The notes under the pieces are model-generated. The model was not told the DNA's origin, ran no database searches, and was given only the letters and a program-made list of their open reading frames with translations. Position numbers and translations under genes: made by a program. A stretch of DNA of 56,407 nucleotides from Chloroflexota bacterium (GTDB lineage: Bacteria; Chloroflexota; Anaerolineae; Anaerolineales; Villigracilaceae): assembly GCA_021824575.1 (NCBI GenBank), contig JAKAKJ010000091.1:1-56407 (forward strand). The letters are read 5' to 3'. Of this stretch, positions 1 to 56,407 are shown in pieces. Position 1 is the first letter of the stretch; each line of letters begins with the position of its first letter.

Positions 1-931
1 TGAATTCGTCGTAGGCGCGGCGTTCGCTGTACAGTTTCTTGGCTGGGACATGATCACCCAGCGGATGATCCGGCTTCTCGACCGGACTCCAGCCATCGTC
101 CATGGTGCGGTAAAACTGCTTCGTCGGAGTATAGGGGTCGTGCGGAGGGTGAAAATGATAGTAAGCAAAGTAAGATGGAGTTAGTTGTTCTATGCTGTTC
201 TTCACTCCATCAAAAACATCTCGCAATTGAAAGAAAATTGGATAATCCGATAAGCGCGGCCAGCCGTTCGGGTATCCGCGCAAGGGCGTATGAGCCAATT
301 GCCTTTGTACCTGCACGCGTTCAATGAGGCCAAACACCAGCGACGCCGGTGGATTCCCGCCTTGGAACAGGAAATCATCGAACGCCCGCAGGTTGGTTTG
401 CAGGGATTTATCGAATTTTTCCCCAAGCATATAGTCAACCTGACTAAAAGACCCTACAGGCAAAATCTTATCTATATCCTGCCGGAACTGGCCGAAGAAA
501 TAGTTGGGCCAAACATTCTGCGCGTATGCCAACCGGTAACGCTCTTCGCCGGTCAGCTTGAAGATATTTCGTTCGGTAAGGTCGCGGGCAATTAACCCCG
601 CCTCGTTGATGGCGCGGTGCGTCCACGGATATAACCCGGTGAACAGCGAAGCCGTCCCGGGAGTTGTAAAGCTTCCAGCGGAATAGTGAGCGTTGAATAC
701 AGTCGCGCGCTCGGCAAATCGTTCGAGATTCGGGGATGTCTTTCGAGGATATCCATAAACCGATAAATTTTTCGCCGACATTGCATCGAAAAGGAAGATC
801 AAAATATTCGGAAGGGAAGTACTTTGATTGATCTTCGTCCAGGATGTTTGCGGAATGAATTTGGAAAGCGCCAATGTCCCTGATGTGGCAGCCATTAATT
901 TCATGAAATCGCGTCGAGTAAAGGTTGGCAT
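1..931 (-). CDS. Sulfatase-like protein, Tat-exported, second tandem copy (3' end outside window)
   Basis: This frame starts at the ATG at 931 and stays open to the left edge (about 310 residues), so the C-terminus is missing. It is a paralogue of the gene at 963-2483, lying 31 bp downstream of it, and aligns at a constant offset of 1552 bp. The N-terminus carries a twin-arginine motif (TRRDFMK) followed by a hydrophobic stretch, so export by Tat is likely. The alkaline phosphatase/sulfatase fold is shown by LIFLFDAMSAKNLSVYGY and by PGTASLFTGLYPWTHRA. The usual sulfatase nucleophile (Cys or Ser of C/S-x-P-x-R) aligns with Thr, and the Arg is absent, as in the upstream copy. It may therefore not be a formylglycine sulfatase; a phosphotransferase or phosphodiesterase role is possible. 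The substrate is unknown. Confidence 0.85.
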   Translation of the reverse strand, partial: MPTFTRRDFMKLMAATSGTLALSKFIPQTSWTKINQSTSLPNILIFLFDAMSAKNLSVYGYPRKTSPNLERFAERATVFNAHYSAGSFTTPGTASLFTGLYPWTHRAINEAGLIARDLTERNIFKLTGEERYRLAYAQNVWPNYFFGQFRQDIDKILPVGSFSQVDYMLGEKFDKSLQTNLRAFDDFLFQGGNPPASLVFGLIERVQVQRQLAHTPLRGYPNGWPRLSDYPIFFQLRDVFDGVKNSIEQLTPSYFAYYHFHPPHDPYTPTKQFYRTMDDGWSPVEKPDHPLGDHVPAKKLYSERRAYDEF

Positions 932-962
932 GATTCAATTCTGGTTGTGAAACCGCCGGCGG

Positions 963-2483
963 CTAGCTCGGATAACCAGCGTTGACTTTCTCCAACTTGG
1001 TCAGAAGTTCTTCGCGCAATTGCACCGCAATCGCCGGATTGCCCGGATATAAATCATTCAGCTCTTCCGGGTCCTGCTCCAGATCATACAACTCAAAATG
1101 ATCCTCCGCATAATACCCACGATAGAAGATCATTTTGTAATTGTCCTTCCTCATCGCTACACTGAACCGGAAGAGTGCTTTGAAAGCGGGATTCTTCAAG
1201 GCATACAGCGTGTACATGCTCCGGCCCGGTATCTCCTGCCCACCCAACACCGGCAGCAATTCTCCTTCCCGCCAGTCCGGGAGCGGATGACCAGACAGAT
1301 GCACCAGAGTGGGCAGAAGGTCCACGCTGTTGGTCGGTGTGTGGACATCCTGTCGGGAGGTCTGGCCGGGTGCAGAAATCAACAGCGGGATGCGGATGCC
1401 TGCTTCGTAAAGCAGGGGCGAGATATGGCCTCTCTCGCCTCGCTCGAACAGTTCGCCGTGATCGGCGGTGACGATCACATAGCTGTTGTCAAGTATCTTT
1501 CTGCTTTCCAGAAAGTCCAGCAATCTGCCGAACTCGTCATCCGTGCTGGCAATGAATTCGTCGTAGGCGCGGCGTTCGCTGTACAGTTTCTTGGCTGGGA
1601 CATGATCACCCAGCGGATGATCCGGCTTCTCGACCGGACTCCAGCCATCGTCCATGGTGCGGTAAAACTGCTTCGTCGGGTTGTAAGGATCATGCGGGGG
1701 CCAGAAGTGGAAGTAAGCCATATATGACGGATTCAAATTTTCTATGCTTTTTATTACTCCGTCAAAAACATCCTGCAGCCGAAAATACAAGGGATAATCC
1801 GATAATCGCGGCAGGCCATTCGGATAACCTCCCTGATTCGTAAGAGTGACCGTCCTGCGGAAAAGGATTCGCTCGATGAGGCCAAACACCAGCGATGCCG
1901 GAGGATTCTCGCTTTGGAACAGGAAATCATCGAACGCCCGCAGGTTGGTTTGCAGGGATTTATCGAATTTTTCCCCAATCAAATAATCCACCTGGCCAAA
2001 TGATCCCGGTGAAATTATTTTATCTATATCCTGCTGGAATTGGCCGAAGAAATAGTTGGGCCAGATATTTTGCGAATACGCCACGCGATACCGATCTTCG
2101 CCGGTCAGTTTGAAGATATTTCGTTCGGTAAGGTCGCGGGCAATCAGCCCTGCTTCGTTGATGGCGCGATGCGTCCACGGATACAATCCTGTCAGCAGGG
2201 ACGCTGTTCCGGGGGTCGTAAAGCTCCCGGCGGAATAATGAGCGTTGAATACAGTCGCGCGCTCGGCAAATCGTTCGAGATTCGGGGATGTCTTTCGAGG
2301 ATATCCATAAACCGATAAATTTTTCGCCGACATTGCGTCAAAGACAAAAATTAGAACATTTGGCAGGGAGGCGCTCTGATTGATCTTCGTCCAGGATGTT
2401 TGCGGAATGAATTTGGAAAGCGCCAATGTCCCCGATGCCGCAACCGTAAACTTCATAAAATCGCGTCGGCTGAATTTTGACAT
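963..2483 (-). CDS. Sulfatase-like protein, Tat-exported, first tandem copy
   Basis: A 506-residue member of the alkaline phosphatase/sulfatase superfamily. Residues 4-30 form a twin-arginine signal (SRRDFMKFTVAASGTLALSK), so the folded enzyme is probably exported. A first metal-site Asp lies in VLIFVFDAMSAKNLSVYGY, followed by the family pattern RKTSPNLERFA. Near residue 95 the nucleophile segment reads SFTTPGTASLLTG, where Thr stands in the Cys/Ser position and the Arg of CxPxR is missing. The second metal site VTADHGELFERGERGH is intact. Thr nucleophiles occur in LtaS- and EptA-type transferases of this superfamily, so true sulfatase activity is doubtful. The next gene on the same strand is a diverged duplicate, and a 53-residue membrane protein is encoded just upstream. 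Confidence 0.9.
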   Translation of the reverse strand: MSKFSRRDFMKFTVAASGTLALSKFIPQTSWTKINQSASLPNVLIFVFDAMSAKNLSVYGYPRKTSPNLERFAERATVFNAHYSAGSFTTPGTASLLTGLYPWTHRAINEAGLIARDLTERNIFKLTGEDRYRVAYSQNIWPNYFFGQFQQDIDKIISPGSFGQVDYLIGEKFDKSLQTNLRAFDDFLFQSENPPASLVFGLIERILFRRTVTLTNQGGYPNGLPRLSDYPLYFRLQDVFDGVIKSIENLNPSYMAYFHFWPPHDPYNPTKQFYRTMDDGWSPVEKPDHPLGDHVPAKKLYSERRAYDEFIASTDDEFGRLLDFLESRKILDNSYVIVTADHGELFERGERGHISPLLYEAGIRIPLLISAPGQTSRQDVHTPTNSVDLLPTLVHLSGHPLPDWREGELLPVLGGQEIPGRSMYTLYALKNPAFKALFRFSVAMRKDNYKMIFYRGYYAEDHFELYDLEQDPEELNDLYPGNPAIAVQLREELLTKLEKVNAGYPS

Positions 2484-2640
2484 GATTGGATTCTCGGAAA
2501 TACCTTGTGACTCCGCAGATAGAGCAATAATTGTCTTGCTGGCAGGTTCGCTGTTTCGATGACTTCAGATTCGAAGATGGCCCCGGCCAAAAAAGATTTG
2601 CAGCATTTTCTGTGCTGCAAACCCTGGCAATGTCTTTGGC

Positions 2641-2802
2641 TTACTCCTGGTCTTCCGTTTTGTCTTTGCGCGCCTTGCGGCGAAGCTGTGAAATGTAACT
2701 GCGAATTCTCCCGGAAAACACTAAAAGCAAACCTGAGACCGCCACGAAAGCCGCAGCCAGTGCCTGGAACAGGATTCCACCGGTGTTAGGGTCTATGTAC
2801 AT
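2641..2802 (-). CDS. Small single-pass membrane protein (53 aa, DPNTGG motif)
   Basis: This ORF encodes 53 residues. It begins MYIDPNTGG, continues with one hydrophobic helix (about residues 10-32, ILFQALAAAFVAVSGLLLVF) and ends in a basic then charged tail (RRKARKDKTEDQE). A GGAGG ribosome binding site lies 6 bases upstream of the ATG. The topology suggests a short N-terminus outside, one helix and a positively charged cytoplasmic tail. It sits directly upstream of the two sulfatase-like genes, and I recall similar short proteins beside such genes in Chloroflexota, so a partner role in export or membrane anchoring is possible but unproven. Function unknown. The 157 bp between it and the sulfatase gene show nothing recognisable. 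Confidence 0.75.
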   Translation of the reverse strand: MYIDPNTGGILFQALAAAFVAVSGLLLVFSGRIRSYISQLRRKARKDKTEDQE

Positions 2803-2877
2803 GAGTTGTTCCTCCGATCATTGAATGCGAAGGATTCTACCACTCGCCCCTCGAATCCAATTGGCCTTTATGCGTAA

Positions 2878-3564
2878 CTAATCGAATTCTAACAATTTCA
2901 ATATATCTTCCAGTGCCGCGTCGAAAAGTTCGCGCATGATATCGTCGCCGACACGGTACGGACCGCCGAACGACCCGTCGCCGTAAACCTCGCGGGCGGT
3001 TTTTGCATCCACGATCGCGCTCGGGACTTTGGGCGGAGTCTTGTTTCCTTCGGGCATGTCCCCAACGACAGTGAACTGAAAAGCCTCCAGCCAGTTGGCG
3101 TGAGCCGGTTTGATATTATGTTTGACAGCGACCGCCTCAGCCGAATGAGATGACCACCAGTCGTACCAATTCAGTTTCAAATCGGGTAACGAATTGTTGA
3201 CTTCATGAAGATGATTCCGCGCGGGTGAGTTCCCACCGTGACCATTGATGATAAGGATGCGCCGAAAGCCGTGTCCGTATGCTGACCGGACAATATCCTC
3301 CGCCGCCGCAATCAGCGTGCTGACGCGCAAGCTGATCGTTCCCGGATACGCAAGGAAATACGGTGACACGCCAAAATTCAGCGGTGGTGCGACCAACACG
3401 CCCGTTGCCTGTGAAGCAGAGTCTGCTAACGCAAGCGGGATCTTTATATCGGTCAATAAACTGAGATAACCATGTTGCTCTGTCGAGCCAAAGATCAACA
3501 TCAACCGGTCTTCATGTTGAAGGTATTTTTCGACGTCCATCCAATTCAAATCTTCGAGGCGCAT
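2878..3564 (-). CDS. Creatininase-family amidohydrolase
   Basis: A 228-residue protein of the creatininase/creatinine amidohydrolase family, cytoplasmic metal-dependent hydrolases acting on C-N bonds. The signature GSTEQHG (residues 27-33, metal-ligand Glu and His), an Asp near residue 39, and NGHGGN (residues 108-113) are all present. HANWLE near residues 155-160 probably supplies a further Glu ligand. Length is typical. The start lies 8 bp after the stop of the penicillin-binding protein gene, so the two are probably co-transcribed. The family also includes peptide-processing (MftE-like) and nucleotide-precursor enzymes, and no neighbour specifies the substrate, so creatinine itself is not implied. 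Confidence 0.85.
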   Translation of the reverse strand: MRLEDLNWMDVEKYLQHEDRLMLIFGSTEQHGYLSLLTDIKIPLALADSASQATGVLVAPPLNFGVSPYFLAYPGTISLRVSTLIAAAEDIVRSAYGHGFRRILIINGHGGNSPARNHLHEVNNSLPDLKLNWYDWWSSHSAEAVAVKHNIKPAHANWLEAFQFTVVGDMPEGNKTPPKVPSAIVDAKTAREVYGDGSFGGPYRVGDDIMRELFDAALEDILKLLEFD

Positions 3565-3572
3565 GGCTGAAC

Positions 3573-6500
3573 CTATGGAGTTTGTATAACGACGATGGGC
3601 GTATCGGTTGGAAATGGCGTGTCGGTTGGCGTATTGACCGGCGTGTCAGTCGGGATGATCGGCGCGGGGGTATTTGTCGGCGTGGGGACAGGCGTCAAAG
3701 TCGGCGGCGGAGTCGGCGTCGGGGCTTGAAGCGTAAAGTGGACAAATCGTTCGGCGTAACCGTTCGCACCAATCATGCGAAGATGCAGTGTGACAGGTCC
3801 GTTTGGTATGTTGGATAAATCCCAGTTGAACATTAACCCGTCGTCAATGGGCTGGTTGCTCTGCGCGAGCATTGTCCAGCCGCCGGGATCATTACCCAGC
3901 CCGAATTCGAGCTTCCACGATTTGAAACCGCCAGTAGCATCCGCAGTGCCCGTGATGGCAAGCGTGGATTGTGCGACAACATCGCCTTCGTTGACATTGA
4001 GTGTCAGCGTCGGACGCGGATCATTTTTATTGCATTCCCGTGACGGAGCTATGACCGGGGGAACCGGAAAGTCGTGGCTGCTGAGCCAGTTGCGCCCATC
4101 CTTTGTGCCGAACCATTTGATCGCCCACGGATCACTGACGTTGATCACGGTTTGCTGGTCGGTGAAATCGCTCCCGCAATCGTTCGAAGATTCCAGCCCG
4201 GTCCATGTGTCCAGCGTGACCTGTCGGCGCAGATCCTGGCCTGGCGGCAAAGGCAATTGATCGGATGCGAAGACTTCAGTGCGCGTTCCTTTGCACCACT
4301 GCGAGGGCTGTGTGCCAGACAGCGCGCAAATGGTTTCCTCCACGATTCCCGCGGGACGAACGAACGGACTCGGGTGCCCATTCGTCACATACGGGACAGC
4401 GAACGTCATAAACTGTGACCAGATCGGCGCCGCGCCTGTGAGACCGGTCGTGTTGACCATCGGCGTGTAATCTGCATTGCCAACCCAGACGCCGGTCACG
4501 AGGTCCGGTGTGTAACCGAGCGTCCAGTTATCGCGGAAATCGTTGCTCGTCCCGGTTTTGGCTGCCGCCGGGAAGGCAAGATTCAGCGCCGAATTTGTCC
4601 CAAACTCCATGGCGCGCGCCTGGTTGTCAGAAAGAATGGATGTGATCAGATAAGCATGTTGAGGGCTGATGACTTGATCGCCTTTTGGAGGATTGTATTG
4701 ATAAACAACATTGCCCAGATGATCCACGATTTTGAGAATCGAAACGGGCGGCACTTTCACCCCGCCGTTTGCAAAGACCGAATACATGCCGGTCATTTCG
4801 AGCACACTCACGTCGCCGCCGCCCAGTGTCAGCGACAGGCCGTAATCACTGCGAGTGAGCGACGTAATTCCCAAACGATTCGCCATGGCGATAAAACCGT
4901 GGTCGCCGTAAATGCCGACAAATTGAAGCGTCTTCACGGCGGGAATGTTGATCGAATTTGCCAGCGCCATGCGGACCGTAAGCGGGCCGTGAAATTTTCC
5001 ATCGTAGTTGACGGGGATGTACGGCGGGCGCGGGTCGTTGGGATCGCCCGATGGCGGGAACTGAGAAGGCACATCCCAGATCAATGTGGCGGGCGTCCAG
5101 CCCTTTTCAAACGCGGCCACATAATTGACCGGCTTGATGGATGAACCGGGCTGGCGCGTCTCGCTGACTGCCATGTTGACTTGTCCAGAAATAGCCGCGT
5201 TGTAATAATCTGCCGAGCCGACCATCGCAAGGATTTCGCCTGTGGATGGCTGGATGGCAACCAACGCTCCATCCGTGGCATTGTTGGCAGTTAGTTTTGC
5301 GATCTGGCTGGTGACAACCTGCTGAGCGTAATCCTCCAATGTCGGGTCGAGCGTCGTGTAAATCGTAAAGCCCGAATGGTAAATAGTCTGCGCGTCATAA
5401 TTTGATTCGAGCTGCGAGCGCACATAATTGACCCAGTGCGGATAACGCATGTTGATGACCGGCGGCTGGAAGCTGTAATTGCGAATTTCAGTTGCGGCCT
5501 CCGCCGCGTTTGCCGGGCTAACACAAACGGGCTGCGGACTGTTGCTGACTCTTATACAGTTCTGCTCGTAACTGGCCTGCGTCATCAAAGCCAGCACCTG
5601 TTGATCGCGCACCAGGGTCGCATCGCGGTTGGTGTAAATGTCATAAACAGACGGCGACTGCGGGAGTCCCGCGAGAAACGCCGCCTGTGCGACAGTCAAT
5701 TTATCGGCGGTTGTCCCAAAGTATGTCTCTGCCGCGGCTTCGATCCCGTAAGCGAGATTGCCGTAATAAATTTGGTTTAGATAAAGCTCGAGGATTTGGT
5801 CTTTGGTGTATCGGCGTGTAATCTCTGCCGCCAGGATGATTTCGCGCGCCTTGCGCAGATACGTTCGCTGGCTGCGTTCTTCCGGTGACAGAAGAATGTC
5901 GCGCGCCAGTTGCTGCGTAATCGTCGAAGCGCCGGAGACCGTGCCGCCGGTGGTGTAGTTTTGCCAGATGGCGCGGATGATCGCAAAAATATCGTAGCCA
6001 GGATGAGTGTAAAAATCCTTGTCTTCGGTTGCAATGGTTGCGGCCACTAATGCAGGCGAAATCTTGTCGAGGGTCACATAGGTGCGGCGCCCCGCGTTCG
6101 GATCAATGATTTCATAAAGCAAATCGCCATTGCGGTCGAGAATGCGCGTGGTTTCGAATTGTGCGGCTCGCTGCTGCAAATCGCTGACCGACGGAAGCGA
6201 ACTGGCAATGGAATAATATTCATAAACCGCAAACGAGCCAAGGCATAAGCCGATAATGACAAGAATGAATACAAGGACAATCAACCCGCGAATCAGGCAT
6301 CCAAAACTGCGCGGATCCAAATTCAAGCGCGGTGCAACGTTTCGCGGCGGGACCGGAGGAACCGGGAGCTGAGTCCCGTATCGGCGGCCTGTCTTCGTCT
6401 CGAACGCGGCGGGCGTGACGCGCGTACCTTCCACGTCAATTTCATCCACGCGGCGCGGAAGCGGCATGTTATCTTTCACAGGCCGCGAGGGCGTCGGCGT

Positions 6501-6599
6501 TGTGCCCGCGCGTGCCGGTTGGGATGGCGGCTCGGCGCGCGTCTCGGCTTCGGAATTAATCAATCGTCGGAATTTGTCGCGTGGATCGTCTTCAGGCAT
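3573..6599 (-). CDS. Class A penicillin-binding protein (peptidoglycan glycosyltransferase/transpeptidase)
   Basis: A 1008-residue bifunctional cell-wall synthase. A disordered Pro/Arg-rich cytoplasmic region (1-100) precedes one membrane helix (about 101-127). The GT51 glycosyltransferase domain follows, with catalytic Glu192 in ATEDKDFYTHPG and the motif GASTITQQLARD. The transpeptidase domain has the active-site SSIK (Ser486-Lys489), SIN (549-551) and KTG (681-683). After it comes a beta-rich C-terminal segment (about 840-945) and a roughly 55-residue Thr/Pro tail, probably an extracellular linker or wall-spanning region. It polymerises lipid II and cross-links stem peptides outside the membrane. 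The long Thr/Pro tail is the only unusual part. It lies in a run of minus-strand genes after a MaoC-like gene. Confidence 0.95.
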   Translation of the reverse strand: MPEDDPRDKFRRLINSEAETRAEPPSQPARAGTTPTPSRPVKDNMPLPRRVDEIDVEGTRVTPAAFETKTGRRYGTQLPVPPVPPRNVAPRLNLDPRSFGCLIRGLIVLVFILVIIGLCLGSFAVYEYYSIASSLPSVSDLQQRAAQFETTRILDRNGDLLYEIIDPNAGRRTYVTLDKISPALVAATIATEDKDFYTHPGYDIFAIIRAIWQNYTTGGTVSGASTITQQLARDILLSPEERSQRTYLRKAREIILAAEITRRYTKDQILELYLNQIYYGNLAYGIEAAAETYFGTTADKLTVAQAAFLAGLPQSPSVYDIYTNRDATLVRDQQVLALMTQASYEQNCIRVSNSPQPVCVSPANAAEAATEIRNYSFQPPVINMRYPHWVNYVRSQLESNYDAQTIYHSGFTIYTTLDPTLEDYAQQVVTSQIAKLTANNATDGALVAIQPSTGEILAMVGSADYYNAAISGQVNMAVSETRQPGSSIKPVNYVAAFEKGWTPATLIWDVPSQFPPSGDPNDPRPPYIPVNYDGKFHGPLTVRMALANSINIPAVKTLQFVGIYGDHGFIAMANRLGITSLTRSDYGLSLTLGGGDVSVLEMTGMYSVFANGGVKVPPVSILKIVDHLGNVVYQYNPPKGDQVISPQHAYLITSILSDNQARAMEFGTNSALNLAFPAAAKTGTSNDFRDNWTLGYTPDLVTGVWVGNADYTPMVNTTGLTGAAPIWSQFMTFAVPYVTNGHPSPFVRPAGIVEETICALSGTQPSQWCKGTRTEVFASDQLPLPPGQDLRRQVTLDTWTGLESSNDCGSDFTDQQTVINVSDPWAIKWFGTKDGRNWLSSHDFPVPPVIAPSRECNKNDPRPTLTLNVNEGDVVAQSTLAITGTADATGGFKSWKLEFGLGNDPGGWTMLAQSNQPIDDGLMFNWDLSNIPNGPVTLHLRMIGANGYAERFVHFTLQAPTPTPPPTLTPVPTPTNTPAPIIPTDTPVNTPTDTPFPTDTPIVVIQTP

Positions 6600-6646
6600 A
6601 AATATCGGCGTTTCTTGCGTTTTTTACTTTTTACGTTTTGATTACA

Positions 6647-7096
6647 TCACTTCGGCTTAGACGCCACCAGAACGTTCCAAGTTCCGCGCTGGCAAACATC
6701 GTTGCTTTGATTTTTGACTTCGAGGGCAATTGTCACGGAGCCGCCGCCGATGCGCGGCAAAGCTTTTGTCTCGGTGATGCTCAATTCAGCATGGATCGTG
6801 TCGCCGATGAAGATCGGTTTGACGAATTTCCATTCGTTGATCTCGCGAAAAGCCATGACCGTGCCTTCCATGATCCCCGTCCGCATGGCGAGGCCCGAGG
6901 CGATGGACAAACCCAAAAGTCCATGTGAGACGCGCTGGCCGAATGGCGTGGTCTTGCTGAATTCCGCGTCCGTGTGAATCGAATTGTAATCGCCGGATAA
7001 ACCGGCGAAGGTCACGATGTCGCTTTCCGCAACGGTCCTTCCCGCCGTGATGACTTTTTGTCCCACGCTGAATTCCTCGAAATAAAGTCCGGGCAT
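6647..7096 (-). CDS. MaoC-like (R)-specific dehydratase
   Basis: A 149-residue hot-dog-fold protein. The hydratase 2 motif is seen as SGDYNSIHTD, with catalytic Asp36 and His41 and the conserved Asn38. Such enzymes hydrate or dehydrate (R)-3-hydroxyacyl-CoA or related thioesters in the cytoplasm. Length and motif placement are normal. A GAGGAG ribosome binding site lies a few bases upstream of the ATG, and a perfect TATAAT (7154-7159) on the same strand gives the likely promoter. The gene lies 47 bp upstream of the penicillin-binding protein gene, but no other fatty-acid gene is adjacent, so the physiological substrate cannot be told from context. Confidence 0.9.
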   Translation of the reverse strand: MPGLYFEEFSVGQKVITAGRTVAESDIVTFAGLSGDYNSIHTDAEFSKTTPFGQRVSHGLLGLSIASGLAMRTGIMEGTVMAFREINEWKFVKPIFIGDTIHAELSITETKALPRIGGGSVTIALEVKNQSNDVCQRGTWNVLVASKPK

Positions 7097-7153
7097 AAAT
7101 CTTCTCCTCGTCTTCGACTACTGAACGATCCAACTAACTCACTGCCGAACTAA

Positions 7154-7159
7154 ATTATA
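7154..7159 (-). promoter_or_regulatory. -10 element of the MaoC-like gene
   Basis: A perfect TATAAT is read on the minus strand, about 57 bp upstream of the MaoC-like start. No good -35 is seen at the expected distance. It lies 5 bp from the -35 box of the divergent plus-strand promoter at 7164-7192, so RNA polymerase bound at one promoter would block the other. Confidence 0.5.
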
Positions 7160-7163
7160 CCCT

Positions 7164-7192
7164 TTGACCTCAAGCTCATCTGCCCGTACAAT
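7164..7192 (+). promoter_or_regulatory. Sigma70-type promoter giving a probably leaderless mRNA
   Basis: TTGACC (7164-7169) and TACAAT (7187-7192) are separated by exactly 17 bp. The expected transcription start, 6-7 bases after the -10, coincides with the A of the ATG at 7199. There is no Shine-Dalgarno sequence before that ATG, so translation probably starts on a leaderless transcript. Confidence 0.7.
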
Positions 7193-7198
7193 AGTGCT

Positions 7199-9574
7199 AT
7201 GCGCGATTGGTCACTCAAGGCCGGCGATCCGCTTTCGCTGACAATTGCGGCGGACGCCCGCCTTTGCAAAACAGATTACGTCAACGATCACATCTGGGAA
7301 TTTGAATTTGGCGCGGGAGAACCGGCCGCGCTCGCCATCCGAACCACGTATGGATTGCGCGCCCGCAATATGCGTCTCTTTTATCGGTTTGGCGAGATGG
7401 GAAAAACAGTCACGAATCCAACTGAATTTCATTCGCCATTATTGCTTCGCCACTTTTATCCAAACTTTTTATCGCTGACTTTTTCTCCCTTTGAAGATTT
7501 GGATGTCGCTGCTGAATATTGGATTCCTGAATCGCACGCGTTGGCGGGACGATTGGTTGTTGCCAATCGCACAGATTTTGCGCGCAGGCTCAACGTCGAG
7601 TTGTGCGGCGCGTTGACACCGCTGGATGGTCAATCCTTCGCACCCGCCCAGCAGCAAATGGTCAATGTTCTCGCGGGACAAACCGGCGGACTCGCTCCGG
7701 TTCTATTTATGACCGGAGGGCCGAATCCCGGTTCCGGCCCGCATCCTTCGCTGGCTGTTGATCTTGCGCTCAATCCTCGATTAACAAGCACACTGACGTG
7801 GACTCTGGCTTCCGAAGCAACAATCGAATCTTCATTCGAGTCAGCCCGGCACATCGCGGCGCGTCCGTGGGATGCAGAGCGCACGCGCATCGAATTATTG
7901 GACGCGGGTGATACGCTCGATATTCAGACCGGCGACGCAGATTGGGATGCCGCGCTGACGTTCAGCCAAAAAGCCGCGCTGGGGCTGTTTTATTCCGGCA
8001 ACGAACATTTGCCAAATCCATCGTTTGTCCAATCGCGTCAACCGGATGGCGGCAATTCGCGTCGAGGCGACGGCCATGATTATCCGCCCGCGTGGAGCGG
8101 ACAAACGCCGCTTGACTCGTATTACCTTGCCAGCCTGCTCCCTGCCGCGCCTGATTTTCTGCGCGGACTCGTCGAAAATTTTTTGAGTGTGCAAACTAAA
8201 TCCGGTTCCATTGACGGGCGTCCTGGCCTCGGCGGGCAGCGCGCAAAATTTTTAGCTGAGCCATTGATCGCCAGCCTCGCGTGGAATTACTATCAGAACA
8301 CACAAGACGAAGAATTTATAAAAGAAGCATTCCCAAAGCTGCTGGCTTTTTTTTGGAACTGGTTTTCGCCCGATCACGATTCCGACCGCGATGGAATTCC
8401 GTCATGGGATCATGTTTTGCAAACCGGCTTCGAGGATCATCCGCTTTTTGATACATGGCATCCATGGTCGCAGGGCGTGAATATTTCCGCGCTGCATAAT
8501 CCGCAGCTGGAGGCCATGCTTTATCGCGAAGCCAACGCGCTGATCTCGATGGCGGGCATTCTTAATCGCAACGATGATGCGAATCTTTTACAGGCGCAAG
8601 CCGCCGCGTTGCGCGCCTCCGTTGAAACAAGCTGGGATGCGCGCTTTGCTTTGTACGCGTATCGTGATCGCGTTACGAAACAAACGTCAAGCGGCAAAGT
8701 CATCGCCAGACACAAAGGCTCCGGCAACATGCGTCCGCACTTTGAGTCCGGGACGCCGGTGCGCTTGTTGGTCGAGATCCAATCCAAAAGTCCCGCGGCG
8801 GCACGGCCTGTGGTTGAGATCGGCGAAATGGTCAGCCCAAATGCAAAAGGCGAGTCTGAAGTCATCGAAAAATTCCAGTGGCGCAGCGGCGGCCTCGTTG
8901 CGACCAGCGAAAAAGTTTTCTCGAAGATCGGACGCGTCAGCGTCAAGGGCCTGGAAGAGAAAGATAAATTTATCCTTCGTGTTGTGGACGCGACCATCGA
9001 AGATATTACGCTCTTCGCGCCGCTGTGGGCGCACATTCCGGATGAGCAGCGCGCCCAGGTTTTGATTGGACGTTCGCTTCTTGATGCGGATCGCTTCGAC
9101 CGGCCATTCGGCGTGCCTGCCATTCCGTTCGTCCCGGACCGTGAAGCGGATACCGTGGCAAACAGCGTTTACCTCCACTGGAATCATTTGATCGGCGAGG
9201 GCCTGCTGGCTTACGGATTCCAAAACGAGGCTGCGCGTTTGGTCGCCCATTTGATGAATGCCGTCATTGACAACTTGAAACAGCATAAAACATTTTATGC
9301 GCGTTATCACGCCGACAGTGGAAGCGGCATCGGCGAACGCGGCGCGTTGACCGGTCTCGCACCGGTCGGGTTATTTTTACAAACTCTTGGCGTGACGATT
9401 TTTTCGCCGATGCGTATCCGACTCGAGGGCAGGAATCCGTTTGCATGGCCTGTGACGATTCAACATAAAGGATTGAAGATCGTGCGCGGTCATGATCAGA
9501 CTGATGTGTCATTTCCAAATGGAAAAACAGTCACAGTCACTGACCGCGCGCCGTTGATAGTATCCGCCGATTAA
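7199..9574 (+). CDS. GH63-like (alpha/alpha)6 glycoside hydrolase
   Basis: A 791-residue protein with no signal peptide, so probably cytoplasmic. An N-terminal beta-rich region (about 1-230) is followed by an (alpha/alpha)6-barrel region. Its pattern resembles GH63/MGH1-type glucosidases: WSGQTPLDSYYLASL, then DSDRDGIPSWDH near residue 400, and a long helix-rich end containing VYLHWNHLIGEGLLAYGF and GERGALTGLAPVGLF. The region about 500-600 looks like an inserted beta domain within the barrel. I could not assign the catalytic acid and base with certainty, so the specificity is open; alpha-glucoside or mannosylglycerate-type substrates are possible. The start is fixed by the promoter at 7164-7192, whose predicted start site is the ATG. 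Confidence 0.75.
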   Translation: MRDWSLKAGDPLSLTIAADARLCKTDYVNDHIWEFEFGAGEPAALAIRTTYGLRARNMRLFYRFGEMGKTVTNPTEFHSPLLLRHFYPNFLSLTFSPFEDLDVAAEYWIPESHALAGRLVVANRTDFARRLNVELCGALTPLDGQSFAPAQQQMVNVLAGQTGGLAPVLFMTGGPNPGSGPHPSLAVDLALNPRLTSTLTWTLASEATIESSFESARHIAARPWDAERTRIELLDAGDTLDIQTGDADWDAALTFSQKAALGLFYSGNEHLPNPSFVQSRQPDGGNSRRGDGHDYPPAWSGQTPLDSYYLASLLPAAPDFLRGLVENFLSVQTKSGSIDGRPGLGGQRAKFLAEPLIASLAWNYYQNTQDEEFIKEAFPKLLAFFWNWFSPDHDSDRDGIPSWDHVLQTGFEDHPLFDTWHPWSQGVNISALHNPQLEAMLYREANALISMAGILNRNDDANLLQAQAAALRASVETSWDARFALYAYRDRVTKQTSSGKVIARHKGSGNMRPHFESGTPVRLLVEIQSKSPAAARPVVEIGEMVSPNAKGESEVIEKFQWRSGGLVATSEKVFSKIGRVSVKGLEEKDKFILRVVDATIEDITLFAPLWAHIPDEQRAQVLIGRSLLDADRFDRPFGVPAIPFVPDREADTVANSVYLHWNHLIGEGLLAYGFQNEAARLVAHLMNAVIDNLKQHKTFYARYHADSGSGIGERGALTGLAPVGLFLQTLGVTIFSPMRIRLEGRNPFAWPVTIQHKGLKIVRGHDQTDVSFPNGKTVTVTDRAPLIVSAD

Positions 9575-9618
9575 TCGTGGTATCCTAAAAGAAAGATGTT
9601 GTGATGGAGGCGCTGTCA

Positions 9619-9951
9619 ATGAAACCAATCCATCTTTTGATGCTGGCCGTGGTACACGATCAGGATGTGGACGCGGCGACCCGCGCCCTCGAACCTTTAG
9701 GTGCGCCCGTCGTCTACCTGGCAAGCACTGGCGGCTTTCTCGGTCGCGGCAACGCCACGCTGTTGATCGGCCTGCCTGATGAACGCGAAGGAGATGCGCT
9801 GGCTGCGCTGCGTACGTCCTGCCGCCAGCGCGTGGAATATTTGACGATGCCGTTGGAAGGTTCGCCGCTGCCCATGCCCACGCCCGTCCCGGTGACGGTT
9901 GGCGGCGCGACCGTGTTTTGCCTGCCGGTGGAGCAATTCGAGGAGATGTAG
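9619..9951 (+). CDS. PII-like cyclic-di-AMP receptor family protein, copy 1
   Basis: A 110-residue protein of the DUF970/PstA-DarA family, small PII-like trimers that bind cyclic-di-AMP in the cytoplasm. The family motif is seen as LASTGGFLGRGNATLLIGLPD, and the C-terminal strand as PVPVTVGGATVFCLPVEQFEE. I place the start at the ATG at 9619, because GGAGG lies 8 bases before it; an upstream in-frame GTG/ATG (9601/9604) would overlap that site. It is followed after 1 bp by a second family member, so the two are translationally coupled and could form mixed trimers. No cyclic-di-AMP synthase is nearby. Confidence 0.85.
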   Translation: MKPIHLLMLAVVHDQDVDAATRALEPLGAPVVYLASTGGFLGRGNATLLIGLPDEREGDALAALRTSCRQRVEYLTMPLEGSPLPMPTPVPVTVGGATVFCLPVEQFEEM

Positions 9952-9952
9952 C

Positions 9953-10240
9953 ATGAAGATGATCATCGTCATTATCAAAGACAACGAAGCCGATGCTTTG
10001 ATCCGCGCGTTGACCAGCGCAGAATACCGCGTCACGCGCATCGCCTCGACGGGCGGATTGCTTCACAGCGGTGTGGCAACCCTGATGATGGGCGTTGACG
10101 ATTCGAGGATTGATTCGGCGGTGGCGCTGGTTCGTGAAACGGTGGCCGCTTCCAGCCGCCGCCCCGAACGATCCGGCGAATCCAGCGAGAAGCGCGCAAC
10201 GTTGTTCGTTGTCCCGGTCTCGCGCTTCGAACAGGTTTAG
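9953..10240 (+). CDS. PII-like cyclic-di-AMP receptor family protein, copy 2
   Basis: A 95-residue paralogue of the preceding gene, starting at the ATG at 9953, one base after its stop, with GAGGAG inside the upstream coding end as ribosome binding site. It keeps the nucleotide-binding loop signature IASTGGLLHSGVATLMMGVDD, while the central loop is shorter and charged (SSRRPERSGESSEK). Known relatives bind cyclic-di-AMP and pass the signal to an unknown partner. Two adjacent, diverged copies suggest different partners or a heteromeric receptor. The 108 bp after it hold an imperfect inverted repeat (10250-10331) and no gene. Confidence 0.85.
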   Translation: MKMIIVIIKDNEADALIRALTSAEYRVTRIASTGGLLHSGVATLMMGVDDSRIDSAVALVRETVAASSRRPERSGESSEKRATLFVVPVSRFEQV

Positions 10241-10249
10241 CATGTTCTG

Positions 10250-10331
10250 TTCGCCGCAAAGTCCAAAGGTCGCCAGGAATCTTTTGTAATCGCAAAGAAG
10301 AACTTCGTGATCTCTATGTCGCTGCGGCGAA
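10250..10331. repeat. Short element with 9-bp inverted ends
   Basis: TTCGCCGCA at 10250-10258 is matched by its reverse complement TGCGGCGAA at 10323-10331. The interior contains text typical of small interspersed bacterial repeats. It lies just upstream of the ribosome binding site of the lipoprotein gene. It may be a non-autonomous element; only one copy is in the window. Confidence 0.35.
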
Positions 10332-10348
10332 TTGGTCAGGAGAATCCA

Positions 10349-11599
10349 ATGAGGCGGATGCGAGTTACCAGTGCTTTGTTTTTGATGGCGACGGTTATTC
10401 TGGCTTGCGCGCTGCCAAGTCTGGCTACGCCAGAATCTGTCCCTGTTGCGACTATCGCGGCTCAAACCATGCAGGCGTTATCAACGATTGTGACGCCGGC
10501 CGCTTCTCCCGCGGCAACATCCATCCCGACGCAATTGGCTTCCCCGACATCTGCGCCGGCAGCAGCATCCAGCTTGTTGCCGCGCTCTTTATATTTTCTC
10601 AACAACGACAAAAACGGAATCGTGCAAATCTTCCGCATCGAACGCGATGGGAAAACGATCCATCAAATCACGTTCGAACCGGCCAATGTGGCTTCTTACG
10701 ATATCTCGCCAAAAGATGGCAGTGTTGTTTATATCTCGAACAATCAAATGTTTCTTGTGGATGTTAATGGCGCTGGCCGACGCATGTTGGTTGACGGCGG
10801 GCCGGTGAATGACAATGATCGTTTCACAAACAGCGTTGGCTCACCGGCCTGGTCGCCGGACGGACAAACGATTGCATTCAGCCACGGCGGCTTGAATTTT
10901 TATTCGGTTGGTTCAGGTGCGATCAATAACGTTCTTACAAATCAAATAGATAATTCGGCTGGTTTCCCTGTCGTGCGCGAAGTGTATTCGCCCGCGGCAT
11001 ATTCTCCAGATGGCAGCAAGCTGTTGATCAACATTGGATTTTACGAAGGCGGGACATTGGGGATTTATTATCTGGCCAACAATACATTCGTGCGTTTCAA
11101 CCGCGCGGACGGAGGAAATGTCTGCTGTAGCGCAACCTGGGTTCCCGATGGGAGCGGACTCTATTCTGCCAGTTCAGTGATTGGAATGATCGATTCAGGT
11201 TTGTGGTATATCAACGCGGCGAATGGCGATGCAACTACTCTGCTGCCCGGTTCCGCACCAGATGGCACCTATAATTTTGCCGAAGCCCCGCAAATTGGCC
11301 CTGATGGAAAATTGTATTTCTTCTTCAATAACCTGCCGCAGATTCCAACCTCGGGCCACACGCCGATGTATTTAGTCCGCTCCGGTACGAACGGCGTGAC
11401 GGGCCGCGCACAGCTCAAGCCTGATCTTTTTCAAAACATCAACGAAGTTTTGTGGGCACCAGATGCCAGCCTGGCAGTTGTGGCGTTTGCGCCAGTCCAA
11501 GATGTTTACCAAGGCGGCGAAGCGGAAATTGTTTATCCAGATACACGTCCGAATGTGGTGTTGACCTCTTTTGCTGAAAACATGCGCTGGGGACCGTAA
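10349..11599 (+). CDS. Lipoprotein with TolB-like beta-propeller
   Basis: I start this at the ATG at 10349, because GGAGA lies just before it and the product then begins with a clean lipoprotein signal: MRRMRVTSALFLMATVILAC with lipobox ILAC. A Ser/Thr/Pro/Ala-rich linker follows (to about residue 75). The rest is a beta-propeller with TolB/WD40-like repeats, for example DKNGIVQIFRIERDGK, SPAWSPDGQTIAFSHGG and AYSPDGSKLLINIG. It is presumably anchored on the outer face of the membrane, with the propeller binding a protein or sugar. About 416 residues. The role is not specified by neighbours. A hairpin terminator follows at 11636-11678. Confidence 0.8.
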   Translation: MRRMRVTSALFLMATVILACALPSLATPESVPVATIAAQTMQALSTIVTPAASPAATSIPTQLASPTSAPAAASSLLPRSLYFLNNDKNGIVQIFRIERDGKTIHQITFEPANVASYDISPKDGSVVYISNNQMFLVDVNGAGRRMLVDGGPVNDNDRFTNSVGSPAWSPDGQTIAFSHGGLNFYSVGSGAINNVLTNQIDNSAGFPVVREVYSPAAYSPDGSKLLINIGFYEGGTLGIYYLANNTFVRFNRADGGNVCCSATWVPDGSGLYSASSVIGMIDSGLWYINAANGDATTLLPGSAPDGTYNFAEAPQIGPDGKLYFFFNNLPQIPTSGHTPMYLVRSGTNGVTGRAQLKPDLFQNINEVLWAPDASLAVVAFAPVQDVYQGGEAEIVYPDTRPNVVLTSFAENMRWGP

Positions 11600-11635
11600 G
11601 TTCTTTGATCGTATCGCGGACAATTGCATAAATGC

Positions 11636-11678
11636 GCCCCGCGCCGGGATGGTTTTGGAACCACACAAGGCGCGGGGC
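11636..11678 (+). terminator. Hairpin terminator after the lipoprotein gene
   Basis: GCCCCGCGCC (11636-11645) pairs with GGCGCGGGGC (11669-11678) around a 23-base loop, and a T-rich stretch follows. It lies 36 bp after the lipoprotein stop. Confidence 0.5.
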
Positions 11679-11790
11679 TATTCTATATTTGCCTGAACAT
11701 TCGTCATGTTCAGCCGGGACTTGACCGGGCTATCTCTCCTGTTTTGCCTCGGCTTGCGTCCATGAACGCAGAGCATTTCCGGCGCTGGCA

Positions 11791-11820
11791 AATCCTGAAT
11801 GTTTCGAAACATTCAGGATT
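11791..11820. repeat. Perfect 30-bp palindrome beside the DGR template repeat
   Basis: Fifteen bases are followed exactly by their reverse complement, with TTTCGAAA at the centre. The palindrome lies 22 bp beyond the 3' end of the template repeat, in the direction of its transcription. It could cap or stabilise the template RNA. There is no T-run after it, so it is not a classic terminator. Confidence 0.6.
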
Positions 11821-11842
11821 TATCCACAAATTGGAGAGGCAT

Positions 11843-11964
11843 GGGACGCCACCACACGAAAACCGGTGTTGTTGTTGAGGTTGTTGATGTCGTTGTCGTT
11901 GCGGTAAGCGCAGCGCGCGTTCCTGTGATTATTGTTGAAGGAACCGCCGCGCAGCACACGGGCG
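11843..11964 (-). repeat. DGR template repeat (TR)
   Basis: This 122-bp stretch, read on the minus strand, matches 12124-12245 without indels (offset 281 bp) and differs at 19 positions. Eighteen of these are adenines on the TR coding strand: plus-strand T at 11867, 11870, 11872, 11876, 11881, 11882, 11885, 11893, 11894, 11896, 11899, 11900, 11905, 11920, 11921, 11926, 11929 and 11932. In the mutated span none of the C, G or T positions of the coding strand has changed. Read in the frame of the target it is full of AAC/AAT (Asn) codons, as expected of a template for adenine-specific mutagenic retrohoming. The remaining mismatch (11851) lies in the 3' segment where IMH and IMH* usually differ. 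It has its own candidate promoter. Confidence 0.93.
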
Positions 11965-12002
11965 TTGATCGGCCAGCCCCGCCGCCCATAAGCGGCATGA
12001 AC

Positions 12003-12008
12003 ATTATA
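12003..12008 (-). promoter_or_regulatory. Candidate -10 of the template-repeat RNA
   Basis: A perfect TATAAT on the minus strand lies 38 bp upstream of the TR and downstream of the terminator of the target gene. The expected start is near 11996, so the TR would be transcribed as a separate RNA. The -35 region is only a run of T, so the promoter may be weak or activated. Confidence 0.45.
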
Positions 12009-12025
12009 CATGAACCAGGGCTTCT

Positions 12026-12057
12026 AAAAAATTTTAAAAATTCCCGCCGAAGGCGGG
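12026..12057 (-). terminator. Rho-independent terminator of the TIR-FGE gene
   Basis: On the minus strand, CCCGCC and GGCGGG (12043-12057) close a 3-base loop, and an A/T-rich tract with T5 and T6 runs follows (to 12026). It lies about 50 bp after the stop of the target gene and separates that transcript from the template repeat. Confidence 0.8.
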
Positions 12058-12109
12058 AGGGGAAGAAAACAGAATTCAGAGATTCAGAAAACAGAGATTC
12101 AAAAGATCA

Positions 12110-13561
12110 TCAGGAGAGATTTGGGGACGCCCCCACACGAAAACCGGGGTCGCTGTCGAGGAGGTCGATGTCGACGACGCCGCGGAAAGCGCAGCGCGCG
12201 AGCCTGCGACTAATGTTGAAGGAACCGCCGCGCAGCACACGGGCGCCAGAAGCTTTTTCATCTTCGCGCCCGTCATCGGCTTTATACGGATATGGCTTGA
12301 ACAAACTGTGCGTCCACTCCCACACGTTGCCAGCCATATCGGCGCAAAGGTACGGCGAGTCGCCCTGCGGCGAATATAAGCCAACTGGCGTAGTTATTCC
12401 CTTCCCGCCTTCGCTTGAATTGCACTTGTTTTTATCGAATTGATTTCCCCACGGCCATTCGTTGACCTCACCCCGTCCCTCTCCTAAAAGGAGAGGGGAG
12501 CCTCGAGCGGCTTTTTCCCATTCGGCTTCGGTCGGTAAACGCAATATCAAACCGGAAGTCAATTTGCCTTTGAGCAAACCATTCAGCCATTGGCAATATG
12601 CCATGGCATCTTTCCAGGTTACTTTGGCAACAGGATGATCTTTCTTCTTCGCCCAGTCACCGACAGGATGCTTCAATCCTTTGGCTTTTACGAAGGCGCT
12701 GTATTGTTCATTCGTAGTTGGGAAGCGCGCCATCCAGTAATCGTAGGGAATATCCACGGTATGCTGCGGTCGTTCATCATCATAAGCCAATTTGTTTTCT
12801 TTTGTACTTCCCATCAAAAATTTTCCGGCGGGCACGCGCATAAATTCCATGCCGCCGAGTTCGATCCTGTCAGTCCTCCATTCTTCGATCGGTTTTGCAT
12901 ACTTGGCATAATAATCATTCAGCCAATCTAATGCCTGGTTTGGTTCAGGCTGAGGTTTCTCGACGATAATCGTATTGTGGTCGCCAACAATAATATTTGA
13001 ATCAACAACACTGCCGCTAATGCCAGTTTCCGCCCCATCCTTTGCTGATCCCTTTTCTTCAATGGATTTTCCGGAACGTTTGGATTCTTTTTCAGGCGCA
13101 GGCGTTTCGGTTTTCAAGCCAAGTGAATCGGCGCGTCTTTTCAGGCTGGTTAGCAGACGCTGAAAAGTGCGGTCGCGTTGTTCTTTAGGAAAGTAATCCA
13201 CATATTGATAGATCATCAATCGGCGCGGCACTTGGCACTCTTCGAGCCTGACCGGAATGACGAAAATGGTCTCTTCCGGTTTCGTGCGCGCGATATCCAG
13301 CACATAACGCAGCTCTGCTTGAACATAACCCTCTTTGCTGACCGAGTTCTTTGACAAGAATACAATCACCGCATCGGTTTGTTCAACAGCTTTTTCGATT
13401 TCAATATCCCAATCCTGTCCTGGATAAAGTTCCTCTTCATCTAGCCATGGTTGAATCCATGTTTCAGTGTGCAGTTTTTGATATAACTCGCGTACCAGCG
13501 GCTTATCGTTGGATGAATGGCACAGAAAAACGCGCAAAGGTCGGTTCAATGAGTTAGGCAT
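12110..13561 (-). CDS. TIR domain-FGE-sulfatase/C-type-lectin-fold protein, DGR target
   Basis: A 483-residue fusion. Residues 7-150 are a TIR domain: RVFLCHSSNDKPLVRELYQ at the start, and SKNSVSKEGYVQAEL with Glu83 at the position of the NADase catalytic Glu. A charged linker follows (about 155-185), then a short segment VVDSNIIVGDHNTIIV. Residues about 240-480 are an FGE-sulfatase (SUMF1-type) domain: GGMEFMRVPAGKFLMGS, LPTEAEWEKAARG, MAGNVWEWTHS and RVLRGGSFN. The active-site cysteines of true formylglycine-generating enzymes are not conserved, so this is probably a ligand-binding C-type-lectin fold. Fourteen residues between 450 and 472 differ from the template repeat only through A substitutions. 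Inferred role: a sensor with a hypervariable surface driving a TIR effector (NAD depletion or a signalling nucleotide). Residues SPLLLGEGRGEV come from an inserted short repeat. Confidence 0.9.
   Translation of the reverse strand: MPNSLNRPLRVFLCHSSNDKPLVRELYQKLHTETWIQPWLDEEELYPGQDWDIEIEKAVEQTDAVIVFLSKNSVSKEGYVQAELRYVLDIARTKPEETIFVIPVRLEECQVPRRLMIYQYVDYFPKEQRDRTFQRLLTSLKRRADSLGLKTETPAPEKESKRSGKSIEEKGSAKDGAETGISGSVVDSNIIVGDHNTIIVEKPQPEPNQALDWLNDYYAKYAKPIEEWRTDRIELGGMEFMRVPAGKFLMGSTKENKLAYDDERPQHTVDIPYDYWMARFPTTNEQYSAFVKAKGLKHPVGDWAKKKDHPVAKVTWKDAMAYCQWLNGLLKGKLTSGLILRLPTEAEWEKAARGSPLLLGEGRGEVNEWPWGNQFDKNKCNSSEGGKGITTPVGLYSPQGDSPYLCADMAGNVWEWTHSLFKPYPYKADDGREDEKASGARVLRGGSFNISRRLARCAFRGVVDIDLLDSDPGFRVGASPNLS
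12124..12245 (-). repeat. DGR variable repeat (VR) inside the TIR-FGE gene
   Basis: It encodes residues 440-479 of the TIR-FGE protein and pairs base for base with the template repeat at 11843-11964. Changes relative to the template adenines are 9 A-to-G, 6 A-to-T and 3 A-to-C. Fourteen codons change, for example Asn to Ile, Ser, Leu, Gly, Val or Asp. RVLRGGSFN before the variable positions and GFRV after them are untouched. Confidence 0.93.
12466..12507. repeat. Short palindromic repeat inserted in frame in the TIR-FGE gene
   Basis: CCTCACCCCGTCCCTCTCC at 12466-12484 is followed by a complementary GGAGAGGGG arm (12490-12498). Translated on the minus strand it adds SPLLLGEGRGEV between the conserved EKAARG and WPWGN blocks of the FGE domain. 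A related element is at 40383-40431. Confidence 0.7.
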
Positions 13562-13589
13562 GGGATGCCCCGTGATAGAAGTTGAAACG

Positions 13590-13595
13590 ATTATA
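13590..13595 (-). promoter_or_regulatory. Candidate -10 of the TIR-FGE gene
   Basis: A perfect TATAAT on the minus strand lies 28 bp upstream of the ATG at 13561. The matching -35 position falls inside the palindromic repeat 13603-13633 and is not close to consensus. Confidence 0.45.
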
Positions 13596-13602
13596 AAACA
13601 AA

Positions 13603-13633
13603 TGTAGGGGCGGAGCGGCGCTCCGCCCCTACA
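13603..13633. repeat. Dispersed TGTAGGGGC palindrome, copy 1
   Basis: A 31-bp element: a 14-bp perfect stem, TGTAGGGGCGGAGC and its complement, around a 3-base loop, followed by AATTTA. It lies 3 bp from the panC stop and may act as its terminator. The copy at 52308-52338 has the same ends and loop size but compensatory changes inside the stem. Confidence 0.8.
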
Positions 13634-13636
13634 AAT

Positions 13637-14482
13637 TTACCCAAGCACGAAATTATCGATCAATCTCGTCTTGCCGATGAACACTGCCATCGAAAGCAAT
13701 ATTTTGCCGGTCACTTTATCCAATTCTTGCAACGTATCGTAATCGGCGCAGGAAACGTATTGCATTTGCGCCAGTGGCTCGCGCTCGATCACTTCTTTCA
13801 TCATCCGTCTTAACTTTTCCGCATCACGCTCGCCTTTCTCATACGCATCTTTTGCCGCGCTCAAAGCCCGATACAGCACTGTCGCTGCTTTGCGCTGTTC
13901 GGTATCCAAATACACGTTCCGACTCGACATGGCGAGTCCATCCGGCTCACGCACGATCGGGCAGACAACGATCTCAATCGGGAAATTTAAATCTCTGACC
14001 ATCTGGCGGATGACAGCCGCCTGCTGCGCGTCTTTTTGTCCGAAATAGGCTTTCGTCGGCTGAACAGCGTTGAACAGTTTTGCCACGACGGTTGTGACGC
14101 CGAGAAAGTGACCGGGGCGCTGCGCACCTTCGAGCGGCTGGGTCATTTCCTGGACCTCGACCCACGTTTGGAACCCGGGCGGGTACATCACTTCGGGAGT
14201 TGGCGTCCAGACCAGGTCCGCGCCGGCTTCTTCCAGCAGGCGCAAATCCCGGTCGAGATCGCGCGGATATTTGGATAAGTCTTCGTTCGGTCCGAACTGC
14301 GTCGGGTTGACGAAGATGCTGACCACGACGCTTTTACATTCATCCCGCGCCCGGCGGACGAGGGAAATGTGCCCGGCGTGGAGAAAGCCCATCGTAGGCA
14401 CGAATCCGACCGGCCCGTCCAGAAGGAGGCGGGCTGAGCGCAGTTCTTCGAGAGTGGTCGCGATTATCATTTGTCTAGTCAT
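13637..14482 (-). CDS. panC: Pantothenate synthetase
   Basis: A 281-residue cytoplasmic enzyme that joins pantoate and beta-alanine using ATP, the last step of pantothenate (coenzyme A precursor) synthesis. ATP-binding signatures are clear: GFVPTMGFLHAGHISLVRRA (HxGH), FVNPTQFGPNEDLSKYPR, YFGQKDAQQ, and a KMSKS-like AMSSRNVYLD. Length is normal for the family. It is a single gene here: no panB or panD is nearby, and the neighbours (TIR-FGE gene downstream on the same strand, a 64-residue gene divergently upstream) are unrelated. The start MTRQMIIA is chosen because no better candidate lies upstream; the second Met is possible. Confidence 0.97.
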   Translation of the reverse strand: MTRQMIIATTLEELRSARLLLDGPVGFVPTMGFLHAGHISLVRRARDECKSVVVSIFVNPTQFGPNEDLSKYPRDLDRDLRLLEEAGADLVWTPTPEVMYPPGFQTWVEVQEMTQPLEGAQRPGHFLGVTTVVAKLFNAVQPTKAYFGQKDAQQAAVIRQMVRDLNFPIEIVVCPIVREPDGLAMSSRNVYLDTEQRKAATVLYRALSAAKDAYEKGERDAEKLRRMMKEVIEREPLAQMQYVSCADYDTLQELDKVTGKILLSMAVFIGKTRLIDNFVLG

Positions 14483-14498
14483 TACGAAAAAATCCTTG

Positions 14499-14528
14499 TT
14501 GACAGGCCTAGAAAATATGTGCTACACT
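14499..14528 (+). promoter_or_regulatory. Promoter of the 64-residue gene
   Basis: A perfect TTGACA (14499-14504) is followed after 18 bp by TACACT (14523-14528), with a TG one base before the -10. The spacer contains CTAGAAAATATGTGC, nearly the same as in the ssb promoter at 14854. Confidence 0.75.
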
Positions 14529-14558
14529 TTTGGTGTCCAAATTCAGAAAGGAGAGTAA

Positions 14559-14753
14559 ATGGCTTATTCGTTCACCAATTCTAAAGGTGTGACTTACTAC
14601 CTGCATACCAAGAGACAACAGGCAGCAAGTGGAAAAGAGCGCGTCCTGTTCTTCTTCGCGAAAGAGATCAAGGAAGGCGTGCTGGAATCCGTGCCGACTG
14701 GCTATACCGTTGTCGAAATGAAAACGGGCCTTCCGGTTCTCAAGAAAGTATAA
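14559..14753 (+). CDS. Conserved hypothetical small protein (64 aa)
   Basis: A 64-residue soluble protein with no signal peptide or membrane segment. It begins MAYSFTNSKGVTYYLHTK, has a mixed basic middle (GKERVLFFFAKEIKEG) and ends SVPTGYTVVEMKTGLPVLKK. The pattern suggests a small beta-sheet fold. AAAGGAGAG lies just before the ATG. A strong promoter sits upstream and a strong terminator downstream, so it is a highly expressed monocistronic unit. I recall similar short proteins in Chloroflexota but no known function. Its promoter shares spacer sequence with that of ssb. Confidence 0.8.
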   Translation: MAYSFTNSKGVTYYLHTKRQQAASGKERVLFFFAKEIKEGVLESVPTGYTVVEMKTGLPVLKKV

Positions 14754-14785
14754 CCCCAACAGGCTACAAATTATTCCAGCAGGAA

Positions 14786-14809
14786 CCCAGCGCGAGGCGC
14801 TGGGTTTTT
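14786..14809 (+). terminator. Rho-independent terminator of the 64-residue gene
   Basis: CCCAGCGC (14786-14793), a GAG loop and GCGCTGGG (14797-14804) are followed by TTTTTG. The stem lies 32 bp after the stop codon. Confidence 0.9.
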
Positions 14810-14853
14810 GTTTTCTCGGAGGTGACATTTTTGAAAGTTGCGAAAATTTTACA

Positions 14854-14881
14854 TTGACACCTAGAAAATTTGTGCTAAAAT
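14854..14881 (+). promoter_or_regulatory. Promoter of the ssb transcript
   Basis: A perfect TTGACA (14854-14859) is followed after 16 bp by TAAAAT (14876-14881). The segment CTAGAAAATTTGTGCTA between the boxes repeats the spacer of the promoter at 14499-14528 with one change, hinting at a shared regulator or extended -10 recognition. Confidence 0.75.
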
Positions 14882-14924
14882 GGCTTTACAACCAAATATT
14901 CTTTTAGAGAAAAAGGAGATTCGT

Positions 14925-15002
14925 ATGGAACACAGACACATGGCCTCTAAAAGTCCGAACCCGTTTGAAGGCAACGAATGGAGGAAATCATGCCCGCTCT
15001 AA
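14925..15002 (+). CDS. Putative 25-residue leader peptide overlapping ssb
   Basis: A short ORF begins at the first ATG after the ssb promoter, preceded by a strong AAAAAGGAGA ribosome binding site. It encodes MEHRHMASKSPNPFEGNEWR and five more residues, and ends 13 bases inside ssb. Its end covers the ssb ribosome binding site, so its translation could couple to or regulate ssb. Whether the peptide itself matters is unknown. Confidence 0.5.
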   Translation: MEHRHMASKSPNPFEGNEWRKSCPL

Positions 15003-15370
15003 ATCGAGTCCAACTGATCGGCTATCTGGGAAAAGAACCAGAGTCGCGCTTCACGCCCAACGGCAAGAAAGTGGCGCATTTCAGCGTGGCGATCACCCAA
15101 CGCTGGAAGAGCAACAACGAGACCAAGGAATATACCGAATGGGTTAATGTTGAAGCGTGGGGACGGCTCGGTGAAATCAGCCAGCAATATTTGAAGAAAG
15201 GCAGCCTTGTCTTTGTCGAAGGCCGGCTCAAAACAGACAAGTATGAGGACAAAGGTGAAACCAAATATTACACCAAAGTCGTTGCGCTTGCCCTTCAATT
15301 CCTCGACCGTAAGCCCGCTGATGAACCTGTTATGATGGTGGATGAAGAAGCAGCGGAATACGAAGCGTAG
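14990..15370 (+). CDS. ssb: Single-stranded DNA-binding protein
   Basis: A 126-residue SSB with an N-terminal OB-fold: NRVQLIGYLGKEPESRFT, VAHFSVAI, EWVNVEAWGRLGE, YLKKGSLVFVEGRLKT and a final strand KVVALALQFL. It coats single-stranded DNA during replication, repair and recombination. The C-terminal tail is short and acidic (VDEEAAEYEA) but lacks the usual DDDIPF-type end for partner binding. I start at the ATG at 14990, because GGAGG precedes it by 5 bases and MPALNRVQ fits the family; an in-frame ATG at 14978 overlaps that site. The start lies within the leader ORF. A bidirectional-looking terminator follows. Confidence 0.93.
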   Translation: MPALNRVQLIGYLGKEPESRFTPNGKKVAHFSVAITQRWKSNNETKEYTEWVNVEAWGRLGEISQQYLKKGSLVFVEGRLKTDKYEDKGETKYYTKVVALALQFLDRKPADEPVMMVDEEAAEYEA

Positions 15371-15383
15371 ATTCTTCAGGGCT

Positions 15384-15423
15384 AAAAAAATACTGGACGG
15401 AATTCCTCCGTCCAGTATTTTTT
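15384..15423. terminator. Convergent terminator between ssb and the threonine-synthase-like gene
   Basis: AATACTGGACGGA and its complement TCCGTCCAGTATT form a long stem with an A7 tract on one side and a T7 tract on the other, so it can stop transcription from both directions. Confidence 0.9.
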
Positions 15424-15451
15424 AACCTGTGTGCTATATATTCGTCGTTCC

Positions 15452-16663
15452 CTAAAATTGATCCAAATACTTCAAACCCGACCCGGTGTTAAATAGCACA
15501 ATACGTTCATCAGGCTGTACCCACTTTCTTTTAAGAAGCGCTTCGAGAGCAGCCAGTGTAGCAGCACCCTCGGGCGCAGCAAAGATCCCTTCCATCCTGC
15601 CAAGTTTGCGCTGGGCATCCAGGATGGATTCGTCGTTTACTGCTACAGCAGTCCCCTGACTCTCGCGTATATCGTGCAAGATGAGTGCATCTGCAAAGCT
15701 CTTTGGCACCCGCAGCCCGGATGCCAGTGTATGCGCATTTGTCCAAAAATCGCAAAAGGATGCGCCGTTTTCAAAAGCCTTGACTACGGGCGCACAACCT
15801 TCCGCCTGCACGGACACCATACGAGGTCTTCTCGTATTACTCAACCAGCCTAACGCCTCAAGTTCTGCAAAGGCTTTCCACATACCCACCAGGCCGGTAC
15901 CGCCACCTGTAGGATAGATAATTACATCAGGCAGAGACCAATTAAAAGCCTCAGCCAGTTCGTAGCCCATAATCTTTTTCCCCTCCACGCGGTATGGTTC
16001 CTTGAATGTGGAAAGATCAAACCAACCCTCCGCGCGCGCCTTTTCTCCGGCCATACCAGCGGCATCGCTTATCAGGCCATCCACCAAAACAACCTCTGCG
16101 CCTGCTATGCGGCTTTCCTCGATATTGGCTCGTGGCGTATCCTTCGGCATGTAGATGAGAGCCTTGATTTTTGCACGAGCTGCATAGGCAGCCATGGCCC
16201 CGCCCGCGTTTCCAGCCGTGGGGATGATGACTTTTTCGATCCCAAGCTCTTTGGCTTTGGAAACGGCAGCAGCGAGTCCCCGCGCCTTGAAGGAGCCGGT
16301 CGGGTTAGTGCTCTCATCTTTAACATAAAGGTTGCTGAGTCCAAGCTCCTTTCCGATGTGCGGCAGGTGCAATAAAGCAGTGTCCCCCTCTCCGAGAAAA
16401 ACGAAATTCTGCGGATCCCTTACCGGGAGCAATTCATGCCATCGCCATAATCCGTTCTGCCGATGACGGATGGCATCACGATCCGCATGCTTTCCCACCG
16501 ATGTCAGATCATAACGAGCCAGCAAAGGAGATTGACAGTCGGGGCAAAAAGTATGGACCTTATCCGGCGTGAATTTCCTTCCACAGCCCGAACATTCTAA
16601 TTCGGATAAGTATGAGGTCGTCTTGGAGACGATAGAATCATGCATGATTGGCTGAGATCGCAT
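15452..16663 (-). CDS. Threonine-synthase-like PLP enzyme
   Basis: A fold-type II PLP enzyme of about 403 residues. It opens with a zinc-ribbon (CSGCGRKF ... CPDCQSPL), then LGEGDTALLHLP, the Schiff-base Lys in NPTGSFKARGLA, TAGNAGGAMAAYAA and the phosphate-binding YPTGGGTGLVGMW. Threonine synthase converts O-phosphohomoserine to threonine, but paralogues act on other amino acids, and no homoserine gene is nearby. I place the start at the ATG at 16663, because AAAGGA precedes it; an upstream in-frame start (16696) has no such site. It is the last gene of the signalling cluster, 41 bp after a lone receiver gene, and is paralogous to the enzyme half of the fusion at 17089-18741. Confidence 0.85.
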   Translation of the reverse strand: MRSQPIMHDSIVSKTTSYLSELECSGCGRKFTPDKVHTFCPDCQSPLLARYDLTSVGKHADRDAIRHRQNGLWRWHELLPVRDPQNFVFLGEGDTALLHLPHIGKELGLSNLYVKDESTNPTGSFKARGLAAAVSKAKELGIEKVIIPTAGNAGGAMAAYAARAKIKALIYMPKDTPRANIEESRIAGAEVVLVDGLISDAAGMAGEKARAEGWFDLSTFKEPYRVEGKKIMGYELAEAFNWSLPDVIIYPTGGGTGLVGMWKAFAELEALGWLSNTRRPRMVSVQAEGCAPVVKAFENGASFCDFWTNAHTLASGLRVPKSFADALILHDIRESQGTAVAVNDESILDAQRKLGRMEGIFAAPEGAATLAALEALLKRKWVQPDERIVLFNTGSGLKYLDQF

Positions 16664-16703
16664 TCTAAATCCTTTAAATTGTCCACATAATATCACCGGT
16701 AAA

Positions 16704-17084
16704 CTATTGCGTCGACTCTACATAAGCCTCGACCCTTGCCCAGAGTTCGCGAATGTTGATCGGCTTGGACATGTACACATCGCATCCAGCTTCAAGCGCC
16801 TTTTCAGCATCGCCTTTTAAGGCGTTGGCCGTAACGGCAATGATTGGAATATACACCAATTTATGGTTCTCACTGGCTCGCAGACGCCGGGCTACTTCAT
16901 AGCCATCGATATCTGGCAAATTGATATCCAGCAAAATGAGATCCACCTCTTGATCGTTTGCGATACGGAGTCCATCCATTCCGTTTTTGGCCTCAAGCAC
17001 ATTATAGCCCCGCGATTGCAGCACCCGTTTGACGAGCATCATATTATCTGGATTGTCTTCGATATACAAGATGTTTTTTTCCAT
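16704..17084 (-). CDS. Single-domain response regulator receiver (CheY-like)
   Basis: About 126 residues, one receiver domain and no output domain. Acidic residues IEDN near the start, phosphoacceptor Asp in LILLDINLPDIDG, Thr/Ala in PIIAVTANAL and Lys in VYMSKPIN are all present, so it can accept a phosphate. I start at ATG 17084, 4 bases after the stop of the fusion gene, with AGGGA before it; a TTG at 17108 inside the upstream gene is less likely. Its place between two threonine-synthase-like genes, the first already carrying a receiver, suggests it is a diffusible phospho-relay or sink for the same kinases. Confidence 0.9.
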   Translation of the reverse strand: MEKNILYIEDNPDNMMLVKRVLQSRGYNVLEAKNGMDGLRIANDQEVDLILLDINLPDIDGYEVARRLRASENHKLVYIPIIAVTANALKGDAEKALEAGCDVYMSKPINIRELWARVEAYVESTQ

Positions 17085-17088
17085 ATGA

Positions 17089-18741
17089 TTACTTCCCTTG
17101 TTCTCCAACTTTGTCTTCGATCACTTGGATTACCTGATCAACAAATTTTTTGGGCTGTAGTGAACCCTTTTGGTACACTGCTTCGATATGACCATTCAGC
17201 CGCTTTCGCTCCTCGCCGGTGATATCCTTGGCGCTGATGACCACAATAGGGATATCCCGTGTGCGGGGATCGAGTCGCAGTTCCTCTACAAGGCCAAAAC
17301 CATCTATGCCTGGCAGCATCAAATCGGTGACAATCATTTCAGGCAATTTTTGTCTGGCCAATGCCATCCCTTCCCACCCATCTTTTGCAACGAACAGCCG
17401 ATATGCTTTCCGGCTTTCCAGAAGACGGCGAATAAGCAGGGCGTCGTCTTCATTATCATCAATTACCAATATCGTAGTTGTTTTTTCATCCAGGTTTTCG
17501 AGAGCAGCTTGCAAACCTTCGCGAGGAGCAGGAGCCTGGCTTTCGCTCAAATGAACATCCACCGCATACTGTTCACCGATAATATGTTTCTCGACCGGGA
17601 ACGTATGTCCTGTACAATTCACGATAACAGTTTCATCTTTTGTAATATGGCCATTGCGCAGAAGTTTTTCAAGGCCTGCAAACGCTACCGCAGCAGCGGG
17701 TTCCACAGCCATTCCCTCTGTTTTTGCCAAAGTCCGCATGGCAGAAAAAGCTTCCGAGTCTGACACGGCTTCCATGATGCCGCCGTGGAGTTTTATAAGA
17801 TTCCATAGGTATGTGTAACTCTTACCCGGGTCACCAGTAGAAAGGATGGTAATGCGAGTATCGGGTATGACAGACTCGGCAACTTCCTGGCCAGCCTTGA
17901 AGGCTCTGACCATCGGCGCACATCCCTCAGCCTGAATCACTCCCAATTTGGGGATTCGATCAATCAACCCCATGTTATATATTTCCTTAAAGCCTTGATA
18001 CACGCCCAAGGGACCCATGCCGCCGCTTACAGACTGAATATACCAATCGGGTGTTCTCCAGCCAAGTTGTTCCACAATCTCGTAGGCAATGGTCTTCATT
18101 GACTCGCGCGCAGGTATGGAGCTTGCCCCGCGGTCAAGCAAAAGACGGCGTCGCTGAGCAAACTGGGCTGCGATCTGTTTGGTTTGATCGTAATTGCCAC
18201 TCACGCGGATCACCTCGGCCCCGAAGAGAGCAGCCTCCCGTAACTTTTCCTGAGGTACCAGGCTGGTCATGAAAACCCATAGCTTGATCCCCGCTCGTGC
18301 ACAGGCCGCTGCATAAGCAACAGCCGCGTTACCAGTAGATGCAATAACCGCCTCACGCACACTCCCTTCAACCATGGCAGCTACCGCAACCGCGGCCTGC
18401 CGATCCTTGAAGGAACTGGTTGGGCCATAGCGTTCATCTTTAAAATAAACATTGGAATTGCCAAGTGCCGGGGCGTAACGTTGCGAAAGCCATAGCGGTG
18501 TCCCGCCGGCAGGATAAAGATCAAGGGCGGAAGGATGGTCCAGCGGAAGAATATCTTGATATCGCCACATATTTAATGGACGTCCCGGCAAGCCGCGAAG
18601 AATTTCGCGCTTGAAGGCCTCGTAGTCATAATAGGTTTCCATCCATTGGGAACCGCATCGTTCACATACAGCCGGTGTGAACGGCTCATAGGGCTGCCGA
18701 TTTCCACATAGACTGCATTCCACGTACTTCGGTCTTGACAT
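17089..18741 (-). CDS. Threonine-synthase-like enzyme fused to a receiver domain
   Basis: A 550-residue fusion. Residues 9-32 form a zinc-ribbon (CSLCGNRQ ... CERCGS). The PLP enzyme follows, to about 400: GGTPLWLSQRYA, Schiff-base Lys in YGPTSSFKDRQ, STGNAAVAYAAACARAG and SVSGGMGPLGVYQGF. Residues about 425-550 are a complete receiver: ILVIDDNEDD, phosphoacceptor Asp in IVTDLMLPGIDGFG, IVVISAKD and a final Lys region VYQKGSLQP. Both halves look intact. A biosynthetic PLP enzyme under direct phospho-control would be novel; alternatively the enzyme half has become a ligand sensor. It follows the soluble kinase gene by 2 bp, so that kinase is the obvious phosphodonor. Confidence 0.9.
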   Translation of the reverse strand: MSRPKYVECSLCGNRQPYEPFTPAVCERCGSQWMETYYDYEAFKREILRGLPGRPLNMWRYQDILPLDHPSALDLYPAGGTPLWLSQRYAPALGNSNVYFKDERYGPTSSFKDRQAAVAVAAMVEGSVREAVIASTGNAAVAYAAACARAGIKLWVFMTSLVPQEKLREAALFGAEVIRVSGNYDQTKQIAAQFAQRRRLLLDRGASSIPARESMKTIAYEIVEQLGWRTPDWYIQSVSGGMGPLGVYQGFKEIYNMGLIDRIPKLGVIQAEGCAPMVRAFKAGQEVAESVIPDTRITILSTGDPGKSYTYLWNLIKLHGGIMEAVSDSEAFSAMRTLAKTEGMAVEPAAAVAFAGLEKLLRNGHITKDETVIVNCTGHTFPVEKHIIGEQYAVDVHLSESQAPAPREGLQAALENLDEKTTTILVIDDNEDDALLIRRLLESRKAYRLFVAKDGWEGMALARQKLPEMIVTDLMLPGIDGFGLVEELRLDPRTRDIPIVVISAKDITGEERKRLNGHIEAVYQKGSLQPKKFVDQVIQVIEDKVGEQGK

Positions 18742-18743
18742 AA

Positions 18744-21137
18744 CTATTTCTCCAACTTCTCGACTGGCTCCGCAATAACGGCTTCAATTGGCAATTCCAC
18801 AAAGAACGTGGAACCTTTACCCACCTCGCCGGTGCTCTCGGCCCACAGGCGGCCTCCGTGCATTTCAACCAGGCGGCGACTGATTGGCAAACCCAGACCG
18901 GTGCCGCCTGTTTTGCGCGTGGATGATGTGTCCACCTGCGTAAATTCCTGGAATATGGCTTCCAATTTTTCAGGAGGAATGCCGATGCCCGTATCTCGTA
19001 CAGTAATCAAAACCTTTTGGTCTTGTGTTGTGACGTGCAAGGAAATCTTCCCCTTTTCTGTAAACTTGATGGCATTATTGACGATGTTAATCATCACTTG
19101 ACGTATGCGGGTTCTGTCAGCTGTGATTTCGACTTCGGCATCAGAGTCTTTCTCGATGAAAAGCGCCAGGTTCTTTTCGCTTGCCAGCGTAGATGTGATG
19201 CTATTTACTTCTTCAAGAATTTCATGAATTCGGAATTTTTCCGGATTCAAATTCATGCGTCCGGCTTCAATTTTAGCCATATCGAGCACATCGTTGATTA
19301 GATGCAGCAGGTGTTGACCGTTCTTCTGAATCAGGCCCAAATCGTTGTGCATATTTTCAGTCAACGGACCATCGAGTTCCTCGAGCATAACATCTGAGAA
19401 ACCGAGAATGGAATTCAATGGTGTACGCAATTCATGCGACATATTGGCAAGGAAGGATGATTTGAGGCGATCCAATTCACGGAGTTGAGCAACCGTTGCG
19501 GTTTGTTCCATATATAGACGAGCATTCTGAAGCGCAACGCCCACTTGCGCTGTCAGCGTCGTATAAATGTTGGCATCATCTTCAGTAAAGTAGTTGGCAA
19601 TTTCCGATTGCACATCATACACCCCAAGAACCTTGTCGCCAACGATCATGGGGACGGCCATTTCGGAACGCGTATTTGGAAGCAATGGATTGGCAAGAAA
19701 ATCAGGATTAACAGATACATCATTCACAATAACAGGCTTGCGCTCCATAGCTGCGCGAGCGACAATCGATTTTTTTGCGTCCAGTGGAATTACGTGCTGT
19801 TCGGCAACCATTTGTTTGCCGATTTCCCCCGCACCTGCCGCGAGGATCAATGTATTCCAGGTTTCATCGGCCAGATAAATATGGGCATGATAGAGACGGA
19901 AACGCTCCTTGGTAAGGTCTACCACTGATTGCAATAATTCATCCGGGTTGAGCACGGTGGATGCAGTGGTACTTAATTTCGCAACAGCTTGCAGTTCTGA
20001 TGCGCGCTTCTGGAGTTCTTCTGCAAGTCTGACAGTTTCAAGATGAACGCTCACTCGTTCGGCGATGGCGGCAACGAGTTCAGCAGTTTCTGGCGGCATC
20101 GTGTTCCAGCCTGCAATAGCCAATCGTCCGATGGTTTCTCCGCGTACTGTAAGAGGTTGTGTAAAATTCACTTGCTGTGTGACAGGCAGTTCCTCAGTGG
20201 ATGTGACTTGATTGGAATCATAAACGAAGCCAAGCGACGAGAGATCTTTGTTAGTGGCATATGTTTCCCAGCTCTCACGAGTAAGACGGCGGGTGGCTTC
20301 TTCTGCTTCGGCACGGGCGCGGGATGCGGCAGCCAACAGACGGATGTTCTCCACCTGTTGTGCAACCTCTTTTGCGATGACAGAAACCATTGCCTTATCC
20401 TGTTCGTTCAATGGGTGAGCGGGGTCAGGTTTTACATACAAAGTGCCAACATGTTCATCTGCCACGTTGACCGATTCCTGAATGCCATCATCATTGATAT
20501 CCGTCTTCAAAAAAGGGACGACAGCAGCCTGGTCATAGGCATAGCCGACTCGTTCGCTATGGTGAATGGCATCAAGAAAGGAATCCCAGTTTTCATGCAT
20601 GAAACGGCGAGTAGCAGCTTCGGCGTCAGCACGGGCGCGGTCTGTCGCCTCAAGCAAACGCAGGTTTTGTATTTGAAGGGACGCCTGTTGGGCTATAGCA
20701 TTGACCAGACTGGTCTCTTCCTGACTCAAGGATTGTTCAGGCGACAAGTTGACCAGCATTTCGCCGATGGTTTTTCCACTGGCTTTCAATGGGGCAGTGA
20801 CAGAGGGTATGTTCCCTGGCTCGACTAGATGTGGCTCCGGGATTGACTCAACTCTGTCGCCATTGTAGGCGAATCCGATCCGATCATTTTCGTATAGGAT
20901 CGGTGTGGATGGATGATGGCCATTATTATTCTCATTCTTTGCTTCTGCCATCATCGGTGATGGTATGTCTGCATTTTTTTCGCTCTCGGCGAATTGCATC
21001 TCCAACTCAGATAGACGCGCTCGAAGCTTATCCAGTTCGTGGAAGACTTCCTTCGTTGCGCTTGCAGGGTCTGCGGCAAGGCGCTCGACATCCGCAAACA
21101 GGGCCTCGAGACGATCACGATATCGGCCATTTGACAT
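18744..21137 (-). CDS. Soluble multi-sensor histidine kinase
   Basis: A 797-residue kinase with no membrane helix. A coiled-coil start (1-60) is followed by three copies of a GAF-like module (about 75-165, 180-285, 290-375), each joined by a linker of the type EEATRRLTRESW and opening with GF/GYxYD. A conventional GAF follows (about 390-545), then HisKA with the phospho-His in NMSHELRTPLNSILGF and a full HATPase: N box INIVNNAIKFTEKG, VRDTGIGIPPEKL, GGTGLGLPISRRL. It lies downstream of three receptors that have no kinase domain and directly upstream of the receiver fusion, so it is the likely kinase linking them. Confidence 0.93.
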   Translation of the reverse strand: MSNGRYRDRLEALFADVERLAADPASATKEVFHELDKLRARLSELEMQFAESEKNADIPSPMMAEAKNENNNGHHPSTPILYENDRIGFAYNGDRVESIPEPHLVEPGNIPSVTAPLKASGKTIGEMLVNLSPEQSLSQEETSLVNAIAQQASLQIQNLRLLEATDRARADAEAATRRFMHENWDSFLDAIHHSERVGYAYDQAAVVPFLKTDINDDGIQESVNVADEHVGTLYVKPDPAHPLNEQDKAMVSVIAKEVAQQVENIRLLAAASRARAEAEEATRRLTRESWETYATNKDLSSLGFVYDSNQVTSTEELPVTQQVNFTQPLTVRGETIGRLAIAGWNTMPPETAELVAAIAERVSVHLETVRLAEELQKRASELQAVAKLSTTASTVLNPDELLQSVVDLTKERFRLYHAHIYLADETWNTLILAAGAGEIGKQMVAEQHVIPLDAKKSIVARAAMERKPVIVNDVSVNPDFLANPLLPNTRSEMAVPMIVGDKVLGVYDVQSEIANYFTEDDANIYTTLTAQVGVALQNARLYMEQTATVAQLRELDRLKSSFLANMSHELRTPLNSILGFSDVMLEELDGPLTENMHNDLGLIQKNGQHLLHLINDVLDMAKIEAGRMNLNPEKFRIHEILEEVNSITSTLASEKNLALFIEKDSDAEVEITADRTRIRQVMINIVNNAIKFTEKGKISLHVTTQDQKVLITVRDTGIGIPPEKLEAIFQEFTQVDTSSTRKTGGTGLGLPISRRLVEMHGGRLWAESTGEVGKGSTFFVELPIEAVIAEPVEKLEK

Positions 21138-21191
21138 GAGTCACCGCCTCCTCAACGATCCAGCAGGGAAAACTGATGCATGATACATCCA

Positions 21192-24100
21192 TTAATTTCC
21201 GTGGTCTTTCATGCCCAATTGAGCGATGGTCAGCGGAGCGCCAAGAGCATGACCAAGTTCCCGCGCTGCGATTTGAAGCACGGCCTCCACTGTCGTCGCG
21301 CTCTGGATCTTCTGGCTGATGGTGTTCAACATGGCTTCGCGTTCAGCCTGGCGTTGTGCGTGTTCGAACTGGCGGCGGTTTTCCAATACAGTGGCAATCT
21401 GCGGAGCTAACGCCGAGAACAAGCGGGTTTCCGCAGGACTGAAGTTGTGTGGTTCCTCAGCTTCCAAGATCAATGCCCCAATTTGGCGTGTGCCAATGTA
21501 AAGAGGTAGAACTGCGACCGCGCGAAGGTTCAAGCGCTTGACGAGGTCCATTGTTGTAACATCGACGCGTTTATCGGTAAATGTATCGTCAAAGAAGACA
21601 GGAGTGGGGCTTACGAACATGGGCATCACGCGAATCACATCAAGTGAATAATGCGTTCCAACAGCTGTTATTTGATGACCGGTGCCATTCCACCAATTTG
21701 CAACAACATCCAACCCATCAATAGTATTCTTTGAATCGTAGTTAAAAATCACCAGGAGGGCGCGATTGATTTTGGGGATATCCAGCGTGGTTACGGTCGC
21801 CGCGGTCAACTCCTGTAAATCGGCGGCTTGTGTCAAGCTGCGGCTGGCTTCAAACAATTTGTTTGACTGCGCAAGGGCAAGTTGCGTCTCGTTTTGCTGA
21901 CGCAAGCTTTCGATGTGAATGCTAAGCCGCTCCGCAACTGAAGTGGCAAGCTCGTTTGCCTCCACATCCGTTTCATCAACGCCAAGGATGGCCAACTTCC
22001 CTATGGCTTCATCGCGCACTTTTAACGGTAAGATCACATTCGGTTGTTCCGATAAAACTTCAGCCTGCTGTGTACAAGGCTTGACTTCCCTAAGGTCGTA
22101 CAGGAAGCCCAATTCTTCATTCGATTTAGACTCGGCATAATTTTGCCAGCCCTCGCTAGTCAGATGGCGGGCAGCTTCTTCAGCTTCGCGGCGATAACGT
22201 TCAGCATCTTCGAGCAGTCTCAGGCTTTCGATCTGTTGTGCCACTTGACGTGCAACAATATTTACAAGCTCCTGATTCTGAACACCCAGGTTTTCGGAAT
22301 CCATTTCAACAACCATGGTGCCAACCTGCTCTCCGGTAATTGAGATGGGCACTGTTATAGCATTGCCGCTCGAAGGTTGTCCGGTATTCTCCAAATCCGC
22401 AAGCGGGATAATTTTGTTCGCTTCAAAGGCGAAACCGGTTCGCTCAGGCAGATGAATGGCATCGAGGTGTTCATTCCAATTGGAACGGACCAAGCGGCGG
22501 GCCTGAGCTTCCACTTCTTTGCGGGCTTGTTCAGTTTCAGCAAGCAGTGCTGCATTCTGGATGGCAATAGCCAACTGTCCAGCCAGTGCTTCGAATCCAG
22601 ATAGCGAATCCTGGTTCAATGCACCGGCTTGTTTACTTTGCATATCCAGCACGCCCACGACCTTTTCGCCAACAATTAACGGCACGGCCATTTCGGACCG
22701 GGTATCGGGCAGGAGGGGGTTGGGAAGGAAGGAAGCACTGGCTGCTGTATCAGAGATCACCACGGAGTGTTTTTCCACCGCAGCACGCCCATTGATTGAA
22801 CTAGTGTTAAGCGGCAGACGGTGGCCGCGGTTAACCAATTCCTCGCCAACGCTTCCGGTACCAGCCTGAAGCATCAATGCATTTTGAGCAGCGTTTGTCA
22901 GATAGATTTGTACGTAATACAGATCAAATTTCGAACGGATGAGTTCTGCAGCATCTTTCAACATCACATCGAGGGCACGCACTTGCGATACAGAACGACC
23001 TACGTCTGCCGCAAGTTCAAGGCTGTGGGTACGTTCTGCCACACGTTGTTCCAAACTTCCGATCAGTTCATGCAGCTGGGCAGTCATACTGTTGAACGCC
23101 TTAGCCAGAGTGCCGATTTCATCCGTGGTTTCTACAATCGCTCTGCGTTCAAGATTGCCGTCTGCAATGGCAATGGCTGTCTCTGTTAATCTGGTGATCG
23201 GCCGCACTGTGGAGTTGATAAGTTGAACGATGACAAAGCCGCCAAGGACTATGGCAACAAGACTTGCCAGGATGGTAATGAAGAGATTCCAATTCTCGGC
23301 GGCAACCGCATCAGTGCGGTCTGAGATTATTTCCAAAACACCGATTACCTTACCGGAGAAATCCTTCAAAGGGAAACTGAGAACCCCATAATTTCTACGA
23401 TTGATACTTAAGTTGGATATAACCGATTCGCCTGCTAATACACGCGGATACACTGCAGGATTCACATATATAGGATTGGCACTCGTGCCGGCTTGATACA
23501 ATAACTCATCTGTCGGACCGGCAACCTGGTTGACAGCACCCTGGAAGGTGGCAGTCTGTGCAGCCTTCTTATCCAGCATGATTTGAACATCCACGTTATA
23601 TTGTTTTTTGATGGTGTTCAAAAAGTCTGGGCCAATATCAATACCAACATCGATAACGCCAATGTGCTTTCCAAGATAGGTTACCGGCGCTTCGCCTCGA
23701 ACTCCCAAGCCACCACGGCCAATTTCTGTACCGCTGACCGCCACCTGTTCAGTATTGGCCTTTACAACCGTAGCCCGAAAAGAGGAGAGGTCATCACCAT
23801 ACTGATCCAATTGATGAAGACGAAGGAAGGATGTCGCAGGCGGCAGGACAAATTGATATTGTTTGACGGCAAAATCCTTTTGTACCGCATCAAAGGTCGG
23901 TAATGTAATGTCGGTGAGATATTGACGGTTGCCAGAGGCAAAAGCAGCCTGAGCCCCCGGATTGTTTGCCATTTCGGTAGCAAGGCCCAAAGCCAGATTG
24001 CTCAAGCCGTCGATCTGGTTCAGGACAGCGCTTTGGATGTTCTCCAGACCCTGCGCTTCATTCGCCTGATTCTTCTGTGCATTGCCATAGAAGTTGTAAC

Positions 24101-24236
24101 TGACCAATCCGATTGCAAACAATATAGTCACCGCGAGAATGGGGATAAGCAATTTTCGTGAAAGACTCAGGCCTCTCCAGAAAGAAGAAACAGTGGAGCT
24201 GATATTTACGGGATTAATAGAGGATGTCTTGTTCAT
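21192..24236 (-). CDS. Membrane receptor: Cache-HAMP-GAF with tandem GAF-like modules, no kinase
   Basis: A 1014-residue protein. A membrane helix near residues 28-50 (LLIPILAVTILFAIGLVSYN), an extracytoplasmic Cache-like sensor to about 320, a second helix (ITILASLVAIVLGGFVIV), HAMP (PITRLTETAIAIADGNLERR) and a coiled coil come first. Then come a GAF (about 410-560), two GAF-like modules with the linker motif EEAARHLTSEGWQNY, and a last GAF. It ends in the tail TISQKIQSATTVEAVLQ ... RELGHALG, shared with the next two upstream genes. No HisKA or HATPase is present, so it must signal through another protein. Ligand unknown. Confidence 0.9.
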   Translation of the reverse strand: MNKTSSINPVNISSTVSSFWRGLSLSRKLLIPILAVTILFAIGLVSYNFYGNAQKNQANEAQGLENIQSAVLNQIDGLSNLALGLATEMANNPGAQAAFASGNRQYLTDITLPTFDAVQKDFAVKQYQFVLPPATSFLRLHQLDQYGDDLSSFRATVVKANTEQVAVSGTEIGRGGLGVRGEAPVTYLGKHIGVIDVGIDIGPDFLNTIKKQYNVDVQIMLDKKAAQTATFQGAVNQVAGPTDELLYQAGTSANPIYVNPAVYPRVLAGESVISNLSINRRNYGVLSFPLKDFSGKVIGVLEIISDRTDAVAAENWNLFITILASLVAIVLGGFVIVQLINSTVRPITRLTETAIAIADGNLERRAIVETTDEIGTLAKAFNSMTAQLHELIGSLEQRVAERTHSLELAADVGRSVSQVRALDVMLKDAAELIRSKFDLYYVQIYLTNAAQNALMLQAGTGSVGEELVNRGHRLPLNTSSINGRAAVEKHSVVISDTAASASFLPNPLLPDTRSEMAVPLIVGEKVVGVLDMQSKQAGALNQDSLSGFEALAGQLAIAIQNAALLAETEQARKEVEAQARRLVRSNWNEHLDAIHLPERTGFAFEANKIIPLADLENTGQPSSGNAITVPISITGEQVGTMVVEMDSENLGVQNQELVNIVARQVAQQIESLRLLEDAERYRREAEEAARHLTSEGWQNYAESKSNEELGFLYDLREVKPCTQQAEVLSEQPNVILPLKVRDEAIGKLAILGVDETDVEANELATSVAERLSIHIESLRQQNETQLALAQSNKLFEASRSLTQAADLQELTAATVTTLDIPKINRALLVIFNYDSKNTIDGLDVVANWWNGTGHQITAVGTHYSLDVIRVMPMFVSPTPVFFDDTFTDKRVDVTTMDLVKRLNLRAVAVLPLYIGTRQIGALILEAEEPHNFSPAETRLFSALAPQIATVLENRRQFEHAQRQAEREAMLNTISQKIQSATTVEAVLQIAARELGHALGAPLTIAQLGMKDHGN

Positions 24237-24278
24237 CTTTTCTCTCCAAAAACATGGCTGAAAATTCTCTTACCACGT

Positions 24279-26735
24279 TCAGTTCTGGCGAATGTCGTTG
24301 TCTCCACTTGGGTGCCTTGTAATACTGGCGCTGACTCGTGGTGCACCAAGCGCTAGACCAACTTCGCGAATAGCAGTTTGCAGAGCATCTCCCACTGATG
24401 CCGTGCGCTGGATCTTCTGACCGATGGTATTGACCATTTCCTCTAGATCCGCTTTTGTTTTTGTCTCAATATAAGCCTGGGCACTTTGCAAAGCAGTAGC
24501 GATTTGGGAAGCAAGGGTCATTTGGATATTGGCATCTTGATCGCTGAATGCATCCACATGATCAGCCTGTACATCCAATACGCCGAGCAATTCATCACCC
24601 ACGATCATTGGCACTGCAAGTTCCGCACGCGTTTCAGGAAGAAGCGGATTAGGCAGCCAGTCTGGGTCATTAAGAACATCATTAATGATCACCGGCTTAC
24701 GAGTCCGTGCCGCGCGTGCAACCAGCGATTGTTCCTGAGCAATCGGGATGGAGGTGGTGCCGTGCGTACCTTCATGAACATCTCCTTCCTTCCAACCGCA
24801 AGCCACAATTTGCAAATCCTTGCCTTCCCTTTGAAAAGTGAAGACATGAGCGTGATACAAACCAAAACCGCGTTGGGTCAGGTGTACTGCCGTTGCCAAC
24901 ATTTGGAGCGGATCACGGATAGTGGCTATAGTTGTACTGATGGATGCGACTGTTGCGAGGTCCTTCGTACGGGCAGCCACACGCTCTTCAAGTGAAACGA
25001 TCAAGTCACGCAGACGGGATGTCATGTTGTTGAAGGTTTGCGACAATACACCGATCTCATCGGTTGATTCCACTTTGGCCTGCGCTTCAAGATCACCAGC
25101 GGCAACCTGCTCGGCTACTGTGGCAAGACGCACCAATGGCCGTGAGAGAATCTGTGCCAATCCAATTGCTGCTAATGATGCCAAAACGGTGATGACAACG
25201 GCTAAGATCAGGTTGTTTTGTGTTTGTGCAGTGATAGGTTGAAAAGCTTCCTCTTGGTCTTCCTGGGTTACTACATACCAGCCCAGGTTTTTAATGAATT
25301 TCGATTCCTCGCTGGAACCTGGGGTGGAGACACTCGCCATACTAACCACGCTGGGAACATTATCGAGGGGAGCCACTTGGTATTTCTCACTCGTACCGAG
25401 CAAGGCTGTTATATCGGTACCGGCTTTTTCAACGGTGAGTTCATATTTACCGCTATCGGTAGGAACGAGTTTAATCTGCTGACCATCGGGCAAGAAAATG
25501 CTGGTCTGGCCTGTTTTGCCAAACAGCCCTGCACTTAGTACGTTGCCCAGCGCGTTGATATTGACAGTCGTTCGCAAGACACCGACAACCTGGTTGCTGT
25601 ATGGCGACTTCACTGCCACCGCCATATTCATGGACAGCACTTTGGAACTGGCATCGAACTCTGGCTGGCCTATATATTCTCCATTCTTATAAGCTGCCTG
25701 CCACCAATCTTCATCAGACTGGAGGTAATCGGATGTACGATCGGTTGTAGCTATGCTGACACCTGGCAAGTCAGTAAGAAATACTTCAACGTTCTCAGGG
25801 TATTTGGCTTGAAACTTGAGCAATTCTGCGGATAGGGGGTCACTTAGAACCCGCGCCACCAAGGGGTCGGAATTGTTATTGGCCGCATCCGCATTTTTCC
25901 ATTCCTGGTCAAGGGTATTGATCTCGGTTTGGCTGAGATTGTCCCCTATTGTGCCAGCAAATGCCCGTTGCTGAACCGCCTGTGACAGTGCAAGCGTGTT
26001 AAGCAGACCCAACTCATTGACTAGAGTTTGCCCGACCGCATTAGCCTGTCCGGCAGAAATAATAGACAAGTTGTTCCCAACCGCATTCGTCAAGGCGGTT
26101 CTGGAGGAACGATCAACAAAAAAGACAATGCTTCCCGCCGTAACAATTGTGACTAGCACGAAGGAAACAATTAACTTGGTTTGCAGTGAGAAATTCCGGA
26201 ACTGGCGAATCGTCTGATACGCATAGAGCAAGATAACGCCGCCCAAGATGAAGGGCAGAAAAACGCGAATAGGCTCTGGTTGCGGAAAACGATATGCTGG
26301 TCCAAACAAATCCAAAAGAAATGCAGCTACGCCGCTCGCCATACCTAGAACGCTTGCTCGAGTGGCTGCTCTGCTGGATAATGTCTGACCGGCAATGATA
26401 GATACCAGGATAGCAATGCTTACGCCAACAAGCAAGCCGATTCCTTCGATCAAAGCCACTGCACCTATAAAGGTCACTTGAATTGCGGCCAGAAGTATCC
26501 AAACTCCCCATGACATACGGTCACGGCGAATGAAAACCATGGCAACTACAATCGCAACGGCCAGCAACCAGATATCCGCACTCCAAACATAAAGCTGCCA
26601 GGCGCCAATTGTCAGGGCCAGATAAAGGTAAAAAGACGCAGCTATGATGGAAGCGGGTAAACCGATCAACGCTATGCGCCAGGCATTGCGCGTCTGGGAT
26701 GATGTGTTTTCAGGAAGACGGAATAGATTATTCAT
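24279..26735 (-). CDS. Membrane receptor: polytopic N-terminus, Cache, HAMP, GAF, no kinase
   Basis: About 818 residues. The first 190 hold about six membrane helices resembling a MASE-type sensor. Another helix (KLIVSFVLVTIVTAGSIVFF) leads into an extracytoplasmic dCache-like domain of about 300 residues. After it come a helix (LILAVVITVLASLAAIGLAQ), HAMP (RPLVRLATVAEQVAAGDLEA), a coiled coil and one GAF. The tail TIGQKIQRTASVGDALQ ... EVGLALG is shared with the neighbours. No catalytic domain. I start at ATG 26735, 14 bases after the previous stop, with AGGAAG before it. It combines two sensory inputs, one within and one outside the membrane. Confidence 0.85.
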   Translation of the reverse strand: MNNLFRLPENTSSQTRNAWRIALIGLPASIIAASFYLYLALTIGAWQLYVWSADIWLLAVAIVVAMVFIRRDRMSWGVWILLAAIQVTFIGAVALIEGIGLLVGVSIAILVSIIAGQTLSSRAATRASVLGMASGVAAFLLDLFGPAYRFPQPEPIRVFLPFILGGVILLYAYQTIRQFRNFSLQTKLIVSFVLVTIVTAGSIVFFVDRSSRTALTNAVGNNLSIISAGQANAVGQTLVNELGLLNTLALSQAVQQRAFAGTIGDNLSQTEINTLDQEWKNADAANNNSDPLVARVLSDPLSAELLKFQAKYPENVEVFLTDLPGVSIATTDRTSDYLQSDEDWWQAAYKNGEYIGQPEFDASSKVLSMNMAVAVKSPYSNQVVGVLRTTVNINALGNVLSAGLFGKTGQTSIFLPDGQQIKLVPTDSGKYELTVEKAGTDITALLGTSEKYQVAPLDNVPSVVSMASVSTPGSSEESKFIKNLGWYVVTQEDQEEAFQPITAQTQNNLILAVVITVLASLAAIGLAQILSRPLVRLATVAEQVAAGDLEAQAKVESTDEIGVLSQTFNNMTSRLRDLIVSLEERVAARTKDLATVASISTTIATIRDPLQMLATAVHLTQRGFGLYHAHVFTFQREGKDLQIVACGWKEGDVHEGTHGTTSIPIAQEQSLVARAARTRKPVIINDVLNDPDWLPNPLLPETRAELAVPMIVGDELLGVLDVQADHVDAFSDQDANIQMTLASQIATALQSAQAYIETKTKADLEEMVNTIGQKIQRTASVGDALQTAIREVGLALGAPRVSASITRHPSGDNDIRQN

Positions 26736-26749
26736 GTATATTCTTCCTC

Positions 26750-28642
26750 TCAATTCTTATTTTCAGCTTCAGCGGACTGTGCAGGCCGGTCAATAGCCAC
26801 CAAAGTCGGCTTCATCCCGAGAGCATGTCCCAGTTCGCGAGCAGTGACCTGCAATGCGGCTTCTACGGTAATGGTATTTTGGATTTTTTGGGTGATTAGG
26901 TTAAGTGCTTCTTGTTGCCTGGCGCGCTGAGCCGTGAGTTCTTCCAGGCGCTTGCGCTCGGTAATATCCTGATTGGCGCCATAGTAGCGGATGATACGAC
27001 CGTTGCTATCTCGTTCGATATGCACATTTACTGAGATATATCCTATTCCACCATCCGCATATAGAACGCGGTGTTCCAGGTGGGTGCTATAGTGTCGGTC
27101 TGTGGAGGCCAAGGCTTTCTCAATTTCTTGGCCAACCAACGGAACATCATCAGGATGAACCAGGCGCTCTGCATATTGAGCAGACGATAACTCATATCCG
27201 CCTTCACGTTCCGCCGTCGTGTGAAAGATCGCGTAGAAGTGATCATTGAATATAAATCGATCTCGCGTCACGTCATATTCCCAATTGGCGAGTTTGGCAA
27301 TGTCCAGCGCCTCAGATAGTTGCGCTGCCGTTCGCTGAGTCTCTGCATATTGGCGGATATTTTGCAGGGCCAATGCCACCTGGTTTGCAATGGAGCCGAT
27401 CATTTCGGCATCCTGGTCAGTCAGGCTATTGACCTCGGCGTTTTGCACATCCAAAACTCCAAGAACTTGATTGCCCAGCAAAATAGGTACGGCAATTTCC
27501 GATTTGGTGTTTGGCAATAGAGGATTGGGCAACCAGTTGGGATCAGCACCGGTATCTGGAACGATCATGGCAGATTTCGATTCAGCTGCACGGCCCACGA
27601 GACCTTTTCCAATCGAAATTTTATGACCGCGCTCCAAAAGACGTTTTCCCGCTTCTCCAGTACCGCCGGTCATGATCAGATTTTTGCCTGTATCATCTGC
27701 CAGATAAATATGAGCATGATAATAATTGAAAGCAGATTGAAGTTGATTAACCACTTCCACGGCAAGCTGTCCACTATCCGTAATGGAAGAAATACGACGG
27801 CTCACTTCTCCCGCTGTGGCAAGCGCTTTGGTGCGATCTGCCACACGCTGTTCCAGTTCCACAAGGGTCTGCGCCAATTCGTTTGTAATCTGGTTGAAGG
27901 TCTGGGCAAGCAGGCTCAGTTCATCTGTTCCCTCCGATGGGATTGATGTTCCCTTTCGTTCTAAGCGGAAACTTTCTGCGCCCTTGTGCAGTTCTGAAAT
28001 TGGTGCGGTAATACTTCGTTGAACAGCTGATGCAATTGCAATTGCCAACAAAATAAGAGCCAAATAACCAACGACCAAAATAATCAAACGCTGCTGGGCC
28101 AGCACCAAAGCCGTATTGTTCGCCTCGTCGGTCTGGGTCTGGTTGGTAGTCAAAACTGAACGTATTTGCTGTTCCAGATCAAATTCTAGACGATAGGAGT
28201 TGGATAACAGTGTATTGACATCGGCCGATCTGCCTTCAGTATAAGCCGTCTGTGCATCCGTAATGAGCGTGCTGTAACTCACCAATCCGGCCAATATGTT
28301 CGCGGTGGCTGTTTTCTGAGCAGGATCTGTGATCAAGAGGCGCACAGCCTCGATGGAGTGCAAGGCATCGCTGGCATTGGCCAGTGATTCGTTCGTGCTG
28401 GGCGCGAGGTTATCCGCAAAACGCATCGCATTGACGCGCGAGGAAAGGATGTCCGACAAAGCCAGGTTAAGTAGCTGGTTGGATTTTGTATCCACGTTGG
28501 CGAGGTGCTGAATACGGTCTGTTAGCGACAGGTAATTGAGAACAGAGAGTAGGACGGCCACCATCAAAAAAGCCAAAAGAATAATGAAACTTCCCACTAC
28601 CCTAGTGCGTACCGATAGCCGGCGCAGAAAATGAATGAGCAT
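26750..28642 (-). CDS. Membrane receptor: HAMP-GAF-PAS, no kinase
   Basis: A 630-residue protein. Two membrane helices (about 15-37 and 186-208) flank a helical extracytoplasmic domain of about 150 residues, the layout of four-helix-bundle receptors. HAMP ([17 protein letters not shown]), a coiled coil, a GAF (about 285-425) and a PAS/PAC pair (about 440-575, ending [20 protein letters not shown]) follow. The C-terminal tail [17 protein letters not shown] ... ARELGHALG is shared with the two receptors downstream. It has no kinase or output domain. It follows the binding-lipoprotein gene by 75 bp, so that lipoprotein may present a ligand to it. Confidence 0.88.
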
Positions 28643-28717
28643 AGTGCCTCCAGAAATTTCTACCTGAGAGTACAGACAAAACGTTATCCGGGCGACAGGG
28701 AAACTTTGTCAAGCCTC

Positions 28718-29716
28718 CTACTTTGAGGCACTGTCCCAGAATTTGTTGGTCATCACATCAGCGGGTTGTACGGCGCCTTTGAGGATGCCAAACTGCAACA
28801 AGGTGTCGATAGTTCGCTGAAGGGCCGCATCATCGGAACGGCCCAGTTGAGGTCCCTGAACCAGTTTGGCGATTTCCGTCATCATGGATAACTGGTGCTG
28901 TCTGGTCTGCTCACCGGTCTTGTCATATCTCAGAACGATGTCAACCGCTTCACTGGGATGGGCTATCGCGTACTGCCATCCCTTCAGACTTGCGCGGACC
29001 ATGCGTGTACACAGATCTGGATTCTGGTCAACAGTTGTCTTGGATGTAAAAAGGACGTCTCCGGGGAAATCCAATCCGTAATTGGCATAATCTATGATGT
29101 TGATATCTTCCGGGGCAATGCCACTTTCCAGGACGGAGTAATATTCGTTGTAGCTCATAGCCGATGCCACATCTAAATCTCCCTTAATGAACGGGGTCAT
29201 GCTGTAACCCTGCTGAACCAGGGTGAAATCATTCTTTGAGATTCCCTCTTTGGCGGTCAAAGCATCGAATTGTGCCTCCCAGCTTCCAAGCCAGACACCG
29301 ACTTTCTTTCCCTTTAAATCTGCCGGACTCAGGATACCTGATGATTTTTTGGCAATAAGAAGAAGGCCATTTTTCTGTTGGATCTGGGCAATACCTATAA
29401 CTGGCTTGTTACCTTGCACAGCCACGGCCAAATCCGCGAGCAGGGAGGTGCCGAAGTCACGCGTACCGGAAGCGACCAGATCAAGCGGACTCACATCGGG
29501 GCCTCCCGGGATGATGGTAAGGTCTATCCCCTCGTCCTTGTACCAGCCTTTATCTAGAGCGACATAATAACCGGCAAACTGAGCTTGGGTGACCCACTGC
29601 AATTGCAGTGTAACCGGCGTCAACTTAGGCTGGGCTGGTACACTTTGCCCGCTGCAAGCTGTAAGAGTTACTATGAGAGCTATTGCAATTTGAAGAATTA
29701 ACCATTGGGTTTTCAT
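28718..29716 (-). CDS. NMT1/THI5-type substrate-binding lipoprotein
   Basis: About 332 residues. A lipoprotein signal with lipobox LTAC (IALIVTLTACSGQ) is followed by a periplasmic-binding fold of the NMT1/THI5 type: VTLQLQWVTQAQFAGYYVALDKGWYKDEGIDL, GTRDFGTSLLADLAVAVQ, and LKGKKVGVWLGSWEAQFDALTAKEGI. Relatives bind pyrimidine thiamin precursors, riboflavin or alkylsulfonates for ABC import. No permease or ATPase gene accompanies it; it lies among receptor genes instead, which suggests a sensory binding protein. I start at ATG 29716, with AAGGAG before it; the longer in-frame form overlaps the upstream gene. Confidence 0.87.
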   Translation of the reverse strand: MKTQWLILQIAIALIVTLTACSGQSVPAQPKLTPVTLQLQWVTQAQFAGYYVALDKGWYKDEGIDLTIIPGGPDVSPLDLVASGTRDFGTSLLADLAVAVQGNKPVIGIAQIQQKNGLLLIAKKSSGILSPADLKGKKVGVWLGSWEAQFDALTAKEGISKNDFTLVQQGYSMTPFIKGDLDVASAMSYNEYYSVLESGIAPEDINIIDYANYGLDFPGDVLFTSKTTVDQNPDLCTRMVRASLKGWQYAIAHPSEAVDIVLRYDKTGEQTRQHQLSMMTEIAKLVQGPQLGRSDDAALQRTIDTLLQFGILKGAVQPADVMTNKFWDSASK

Positions 29717-29739
29717 ATTATTCTCCTTAATTGTGATCA

Positions 29740-30258
29740 TCAAAAAATTACATCGGTTGGATTTTTCTCAGTCGTACTCGCTTCGCGCACTTCAAGTCCA
29801 ATGCTTAATGTGTTGGCAACCTTCTTGAGCGGATCAGTAACCACGCCAACGCCTACTGGATCAGGGGCCGGCCCAAAGGCCGCCGAGAAGCCCGCTTCCT
29901 CCAAATCTTTTTTGGCCTGAACAGCTGATGCCATCCTAATAGCAATAACCAAAGCCACTTTCTGCATTTTCGGGCCCTGCAGAATCGGGTTGTGGGCCGC
30001 AACATTTGCGGCAAGCCCGCTATAGATGTAGATCACATTCTCGCTCTCAACGTAGCTAGACTCAGCCATGCCCATGTTGAAGCCAGCCATTGTCGAACTA
30101 AAAGCACTCAGACCAGATAGAATACCCACATAATATGCTTTGGATTGTAGAGCGCCACCGCGCCTGCTCAATAGCAGGGCACTAAAACAAACCGTATGAT
30201 AGGTATCCATAGTATTCGCGTCTTTCCATTTATCTTCACTTACTGAATATTGCTTCAT
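29740..30258 (-). CDS. Hypothetical protein (172 aa)
   Basis: A 172-residue protein I do not recognise. It starts MKQYSVSEDKWKDANTMDTY and has a small-residue-rich middle (YYVGILSGLSAFSSTMAGFN, IYSGLAANVAAHNP) that is only weakly hydrophobic, then KVALVIAIRMASAVQAKKDL and a Gly/Pro/Val-rich stretch (FGPAPDPVGVGVVTDPLKK). No signal peptide is clear. It lies 13 bp after the hybrid kinase gene and 23 bp before the binding-lipoprotein start, so it belongs to the operon. It might be an adapter or a small sensory protein; nothing in the sequence decides this. Confidence 0.6.
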   Translation of the reverse strand: MKQYSVSEDKWKDANTMDTYHTVCFSALLLSRRGGALQSKAYYVGILSGLSAFSSTMAGFNMGMAESSYVESENVIYIYSGLAANVAAHNPILQGPKMQKVALVIAIRMASAVQAKKDLEEAGFSAAFGPAPDPVGVGVVTDPLKKVANTLSIGLEVREASTTEKNPTDVIF

Positions 30259-30271
30259 CTTCTTTTTAGAT

Positions 30272-32668
30272 CTATTTTCCTAGCATTGAATTAGATTCGA
30301 AACTCGAAACTTCAATGAATTTTGGCTGCTTGATCGGTAGCGTAAACGTAAAGCAGGAGCCTTTTCCTATTTTGCTTTCCACACTAATTTGCCCGCCATG
30401 ACGCTCGATAATGGATTTGACTATTGCCAGCCCAAGGCCGTTGCCCTCGATACCTCGCGTATCACTGTTCCTGACACGATAAAAGCGATCAAAGATAAAT
30501 GACAAATCCTCTGATGGAATGCCATAGCCAGTGTCACTCACCTTGATCATGGCTGCATGATCCAACTCATCCAGTGAAAGCTGGATAGCGCCGCCATTAG
30601 GCGTATATTTCATGGCGTTATTGATCAGGTCACGCAGTACTTGCCGCACTTGTAGCGGATCAGCTTGAACTACAAGGTGCTCTTTTGATATCTGAAGTTG
30701 AAGCCGCTGTTCTTTGGCCAGGGCCTGCCATTGGAACTCATCCATGACTTCAGATATAACGGCGCTTAGATCCATGTTTTCTAGTTTCAGTTCCGTATCC
30801 TTGCTCATGTCCGCTCTTACCAGATCAAGCATGTTTTGTACTTGCACATTCATATTTTGCGAGGCAATGTTGATCTGGCTTACATATTCCAACTGTTTTT
30901 GGTTGAGCGGCCCGGCTTGTGAAAGCAGTTGGGTAAAACCGGCAATCACAGTGATCGGATGTTTCAAATTATGTGAGGCCATGGAAATAAATTCATCCGT
31001 GATGTTTTTCAAATCCTTGAAACGCGTCACGTCATGCAGAATGACAACGCACCCTTCCCCTTCGATAGGCGTGAATTGCGCCGAAAAAGATCGACGGTCC
31101 GGCCATGTGATTTCCACTGTTTCCGGCTTTCCAGATTTTATGGCCTTCTCCAAGCTTCCAATCAACCCATCGTATCCGTTCCCCTGATCAAGCAATTGCC
31201 CGATCTTTGTCTGATAATCAGTGAATAATTTTTCCCCGGCTGGATTAATTAAAGCAAGCCGCCCTTCCGAGTCGAACAGCAGGATGGCCTCCGCTGCATT
31301 TTGCAGGATGGCTGAAGAGCGCTGCTGCTCCATCACCATTCTCGCATGCAGACAGATATTTTCGACTGCGATGGCTGCCTGGCTGGCAATTGCTTGGGAT
31401 AGAAGCAAATGATCTGATTTGAAATAGCCTGTCTGTTCGTGGGCCAAAATGAGCAAACCGACCAGGCCGAATCGCCCAATCAAGGGAGTAATGAGGGCCG
31501 AACGCGCTGGATCGCTTTCTGCAGCCTGCCAGTGCGGCTCATTTCGAACATCTGGGATAATCAGGCCTTGACGGGTTTCGTCAATCTGATGAATGAACTC
31601 ATCCATGTCGGGTGGCTGCAGTCCGATGGCAGGGGACGAAACCAAGCCATATGTTTTTTGAATCCTGTCTTTTTGATTCAAAATCAGGATGCGACCATAT
31701 ACAGCTCCCAGCGTTTCCACTGAGCGGCGGAGGACAACCTCGGTCAGTTCGTTGATGTCGAGACGGGCGCCCAACTCGCGGCCGATCTCGGGAAGAACAC
31801 TTAACTCTTTATATCGGCGCCGTATGATTTCTTCTGATTCCTTGGCGCGTAATTTTGTGCGAATGCGTGCCAATAGCTCACGCGGGTCAAATGGTTTGGT
31901 CACATAATCGTCCGCGCCCAGGTTCAAACCATACTGCATATTGGCAGAATCGAGCCGGGCCGCGGTGAGAATGATGACGGGAATATGTTCGATAAGCGGA
32001 TCGGAGCGGATTTCCTTAAGAACTTCAAATCCGTCTTTCTCCGGCATGTTGACATCCAGCAGAATCAAATCCGGCATTTGTGAGCGCACTTTTTCCAATG
32101 TCTCCACGCCATTGGAAGCAGTCACAAATGCGTAACCTTCTCTTTGCAAGTAACGCGAAAGGAGAGATACATTATCCGGTACATCATCGGCAATCAGGAT
32201 TTTGAAGATCCCCTGAGTCTCCATTGACTTTGTTGGAGATTGCGCTTTTCCCATTTCCTCGAGCATCTTGCCAACAGATTGGCAGATGTGTTCCGGCCGA
32301 ATTGGTTTGATGATGGTTTCATTCACTTTCAAACGTCGTGCAGTTTCCTTCAAACCGGGGACATCATAGGCCGTAATCAAGATGGTATATGCAGGGCGGC
32401 CAGCCGGATGTGATTGAAGTTTTTCGATCAATTCCAAACCGTTCATTTCTGGCATCATCATGTCCGTGATGACCAAATCCACCGGGCCATCTTTGATCTG
32501 CTCCAGTGCGATTTTTCCACTGGTGGCTGAAATGACTTCAGTCTTTGGCCAGGATTGGGAGATGGCACGTGCCAACGTGGAGGCGGTGGTTGGATGATCG
32601 TCCACAACCAGGATGCGCGCATGTTGATTGGTGGAAGTTGTGTGGTTTTCCATATTTTCTGGTCTCAT
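30272..32668 (-). CDS. Hybrid histidine kinase: REC-REC-GAF-PAS-HisKA-HATPase
   Basis: A 798-residue soluble kinase. Two N-terminal receivers come first: ILVVDDHPTTAS with LVITDMMMPE, and ILIADDVPDNVS with LILLDVNMPEKDGF and the Lys in YVTKPFDP. A GAF (about 295-440), a PAS-like segment (about 450-550), HisKA (ISMASHNLKHPITVIAGFTQ) and HATPase (LINNAMKYTPNGG, VSDTGYGIPSEDL, GNGLGLAIVKSI) follow. The receivers at the N-terminus make it an integrator of upstream phosphate signals. It starts about 140 bp after the regulator gene 32806-33615, with a terminator between, so it probably heads the next transcript. The exact start (MRPENM or the following Met) is uncertain. Confidence 0.92.
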   Translation of the reverse strand: MRPENMENHTTSTNQHARILVVDDHPTTASTLARAISQSWPKTEVISATSGKIALEQIKDGPVDLVITDMMMPEMNGLELIEKLQSHPAGRPAYTILITAYDVPGLKETARRLKVNETIIKPIRPEHICQSVGKMLEEMGKAQSPTKSMETQGIFKILIADDVPDNVSLLSRYLQREGYAFVTASNGVETLEKVRSQMPDLILLDVNMPEKDGFEVLKEIRSDPLIEHIPVIILTAARLDSANMQYGLNLGADDYVTKPFDPRELLARIRTKLRAKESEEIIRRRYKELSVLPEIGRELGARLDINELTEVVLRRSVETLGAVYGRILILNQKDRIQKTYGLVSSPAIGLQPPDMDEFIHQIDETRQGLIIPDVRNEPHWQAAESDPARSALITPLIGRFGLVGLLILAHEQTGYFKSDHLLLSQAIASQAAIAVENICLHARMVMEQQRSSAILQNAAEAILLFDSEGRLALINPAGEKLFTDYQTKIGQLLDQGNGYDGLIGSLEKAIKSGKPETVEITWPDRRSFSAQFTPIEGEGCVVILHDVTRFKDLKNITDEFISMASHNLKHPITVIAGFTQLLSQAGPLNQKQLEYVSQINIASQNMNVQVQNMLDLVRADMSKDTELKLENMDLSAVISEVMDEFQWQALAKEQRLQLQISKEHLVVQADPLQVRQVLRDLINNAMKYTPNGGAIQLSLDELDHAAMIKVSDTGYGIPSEDLSFIFDRFYRVRNSDTRGIEGNGLGLAIVKSIIERHGGQISVESKIGKGSCFTFTLPIKQPKFIEVSSFESNSMLGK

Positions 32669-32735
32669 TTTCCATCAAATCCCCATTTTGACGGTTGGTC
32701 ATCAGTGGAAAATAGTTGGGAAAAGTTGGGAAAAC

Positions 32736-32772
32736 AAAAAGCCGCTTCCAGTCTGGACCGAAAGCGGCTTTG
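32736..32772 (-). terminator. Rho-independent terminator after the OmpR-type regulator
   Basis: On the minus strand, AAAGCCGCTTTC pairs with GGAAGCGGCTTT around a short loop and runs into TTTTTG. It lies about 34 bp after the regulator stop and ends the kinase-regulator transcript. Confidence 0.85.
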
Positions 32773-32805
32773 CATCCGTTGAGGATGACCAGCACCCCGG
32801 AGAAA

Positions 32806-33615
32806 TTAATCAACTACCAAACGGTAACCAGTGCCTCTCACGTTGATTAAATAAACCGGCTCTTGCGCGTCAGGTTCAATAGCCTGCCGGATATGATGCA
32901 CGTGCCACTTGGCAAGTTCCTGAGCCTCGCGCGTCTCGGCCTGATAACCCTGTGCCTCAACCACGAGAGTACGATAATCCACTACATTGGGCGAGTGGCG
33001 TGCCAGAGCCAGCAGATAATCAAAATCAACAGGCGGAAGGGTAATAATTTTTTCACCGACAGATACCCTTCGAGCATGCAGGTCGAAGGTGAATTTGCCG
33101 CGCTTCAAATAGCGCTCGCCGGCAGAGAATGTGTCAGGTATCGGGTGAGAGTTCTGTACAGACGGGCTTTTACTTTCCAACTCTTGAAGTTCAGCCTGTA
33201 GGTTGGTAATTTGTGATTGAACTTCTTTCTTTCGCCGCTCCCGTTCCACTTTGGCAAGAGCAGTCCGCGTGCGTTCAAGGATCGTTTCCGGTTTCAATGG
33301 TTTGAGTAAGTAGTCAGTGGCTCCATTTCGCAGGGCTTCCAGGGCAGAATTCAAATCGGGTTGTGCCGTGAACAGGATGACAGGCAATTCAGGAAGCACA
33401 GCGCGTATTGCCTTCAACGCCTCCAGCCCGTTCATATCAGGCATGCGAATATCCATGTAAACCAAATCCAATGTTTGCCGGGAAAGCAGAGCCAGACCTT
33501 CAGCTGCATTTCCAGCAGTTATGACTTCAAATCCTTCTCGTTGAAGAATGCGCGCCAGAGTCTGTCGCAGTGTGAGTTCATCGTCAATGATTAGAACATG
33601 GCCCAAATTACTCAT
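32806..33615 (-). CDS. OmpR-family response regulator
   Basis: A 269-residue regulator. The N-terminal receiver has IIDDELTLRQT, phosphoacceptor Asp in LVYMDIRMPDMNG, ILFTAQPD and the Lys in YLLKPLKPE. A coiled coil (about 122-150, VERERRKKEVQSQITNLQAE) joins it to a C-terminal winged helix (about 175-269) ending VYLINVRGTGYRLVVD, which binds DNA. The long coiled-coil linker is unusual for OmpR-type proteins and suggests dimerisation before phosphorylation. The gene overlaps the stop of the upstream kinase by 4 bases (ATGA), so the two are a cognate pair. The targets are unknown. Confidence 0.95.
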   Translation of the reverse strand: MSNLGHVLIIDDELTLRQTLARILQREGFEVITAGNAAEGLALLSRQTLDLVYMDIRMPDMNGLEALKAIRAVLPELPVILFTAQPDLNSALEALRNGATDYLLKPLKPETILERTRTALAKVERERRKKEVQSQITNLQAELQELESKSPSVQNSHPIPDTFSAGERYLKRGKFTFDLHARRVSVGEKIITLPPVDFDYLLALARHSPNVVDYRTLVVEAQGYQAETREAQELAKWHVHHIRQAIEPDAQEPVYLINVRGTGYRLVVD

Positions 33616-36386
33616 TGTGATACCCCTGCGGCAAGCGGAAGCCAGACTTTGAACACAGCGCCGCCCTCCGGATTATTTTCCGCCTCGATATTACCGCCAT
33701 GCTGGCGAATGATATCGTAGGTGATCGTCAAGCCCAAACCGGTACCGGTTTCTTTATCGGTTGTAAATGGCTCAAAAATATGAGGAAGGATCGCGCTGTC
33801 AATGCCGGGACCAGTATCGGTGACCAAAAGCAGAATCTTGTCTTGCCCGATAAGCTGCAATGTTCGAACTATCAGGCGTCCGCCATCCTTTCTCATGGCT
33901 TCCACTGCATTCATGAATAAATTCAGAATAACTTGCCGGATCTGATCGGGGATGCCCGGCACAACAGGCAATTGAGGGTCTGGATAGAATTCAAGGCTGA
34001 CGTTTTGGTGGCGCATGAGCGTAGCGGTCAAAGCCCTGACGTTTTCCACAATTTCATTTACCTGGATATTTTGGAAATCTTCCACTCGGGTGGGGCGATA
34101 AGCAGAACGTAGTCTTTCGATCATGGCTGTCATACGTTCTGTCTCTTCAAGTACGATTTGCAGATCCTGCCGCCCCTGGTCGGATATGCCCTTTTCCTCC
34201 TTCAGCAGGAAAAGGGCATTTTGGAGAGCTTGAAGAGGGTTACCTAATTCATGCGACACAGATGCCAGTAAACGTCCAACCGTTGCCAGTCGTTCGCTTT
34301 GAATCAACTGGGAACGCGTTTCTTTCTCTTGATGCAGGGAAGTCTGCAAATCAGCATAAAGATTGGCCTTCTGAAGGGTAACAGCCAATTGATCGGATAC
34401 CGCTATCATTAAGTGTAAGTCGCGTGATGTTAAACGCCGGGTATGCGTTTGCTGAATGTCTAATATTCCAAGCACTTGATCCCCGATTTTGATGGGCACT
34501 GCCAGTTCCGATTGTGTATCCGGCAATAGCGGCTCAAGTTTATAAAAACTTACATTGGCTACGTCATTGGTTATAAATGGTAATCCGGTTTCGGCAACAT
34601 GGCCGACTATCCCCGCGCCAACCGGGACGCGCAGCCCTCGTTCCTTGAGTTGATCGCCTATCCCCCCCTGTCCATAGCGAGCCATGAAATCGCCAGTCTG
34701 TGGATCTAAAATAAAGATTTGTGTATGATAATATCCGAAGTACTTTTGCAAGAGTTCAACCACATCCCTCATTAACTGGTCCGGATCGAGCGACGCGGCC
34801 AAACCCTGGCTGATCTGATAAAGAGCGTTGATCTCCTTCAAATCCTGCTGGGTTGTTTCCAGCAGCCCGGCATTCTCAATTGCAACTGCAGCCTGCGTGC
34901 CCAGTAAGCCGAGAAGCCGGCTTTCCTCCGCAGTGAACACATTTGGCTGTGTGCTTTGAATACTGATCGTCCCTACACAGCGCTCATTACTTTTGATCGG
35001 TGCTACGATGAGCGAACGAAATTTCAAAGGCGCTGCTTGGCTTAAAAATCGTTGGTCATTCCGGGTATCGGAAACACAAATGACTTCACCTGTTGAAATG
35101 ACCTGACCGGCAATTCCCTCCCCAATGCGCATGTTCAACCTTGCACCAGACTTATTCTCAATTCCTGAGACTGCGCGCGGAATCAAAATCTGCTGCTCAT
35201 CATCCAGCATGTGCAGAACAGCCTGCTCGGTTCCAAGAATTAATTGATGGGCAGAGTCAACAATAAGCTGCAGAACTGTTTCAATTCCCACTTGTTCGGT
35301 CTCGCTCAAGGCACGCTCAATATTCGCAAGTGCTTCTGCCTCTTTAAGTTGTTTTTCAATCTTGAATTCTTGTTGGGCATTCCACAATGCAAGTCCAAGT
35401 TGATTTCCGGCAAGCCGGGCATATTGGATTTCATCCGAATTGATGCGACGCGGCAAATCATATACGATAATGACAGCGCCAAACTTAAATTCTCCAGCGA
35501 TCAAAGGAATGCACAATAAGGTGCCGGTTGGCTCTGAGCAGTTTCCGAGGAAGGCCGGATTAATGGCATAGTTTGGCTTCGACAAATCCTCTATCACCAG
35601 GGGATCGCCCGTGCGCAAGGCAGACGCAATTATCTTTGATTCATCGGAGTCCAACACGAGACTGGAAAATGGCTGATTTATTGGCTTGGTAGTCGCAACA
35701 TAAGCGGCCTGCCCTTGTGTTGCATCCCAGCGGGTGAGGTAGGCATAGTTAGCTATGAACAAGTTGGCAAGGTGCGAAAGCAGGAAATGATATTTATCAT
35801 CCAACGTCTCGGAAGACAAAATGTCATTGATCGCCATATTAACAAGGGCCAAATATCTCTCGCGAGAGCGCAATTGGGTTTCAGTATATAGCCGTCTTTC
35901 ATATGCCTGTTTGAAGCGGCTCGCAATATACCCGACCAAGATCACCATTGCATTGCCTGGCCAGGCAGACTCCACCCATAATTTCCAACCCTCATCCAGT
36001 GAAACTGTAAAAAGCACAGCATTCAAGATGACCGCTACGATGCTTGTGATCACTCCCCAGTATCCCCCATAGAACCATCCTGCTAAAATGACCGGTATTG
36101 CGATAAGTGGAGAAAAAAATAAACCTTCATTGCCCCCTCTGATGATGAATATCACCACATAGAAAGTTGTGATGATGATAATACCAACCAACGGCAATAT
36201 GCGACGCGCATTGGCTTTTACTTTATCTTTGAGATTAGTTAATGGGGCAATATCGGACGAATTCACGTTAAGGATTTCCCTGCCCGTTATTTCCAGCCAT
36301 AAATAAATCGGCAAATGAGCTTCGTTGGTAAGCCTCGACCATCTCCTGTTTGACGGTGAATTCAGTTGGCTTTCGATCACCAGCAA
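33612..36386 (-). CDS. Membrane histidine kinase with three GAF domains
   Basis: Up to 924 residues. Four or so membrane helices (about 62-170, for example ILPLVGIIIITTFYVVIFII) without a large outer domain come first, then three GAF domains (about 190-340, 365-510, 525-680). HisKA follows with the phospho-His in LLASVSHELGNPLQAL, then HATPase (NLFMNAVEAMRKDGG, VTDTGPGIDSAILPH, GTGLGLTITYDII). The GAFs make it an intracellular small-molecule sensor at the membrane. The start is uncertain: TTG 36386 has no ribosome binding site, and GTG 36266 is an alternative that keeps all helices. It is the cognate kinase of the overlapping OmpR-type regulator. Confidence 0.9.
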   Translation of the reverse strand: MLVIESQLNSPSNRRWSRLTNEAHLPIYLWLEITGREILNVNSSDIAPLTNLKDKVKANARRILPLVGIIIITTFYVVIFIIRGGNEGLFFSPLIAIPVILAGWFYGGYWGVITSIVAVILNAVLFTVSLDEGWKLWVESAWPGNAMVILVGYIASRFKQAYERRLYTETQLRSRERYLALVNMAINDILSSETLDDKYHFLLSHLANLFIANYAYLTRWDATQGQAAYVATTKPINQPFSSLVLDSDESKIIASALRTGDPLVIEDLSKPNYAINPAFLGNCSEPTGTLLCIPLIAGEFKFGAVIIVYDLPRRINSDEIQYARLAGNQLGLALWNAQQEFKIEKQLKEAEALANIERALSETEQVGIETVLQLIVDSAHQLILGTEQAVLHMLDDEQQILIPRAVSGIENKSGARLNMRIGEGIAGQVISTGEVICVSDTRNDQRFLSQAAPLKFRSLIVAPIKSNERCVGTISIQSTQPNVFTAEESRLLGLLGTQAAVAIENAGLLETTQQDLKEINALYQISQGLAASLDPDQLMRDVVELLQKYFGYYHTQIFILDPQTGDFMARYGQGGIGDQLKERGLRVPVGAGIVGHVAETGLPFITNDVANVSFYKLEPLLPDTQSELAVPIKIGDQVLGILDIQQTHTRRLTSRDLHLMIAVSDQLAVTLQKANLYADLQTSLHQEKETRSQLIQSERLATVGRLLASVSHELGNPLQALQNALFLLKEEKGISDQGRQDLQIVLEETERMTAMIERLRSAYRPTRVEDFQNIQVNEIVENVRALTATLMRHQNVSLEFYPDPQLPVVPGIPDQIRQVILNLFMNAVEAMRKDGGRLIVRTLQLIGQDKILLLVTDTGPGIDSAILPHIFEPFTTDKETGTGLGLTITYDIIRQHGGNIEAENNPEGGAVFKVWLPLAAGVSQ

Positions 36387-36594
36387 TTTAGAAAAAAATC
36401 CGTTTACTCAGACGCAACCGGGTACTTCTTTTTGGCTTATTTTACCTTAGATTTTATTTGGTTTTCTCTGACCTGCTTCGTCTCGAATGAAACTGTAATC
36501 ATAGTCTATTGCGGCCTTCACCCAGCCCGTATTTATTGGCAAGATGGCTGAGTTCTTTGTCAAAATCGTTGGACTATTATGCAAATCAATTCGG

Positions 36595-36600
36595 TATAAT
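36595..36600 (+). promoter_or_regulatory. -10 element almost on the start of the CMP-sugar synthetase-like gene
   Basis: A perfect TATAAT ends 9 bases before the ATG at 36610, so the transcript would have a leader of only 2-3 bases. No Shine-Dalgarno is present. The -35 is weak (TTGGAC 20 bp upstream). Confidence 0.55.
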
Positions 36601-36609
36601 CAGAGCGCC

Positions 36610-37275
36610 ATGACCAAACTCGTTGCGCTCGTCCCGATGCGGCATCACAGCCAGCGCGTGCCTGGAAAGAACTATCGTCCACTGGCAGGCAAGCCGCTTT
36701 TTCATTACATCGTCGAAACGTTGCTGGCCGTCCCTGAGATTGACCAGGTAGTTGTGGATACCGATTCCGATCCAGTGAGGAGCGGACTGCGCCAGCATTT
36801 TCCGCAGGTCAAAGTAATCAATCGCCCTGAAAGCCTGCGCTCCGACACAGTCTCGATGAACGAAATCCTGATGTACGACACGGCTCAAGTCGAAGCCGAT
36901 TTTTATTTGCAGACGCACAGCACCAATCCGCTGCTCAAGCCTGCAACAGTGTCACGCGCGATCCAGACTTTTCTTTCACATTATCCCGAATACGACTCGC
37001 TCTTTTCGGTGACTCGCTTGCAGACGCGGCTTTACGACCAACTTGGACGTGCGCTCAACCATAACCCGGCGGTTCTCATCCAGACCCAGGATTTACCGCC
37101 CGTTTTCGAAGAGAATTCCTGCTTATATATTTTTACGCGTCAAAATTTAGCCGCGAACCGACATCGCCTCGGTGACCGTCCATCCATGTTTGAAATGGAT
37201 GCAGACGAAGCATGGGATATTGATGAAGAACTGGATTTCGAAATCTGCGATTTTCTGATAGGCCGAAAGAAATAA
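36610..37275 (+). CDS. NeuA-like cytidylyltransferase (CMP-sugar synthetase family)
   Basis: A 221-residue protein of the acylneuraminate cytidylyltransferase family, which activates nonulosonic or related acid sugars with CTP. Family motifs are present: LVALVPMRHHSQRVPGKNYR (nucleotide loop), AGKPLFHYIVETLL, DTDSDPV, RPESLRSDTVSMNEIL, and QTHSTNPLLKP. The end MFEMDADEAWDIDEELDFEI matches the metal-binding acidic end of the family. The ATG at 36610 is chosen because homology begins there and TATAAT lies just upstream. It opens the surface-glycan cluster and overlaps the next gene by 1 base. No NeuB or KDO synthase is in the window, so the sugar is unknown. Confidence 0.88.
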   Translation: MTKLVALVPMRHHSQRVPGKNYRPLAGKPLFHYIVETLLAVPEIDQVVVDTDSDPVRSGLRQHFPQVKVINRPESLRSDTVSMNEILMYDTAQVEADFYLQTHSTNPLLKPATVSRAIQTFLSHYPEYDSLFSVTRLQTRLYDQLGRALNHNPAVLIQTQDLPPVFEENSCLYIFTRQNLAANRHRLGDRPSMFEMDADEAWDIDEELDFEICDFLIGRKK

Positions 37276-38237
37276 TGCCAACTGTTTTGCTCACTGCTCC
37301 GTACATGATTCCTTTTCTCGAACGCTTCAAGCCGGTGTTCGAGAAATATCACATTGATTTGATCGTCCCCGAAGTCCGCGAGCGGATGGAAGAAGCCGAC
37401 TTGCTGAAATATGCCGGTCAATTCGACGGCGCGATCTGCGGTGATGACCGTTATACAGCGTGTGTTTTGGACGCGTGCGCGCCGCGTCTCAAAGTGATTT
37501 CAAAATGGGGAACAGGGGTCGATTCAATCGACGCCGAGGCCTGCTCCCGTTTAGATATCAAACTCTGCCGGACAATGAACGCGTTCACCACGCCCGTTGC
37601 GGACACCGTTCTCGGTTACATGCTGGCTTTTGCGCGCCGCCAGCCGTGGATGGACCGCGAAATGAAATCGGGCAAATGGGAAAAGATTCCCGGGCGTGCC
37701 TTGAGCGAATGCACGCTTGGCGTGATCGGTGTTGGCAGTATCGGCAAAGCTGTGACGCGCCGTGCGCGCGCCTTCGGCATGAAAGTTTATGGAACGGATA
37801 TTATTGAGATTGATCATGTCTTTGTTTCTGAAACTGGAATCGAAATGACGAATCTCGAACATTTATTATCGAATTCTGATTTCGTCTCGGTCAATTGCGA
37901 TTTGAATTCAACCAGCCATCATTTGATCAACGCAAAAACATTGGCAAAGATGAAACCCGAAGCCATTCTCATCAACACGGCGCGCGGCCCCATCGTCGAG
38001 GAGAAAGCACTGATCGAAGCGTTGCAGGCCAAACGTCTCGGAGGAGCCGCATTGGACGTATTCGAGTTTGAACCGCTTCCATTGGATAGTCCGCTTTTGA
38101 AAATGGATAACGTCATGCTCGCGCCTCATAACTCAAATTCGAGTCCGGTTGCATGGGAGCGTATTCACTGGAACACGATTCGAAATTTGTTGGATGGGTT
38201 GGGAATTTCATCAGATGGATTGATGAATGAAAGATAA
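37275..38237 (+). CDS. D-2-hydroxyacid dehydrogenase (phosphoglycerate dehydrogenase-like)
   Basis: A 320-residue NAD-dependent dehydrogenase. The Rossmann motif is GVIGVGSIGKAVTRRARAFG. The catalytic Arg lies in LINTARGPIV, the Glu in GGAALDVFEFEPLP and the His in LAPHNSNSS. It oxidises or reduces a 2-hydroxyacid/2-keto acid pair in the cytoplasm. It is shorter than serine-pathway SerA, without an ACT domain. Its start overlaps the preceding stop (TAATG) and its end overlaps the next start by 11 bases, so the three genes form one translationally coupled operon. A role in making the acid sugar activated by the first gene product is likely but inferred. Confidence 0.9.
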   Translation: MPTVLLTAPYMIPFLERFKPVFEKYHIDLIVPEVRERMEEADLLKYAGQFDGAICGDDRYTACVLDACAPRLKVISKWGTGVDSIDAEACSRLDIKLCRTMNAFTTPVADTVLGYMLAFARRQPWMDREMKSGKWEKIPGRALSECTLGVIGVGSIGKAVTRRARAFGMKVYGTDIIEIDHVFVSETGIEMTNLEHLLSNSDFVSVNCDLNSTSHHLINAKTLAKMKPEAILINTARGPIVEEKALIEALQAKRLGGAALDVFEFEPLPLDSPLLKMDNVMLAPHNSNSSPVAWERIHWNTIRNLLDGLGISSDGLMNER

Positions 38238-38985
38238 GACTGTTTTGATCACCGGCGCGGCGGGCGGAATTGGCCGCGCGACCGTCAATTTGTTTTCCGA
38301 AAAAGGCTGGCGCGTCATTGGCGTGGACCGCGCAGAATTTGGGAAAGATTTTCCTCGCGATGGACTCTTCATTCAATCCGATATTGCGCTTCCTGAAGAT
38401 ATGCATGCCATTTTCGAGAGGGCTCATGCGTTCACGGATTCACTGGATGCGCTGGTCAACAACGCGGCGATTCAAGTTGCCAAACCGTTGATCGAAACCA
38501 CTGTTGATGAATGGGACGCGGTGATGGCATCCAATTTACGTTCGGTGTTTTTGGGAGTCAAACTGGCGCACCCATTGTTGAAAGCCAGAGGCGGTGGGGC
38601 GGTTGTCAATGTGTCTTCTGTGCATGCAATTCAAACATCCGTGAATATCGCCGCGTACGCCGCGTCCAAAGGTGGAATGCTTGCGCTGACGCGTGCCATG
38701 GCAATCGAGTTTGCTCCTGATAACATTCGCGTCAATGCGATTCTGCCGGGCGCTGTGGACACGCCTATGCTGCGCGCCGGCTTAGGGCGCGGCCACGTCG
38801 GTCACGGCGACATGCAGGAGCGGCTCGATAATTTGGCGCGCAAAACTGTCAGCGGAAAAGTGGGCACGCCGGAAGAAATCGCACATGCGATTTATTTCCT
38901 TGCCGATAACGAGCAATCGTCATTTATGACTGGCCAGGCGCTTGTCGTAGATGGCGGTGCGACCGCGCGACTAAGCACAGAGTAA
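38227..38985 (+). CDS. Short-chain dehydrogenase/reductase
   Basis: A 252-residue classical SDR. The coenzyme motif is TGAAGGIGRATV and the structural motif is NNAA. The catalytic Ser lies in VNVSSVHA and the Tyr/Lys in AAYAASKGGMLALTR. DNIRVNAILPGAVDTPM and a C-terminal TGQALVVDGGAT complete it. The Asp in GVDRAE after the second strand suggests NAD(H). It overlaps the previous gene by 11 bases and completes a set with the cytidylyltransferase and hydroxyacid dehydrogenase genes, so it probably acts on the same sugar. A strong terminator follows. Confidence 0.93.
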   Translation: MKDKTVLITGAAGGIGRATVNLFSEKGWRVIGVDRAEFGKDFPRDGLFIQSDIALPEDMHAIFERAHAFTDSLDALVNNAAIQVAKPLIETTVDEWDAVMASNLRSVFLGVKLAHPLLKARGGGAVVNVSSVHAIQTSVNIAAYAASKGGMLALTRAMAIEFAPDNIRVNAILPGAVDTPMLRAGLGRGHVGHGDMQERLDNLARKTVSGKVGTPEEIAHAIYFLADNEQSSFMTGQALVVDGGATARLSTE

Positions 38986-38993
38986 ATCCCGGA

Positions 38994-39038
38994 GGAAGGA
39001 AGAAAGACAAAAGAACACTTTCTTCTTTCCATTTTTTT
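38994..39038 (+). terminator. Rho-independent terminator after the SDR gene
   Basis: A 13-bp stem, with one G-T pair, between GGAAGGAAGAAAG (38994-39006) and CTTTCTTCTTTCC (39018-39030) is followed by A and seven T. It separates the sugar-activation genes from the downstream transferase genes. Confidence 0.85.
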
Positions 39039-39046
39039 AAATCATT

Positions 39047-39865
39047 ATGAAACAAACCCTCAGCGCCATTCTTCCATCTCCCATTCTCCAAACCGCAAAA
39101 AATACCTACGACGCGATTCGCCGCCTGCCCCAAGTCCCCGACGCGTATCTGCATCCATGGCGGCGCGAGAGCATTCGACGACTCCAAGCATTCAAAGACG
39201 TTCATAAAGGCGAACGTGCATTCATTATCGGTAATGGTCCAAGCCTAAAGCAAACGGACTTGTCCAAACTCAGGAATGAATTCACTTTTGGAATGAATCG
39301 AATTTATTTATTATTTCCCGAACTCGGATTCACTACAACCTATTTTGTTTCCATCAATGATCTTGTGATCGAACAATGCGCCCACGAGATTCTCAAACTT
39401 CCCATGCCCAAATTTCTGGCCTGGCATTCTCATCGTTATTTCCCTTCAACTTTACAACCTGCCAACCTGCCAACCTTTCTTTACACAACGTACACTGGCC
39501 CAAAATTTGCGTATGATCTGACGCGCCGTATTTGGGAAGGCGCGACGGTCACCAACGTTGCGCTCCAGCTTGCTTTTTACATGGGCTTTGAAAAAGTCAT
39601 TTTGATCGGCGTGGACCATAACTTTACTGACAAAGGTCAAGCGAATAAAACCGTGGTTTCGACAGGCGACGATCCCAATCATTTTTCAGGAAGCTATTTT
39701 GGCAAAGGCTTTCGCTGGCAACTCCCCGACCTTGACACATCTGAGATTGGATACAAAAAGGCGCGCAACGCTTATCAAAAAGCAGGACGCGAAGTGTTGG
39801 ATGCAACCGTTGGCGGCAAGCTGACCATCTTCCCAAAAGTGGAATACAATTCGCTCTTCAAATGA
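39047..39865 (+). CDS. DUF115/MAF-like glycan protein (possible sugar transferase)
   Basis: A 272-residue protein with the hallmark GERAFIIGNGPSLKQTDLSK near residue 55, shared by DUF115/MAF flagellin-glycosylation proteins and by some sialyltransferase-like enzymes. FGMNRIYLLFPE and VILIGVDHNFTDKG follow in the expected places. Related proteins transfer CMP-activated nonulosonic acids, which fits the CMP-sugar synthetase-like gene at the start of the cluster. An MptE-type diphosphokinase role is the other annotation of this family and fits the context less well. No membrane helix is present. It overlaps the next gene by 4 bases. Confidence 0.75.
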   Translation: MKQTLSAILPSPILQTAKNTYDAIRRLPQVPDAYLHPWRRESIRRLQAFKDVHKGERAFIIGNGPSLKQTDLSKLRNEFTFGMNRIYLLFPELGFTTTYFVSINDLVIEQCAHEILKLPMPKFLAWHSHRYFPSTLQPANLPTFLYTTYTGPKFAYDLTRRIWEGATVTNVALQLAFYMGFEKVILIGVDHNFTDKGQANKTVVSTGDDPNHFSGSYFGKGFRWQLPDLDTSEIGYKKARNAYQKAGREVLDATVGGKLTIFPKVEYNSLFK

Positions 39866-41394
39866 AAACGACGCTTCTTTCCCGGACTCCGCGCTGGCTC
39901 CCGCTTCTGATCCTTTTACTCGCCCTCGGCGCCGCGCTTCGACTCGTCAATCTCAACGCGCCTCCGCTGGATTTTCATTCCACGCGTCAACTGCGAAATT
40001 TTCTCGTTGCGCGTTCCATTTACTACAACCTGCTCCCGAATGCAAATCCTCAACAACACGCGCTGGCCCAATCGTTTTATCGCGCGGTTGGACAATATGA
40101 ACCGCCCATCACCGAAACAATCGTCGCTACAACATATTTGTTCACTGGCGGAGAATCGTTTGCCATCCCGCGCATCTACGGGACGATTTTCTGGTTGTTG
40201 GCAGGTATCGCACTTTTTGATTTGTGTCGCCGCATGGCATCACCAATTGCAGGTTTGGTTTCGCTGGCATATTTCCTCGTTTTGCCTTTTGCAGTACAAG
40301 CCAGCCGCTCTTTCCAACCCGACCCCCTGATGACATCCTCATTTGTCATTGGAATTTATTTTCTATATCGCTGGATGGCATCCCTCACCCCTTCCCCTCT
40401 CCAAAAATTGGAGGAGAGGACAGATGTGAGGAACAGTTGGAAATGGGCGATCCTCGCCGCTCTCTTTCTGGGTTTTGCGACGCTGGTGAAAGTTGTCATT
40501 GCTTTCTTTGTTGGTGCTGCGGCAATCGCCGCGGTATTCGCCACATTTGGAATGCGATTCTGGAAATCAAAGCAGGTGTGGGCAATGGCAGCATTGATGA
40601 TTGCCCCCGCGTTTGGATATTATGTGCTGGGTCATCCGGGCCGCTCGACCGAATATTTCTTTTTGTGGACGATTGATTTGCTCAAGCTGATCACCAGCAT
40701 TCACTTCTATGCTGAATGGCTTGGATTTATCGGCGGCTTGTTTGGGCTGACAATTCTATTTCTCAGCCTGGTTGGAACATTGCTCGCTCCGCCGCGCTTC
40801 CGCTGGGTAATGATCAGTCTATGGATTGGTTATTTGCTTTATGGCTTGACCCTGCCATTCCAAATGTATACGCATACTTATTATCACATCCAATTGACGC
40901 CAGTGGTCGCCCTGGGATTGGCGCCCGTTGCCGAAGCGGTAGCCGCCAAAGCGTCCGGATTGACGCGTTTTTGGAAAGCCGCGCTGATTGGTGTTGTCAT
41001 CGTCATCATCGGTTATCAATCATGGGCGGCGCGATCCAATCTCATCGCAAACGATTACAGCGGACAACCCGTTTTCTGGAAGAAGCTTGGCGATGTCATC
41101 CCGGCCAATGCCAACGTCATCGGCCTTACGCAGGATTATGGATATGACTTGATGTATTGGGGCTGGCGCAAAGTGAATCTGTGGCCGTATAGCACCGATC
41201 TCGCCTCGGTCAAAAAACCGGACCGAAACCTCGCCGCGGAGTTCTCGAGCATCACAGCCGGGAACGATTATTTTTTGGTGACCACTCCCAGCCAGTTGGA
41301 AAAACAGCCGGATCTCAAAATAATTCTAAATGGCTACGCAATTGCTTCGCAGGGCGACGGCTATACTCTGTATGATTTGCATCGTCCGAAATGA
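39862..41394 (+). CDS. GT39-like polytopic glycosyltransferase, first copy
   Basis: A 510-residue membrane protein with about ten helices. The N-terminal pattern, one helix then LRLVNLNAPPLDFHSTRQL in the first outer loop, resembles Dol-P-mannose- or undecaprenyl-sugar-dependent GT39/PMT enzymes, with an acidic residue in the first loop. A later loop has RSFQPDPLM. It would transfer a lipid-linked sugar outside the membrane. It is paralogous to 42404-43939. Residues around SPLQKLEERTDVR derive from a short inserted repeat (40383-40431) between helices. It overlaps the next gene by 4 bases. Confidence 0.8.
   Translation: MKTTLLSRTPRWLPLLILLLALGAALRLVNLNAPPLDFHSTRQLRNFLVARSIYYNLLPNANPQQHALAQSFYRAVGQYEPPITETIVATTYLFTGGESFAIPRIYGTIFWLLAGIALFDLCRRMASPIAGLVSLAYFLVLPFAVQASRSFQPDPLMTSSFVIGIYFLYRWMASLTPSPLQKLEERTDVRNSWKWAILAALFLGFATLVKVVIAFFVGAAAIAAVFATFGMRFWKSKQVWAMAALMIAPAFGYYVLGHPGRSTEYFFLWTIDLLKLITSIHFYAEWLGFIGGLFGLTILFLSLVGTLLAPPRFRWVMISLWIGYLLYGLTLPFQMYTHTYYHIQLTPVVALGLAPVAEAVAAKASGLTRFWKAALIGVVIVIIGYQSWAARSNLIANDYSGQPVFWKKLGDVIPANANVIGLTQDYGYDLMYWGWRKVNLWPYSTDLASVKKPDRNLAAEFSSITAGNDYFLVTTPSQLEKQPDLKIILNGYAIASQGDGYTLYDLHRPK
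40383..40431. repeat. Short palindromic repeat inserted in frame in the GT39-like gene
   Basis: CCTCAC and GTGAGG mark the ends; inside, CCCCTTCCCCTCTCC faces GGAGGAGAGG across an AAAAATT loop. It encodes TPSPLQKLEERTDVR between two membrane helices. The same family occurs at 12466-12507. Confidence 0.65.
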
Positions 41395-42335
41395 CTCTTG
41401 TTTCCATTGTTACGCCGTCTTTCAATCAATCCGCTTATCTGGAACAAACCATCCGTTCTGTTCTCGAGCAGGATTATCGCGAACTTGAATATCTTGTCGT
41501 GGACGGCGGCTCGACCGACTCCAGTTTGGATATCATCAAAAAATATTCTAATCGTCTCGCGTGGTGGACGAGTGAAAAGGATCGCGGCCAGGCAGATGCG
41601 GTCAATAAAGGCCTGGCTCGGGCGCACGGCGAGATTGTCGCCTGGCTTAACTCGGATGACTATTATTTGCCCGGGGCGGTCAGCGCGGCGGTGAAGGCGT
41701 TCGAAATTCATCCGGATGCCGTGATGGTTTACGGGAACATGCTTGCCGTTGACGGAAGCGGGCGGACGATCAATGTTTTGAAATATGGTCCGCTCTCGCT
41801 CGAAGACCTGTTGTGTTTTCAAATCATTGGCCAACCCGCCGTTTTTATGCGCCGCGCGGCATTCGAGAAAGCAGGCGGACTCGATACTGCCTTCCACTTC
41901 ATGCTCGATCATCAGCTTTGGATCAAACTCGCGCAGCAGGGCAGGATCGTCCATGCGGATCAGACATGGGCCGCAGCGCGTTTTCATCCGCAAGCCAAGA
42001 ACCGCGCTCAGGCTCCGGGATTCGGGCGCGAAGCTTTCCGCATTTTGGATTGGGCGCTGCGGGAACCGAATCTTGCACCGATCATGAACAAGATTGCACG
42101 CCAGGTGCGCGCCTCGGCTTATCGCGTGAATGCGCGGTATTTTCTCGACGATGGACAGCCGTGGCCCGCGCTCAAAGCCTGGATGCACACTTTCGCGTTT
42201 CACCCGCCGACCGCACTGGCACGGATGAACTTGTTCGGCTCAGCTCTGCTCGATCTGGTTGGGCTTGGACGAGTACGTGAAGCTGTTTTGAAGCACAGAA
42301 GCCGGCAACTGGACAAAAAAACAGACGGTATTTAG
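41391..42335 (+). CDS. GT2 family glycosyltransferase
   Basis: A 314-residue cytoplasmic GT-A enzyme. The nucleotide-sugar motifs are LVSIVTPSFNQSAYLEQTIR, VVDGGSTDSS and the metal-binding AWLNSDDYY. The acceptor region has FMLDHQLWIKLAQQGR. A C-terminal helical part of about 100 residues lacks membrane helices. It transfers an activated sugar onto a lipid-linked or other acceptor. The donor cannot be read from the sequence. It overlaps the preceding GT39-like gene by 4 bases, so both are probably used on the same glycan. The protein at 47533-48330 is a close paralogue through residue 120. Confidence 0.92.
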   Translation: MTLVSIVTPSFNQSAYLEQTIRSVLEQDYRELEYLVVDGGSTDSSLDIIKKYSNRLAWWTSEKDRGQADAVNKGLARAHGEIVAWLNSDDYYLPGAVSAAVKAFEIHPDAVMVYGNMLAVDGSGRTINVLKYGPLSLEDLLCFQIIGQPAVFMRRAAFEKAGGLDTAFHFMLDHQLWIKLAQQGRIVHADQTWAAARFHPQAKNRAQAPGFGREAFRILDWALREPNLAPIMNKIARQVRASAYRVNARYFLDDGQPWPALKAWMHTFAFHPPTALARMNLFGSALLDLVGLGRVREAVLKHRSRQLDKKTDGI

Positions 42336-42382
42336 CAAAATTTCTGCATGGGATTGGAATGGCTTATTGATCCCTAAGCAAG

Positions 42383-42394
42383 TGGTGTTAGAAT
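42383..42394 (+). promoter_or_regulatory. Promoter close to the start of the second GT39-like gene
   Basis: TAGAAT (42389-42394) lies 16 bp after a TTGATC (42367-42372). The expected transcript start is 2-3 bases before the ATG at 42404, and there is no Shine-Dalgarno, so this is another nearly leaderless gene. The interval given covers the -10 and its immediate upstream bases. Confidence 0.5.
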
Positions 42395-42403
42395 TTGCCG
42401 CCG

Positions 42404-43939
42404 ATGAATTCCCCAAGCAACTCCCAATCTTTTTTTTCGCCGCGCTGGTTCCTCATCGTCACGTTGGTTGTCTTATTTGGACTCGGGCTTGCGATCCGCC
42501 TTTATGATCTGACCAACCTGCCGCTTGATTTTCATCCCACGCGGCAATTGCTCAGCGCGCTTAAGGCGCGCGGCATGTACTATCAAACCGCGCCTGGTAT
42601 TTCTGACTGGCAGCGGCAGATGGCTTTGCAGCAATGGCGGACACGCGCCGAGGTCGAGCCGGAAGTGGTGGAGCATCTTGTCGCATTCACGTATCAATTT
42701 ACCGGCGAGCATTTATGGGTGGCGCGGATTTATTCGTCGCTGTTCTGGATCATCGGCGGGATCTTTCTTTTCTTCCTGATTCAAGATTTGATCTCGACGA
42801 ATGGCGCAGTCATTGCAACCGCGTATTATCTCTTCTTTCCGTATGCGATCATCGCCAGCCGCGCCTTCCAGCCTGATCCGTTCATGGTGATGTTGATCAT
42901 CGCCTTTTGGTGGGCGTTTCATTTTTGGATTGTTCCTCACCGAGAGGGGAGTCGAGGCTGGCTCTTTGCGATTCTCGCGGGACTTTTGGGCGGGTTCGCC
43001 ATCTTCGTAAAGTTTTATGCCGTCTTTTTTGTGGCCGGCGCGGCGCTCGGCGAACTATTGGGACGTTACAAACTGCGCGACCTGATCCGCAACATACAAC
43101 TCTGGCTGATTGTCGTGCTGGGAATCTTGCCAGGCGCGGCGTATCTCTTTTATGGAATCGTTTTGAATGGTTTTCTGGGCAAACAGTTTAGCGGACGATT
43201 CATTCCGAGCCTGTTGTTGAGTCCGCTGAACTACGTTAATTGGACGGTCAAGGCGGACCTGGCCGCGGGCGGAGTGGCGATCATGCTTGGGTTGCTGGGC
43301 CTGTTTATCGTCCGCGAAAGAAGCGCGCGGAGTCTTTTGATCGGATTGTGGGCCGCATATATTTTATATGGACTGTATTTCGATTATCACATCGCCACGC
43401 ATGATTATTACCAGGAGCCATTCATTCCATTGGTTGCTATTTCCCTCGCGCCCGCCGCAGACTGGTTGATGTCGCGTCTCGCTGAAATGACGACTGCCCG
43501 CTGGACGCGCGTCGCCGCTTCGGTTGTTTTGTTATATGGCGTGCTGACGACAGCATGGGATGTTCACAGCCAATTGAAAGCCGTGGATTACCGTCCGCAG
43601 GCCGCCATGTGGGCCGAGATTGGAACGATCTTCAACCATGGTTCCGGCGTCGTCGCATTGACGCAGGATTACGGCGGCAGGCTTGCTTATTGGGGCTGGC
43701 AGAACGCAACCATCTGGCCGAATTCCGGCGATATTGATTATCATGATGTGCGCGGTGCGACATTTAAATTCAGTCAAACATTCAACAATTTGACTCAGGG
43801 CAGGCATTACTTTCTTGTGACCGATTTTGCCGAGCTCGACCGCCAGCCTCAACTTAAACAGCAACTCGCCGGATACTCAGTTTATCAACAGGGAGACGGC
43901 TTTGTGATTTACGATTTGACCAGGCCGGTTGCCCGCTAA
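42404..43939 (+). CDS. GT39-like polytopic glycosyltransferase, second copy
   Basis: A membrane protein of about 511 residues, paralogous to 39862-41394 over its whole length. Shared features are the first helix, LAIRLYDLTNLPLDFHPTRQL in the first loop, ASRAFQPDPFM, VKFYAVFFVAGAALGELL, and ALTQDYGGRLAYWGWQN in the C-terminal outer domain. It probably transfers a lipid-linked sugar. I prefer the ATG at 42404 to the in-frame TTG at 42395, because the promoter -10 ends at 42394. It is followed closely by a second polytopic protein. The sequence does not tell whether it modifies protein or polysaccharide. Confidence 0.8.
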   Translation: MNSPSNSQSFFSPRWFLIVTLVVLFGLGLAIRLYDLTNLPLDFHPTRQLLSALKARGMYYQTAPGISDWQRQMALQQWRTRAEVEPEVVEHLVAFTYQFTGEHLWVARIYSSLFWIIGGIFLFFLIQDLISTNGAVIATAYYLFFPYAIIASRAFQPDPFMVMLIIAFWWAFHFWIVPHREGSRGWLFAILAGLLGGFAIFVKFYAVFFVAGAALGELLGRYKLRDLIRNIQLWLIVVLGILPGAAYLFYGIVLNGFLGKQFSGRFIPSLLLSPLNYVNWTVKADLAAGGVAIMLGLLGLFIVRERSARSLLIGLWAAYILYGLYFDYHIATHDYYQEPFIPLVAISLAPAADWLMSRLAEMTTARWTRVAASVVLLYGVLTTAWDVHSQLKAVDYRPQAAMWAEIGTIFNHGSGVVALTQDYGGRLAYWGWQNATIWPNSGDIDYHDVRGATFKFSQTFNNLTQGRHYFLVTDFAELDRQPQLKQQLAGYSVYQQGDGFVIYDLTRPVAR

Positions 43940-43953
43940 ATGGAAAAATCCAG

Positions 43954-45399
43954 ATGAATAATCCGAAAACTGGCAGGATGAAATCCGTTGTCTTGAATGC
44001 TGTGATGGCAGCCGGGATCACCGCGCTCCTCGCGGCACTGGGTAGTTTTGCCTATCTCGGAACATTTACGCGCTATCTGGCTGATGATTACTGCGAAACA
44101 GTGATGGCTAACAGCGGTTCGCTCATCAATGCATTGATCGTCCGTTATCAAAATGTTTCCGACCGTTATTCCAACCTGCTCTTCGACGCGTTGAGCGAAT
44201 TCCTCTTTCCGCGTCAAATCCAGATTATGCCGGTGGTCATGATTGTATTGTGGACCGCGGCGCTGATCTGGCTGGTGCGCGAGATCAAACTTTTCAGCGG
44301 CCTGCAGTGGCCTTTTGCGGTGGACGTTTTCCTTGGTGCGTCGCTGTCATTCTTCTCCATTCTCGAAGCACCAAACCGTTTTCAAACAATTTATTGGCGT
44401 TCAGCCATGGCGACGCATTTTGCGCCGCTTGTTTACCTGACAGCTCTCAGCGCGTTGGCTTTGCTTCAAATCCGCAAGACAGAGGAACGGCGTCTGCCAA
44501 TCTGGATGGGATTATTGTTCATGGTTCTGGCTTTCGTGGGCGGCGGGTTCTCTGAACCTCCGGATGCCATACTGATCGTATCTTCTGCGCTGATCCTGGC
44601 CGCCATCGTGATTTTCTACAAAGGCCCGCGGCGGCAATCTGCCATTTTCATCACTGCTTGGACTCTGGCTGGCGGTCTGCTGGCGTTGCTGGTGATGGCG
44701 CTTGCGCCGGGGAATGCTCTCCGGCTTGGCACCCCAACACCCGGATTTGTGACGCTCGTATCGCGCACATTGCTTTATGTGATTCAATTCATCTGGGATG
44801 TTTTCATTGTCCTGCCTGCCCCTTCGCTGCTTTCTGTTGCGCTTCCCTTTCTCTTGTTTTATTATTTATTTCAAGATCAGCCTGTCAGGCAGAAGCCGCT
44901 GGTTGTTATGCTGGTAACGCCGGTTCTTATGTACATCTTGATCGCGGCGAGCTTTGCGCCCAGTGTCTACGGCCAGTCATTTCCCGAGGAACGCGCCCGC
45001 TTCGCTGGCCAGTTGATATTGATCGCTTCGCTGATGGTGGAAGGAGCTTGTTTGGGCGCAGCCTTGTCGCAAATCAAAGTCCGCTGGCAATCCGCGCCGG
45101 GTTATCTCGCCTTGGGACTGTTGGCTGTCGCTTCCGCTTTTTATCCGCTGCGCGCGGCAGGCAACGCGGTAAGGGACTCTCTGCCGCATTACAGCAAGTG
45201 GGCTTCCAAATGGGACGCCCGACAGTCGCAGATTTTCGCTGAAAAAGCGCAGGGCAAGCAGGATATCGTCATTCCTCAACTCTATGGCATCGAACACATT
45301 AAAGAACTCGATACGAGTGGAGATTATTGGATAAACCGCTGCGCCGCCGAATTTTACGGCGTCCGTTCCATCAGCGCACCGGCAACAGGAAACCCGTAA
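43954..45399 (+). CDS. Polytopic membrane protein (DUF6056-like)
   Basis: A 481-residue protein with about ten membrane helices. The first loop carries YLADDYCE, an acidic motif resembling that of lipid-sugar-dependent transferases, and a later loop has GNALRLGTPTP. The architecture matches DUF6056-type proteins and is distantly like GT-C enzymes, with a short soluble end (DIVIPQLYGIEHIKELDT). It lies 14 bp after the GT39-like gene and 1 base before the sulfotransferase gene, so it is part of the same operon. A role as an additional lipid-linked sugar transferase is plausible but unproven. Confidence 0.75.
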   Translation: MNNPKTGRMKSVVLNAVMAAGITALLAALGSFAYLGTFTRYLADDYCETVMANSGSLINALIVRYQNVSDRYSNLLFDALSEFLFPRQIQIMPVVMIVLWTAALIWLVREIKLFSGLQWPFAVDVFLGASLSFFSILEAPNRFQTIYWRSAMATHFAPLVYLTALSALALLQIRKTEERRLPIWMGLLFMVLAFVGGGFSEPPDAILIVSSALILAAIVIFYKGPRRQSAIFITAWTLAGGLLALLVMALAPGNALRLGTPTPGFVTLVSRTLLYVIQFIWDVFIVLPAPSLLSVALPFLLFYYLFQDQPVRQKPLVVMLVTPVLMYILIAASFAPSVYGQSFPEERARFAGQLILIASLMVEGACLGAALSQIKVRWQSAPGYLALGLLAVASAFYPLRAAGNAVRDSLPHYSKWASKWDARQSQIFAEKAQGKQDIVIPQLYGIEHIKELDTSGDYWINRCAAEFYGVRSISAPATGNP

Positions 45400-45400
45400 A

Positions 45401-46330
45401 ATGGATAATCTCAACTCGCGCCCCATCCTCGTAACCGGGGCGCACCGCACCGGCACAACCTGGGTTGGAAAAATGCTCGCGGCGAATCCGCAGACAGCTT
45501 ATATCAGCGAGCCATTGAACGTTTTGCACCGTCCCGGTGTGTTACGCGCCAAGGTCCAACATTGGTACACGTATGTCCGCAACGAAAACGAAGATTGCTA
45601 TCTGGGTGCCTTTCGGGAACTACTGGCTTTCCGCTATCACCTTTGGGATGAGATCAAGTCGCTTCGCTCGCGCAAGGATTTCCTTCGCATGGGACGAGAC
45701 TTCAGCATCTTCCTGGGCGGGCGTGTTCTTCGCCAACGTGCTTTGCTCAAAGATCCTTTCGCGGTTTTTTCCTTGCCGTGGTTCATCGAGCAATTCAATT
45801 GCGAAATCGTCGTGACGGTGCGGCATCCCGCGGCATTTGCCAGCAGTCTCAAGCGACTTAATTGGCCGTTCGATTTTGCCGATCTTCTGGATCAGCCTCT
45901 GCTGATGCGCGATCATCTTGAATTCTATCGAAAGGATATGCAGGCCATCGCAAAGGACGACATCGTGGGGCAGGCTGCCTTGTTATGGACGATGGTTTAT
46001 CGCGTCGTTCATGCGGACCGCGAGCGGATTCCGTCCATTCGAGTCGTCCGCCACGAAGACCTTTCCCTCGATCCCATCGTGGGCTATCAAACCTTGTACG
46101 GCGAATTGGGGCTGGAGTTTACTCCCCGCGTCCAGCGGACGATTCTCAACTCCAGCAGTTCCGAGAATCCGACCGAGTTGTCGCGCAAGAAAGTTCACTC
46201 GGTCAAACTTGACAGCCGCGCGAATCTCGATAATTGGAAACGCCGCCTCTCGTCCGAGGAGATCGCCCGCATTCATGCAATAACCGGGGAAGTCGCGCAT
46301 CTATATTATCCCGAAGCGAGTTGGGCATGA
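45401..46330 (+). CDS. Sulfotransferase
   Basis: A 309-residue PAPS-dependent sulfotransferase. The 5'-phosphosulfate loop is TGAHRTGTTWVGKMLAANPQ at the N-terminus, and the 3'-phosphate site is VVTVRHPAAFASSLKRLNWP, with an Arg/His pattern typical of the family. VRHEDLSLDPIVGYQ is the usual following block. No signal peptide is present, so sulfation would occur in the cytoplasm, probably on a lipid-linked sugar. It starts 1 base after the preceding stop. Its presence suggests that the surface glycan is sulfated. No PAPS-synthesis gene is nearby. Confidence 0.93.
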   Translation: MDNLNSRPILVTGAHRTGTTWVGKMLAANPQTAYISEPLNVLHRPGVLRAKVQHWYTYVRNENEDCYLGAFRELLAFRYHLWDEIKSLRSRKDFLRMGRDFSIFLGGRVLRQRALLKDPFAVFSLPWFIEQFNCEIVVTVRHPAAFASSLKRLNWPFDFADLLDQPLLMRDHLEFYRKDMQAIAKDDIVGQAALLWTMVYRVVHADRERIPSIRVVRHEDLSLDPIVGYQTLYGELGLEFTPRVQRTILNSSSSENPTELSRKKVHSVKLDSRANLDNWKRRLSSEEIARIHAITGEVAHLYYPEASWA

Positions 46331-46374
46331 ACCCGCCTCCATCCTCGCGCTGTCCTTTCATCAGGCAAAAGTGC

Positions 46375-46380
46375 TACAAT
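46375..46380 (+). promoter_or_regulatory. Extended -10 upstream of the epimerase gene
   Basis: TGCTACAAT contains TG one base before TACAAT (46375-46380), an extended -10, and no good -35. The leader to the start at 46475 is about 90 bases and nothing conserved is seen in it. Confidence 0.4.
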
Positions 46381-46474
46381 CCCGGCCGCGGGACTTTTCA
46401 TAAGTTGAGTTAGGCCTGTCTCGTAATGGACTTGTAATCAGAAACATATTCAATGATTAAAGGAGATTCAAAAA

Positions 46475-47524
46475 ATGGATGGCGATCTGGCACATATTAA
46501 CCGCGATCTAAAGTACGACGATCTTATTGTTGTGGCTGGCGGCGGGGGATTCATCGGTGGGTGGTTGACCCGCTACTTTCATGATGTGGGCTACACCCGC
46601 ATTCGCGCAGTTGACAAGAAGCCGCTGCAGGACTGGTATCAGCGCACTCCGGGTGTTGAAAATCTATGCCTCGACCTGAGCGAACGCGAGTCCTGTGCCC
46701 GTGCAGTGGAAAATGCCGCGGAAGTGTACGATCTGGCGGCGGATATGGGAGGCATGGGCTTTATCGAGCGTTTCCGCGTGGAATGTATGCGCTCGTCCCT
46801 GATCAATACTCATTTGATCGAAGCCGCTTATCAGGCAGGCGCGAACCGTTACTTCTTCTCGTCTTCGGCCTGCGTTTACAATACGCTGTTACAGCAGGAC
46901 CCCAACGTGCGCCCGCTCAAAGAATCGGATGCTTATCCGGCCATGGCCGAACGCGGCTACGGTTGGGAAAAATTGTTCGCCGAAATGCTTTGCCAGGAGT
47001 ACTGGGCAGAGCGGAATTTGAAGACCTTCACCGCGCGCTTCCATAATGTGTACGGGCCGCATGGCACATGGGACGGAGGGCGAGAGAAAGCGCCGGCGGC
47101 CATCTGCCGCAAGGTGATCCAGGCAAAAGATACTGGCAGCAACGAAATTATGATCTGGGGAGATGGCTCCCAAACGCGCAGTTACATGTACATCGAGGAC
47201 TGCATCAAGGGAATTGACATGATCGTTCATTGCGACGACCTGATTGCCACCCCCATTAATCTAGGCTCCAGCGAACTAATCTCTGTGGATGACTTGGTAA
47301 CTCTTGCCGAAAAGATTGGCAATGTGAAACTGGCCCGCAAATATGATCCAACCGCACCTCGAGGCGTCGCAGGGCGCAACAGCGACAATACCTTTATCAA
47401 GCAGGTGCTTGGATGGGAACCATCCACGCCGTTCAAAAAAGGTTTGGCAGAAACGTATGCGTGGATCGAGCAGCAATACATTGCCCGCAAAGAAGGAAAG
47501 CGGGTGGTCCAGGACACCCTATGA
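46475..47524 (+). CDS. GDP-mannose 3',5'-epimerase-like NAD-dependent epimerase
   Basis: A 349-residue extended SDR. The NAD loop is VVAGGGGFIGGWLTRYF. Motifs of GDP-mannose-3',5'-epimerases are unusually well kept: YDLAADMGGMGFIERF, SSSACVYN with the reactive Ser/Cys, YGWEKLFAEMLCQEY with the catalytic Tyr-Lys, and GTWDGGREKAPAAICRK. The plant enzyme converts GDP-D-mannose to GDP-L-galactose or GDP-L-gulose. In bacteria the product would be a precursor of an L-sugar in a surface polysaccharide, which fits this cluster. GGAGA lies 9 bases before the ATG. A different C3/C5 epimerase specificity cannot be excluded. Confidence 0.88.
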   Translation: MDGDLAHINRDLKYDDLIVVAGGGGFIGGWLTRYFHDVGYTRIRAVDKKPLQDWYQRTPGVENLCLDLSERESCARAVENAAEVYDLAADMGGMGFIERFRVECMRSSLINTHLIEAAYQAGANRYFFSSSACVYNTLLQQDPNVRPLKESDAYPAMAERGYGWEKLFAEMLCQEYWAERNLKTFTARFHNVYGPHGTWDGGREKAPAAICRKVIQAKDTGSNEIMIWGDGSQTRSYMYIEDCIKGIDMIVHCDDLIATPINLGSSELISVDDLVTLAEKIGNVKLARKYDPTAPRGVAGRNSDNTFIKQVLGWEPSTPFKKGLAETYAWIEQQYIARKEGKRVVQDTL

Positions 47525-47532
47525 TGCAGTCG

Positions 47533-48330
47533 TTAGAAAGTTAGGAGTTTTCGCAGGCGGAGCCGAAATTCCCACGGCATCCAGGAATAAAATACTTTGC
47601 GCATGATCATTCTCAGGCGCAGCCAGGAGAGCCAATGGCCCCCTTCGCGTTCGAGCACGCGTAACATGTCAGGATAACAGCGGTCGTCATTGATGATTGT
47701 CTTGCCGTCGCTGTGAATGCGAAATTTTGCCCAGCGTTTTGGAACATAAAGCAGTTGCGACACTTTTGCAAGCCGCACCCAAAGATCGTAGTCGAAGCTG
47801 AAGAAGAGTGAGAGATCGAGCGGTCCAACCTGGCGCCACAAGTCCGCGCGAAAAAAAGTCGTCGCTTGCGGGATATGCACCGAACCGCGCAGCATCCGCC
47901 GATAATCCGTCTGCCGGGATGCGAACTGGCCGATGGTCGCGCCCGAATCATCAATAAGGTCGGCATCGCCATAAACCATCCCGATTTCGGGATGGTTTTT
48001 CAACAGGGCCACCGCTTCGGAGACAGCATCTGGGTAATAAATGTCGTCTGAATTCAGCCAGGCAAGGATTTCTCCCGTGGCGTGGGAAAAGCCTTTATTC
48101 AAGGCGTCTGCGTGGCCGCGGTCTTTTTCTGAAATCCACCATGTAAAATGATCCTGATACTTTTTTATGATCTCAACGCTCTCGTCTTTTGAGCCGCCAT
48201 CCACAACAACATATTCGATGTTGGGATAGCTCTGTTGTAGAACAGAGCGAATGGCATCTTCGAGGAAGCGTCCCTGGTTGAAGGACGGGGTTATGATCGA
48301 AACTTTAGGAAAGTCGGAAAGCGGATTCAT
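47533..48330 (-). CDS. GT2 family glycosyltransferase, divergent
   Basis: About 265 residues from the ATG at 48330 (MNPLSDFPKVSIITPSFNQG). The GT-A motifs are VSIITPSFNQGRFLEDAIRS, VVDGGSKDES and ILAWLNSDDIYYPD, and FSFDYDLWVRLAKVSQLL stands where the other GT2 of this cluster has its acceptor region. No membrane helix is present. It is the only minus-strand gene of the glycan cluster and converges on the epimerase gene, with 8 bases between the stops. The long upstream in-frame extension (to 48585) lies inside the T-box leader and promoter region and is not coding. TATAAT at 48344-48349 is the likely -10. Confidence 0.9.
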   Translation of the reverse strand: MNPLSDFPKVSIITPSFNQGRFLEDAIRSVLQQSYPNIEYVVVDGGSKDESVEIIKKYQDHFTWWISEKDRGHADALNKGFSHATGEILAWLNSDDIYYPDAVSEAVALLKNHPEIGMVYGDADLIDDSGATIGQFASRQTDYRRMLRGSVHIPQATTFFRADLWRQVGPLDLSLFFSFDYDLWVRLAKVSQLLYVPKRWAKFRIHSDGKTIINDDRCYPDMLRVLEREGGHWLSWLRLRMIMRKVFYSWMPWEFRLRLRKLLTF

Positions 48331-48343
48331 ACGCAGCGCAAAA

Positions 48344-48349
48344 ATTATA
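48344..48349 (-). promoter_or_regulatory. -10 element of the divergent GT2 gene
   Basis: A perfect TATAAT on the minus strand lies 13 bases before the ATG at 48330, giving a leader of about 6 bases. No Shine-Dalgarno and no good -35 are seen. Confidence 0.5.
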
Positions 48350-48421
48350 GCATGGCGCATTGGGCTTGTGATGTTCCCGCTCGAAATTCGGATAGTCCAC
48401 TTCCCGCCAGAACGCGAGACC

Positions 48422-48450
48422 TTGCAGGCTGACCCTGAAGCGCGTATAAT
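48422..48450 (+). promoter_or_regulatory. Promoter of the thrS T-box leader
   Basis: TTGCAG (48422-48427) and a perfect TATAAT (48445-48450) are separated by 17 bp. The expected transcription start is near 48457. Confidence 0.75.
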
Positions 48451-48456
48451 GTCGCC

Positions 48457-48756
48457 AATCCGAACAAAACGCAACGACCGGGACGAGTAAGCGGTCCCCG
48501 TGGCATACAGGCCACCTACGGTTTCTGACAGGGAGAACGAGCCAAGGATTGAGAGCTTGTTCCAGAGACAACCGCTGAAAACCACCCGCGAGCGTAAATC
48601 CGAAAGCGATCAGCAATTAGGAAGAACGGCCGGCCCCGTTATCAGCCCAAAGAGATGCTCCTCGGTTTCGATACCTTTGTACTCAACCACCGGAGCAAAT
48701 CGGGTGGAACCGCGTGAATCAAATTCTCGCCCCGTACTTGGGCGAGTTTTGTTTTT
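48457..48756 (+). ncRNA. T-box leader RNA of thrS
   Basis: The core T-box sequence GGGTGGAACCGCG lies at 48702-48714, and a terminator follows directly (CTCGCCC at 48726-48732, GGGCGAG at 48740-48746, then a T-run). A structured upstream half contains GACGAGTAAG, typical of stem I. Uncharged tRNA-Thr would pair with the T-box and specifier and stabilise the antiterminator, allowing transcription of thrS. I could not place the specifier codon with confidence. The boundaries come from the promoter and the terminator. Confidence 0.9.
48726..48756 (+). terminator. T-box conditional terminator
   Basis: A 7-bp GC-rich stem (48726-48732 with 48740-48746) is followed by TTTTGTTTTT. It is 12 bases after the T-box motif, as expected for a conditional terminator. 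Confidence 0.88.
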
Positions 48757-48833
48757 AAACATGAAGTACGCCGAGTTCACAAAGGTTTTCTTCGGGCTTT
48801 GTGTCCTTTGTGGCAAAATCGAAAGGAGAAAGA

Positions 48834-50648
48834 ATGTCACAACAAGAACTGCAGGAACGTTACGAAGATTCTCATCTTTATCGAATCCGACATTCGGCCG
48901 CGCACATCATGGCGCAGGCGGTGCTCGAGATGTTCCCTGATGGAAAGGTCACGATTGGGCCGCCGGTTGAGAACGGCTTTTATTATGATTTCGATTTGCC
49001 GCGCAACCTAACACCCGAAGATTTGGAACAAATCGAAAAACGGATGCGGCAAATCATCGCAGGTAAGTTTGAATTCGAGAAGGAAGTTGTCTCGGCAGAT
49101 GAGGCGCGCAAGATCTTCAAAGATCAGCCGTATAAAATCGAATTGATCGACGGCCTCGAAAAAGGCGGCTTCGATGAGTATGGCAATCCGTTAAAAGAGA
49201 AGCCGGAGATTTCAATTTACAAACATGATACGTTTGTGGATCTATGCCGCGGTCCGCATGTTCACAATACGAAAGAGATCAGGCCGGATGCCATCAAACT
49301 CATGAATGTTGCTGGCGCGTATTGGCGCGGCGATGAACACAACAAAATGCTTCAACGCATTTATGGCACGGCTTGGGAAAGCAAGAAAGACCTCGATAAT
49401 TATCTGTGGCAATTAGAAGAGGCTAAGAAGCGTGATCATCGCAAGCTGGGCAAAGAGTTGGAAATCTTTATCTTTGAAGATGAAGTCGGTTCGGGACTTC
49501 CGCTCTGGCTCCCGAACGGCGGCGTGATGATCGAAGAATTGGAAAAGCTGGCGAAAGAGATGGAAGAAAAAGCCGGCTATCTGCGAGTCCGAACGCCAAA
49601 CCTGACGAAGGAAGATTTATTCATTCGTTCAGGTCATCTGCCATATTACGCCGAGTCGATGTATCCGCCGATGGAATTGGAGGGCGTGAAGTATTACGTC
49701 AAGCCGATGAACTGCCCGATGCACCATAAGATTTTCGCATCGAAGGGACGTTCCTATCGTGACCTTCCGATTCGTCTCGCGGAATACGGAACGTGCTACC
49801 GCTACGAAAAATCGGGCGAACTCTTTGGCCTGATGCGCGTCCGCTCGATGCAGATGAACGATGCCCATATCTATTGTTCCGAGGAACAATTCGAGCAGGA
49901 GTTCCTTGGCGTTGTAGACTTATATATTAAATATTTCAAACTCTTTGGCATTGAAAAATATGTCATGCGGCTTTCATTGCACAGCAAGGAAGGTCTTGGC
50001 AAAAAGTATGTGGATAATGAACGCTTATGGATCAAGACGGAAGAGATGGTGCGCCGCGCGATGACGAACGGCAACGTGCCTTTCGTCGAAGCGGAAGATG
50101 AAGCCGCGTTCTATGGTCCTAAGATTGATGTGCAGGTTTGGAGCGCCATCGGCAGAGAATTCTCTCTGATGACGAATCAGGTGGACTTTGCCGTGCCTGC
50201 TCGTTTCGATTTGAAGTTCACGAACAAGGAAGGCGTGGACGAAGTTCCGCTCTGTATTCACCGCGCGCCACTCTCGACGCACGAGCGCATGATCGGATTT
50301 TTGATCGAGCATTACGCGGGTAACTTCCCGGTGTGGCTTTCACCTGAACACGTGCGCGTCATCCCAATCACGGACGGGCAGAATGAATATGCCAATCAGA
50401 TCGTCCAGCAGTTGCGCGATCATGGCATCCGCGTCAGCGCAGATATCAGCGCCCAGCGCATGAACGCCAAAATTCGCGCCGCGCAGTTGATGAAAGTGCC
50501 ATATATGCTGGTCGTCGGCGAGAATGAAATGAGGGCGAATCAGGTCTCGTTGCGCGTGCGCGACGGCTCGCAACAAAATAATATTTCGTTGGCAGAGTTT
50601 GAAGCACGCGTCAAAGATCGGATCGCAAACAGGTCGGCGGAGCTATAA
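48834..50648 (+). CDS. thrS: Threonyl-tRNA synthetase
   Basis: A 604-residue class II synthetase that charges tRNA-Thr. It lacks the N-terminal TGS domain and begins with the editing domain: RHSAAHIMAQAV (HxxxH) and DLCRGPHV (Cys/His). The catalytic core has MNCPMHHKIF, motif 2 RLAEYGTCYRYEKSGELFGL and motif 3 CIHRAPLSTHERMIGFLIEH. The anticodon-binding domain follows (VRVIPITDGQNEYANQIVQ). I start at ATG 48834, with AAAGGAG before it; an upstream in-frame TTG at 48801 is preceded by no such site. Expression is controlled by the T-box leader. The 5' leader also contains repeat-like text (GTGTCCTTTGTGG). Confidence 0.97.
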   Translation: MSQQELQERYEDSHLYRIRHSAAHIMAQAVLEMFPDGKVTIGPPVENGFYYDFDLPRNLTPEDLEQIEKRMRQIIAGKFEFEKEVVSADEARKIFKDQPYKIELIDGLEKGGFDEYGNPLKEKPEISIYKHDTFVDLCRGPHVHNTKEIRPDAIKLMNVAGAYWRGDEHNKMLQRIYGTAWESKKDLDNYLWQLEEAKKRDHRKLGKELEIFIFEDEVGSGLPLWLPNGGVMIEELEKLAKEMEEKAGYLRVRTPNLTKEDLFIRSGHLPYYAESMYPPMELEGVKYYVKPMNCPMHHKIFASKGRSYRDLPIRLAEYGTCYRYEKSGELFGLMRVRSMQMNDAHIYCSEEQFEQEFLGVVDLYIKYFKLFGIEKYVMRLSLHSKEGLGKKYVDNERLWIKTEEMVRRAMTNGNVPFVEAEDEAAFYGPKIDVQVWSAIGREFSLMTNQVDFAVPARFDLKFTNKEGVDEVPLCIHRAPLSTHERMIGFLIEHYAGNFPVWLSPEHVRVIPITDGQNEYANQIVQQLRDHGIRVSADISAQRMNAKIRAAQLMKVPYMLVVGENEMRANQVSLRVRDGSQQNNISLAEFEARVKDRIANRSAEL

Positions 50649-50658
50649 ATAAGATAAA

Positions 50659-50772
50659 TGTCATTGCGAGAAGCCGTAAAACGGTGGCGAAGCGATCTCA
50701 TTTTTATTGGGAGAGACTGCTTGCCAAAGGCACACTCCGCAGTCGTTGGGAATAGCACCCCTCGCAATGACA
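50659..50772. mobile_element. MITE-like element with 12-bp inverted ends
   Basis: TGTCATTGCGAG at 50659-50670 is repeated in inverse at 50761-50772 (CTCGCAATGACA). The interior is GC-rich and partly self-complementary. It has the look of widespread TGTCATTGCGAG-type bacterial repeats. No transposase is encoded. It creates a spurious plus-strand ORF. It lies between thrS and the infC promoter. Confidence 0.65.
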
Positions 50773-50784
50773 TGCTTCGTTTCG

Positions 50785-50814
50785 TTGACGATTCCCGCGC
50801 CTTCATGGTATTAT
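50785..50814 (+). promoter_or_regulatory. Promoter of infC-rpmI-rplT
   Basis: TTGACG (50785-50790) and TATTAT (50809-50814) are 18 bp apart. Transcription would start near 50821, directly before a small GC-rich hairpin (CCAGCC 50829-50834 with GGCTGG 50838-50843) that may regulate infC translation or transcription. Confidence 0.65.
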
Positions 50815-50869
50815 CAGCCCGCCAAAAACCAGCCTCGGGCTGGGTTTCTGTCTTGATAAGGAGAAGAAT

Positions 50870-51445
50870 ATCAGCGCTAACGAATTTCGAGTAAACGAGG
50901 GCATTCGGGTTTCCGAAGTCCGGGTGATCGGGCCAAACGGTGAAAACGTTGGAGTGATTCCGATCAGACAAGCTTTGCAGATGGCACGCGATGCCGAACT
51001 CGACCTAGTGGAAGTTTCACCGACCGCCACACCGCCCGTCTGCCGAATAACAGACTTTGGAAAGTTCATTTACGAGCGAACGAAAAAGGAACGCGAGGCG
51101 CGCAAGGCACAGACCAAGATCGAGGTCAAGGAAATCCGCCTGCGTCCCAAGACCAATGAGGCGCATCGCGGTTTCAAAGTGGATGATGCCCGCCGCTGGC
51201 TGAGCCAGGGACACAAAGTCCGGGTCACGATTAAGTTCCGCGGCCGCGAAATGGATTATCCCGAAATCGCGCTCGAAGATTTGAAAGAGATTGCACAGTC
51301 GCTTTCTGACGTCAGCACAATCGAGCAGGCTCCGATGATGGAAGGTCGAACGATGCTCGTGGTGCTGGCGCCGGGAAAGCCGTCAGCGAAGAAAAAGGAA
51401 AAGGCTGAGAATCCGGCTGAAGTCCGGGAAGAAGCGAAAGAGTAA
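50870..51445 (+). CDS. infC: Translation initiation factor IF-3, non-canonical AUC start
   Basis: A 191-residue IF-3, which binds the 30S subunit and checks start-codon pairing. The N-terminal domain SANEFRVNEGIRVSEVRVIG and VEVSPTATPPVCRITDFGKF, and the C-terminal domain EIRLRPKTNEAHRGFKV ... VRVTIKFRGREM, are complete. The conserved RVNEGIRV lies before the first canonical in-frame start (GTG 50924). The only good position upstream is ATC at 50870, 6 bases after AAGGAG. IF-3 genes are known for rare start codons (AUU in E. coli), which allow autorepression. It heads the infC-rpmI-rplT operon. The start assignment is inference; the reading frame is certain. Confidence 0.93.
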   Translation: MSANEFRVNEGIRVSEVRVIGPNGENVGVIPIRQALQMARDAELDLVEVSPTATPPVCRITDFGKFIYERTKKEREARKAQTKIEVKEIRLRPKTNEAHRGFKVDDARRWLSQGHKVRVTIKFRGREMDYPEIALEDLKEIAQSLSDVSTIEQAPMMEGRTMLVVLAPGKPSAKKKEKAENPAEVREEAKE

Positions 51446-51494
51446 GTTCTAAAGATGTTGATCGCCCGCGGGCAAAAGAAGTCCCGCGCTGACA

Positions 51495-51538
51495 CTTGCA
51501 CAAAATACCAAGTCCAAGCAGTGCAAGCGTTTTATTTT
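51495..51538 (+). terminator. Hairpin/attenuator between infC and rpmI
   Basis: CTTGCAC (51495-51501) pairs with GTGCAAG (51521-51527) around a 19-base loop, and CGTTTTATTTTG follows. In other bacteria this site carries L20-dependent control; here it may partly terminate the infC transcript. Confidence 0.6.
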
Positions 51539-51558
51539 GTCTGAAAGGAGTAAATACA

Positions 51559-51789
51559 GTGCCTCGCAAAGCCAAATCTGGCAAATTCAAACTCAAGACC
51601 CACAAGGCGACATCCAAGCGATTCCGCCTGACGGGCGCGGGCAAGCTCGTGCGAACGAAAGGCGGCAAAAGCCACCTGCGCCGAAATACTTCGAAGCGCA
51701 CCAAGACGCAACTCTCTGAGATGCAGACCGTTCAGGGTCGAAGTTACGTTAAGAACATCAAACGTCTCGCACCGAACATGGAAGAATAG
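51559..51789 (+). CDS. rpmI: Ribosomal protein L35 (bL35)
   Basis: A 76-residue basic protein of the large ribosomal subunit. The N-terminus MPRKAKSGKFKLKTHKATSK, then RFRLTGAGKLVRTKGGKSH, is typical of bL35, although the C-terminal part (VQGRSYVKNIKRLAPNMEE) is diverged. I start at GTG 51559, with AAAGGAG 8 bases before it; an upstream in-frame ATG (51496) lies inside the attenuator and gives a non-homologous extension. It is the second gene of the infC-rpmI-rplT operon. The 169 bp to rplT hold no gene, only repeat-like text. Confidence 0.95.
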   Translation: MPRKAKSGKFKLKTHKATSKRFRLTGAGKLVRTKGGKSHLRRNTSKRTKTQLSEMQTVQGRSYVKNIKRLAPNMEE

Positions 51790-51958
51790 GAATTCACCAC
51801 AGAGACACAAAGAGCGCAAGGAAAAACTCTGTGAACTTTGTCCAAGCACTGTGTTCTTTCAGTGTGGTGGTGAGAAAAATTTTATCGCAGCTCCTGGATG
51901 TAAACAACTGGCGCGCTTTCGCAGCCGCCGACGTCCAGAGGCTCGCAGGAGATAACAA

Positions 51959-52303
51959 ATGACTCGTATCAAGGGTGGTCCGTACGGACACCTTCGCCAC
52001 AAAAAAGTTTTAAAGATCACCAAAGGCCAGCGCGGCGCAAAACACTTTTTGTTCAAGCGTGCCAACGAGGCCATGCTCAAGAGTTTGTGGTACGCCACGC
52101 GCGACCGCAGAGTCCGCAAGCGTGACCTGCGCAAGTTGTGGATCGCCCGCATCAACGCGGCGGCCCGCCTGAACGGCACAACATACAGCCGTCTGGTGGC
52201 AGCGATGAAGAAATCCAACATCGCCCTCAACCGCAAGATGCTGGCAGACATCGCCGTCCGCGATCCAAAGGCATTCGCGGCGGTGGTCGCAGCAGCAAAA
52301 TAA
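51959..52303 (+). CDS. rplT: Ribosomal protein L20 (bL20)
   Basis: A 114-residue rRNA-binding protein needed early in 50S assembly. The N-terminal [20 protein letters not shown], the helix [20 protein letters not shown], the block [20 protein letters not shown] and [20 protein letters not shown] are all typical. The first residues (TRIKGGPYG) differ slightly from the common MARVKRG start. AGGAG precedes the ATG. In many bacteria L20 represses its own operon. A palindromic repeat follows the stop by 4 bp and may serve as a terminator. Confidence 0.97.
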
Positions 52304-52307
52304 ACCC

Positions 52308-52338
52308 TGTAGGGGCACAGCGACGCTGTGCCCCTACA
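52308..52338. repeat. Dispersed TGTAGGGGC palindrome, copy 2
   Basis: A 31-bp element with a 14-bp stem, TGTAGGGGCACAGC and its complement, a 3-base loop and AATTTA after it. It matches the copy at 13603-13633 at both ends, with paired changes inside the stem. It lies directly after rplT. Confidence 0.8.
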
Positions 52339-52363
52339 AATTTAATGGGGGTAAAATATTTAC

Positions 52364-52936
52364 ATGAACAAAGTTCTTGTCGAACGCGTTCTTTCCACGG
52401 GTCAAACAATCCAAATCGTTCAAGGTGACATCACGGCTGAAACCACTGACGCAATCGTCAATGCCGCGAACGAATATCTTCAACACGGCGCGGGTGTGGC
52501 AGGCGCGATCGTTCGACGCGGCGGACAAGTCATCCAGCAGGAATCGGACGCGTGGGTACGCGAGCACGGGACGGTTTCTCATTCGCATCCCGCGTGGACT
52601 TCGGGCGGACTCCTGCCTGCGAAATATGTGATCCACGCTGTGGGGCCAGTGTGGGGTGACGGTGATGAAGATGCCAAATTAGCTTCAGCGATTCACGGCT
52701 CGTTGCAAGTTGCTGACGAATTAAAGTTGTCTTCCATTTCGATGCCCGCGATTTCAACCGGCATCTTCGGCTTTCCAAAAGACCGTGCGGCGGGGATTGT
52801 TTTTTCCGCTATCAAAAATTATTTTGCGCATCACGAATCTGGAATCAAGTTGGTTCGCATCGTTTTATTCGACGACGTGACCATACGAGCATTTATGTCT
52901 TACTGGTCCGACAAGTCTAGCAAGTCCGACTTGTAA
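52364..52936 (+). CDS. Macrodomain protein (ADP-ribose/O-acetyl-ADP-ribose hydrolase-like)
   Basis: A 190-residue single macrodomain. The family blocks are IQIVQGDITAETTDAIVNAANEYLQHGAGVAGAIVRRGG, with the Asn of NAAN and the GAGVAGAI loop, and ISMPAISTGIFGFPKDRAAG. Such proteins bind ADP-ribose and remove it from proteins or hydrolyse O-acetyl-ADP-ribose in the cytoplasm. Length and motifs are normal. The last codons overlap a small inverted repeat (52913-52941) that changes the tail to SDKSSKSDL. ADP-ribose handling could matter to a cell with a TIR NADase, but that gene is 39 kb away and the link is weak. Confidence 0.92.
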   Translation: MNKVLVERVLSTGQTIQIVQGDITAETTDAIVNAANEYLQHGAGVAGAIVRRGGQVIQQESDAWVREHGTVSHSHPAWTSGGLLPAKYVIHAVGPVWGDGDEDAKLASAIHGSLQVADELKLSSISMPAISTGIFGFPKDRAAGIVFSAIKNYFAHHESGIKLVRIVLFDDVTIRAFMSYWSDKSSKSDL

Positions 52937-52941
52937 GACTT
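52913..52941. repeat. Imperfect hairpin repeat at the end of the macrodomain gene
   Basis: AAGTCT-AG-CAAGTC and GACTTG-TA-AGACTT pair around one central base, covering the stop codon. AAGTC-type words continue to 52967. It may act as terminator or be a dispersed repeat. Confidence 0.45.
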
Positions 52942-52969
52942 CTCGACTTGCAAGACTCCTCAGACTTCA

Positions 52970-53824
52970 ATGATTACCTCCTCGCAGAATCCCAAAATCA
53001 AATTGGTCCGCGCGCTGACCGGACGTCCAAAAGAGCGACGCGAGGCGGGCGCGTTCCTGGCTGAAGGTGTGCGTCTCGTCGAAGATGCGTTCGCGGCGAA
53101 TTGGCCGTTTCGATTTGTTTTATTTAGCGATGAATTGAGCGAGCGGGGAAAAGATTTGATAAAAAAATTGGAAGCAAAAAATGTTGAAGTGGAGGAAGTA
53201 GAAAGCAGTTTGCTTCAATCGCTTGGTGAAACCGAAACTTCACAGGGAATTATCGCCGTCCTCGAATTTAACAGTTTACCAATTCCTGTATCACCAAATT
53301 TTCTACTCATCCCCGATTCCATTCGTGATCCTGGCAACCTCGGCACACTTCTACGCACCGCGGACGCGGCAGGCGTGCAGGCAGTTTTGATTCCGCCCGA
53401 AACGACGGACGCCTTCGCACCGAAAGTTATCCGCGCGGGAATGGGCGCGCATTTTCGATTGCCGATTCAAAATATGAGCTGGGAAGAAATTCGCACGTTC
53501 GTAAGTGCATCTCACCTTATTCAATCGGGCAATCCAAACCGAAAGGACTCAGCGCGCTTAACGGGACAAGTCCACCTTTCTGGTGCGACGCACGCGCGGT
53601 TACAAGTTTTCATCGCCGACATGAACGGTCAATCTTGCTGGGAGACGGATTTCAAATCTCCGCTGGCATTGATCGTCGGTGGCGAGGCGGAAGGCGCAAG
53701 TGAACAGGCTCGTAAATTAGCAAATAATTTTGTGAAGATTCCAATGGCTGGAAAAACAGAATCATTGAACGCGGCAGTGGCTGGGTCAGTGTTGATGTTT
53801 GAAGTGATGAGGCAAAGAAAATAA
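52970..53824 (+). CDS. SpoU/TrmH-family RNA 2'-O-methyltransferase
   Basis: A 284-residue methyltransferase of the trefoil-knot (SPOUT) type. An N-terminal RNA-binding domain (about 1-100, with FLAEGVRLVEDAF) precedes the knot domain. Motif 1 is IPDSIRDPGNLGTLLRTADAAG, motif 2 LIVGGEAEGASEQA and motif 3 KIPMAGKTESLNAAVAGSVL. It uses S-adenosylmethionine to 2'-O-methylate a ribose in rRNA or tRNA. The target cannot be read from the sequence; rRNA is more usual for proteins with this N-terminal domain. It starts 33 bp after the macrodomain gene and is probably co-transcribed with it. No obvious oddity. Confidence 0.93.
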   Translation: MITSSQNPKIKLVRALTGRPKERREAGAFLAEGVRLVEDAFAANWPFRFVLFSDELSERGKDLIKKLEAKNVEVEEVESSLLQSLGETETSQGIIAVLEFNSLPIPVSPNFLLIPDSIRDPGNLGTLLRTADAAGVQAVLIPPETTDAFAPKVIRAGMGAHFRLPIQNMSWEEIRTFVSASHLIQSGNPNRKDSARLTGQVHLSGATHARLQVFIADMNGQSCWETDFKSPLALIVGGEAEGASEQARKLANNFVKIPMAGKTESLNAAVAGSVLMFEVMRQRK

Positions 53825-53840
53825 GCAAAAAGGAGGGATC

Positions 53841-54350
53841 TTGTTCCCAAAGTATCTGTTTCTTTTTATACTTATTTCCTCGCTGAACGCATGCACTACC
53901 GCCTTTTTAGCATCATCAACGCCAACACCGACAAATATCCCGACGGCAACATCTGTGCCGACATTGTTACCAACGTTACTACAGGATGTCCAGCCGAAGA
54001 TTCTAGGCCCTTATACTATAAGTCAAGCATTAAACAATGTTGGGCATCCGCGTGTGCCTATAAATCAAGAGGAATTTCTGCATATTGCAAAACAACTACC
54101 TCTTGATGAAGCAATCCGATGGGGATATGGGGCTTGGGTAGACCAGAACGATCCTTTGTTGAAACAGTATTGGTATGTTTTGCCTCTTACCCTTCCTGAG
54201 GCATGTAACATCCCTTATCTTGGCAATGTTGATGTTAAGAAATGCCCAGAAGGCTACTATGGGTATATCGTCGGCGGCGATTGGGTACAAGAAATCGAAC
54301 TTGCTTCATTAATGTATTACAACCCAATAAGTCCCCTTCCACAAAATTAA
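53841..54350 (+). CDS. Small lipoprotein of unknown function
   Basis: About 169 residues, starting at the TTG at 53841, which is preceded by an AGGAGG ribosome binding site. The first residues MFPKYLFLFILISSLNAC form a lipoprotein signal with lipobox LNAC. A Thr/Pro/Ser-rich linker (STPTPTNIPTATSVPTLLPT) follows, then a globular domain of about 110 residues with QALNNVGHPRVPINQEEF, WGYGAWVDQND and CPEGYYGYIVGGDWVQEIE. I do not recognise this domain. It should be anchored outside the membrane. Base use is more A/T-rich than in its neighbours, which could point to transfer. A non-coding stretch of 67 bp follows. Confidence 0.7.
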   Translation: MFPKYLFLFILISSLNACTTAFLASSTPTPTNIPTATSVPTLLPTLLQDVQPKILGPYTISQALNNVGHPRVPINQEEFLHIAKQLPLDEAIRWGYGAWVDQNDPLLKQYWYVLPLTLPEACNIPYLGNVDVKKCPEGYYGYIVGGDWVQEIELASLMYYNPISPLPQN

Positions 54351-54417
54351 ATTAGAAAATGTTTTTGCTGGGGAATGTCAAAGCCTGTTTTGCGTTCTTT
54401 ATGGTTTAATAAGTATT

Positions 54418-55644
54418 ATGAAAATCCGTTCCATCACCTACTTCTGCGATCCTAAATATCCTTTAGATGAGAAAATCTTCCAAACGGCTGGCGAATTTCT
54501 TGCCAAAGCCAAGTCCGCGTATGAAGCCGCAGGTTATGAAGTCCAAACGATGCGGCTGGCAACGATTCCGTTTCCAAAATTGCTTGGCGAAAAACGAATC
54601 AATGATTTGCCAAAATTGGCCGAGCAACTTGAAAAGCTGATGCCGCAAATCGGTGTTGGACATCTTTCGCTCGGCCCCGCGTTGATTGAGTCGCCGCGCA
54701 GTTATCAGGGCATACCCGAAGCGATTGCCGCGAGTCAAAACATTTTCTTCGGCGGCATGATGGCGGATAAAAAAATCGGCATCTCGCTCGCAGCCATCAA
54801 AGCTTGCGCGAAGGTAATCGTCAAGTCCGCGCCGATTGACCCGAACGGATTTGCCAATCTGCGTTTTGCGGCGTTGGCAAATGTCAAAGCCGGCGCGCCG
54901 TTTTTCCCCGCCGCATATCACAAAGGCAATCAACCTGCCTTTGCCATCGCAACTGAGGCGGCTGATTTGGCAGTTGAAACTTTCAGCGAAACAAAGTCAA
55001 TCGAAGATGGACGAAAAGCTTTGATTGCGAGAATTGAAAAGCATGGCAAAGCCATTGCTCGAATCTCGAAGCGGTTATCGAATAATCGAAAATTCGATGC
55101 TCGATTTGGCGGCATTGATTTTTCCCTCGCGCCATTTCCCGATGATGCACATTCGCTCGGCAACGCGGTCGAAAAAATGGGCGTCCCAAAAATCGGATTG
55201 CATGGTTCGCTGGCCGCCGCCGCGCTTCTGACTGAGGCGGTTGACCGCGCCGATTTTCCTCACACCGGCTTCAGCGGCTTCATGCAACCGGTGCTCGAAG
55301 ATTCTGTTCTGGCTCGACGCGCCGCCGATGGCACGTTGACCATCAAAGATCTTTTGCTTTATTCGACAGTTTGCGGAACAGGCTTGGATACGGTTCCGTT
55401 GCCCGGCGACACAAGTGCGGATCAACTCGTCCCGCTGCTGCTCGATCTTTCCGCCCTCGCGCTGCGTCTCGATAAACCGCTGACTGCGCGGCTGATGCCT
55501 GTCCCTGGTAAAAAAGCGGGTGACGCAACATCTTTCGATTTTGGATTCTTCTCGAACAGCAAAGTCATGAATCTCGAGGCCGAGCCATTATCAGCCCCGT
55601 TGAACGGAAACGAAGAAATCAAAATCCAATCCTGCAAAAGATAA
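54418..55644 (+). CDS. DUF711 (UPF0210) family protein
   Basis: A 408-residue protein of the DUF711/UPF0210 family, whose members form an (alpha/beta) fold distantly related to glycyl-radical-type folds and whose function is not established. Conserved-looking blocks are IRSITYFCDP at the start, GVGHLSLGPALIESPRSYQG, NLRFAALANVKAGAPFFPAAYH, FGGIDFSLAPFPDDAHSLG, and YSTVCGTGLDTVPLPGDTS. No signal peptide is present. No good Shine-Dalgarno precedes the ATG. It lies 12 bp upstream of an SDR gene, so the two are probably one operon. Its function should not be inferred from that neighbour alone. Confidence 0.85.
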   Translation: MKIRSITYFCDPKYPLDEKIFQTAGEFLAKAKSAYEAAGYEVQTMRLATIPFPKLLGEKRINDLPKLAEQLEKLMPQIGVGHLSLGPALIESPRSYQGIPEAIAASQNIFFGGMMADKKIGISLAAIKACAKVIVKSAPIDPNGFANLRFAALANVKAGAPFFPAAYHKGNQPAFAIATEAADLAVETFSETKSIEDGRKALIARIEKHGKAIARISKRLSNNRKFDARFGGIDFSLAPFPDDAHSLGNAVEKMGVPKIGLHGSLAAAALLTEAVDRADFPHTGFSGFMQPVLEDSVLARRAADGTLTIKDLLLYSTVCGTGLDTVPLPGDTSADQLVPLLLDLSALALRLDKPLTARLMPVPGKKAGDATSFDFGFFSNSKVMNLEAEPLSAPLNGNEEIKIQSCKR

Positions 55645-55656
55645 AAGGATTTCGTC

Positions 55657-56407
55657 ATGGAATTAAATCTTAAAGGTAAAGTTGCCATTGTCACTGGTGC
55701 GAGTCACGGTATTGGTCGCGCCATCGCACAGATGTTATCGAACGAAGGCATGAAACTCGTTTTGGTTGCGCGGACAAAAAGTGACTTGGAAGAAACAGGC
55801 GCTTTATGCAAAACAGAAAACCTTGTTTTACCGGTTGATTTGCGAGAGACATCTGCCGCCGATAAAGTCATCTCCGCCGCAATAGAACGTTTTGGACAAA
55901 TTGATCTTCTTGTCAACAACGCTGGCGCAACCAAGCGCGGTGACTTCTTTGCAATGAGCGACGAGGACTGGCAGGATGGTTTTGCGCTGAAATTTTTCGG
56001 TGCCATGCGTTTGACGCGCGCCGCGTGGACACATCTGCAAAAGAGTAAGGGAAGCATCGTCACCATTATTGGCATCGGTGGAAAAACTGCCAGCGCAGAT
56101 TTCGCCATCGGCGGTTCAGTCAACGCCGCGTTGATGAATCTCACCAAAGCTTTGGCAGATCGCGGAACGAAAGATGGAATCCGCGTGAACGCCATCAATC
56201 CCGGCTCAATTGAAACAGATCGTTTGAGCGCCCGAATCAAAAATCTCGTCAATGAATATAAAGTGGATGAAGCAGAGATCAGGAAACAAATGACACAGAA
56301 AGCTGGCGTCGTCCGCTTTGGCACGCCCGATGAAATTGCGAGCATGGTTGCCTATCTTGCATCATCGCAAGCAAGTTACATTCAGGGCGCGATCATCGAT
56401 GTCGATG
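55657..56407 (+). CDS. SDR-family protein with atypical active site (3' end outside window)
   Basis: The first 250 residues of a short-chain dehydrogenase/reductase, still open at the right edge. The coenzyme loop is VTGASHGIGRAIAQML and the NNAG motif is present (LLVNNAGATKRG), so the Rossmann fold should bind NAD(P). The catalytic region is unusual: where classical SDRs have YxxxK followed by AAL, this protein has GGSVNAAL, with no Tyr or Lys in those places, and the Ser-containing strand reads IVTIIGIGG. It may be a non-canonical reductase or a binding protein. ATG 55657 has AAAAGGA 8 bases before it. Confidence 0.88.
   Translation, partial: MELNLKGKVAIVTGASHGIGRAIAQMLSNEGMKLVLVARTKSDLEETGALCKTENLVLPVDLRETSAADKVISAAIERFGQIDLLVNNAGATKRGDFFAMSDEDWQDGFALKFFGAMRLTRAAWTHLQKSKGSIVTIIGIGGKTASADFAIGGSVNAALMNLTKALADRGTKDGIRVNAINPGSIETDRLSARIKNLVNEYKVDEAEIRKQMTQKAGVVRFGTPDEIASMVAYLASSQASYIQGAIIDVD

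Follow-up and report, generated by a model that had tools for sequence, protein, structure and literature searches.

One protein of the window analysed here (the whole 56,407-nucleotide stretch, contig JAKAKJ010000091.1 of a Chloroflexota bacterium) joins a fold-type-II pyridoxal phosphate (PLP) enzyme of the threonine-synthase group to a C-terminal phosphoreceiver (REC) in a single chain. On balance, its sequence and gene context lead us to read it as a kinase-regulated PLP enzyme with an amino-acid substrate that is probably other than O-phosphohomoserine. The gene and its neighbours are arranged as follows:

15452..16696, minus strand: unfused enzyme resembling threonine synthase, NF006050/PRK08197 type (577.6 bits; cut-off 303)
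16704..17108, minus strand: stand-alone CheY-like receiver, frame listed from TTG at 17108
17089..18741, minus strand: PALP-REC fusion, 550 aa (open frame and Pfam), with zinc-ribbon cysteines at 9-29, a fold-type-II PLP domain to about 380, a linker at about 381-420 and a receiver from about 421
18744..21137, minus strand: histidine kinase (GAF, HisKA, HATPase_c by Pfam), no receiver
21192..24236, minus strand: sensor without kinase domain (dCache_3, HAMP, GAF by Pfam)
24279..26753, minus strand: sensor without kinase domain (HAMP, GAF and a dCache_1 match below cut-off, by Pfam)
26750..28642, minus strand: sensor without kinase domain (HAMP, GAF, PAS by Pfam)
28718..29743, minus strand: NMT1/THI5-like binding protein, upstream of the sensors

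The fusion is read from one uninterrupted frame of 550 residues, in which Pfam places PALP at 78-378 (E 2.5e-70) and Response_reg at 424-507 (E 4.9e-14). The first-pass annotation had stated that the zinc-ribbon cysteines, the Schiff-base Lys, and the acidic pair, phospho-Asp and Lys of the receiver are all kept. All of them are present in the window protein (Cys9, Cys12, Cys26, Cys29, Lys112, Asp428, Asp429, Asp473 and Lys525) and in the fused set as a whole. When identical sequences were merged, the 161 fused entries (among them L003, a cut piece of the window gene) gave 118 distinct sequences, one of which is cut at the N-terminus. All 117 uncut sequences have the four zinc cysteines along with Lys112 and the S-T-G-N motif, and all 118 have Asp429, Asp473 and Lys525. 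At position 428, 108 sequences carry Asp and 10 carry Glu; position 503 is Ser or Thr in every one, and the full receiver set of acidic pair, phospho-Asp, Ser/Thr and Lys is found in 118/118. The receiver Lys is usually, not universally, followed by Pro; here the next residue is Gly in 111 sequences, Ser in 3, Ala in 3, Arg in 1 and Pro in none of the 118. In the enzyme half, Lys112 aligns with Lys61 of Thermus threonine synthase.

The linker carries a motif, P.EGL..AL, with Pro406, Glu408, Gly409, Ala413 and Leu414 invariant across 18 sequences, and with Glu408, Gly409, Leu410, Ala413 and Leu414 each conserved in at least 90% of 53 sequences. An AlphaFold2 prediction from 53 sequences (mean pLDDT 82, pTM 0.68) folds each domain, with residues 381-420 below a pLDDT of 50 and no confident contact between PALP and receiver in the model. 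When this predicted structure was used as a Foldseek query, ranks 1 to 13 were threonine synthases.

A frameshift, or an assembly join between two separate genes, was looked for as the trivial explanation and is ruled out by recurrence of the fusion in one open frame. A second copy, on another contig of the same genome and adjoining a hybrid kinase, is 49% identical over 4-543. In the family sample, 73 matches (E 1e-60 or better) were obtained in 52 of 61 genomes, every frame being at least 547 aa; no match at that threshold was found in the remaining 9. A receiver stands behind 161 of 161 fetched enzyme domains scoring at least 364 bits. The fusion is also present in the single-contig genomes G008 and G058 and in the complete record of Herpetosiphon aurantiacus DSM 785 (CP000875.1). 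The domain-pair search across genomes that had been proposed at first pass thus found many homologous fusions, and their absence from relatives, which would have spoken against a real gene, is excluded.

Across the phylum sample, a match at E 1e-90 was obtained in 41 of 400 genomes, which belong to the family, its order, its class (taken to be Anaerolineae) and a few lineages outside the class. The latter comprise six genomes of family f35, which we take to be Herpetosiphon, and one of f24 (G070, 8% contamination). In the class of G091, a member of f35, the fusion was found in 6 of 101 genomes and in 1 of 51 genera, and the G091 fusion sits within the clade of the window protein (fork support 94/89). 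A single carrier genus and a placement inside that clade suggest that the gene reached this genus by transfer. In the named genome collection the best 80 of 534 relatives are all Chloroflexota by title. Among plasmid records, 24 match at E 1e-30, all at less than 60% identity and none covering 80% of the query.

The fused enzymes form a subfamily of their own. A profile covering the enzyme half and the beginning of the linker was run over 301 genomes. Its 42 best matches score at least 552.9 bits, in frames no shorter than 551 aa; the next among the matches listed scores 275.7 bits and lies in a 439-aa frame, and no close unfused relative of the fused PALP domain is found between the two among those matches. 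No receiver was detected behind any of the 54 fetched unfused relatives (194 to 275.5 bits), a set from which matches below 150 bits were dropped, so that the canonical thrC of this genome (L004) is not among them. In a tree of 66 enzyme domains, a branch with 100/100 support separates the 34 fused ones from the rest. Two subclades are seen among them, type A (the window protein and Herpetosiphon; 100/99) and type B (the second copy; 96/81); L166 and L167 belong to neither. For counts of gene context, 'type B' denotes less than 60% identity to the window protein. L118 is a full fusion of 554 aa.

Gene context was surveyed for type A at 80 loci, the best 80 of the 534 relatives in the named genome collection. 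The recurrent order is a kinase without receiver, the PALP-REC fusion, a CheY-like protein and, at some loci, a threonine-synthase (ThrC)-like enzyme. In the window, the kinase frame ends at 18744 and contains HisKA and HATPase_c by Pfam, in agreement with the first-pass statement that the fusion lies 2 bp downstream of a histidine kinase gene. The partnership implied by that statement is strongly supported by the survey: a kinase-like gene is immediately upstream at 76 of 77 type-A loci with room for one, the lone exception being L113, where the upstream gene best matched another sensor of the window. The gap between kinase and fusion has a median of 2 bp (80 pairs, 72 of them at 30 bp or less, overlaps counted), and that between fusion and CheY a median of 3 bp (76 pairs, 73 at 30 bp or less, overlaps counted). 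CheY is among the next two genes downstream at 74 of 77 loci, and an unfused ThrC-like enzyme is among the next four at 31 of 68 loci with enough sequence. At L174, two CheY genes lie upstream of the kinase. Kinase motifs and receivers of the upstream genes were scored with simple patterns and a home-made receiver profile, Pfam being applied to the window alone. By these measures, H-box and ATP-site motifs are both present in 78 of 81 type-A upstream genes, the three others being the short fragments L107 and L111, and L132; the receiver profile detected a receiver in none of the 81. Since type-A kinases lack a receiver, one must come from the neighbouring genes. Cognate pairs are usually encoded in this way, with the gene of a receiver-less kinase next to that of a protein whose receiver is intact, and the kinase at 18744..21137 is likely the cognate kinase of the fusion.

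Several further features of the neighbourhood were recorded. The CheY-like protein more likely starts at an ATG at 17084 than at the TTG at 17108. Near the fusion gene, 9 promoters were predicted against a shuffled mean of 6.1 (sd 2.3), and 4 terminators against 6.4 (sd 3.0). The three sensors at 21192-28642, each with a GAF domain and no kinase domain, share by eye a similar tail (..QKIQ..T...AL..A.RELG.ALG..) and may be one sensor chain split over three genes. Between the binding protein and a multi-domain kinase, 29740-30258 (minus strand) encodes a 172-aa protein with no Pfam match at E 0.001. A GNAT acetyltransferase accompanies a second CheY near some type-A fusions, downstream at 11 of 80 loci and upstream in Herpetosiphon (for example L168:1729-2592, and at L071, L107 and others). 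Elsewhere on the minus strand of the window, 12110-13561 encodes a 483-aa protein that combines a TIR with an FGE-sulfatase domain, and 2-931 and 963-2483 are tandem sulfatase-like genes, nearly identical by eye, the first of which runs off the window.

Type-B context was taken from 18 loci hand-picked from the matches in the genome itself and in the family and phylum samples. Here the order is mostly a hybrid kinase followed by the fusion: at 14 of the 18 loci the gene before the fusion codes for a hybrid kinase that has one or two receivers. An EamA transporter gene follows the fusion at 12 of 18, compared with 0 of 80 type-A loci. A stand-alone CheY directly downstream was found at none of the 18, and an unfused ThrC-like enzyme at one (L167). 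In general, the chain that unites enzyme and receiver is accompanied by a kinase gene; the exceptions are L163 and L164, where none is adjacent. An IF-2B family gene adjoins the fusion at L163, and the gene beside the L164 fusion resembles it. At 7 of 18 type-B loci a ParA-like ATPase is encoded no more than 7 kb upstream, before the kinase at L170:12788-13573 for example, and one is also near 7 of 80 type-A loci; it possibly positions a signalling complex.

The reading we prefer is that the fusion would act as a response regulator whose output is a fold-type-II PLP enzyme of the threonine-synthase group, its substrate probably altered. Asp473 would receive phosphate from the kinase of the adjacent upstream gene, and the phosphorylated receiver would alter the activity or the assembly of the enzyme through the conserved linker. 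The receiver would occupy the place of the regulatory domains found in other fold-II PLP enzymes, and in type A the CheY-like protein may share or drain phosphoryl groups. The fusion and its conservation, the intact PLP and receiver residues, the recurring operons and the replacements at the substrate-phosphate positions are observed; the transfer of phosphate, the allosteric coupling, the use of an amino acid other than O-phosphohomoserine as substrate and the part played by CheY are inferred. According to PMC9081730, C-terminal regulatory domains are a key feature of allosteric fold-II PLP enzymes; from this, together with the cognate-pair arrangement of the genes, phosphorylation of Asp473 would alter the enzyme. 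Several observations go against this reading: the predicted structure with its lack of a confident domain contact, the receivers that type-B kinases carry themselves (14/18), the two loci L163 and L164 where a kinase is not adjacent, and the 9 of 61 family genomes without a match. A C-terminal receiver is, moreover, unusual among response regulators.

That terminal position is one of the points consistent with a different direction of information flow, in which the PLP domain is the sensor: amino-acid binding would set the gain or loss of phosphate by the receiver, much as PLP-fold domains serve as sensors in MocR/GabR, and CheY would be the true output. The stand-alone CheY downstream of the fusion at 74 of 77 type-A loci fits this scheme, as does the loss of the canonical residues for the substrate phosphate (see below) with retention of the PLP-binding ones. 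We regard it as unlikely, about one chance in a few. No variation is seen in the PLP site, Schiff-base Lys included (117/117), an invariance that sensing alone need not demand, although it does not forbid it; the two CheY genes of L174 lie upstream of the kinase; and type-B loci have no stand-alone CheY directly downstream (0/18), with EamA at 12 of 18 instead. We tentatively favour amino-acid chemistry as the output over ligand sensing by the PLP fold, and take the EamA carrier beside type-B fusions as no more than a hint to the substrate.

Whether that chemistry is threonine synthesis was addressed by comparison with Thermus threonine synthase, in which T88, N154, S155, R160 and N188 are, we assume, the residues that hold the phosphate of O-phosphohomoserine. 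Each of the five canonical ThrC proteins compared from this group has the full set, and all five are replaced in 118 of 118 fused rows. The window fusion has A, R, G, A and G at Thermus 88, 154, 155, 160 and 188, and keeps Thermus positions 61, 84-87 and 317. Arg at 211 occurs in 0 of 118 fused rows; type-A proteins mostly have an Arg at the next position, 212 (86 of the 118 rows), which makes a different anion site possible. The 54 unfused relatives, many of which are named threonine synthase by a model, each keep one of the five positions (the Arg in 36, Asn154 in 18), and the ThrC-like neighbour in the window (15452..16696) keeps the Arg alone. Since these relatives too lack four of the five, the argument for a changed substrate is weakened.

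Model scores place the fusion close to or below the limits for threonine synthase. The window protein scores 165.1 and 166.7 bits in two scans with TIGR00260 (cut-off 167.1) and 247 bits with NF006050 (cut-off 303); six other fused proteins lie narrowly above the TIGR00260 cut-off, at 167.4 to 174.8 bits. The genome encodes a canonical thrC elsewhere, which scores 299 bits and is followed, after about 150 bp, by thrB in the same orientation. The thrC model matches five proteins of the genome in all (E 1e-30 or lower), including those at C82 15470-16447, C51, C50 and C95. In the family, 30 of 31 genomes have a match over the thrC cut-off other than the fusion, and 22 of 31 have a canonical-type row at 287-315 bits. 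No such row above 287 bits was found in the other 9 of 31, one of which has a 213.6-bit fragment and eight of which have none.

The fusion therefore shares with threonine synthases (TIGR00260 thrC; NF006050/PRK08197) the fold, the Schiff-base Lys, the S-T-G-N motif and Thr/Ser at 377, and with the PRK08197 type also the four-Cys zinc ribbon. It differs from them in its C-terminal receiver, in its own clade, in scores near or below the model cut-offs, and in the phosphate site, of which it retains 0 of 5 residues, compared with 1 of 5 in the PRK08197 type and 5 of 5 in canonical ThrC. An ordinary threonine synthase placed under two-component control is, in our estimate, improbable. In its favour, the closest matches among solved structures and folds are threonine synthases, six fused proteins pass TIGR00260, and a canonical-type row above 287 bits is missing from 9 of 31 family genomes; the phosphate residues may not be decisive either, since four of the five are also missing from unfused relatives that score above the cut-off of a threonine-synthase model. 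Against it stand the replacement of all five residues in every fused row, with Arg never at 211, the score of the window protein on NF006050, and the presence of canonical-type thrC in 22 of 31 family genomes and of a non-fused match over cut-off in 30 of 31. With the five phosphate residues replaced and another thrC encoded next to thrB, the fusion is unlikely to act as a threonine synthase, and such an activity is probably absent. These two observations and the NF006050 score likewise make a simple threonine synthase unlikely. The description 'threonine-synthase-like' given at first pass thus stands for the fold, the Schiff-base Lys and the PLP motif, and is doubtful as a statement of activity.

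It is still harder to credit that the PLP domain is a pseudoenzyme, serving as a scaffold for the receiver or as a regulatory partner of the downstream unfused ThrC-like enzyme: such an enzyme does follow at 31 of 68 type-A loci, but it was not found at 37 of 68 and is present at only 1 of 18 type-B loci (L167), and the PLP-site residues are invariant. A role in anti-phage defence was rejected, PADLOC having given no family for the fusion at E 0.001 and two weak matches for the kinase.

Returning to the kinase-regulated enzyme, a wider form of this reading can be offered tentatively and with less confidence than its core. There would be a two-component system, common in Anaerolineae, in which phosphorylation of the receiver directly switches a PLP enzyme of new substrate, without transcription, and the product of the type-B enzymes would be exported by EamA, perhaps as a signal. 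The outputs of two-component systems are mostly transcription or second-messenger enzymes. If the proposal is true, an environmental signal here switches a metabolic enzyme directly and not a gene, phosphorylation controls amino-acid chemistry, and the receiver joins the list of regulatory domains on fold-II PLP enzymes. Some 'threonine synthase' annotations in Chloroflexota may merit re-examination, and a cultured carrier with a complete genome, Herpetosiphon aurantiacus DSM 785, makes the question testable.

Regulatory C-terminal domains on this fold have familiar representatives, such as threonine deaminase, a fold-II PLP enzyme with a C-terminal ACT regulatory domain. Cystathionine beta-synthase (PMC9081730) likewise has a C-terminal regulatory domain on a fold-II core; in the present case this domain is a phosphoreceiver and not a ligand-binding domain. 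MocR/GabR regulators also combine a PLP-enzyme fold with a signalling domain, but theirs is of fold type I with a DNA-binding domain and no receiver. A census of 2005 (PMC1183210) states that it disregarded enzymatic output domains beyond those on its own list. The first-pass annotation knew of no described two-component control of a PLP enzyme by direct fusion. For this domain pair the claim holds, in that no description of a PALP-receiver fusion is among the literature matches listed, within which the pair is new; for the kind it does not, because fusions of receivers to metabolic enzymes are already known. According to PMC5847659, receivers attached to standard metabolic enzymes have been seen in bacteria, and such fusions are narrowly distributed in archaea. 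Like the response regulators with a metabolic-enzyme output treated there (a receiver with a KaiC-like ATPase or a BcsA-like glycosyltransferase), the PALP-REC protein links receiver and enzyme covalently and is limited to particular lineages. It is set apart from those cases by its PLP enzyme, by its C-terminal receiver and by a kinase operon conserved in much of a class as well as in Herpetosiphon.
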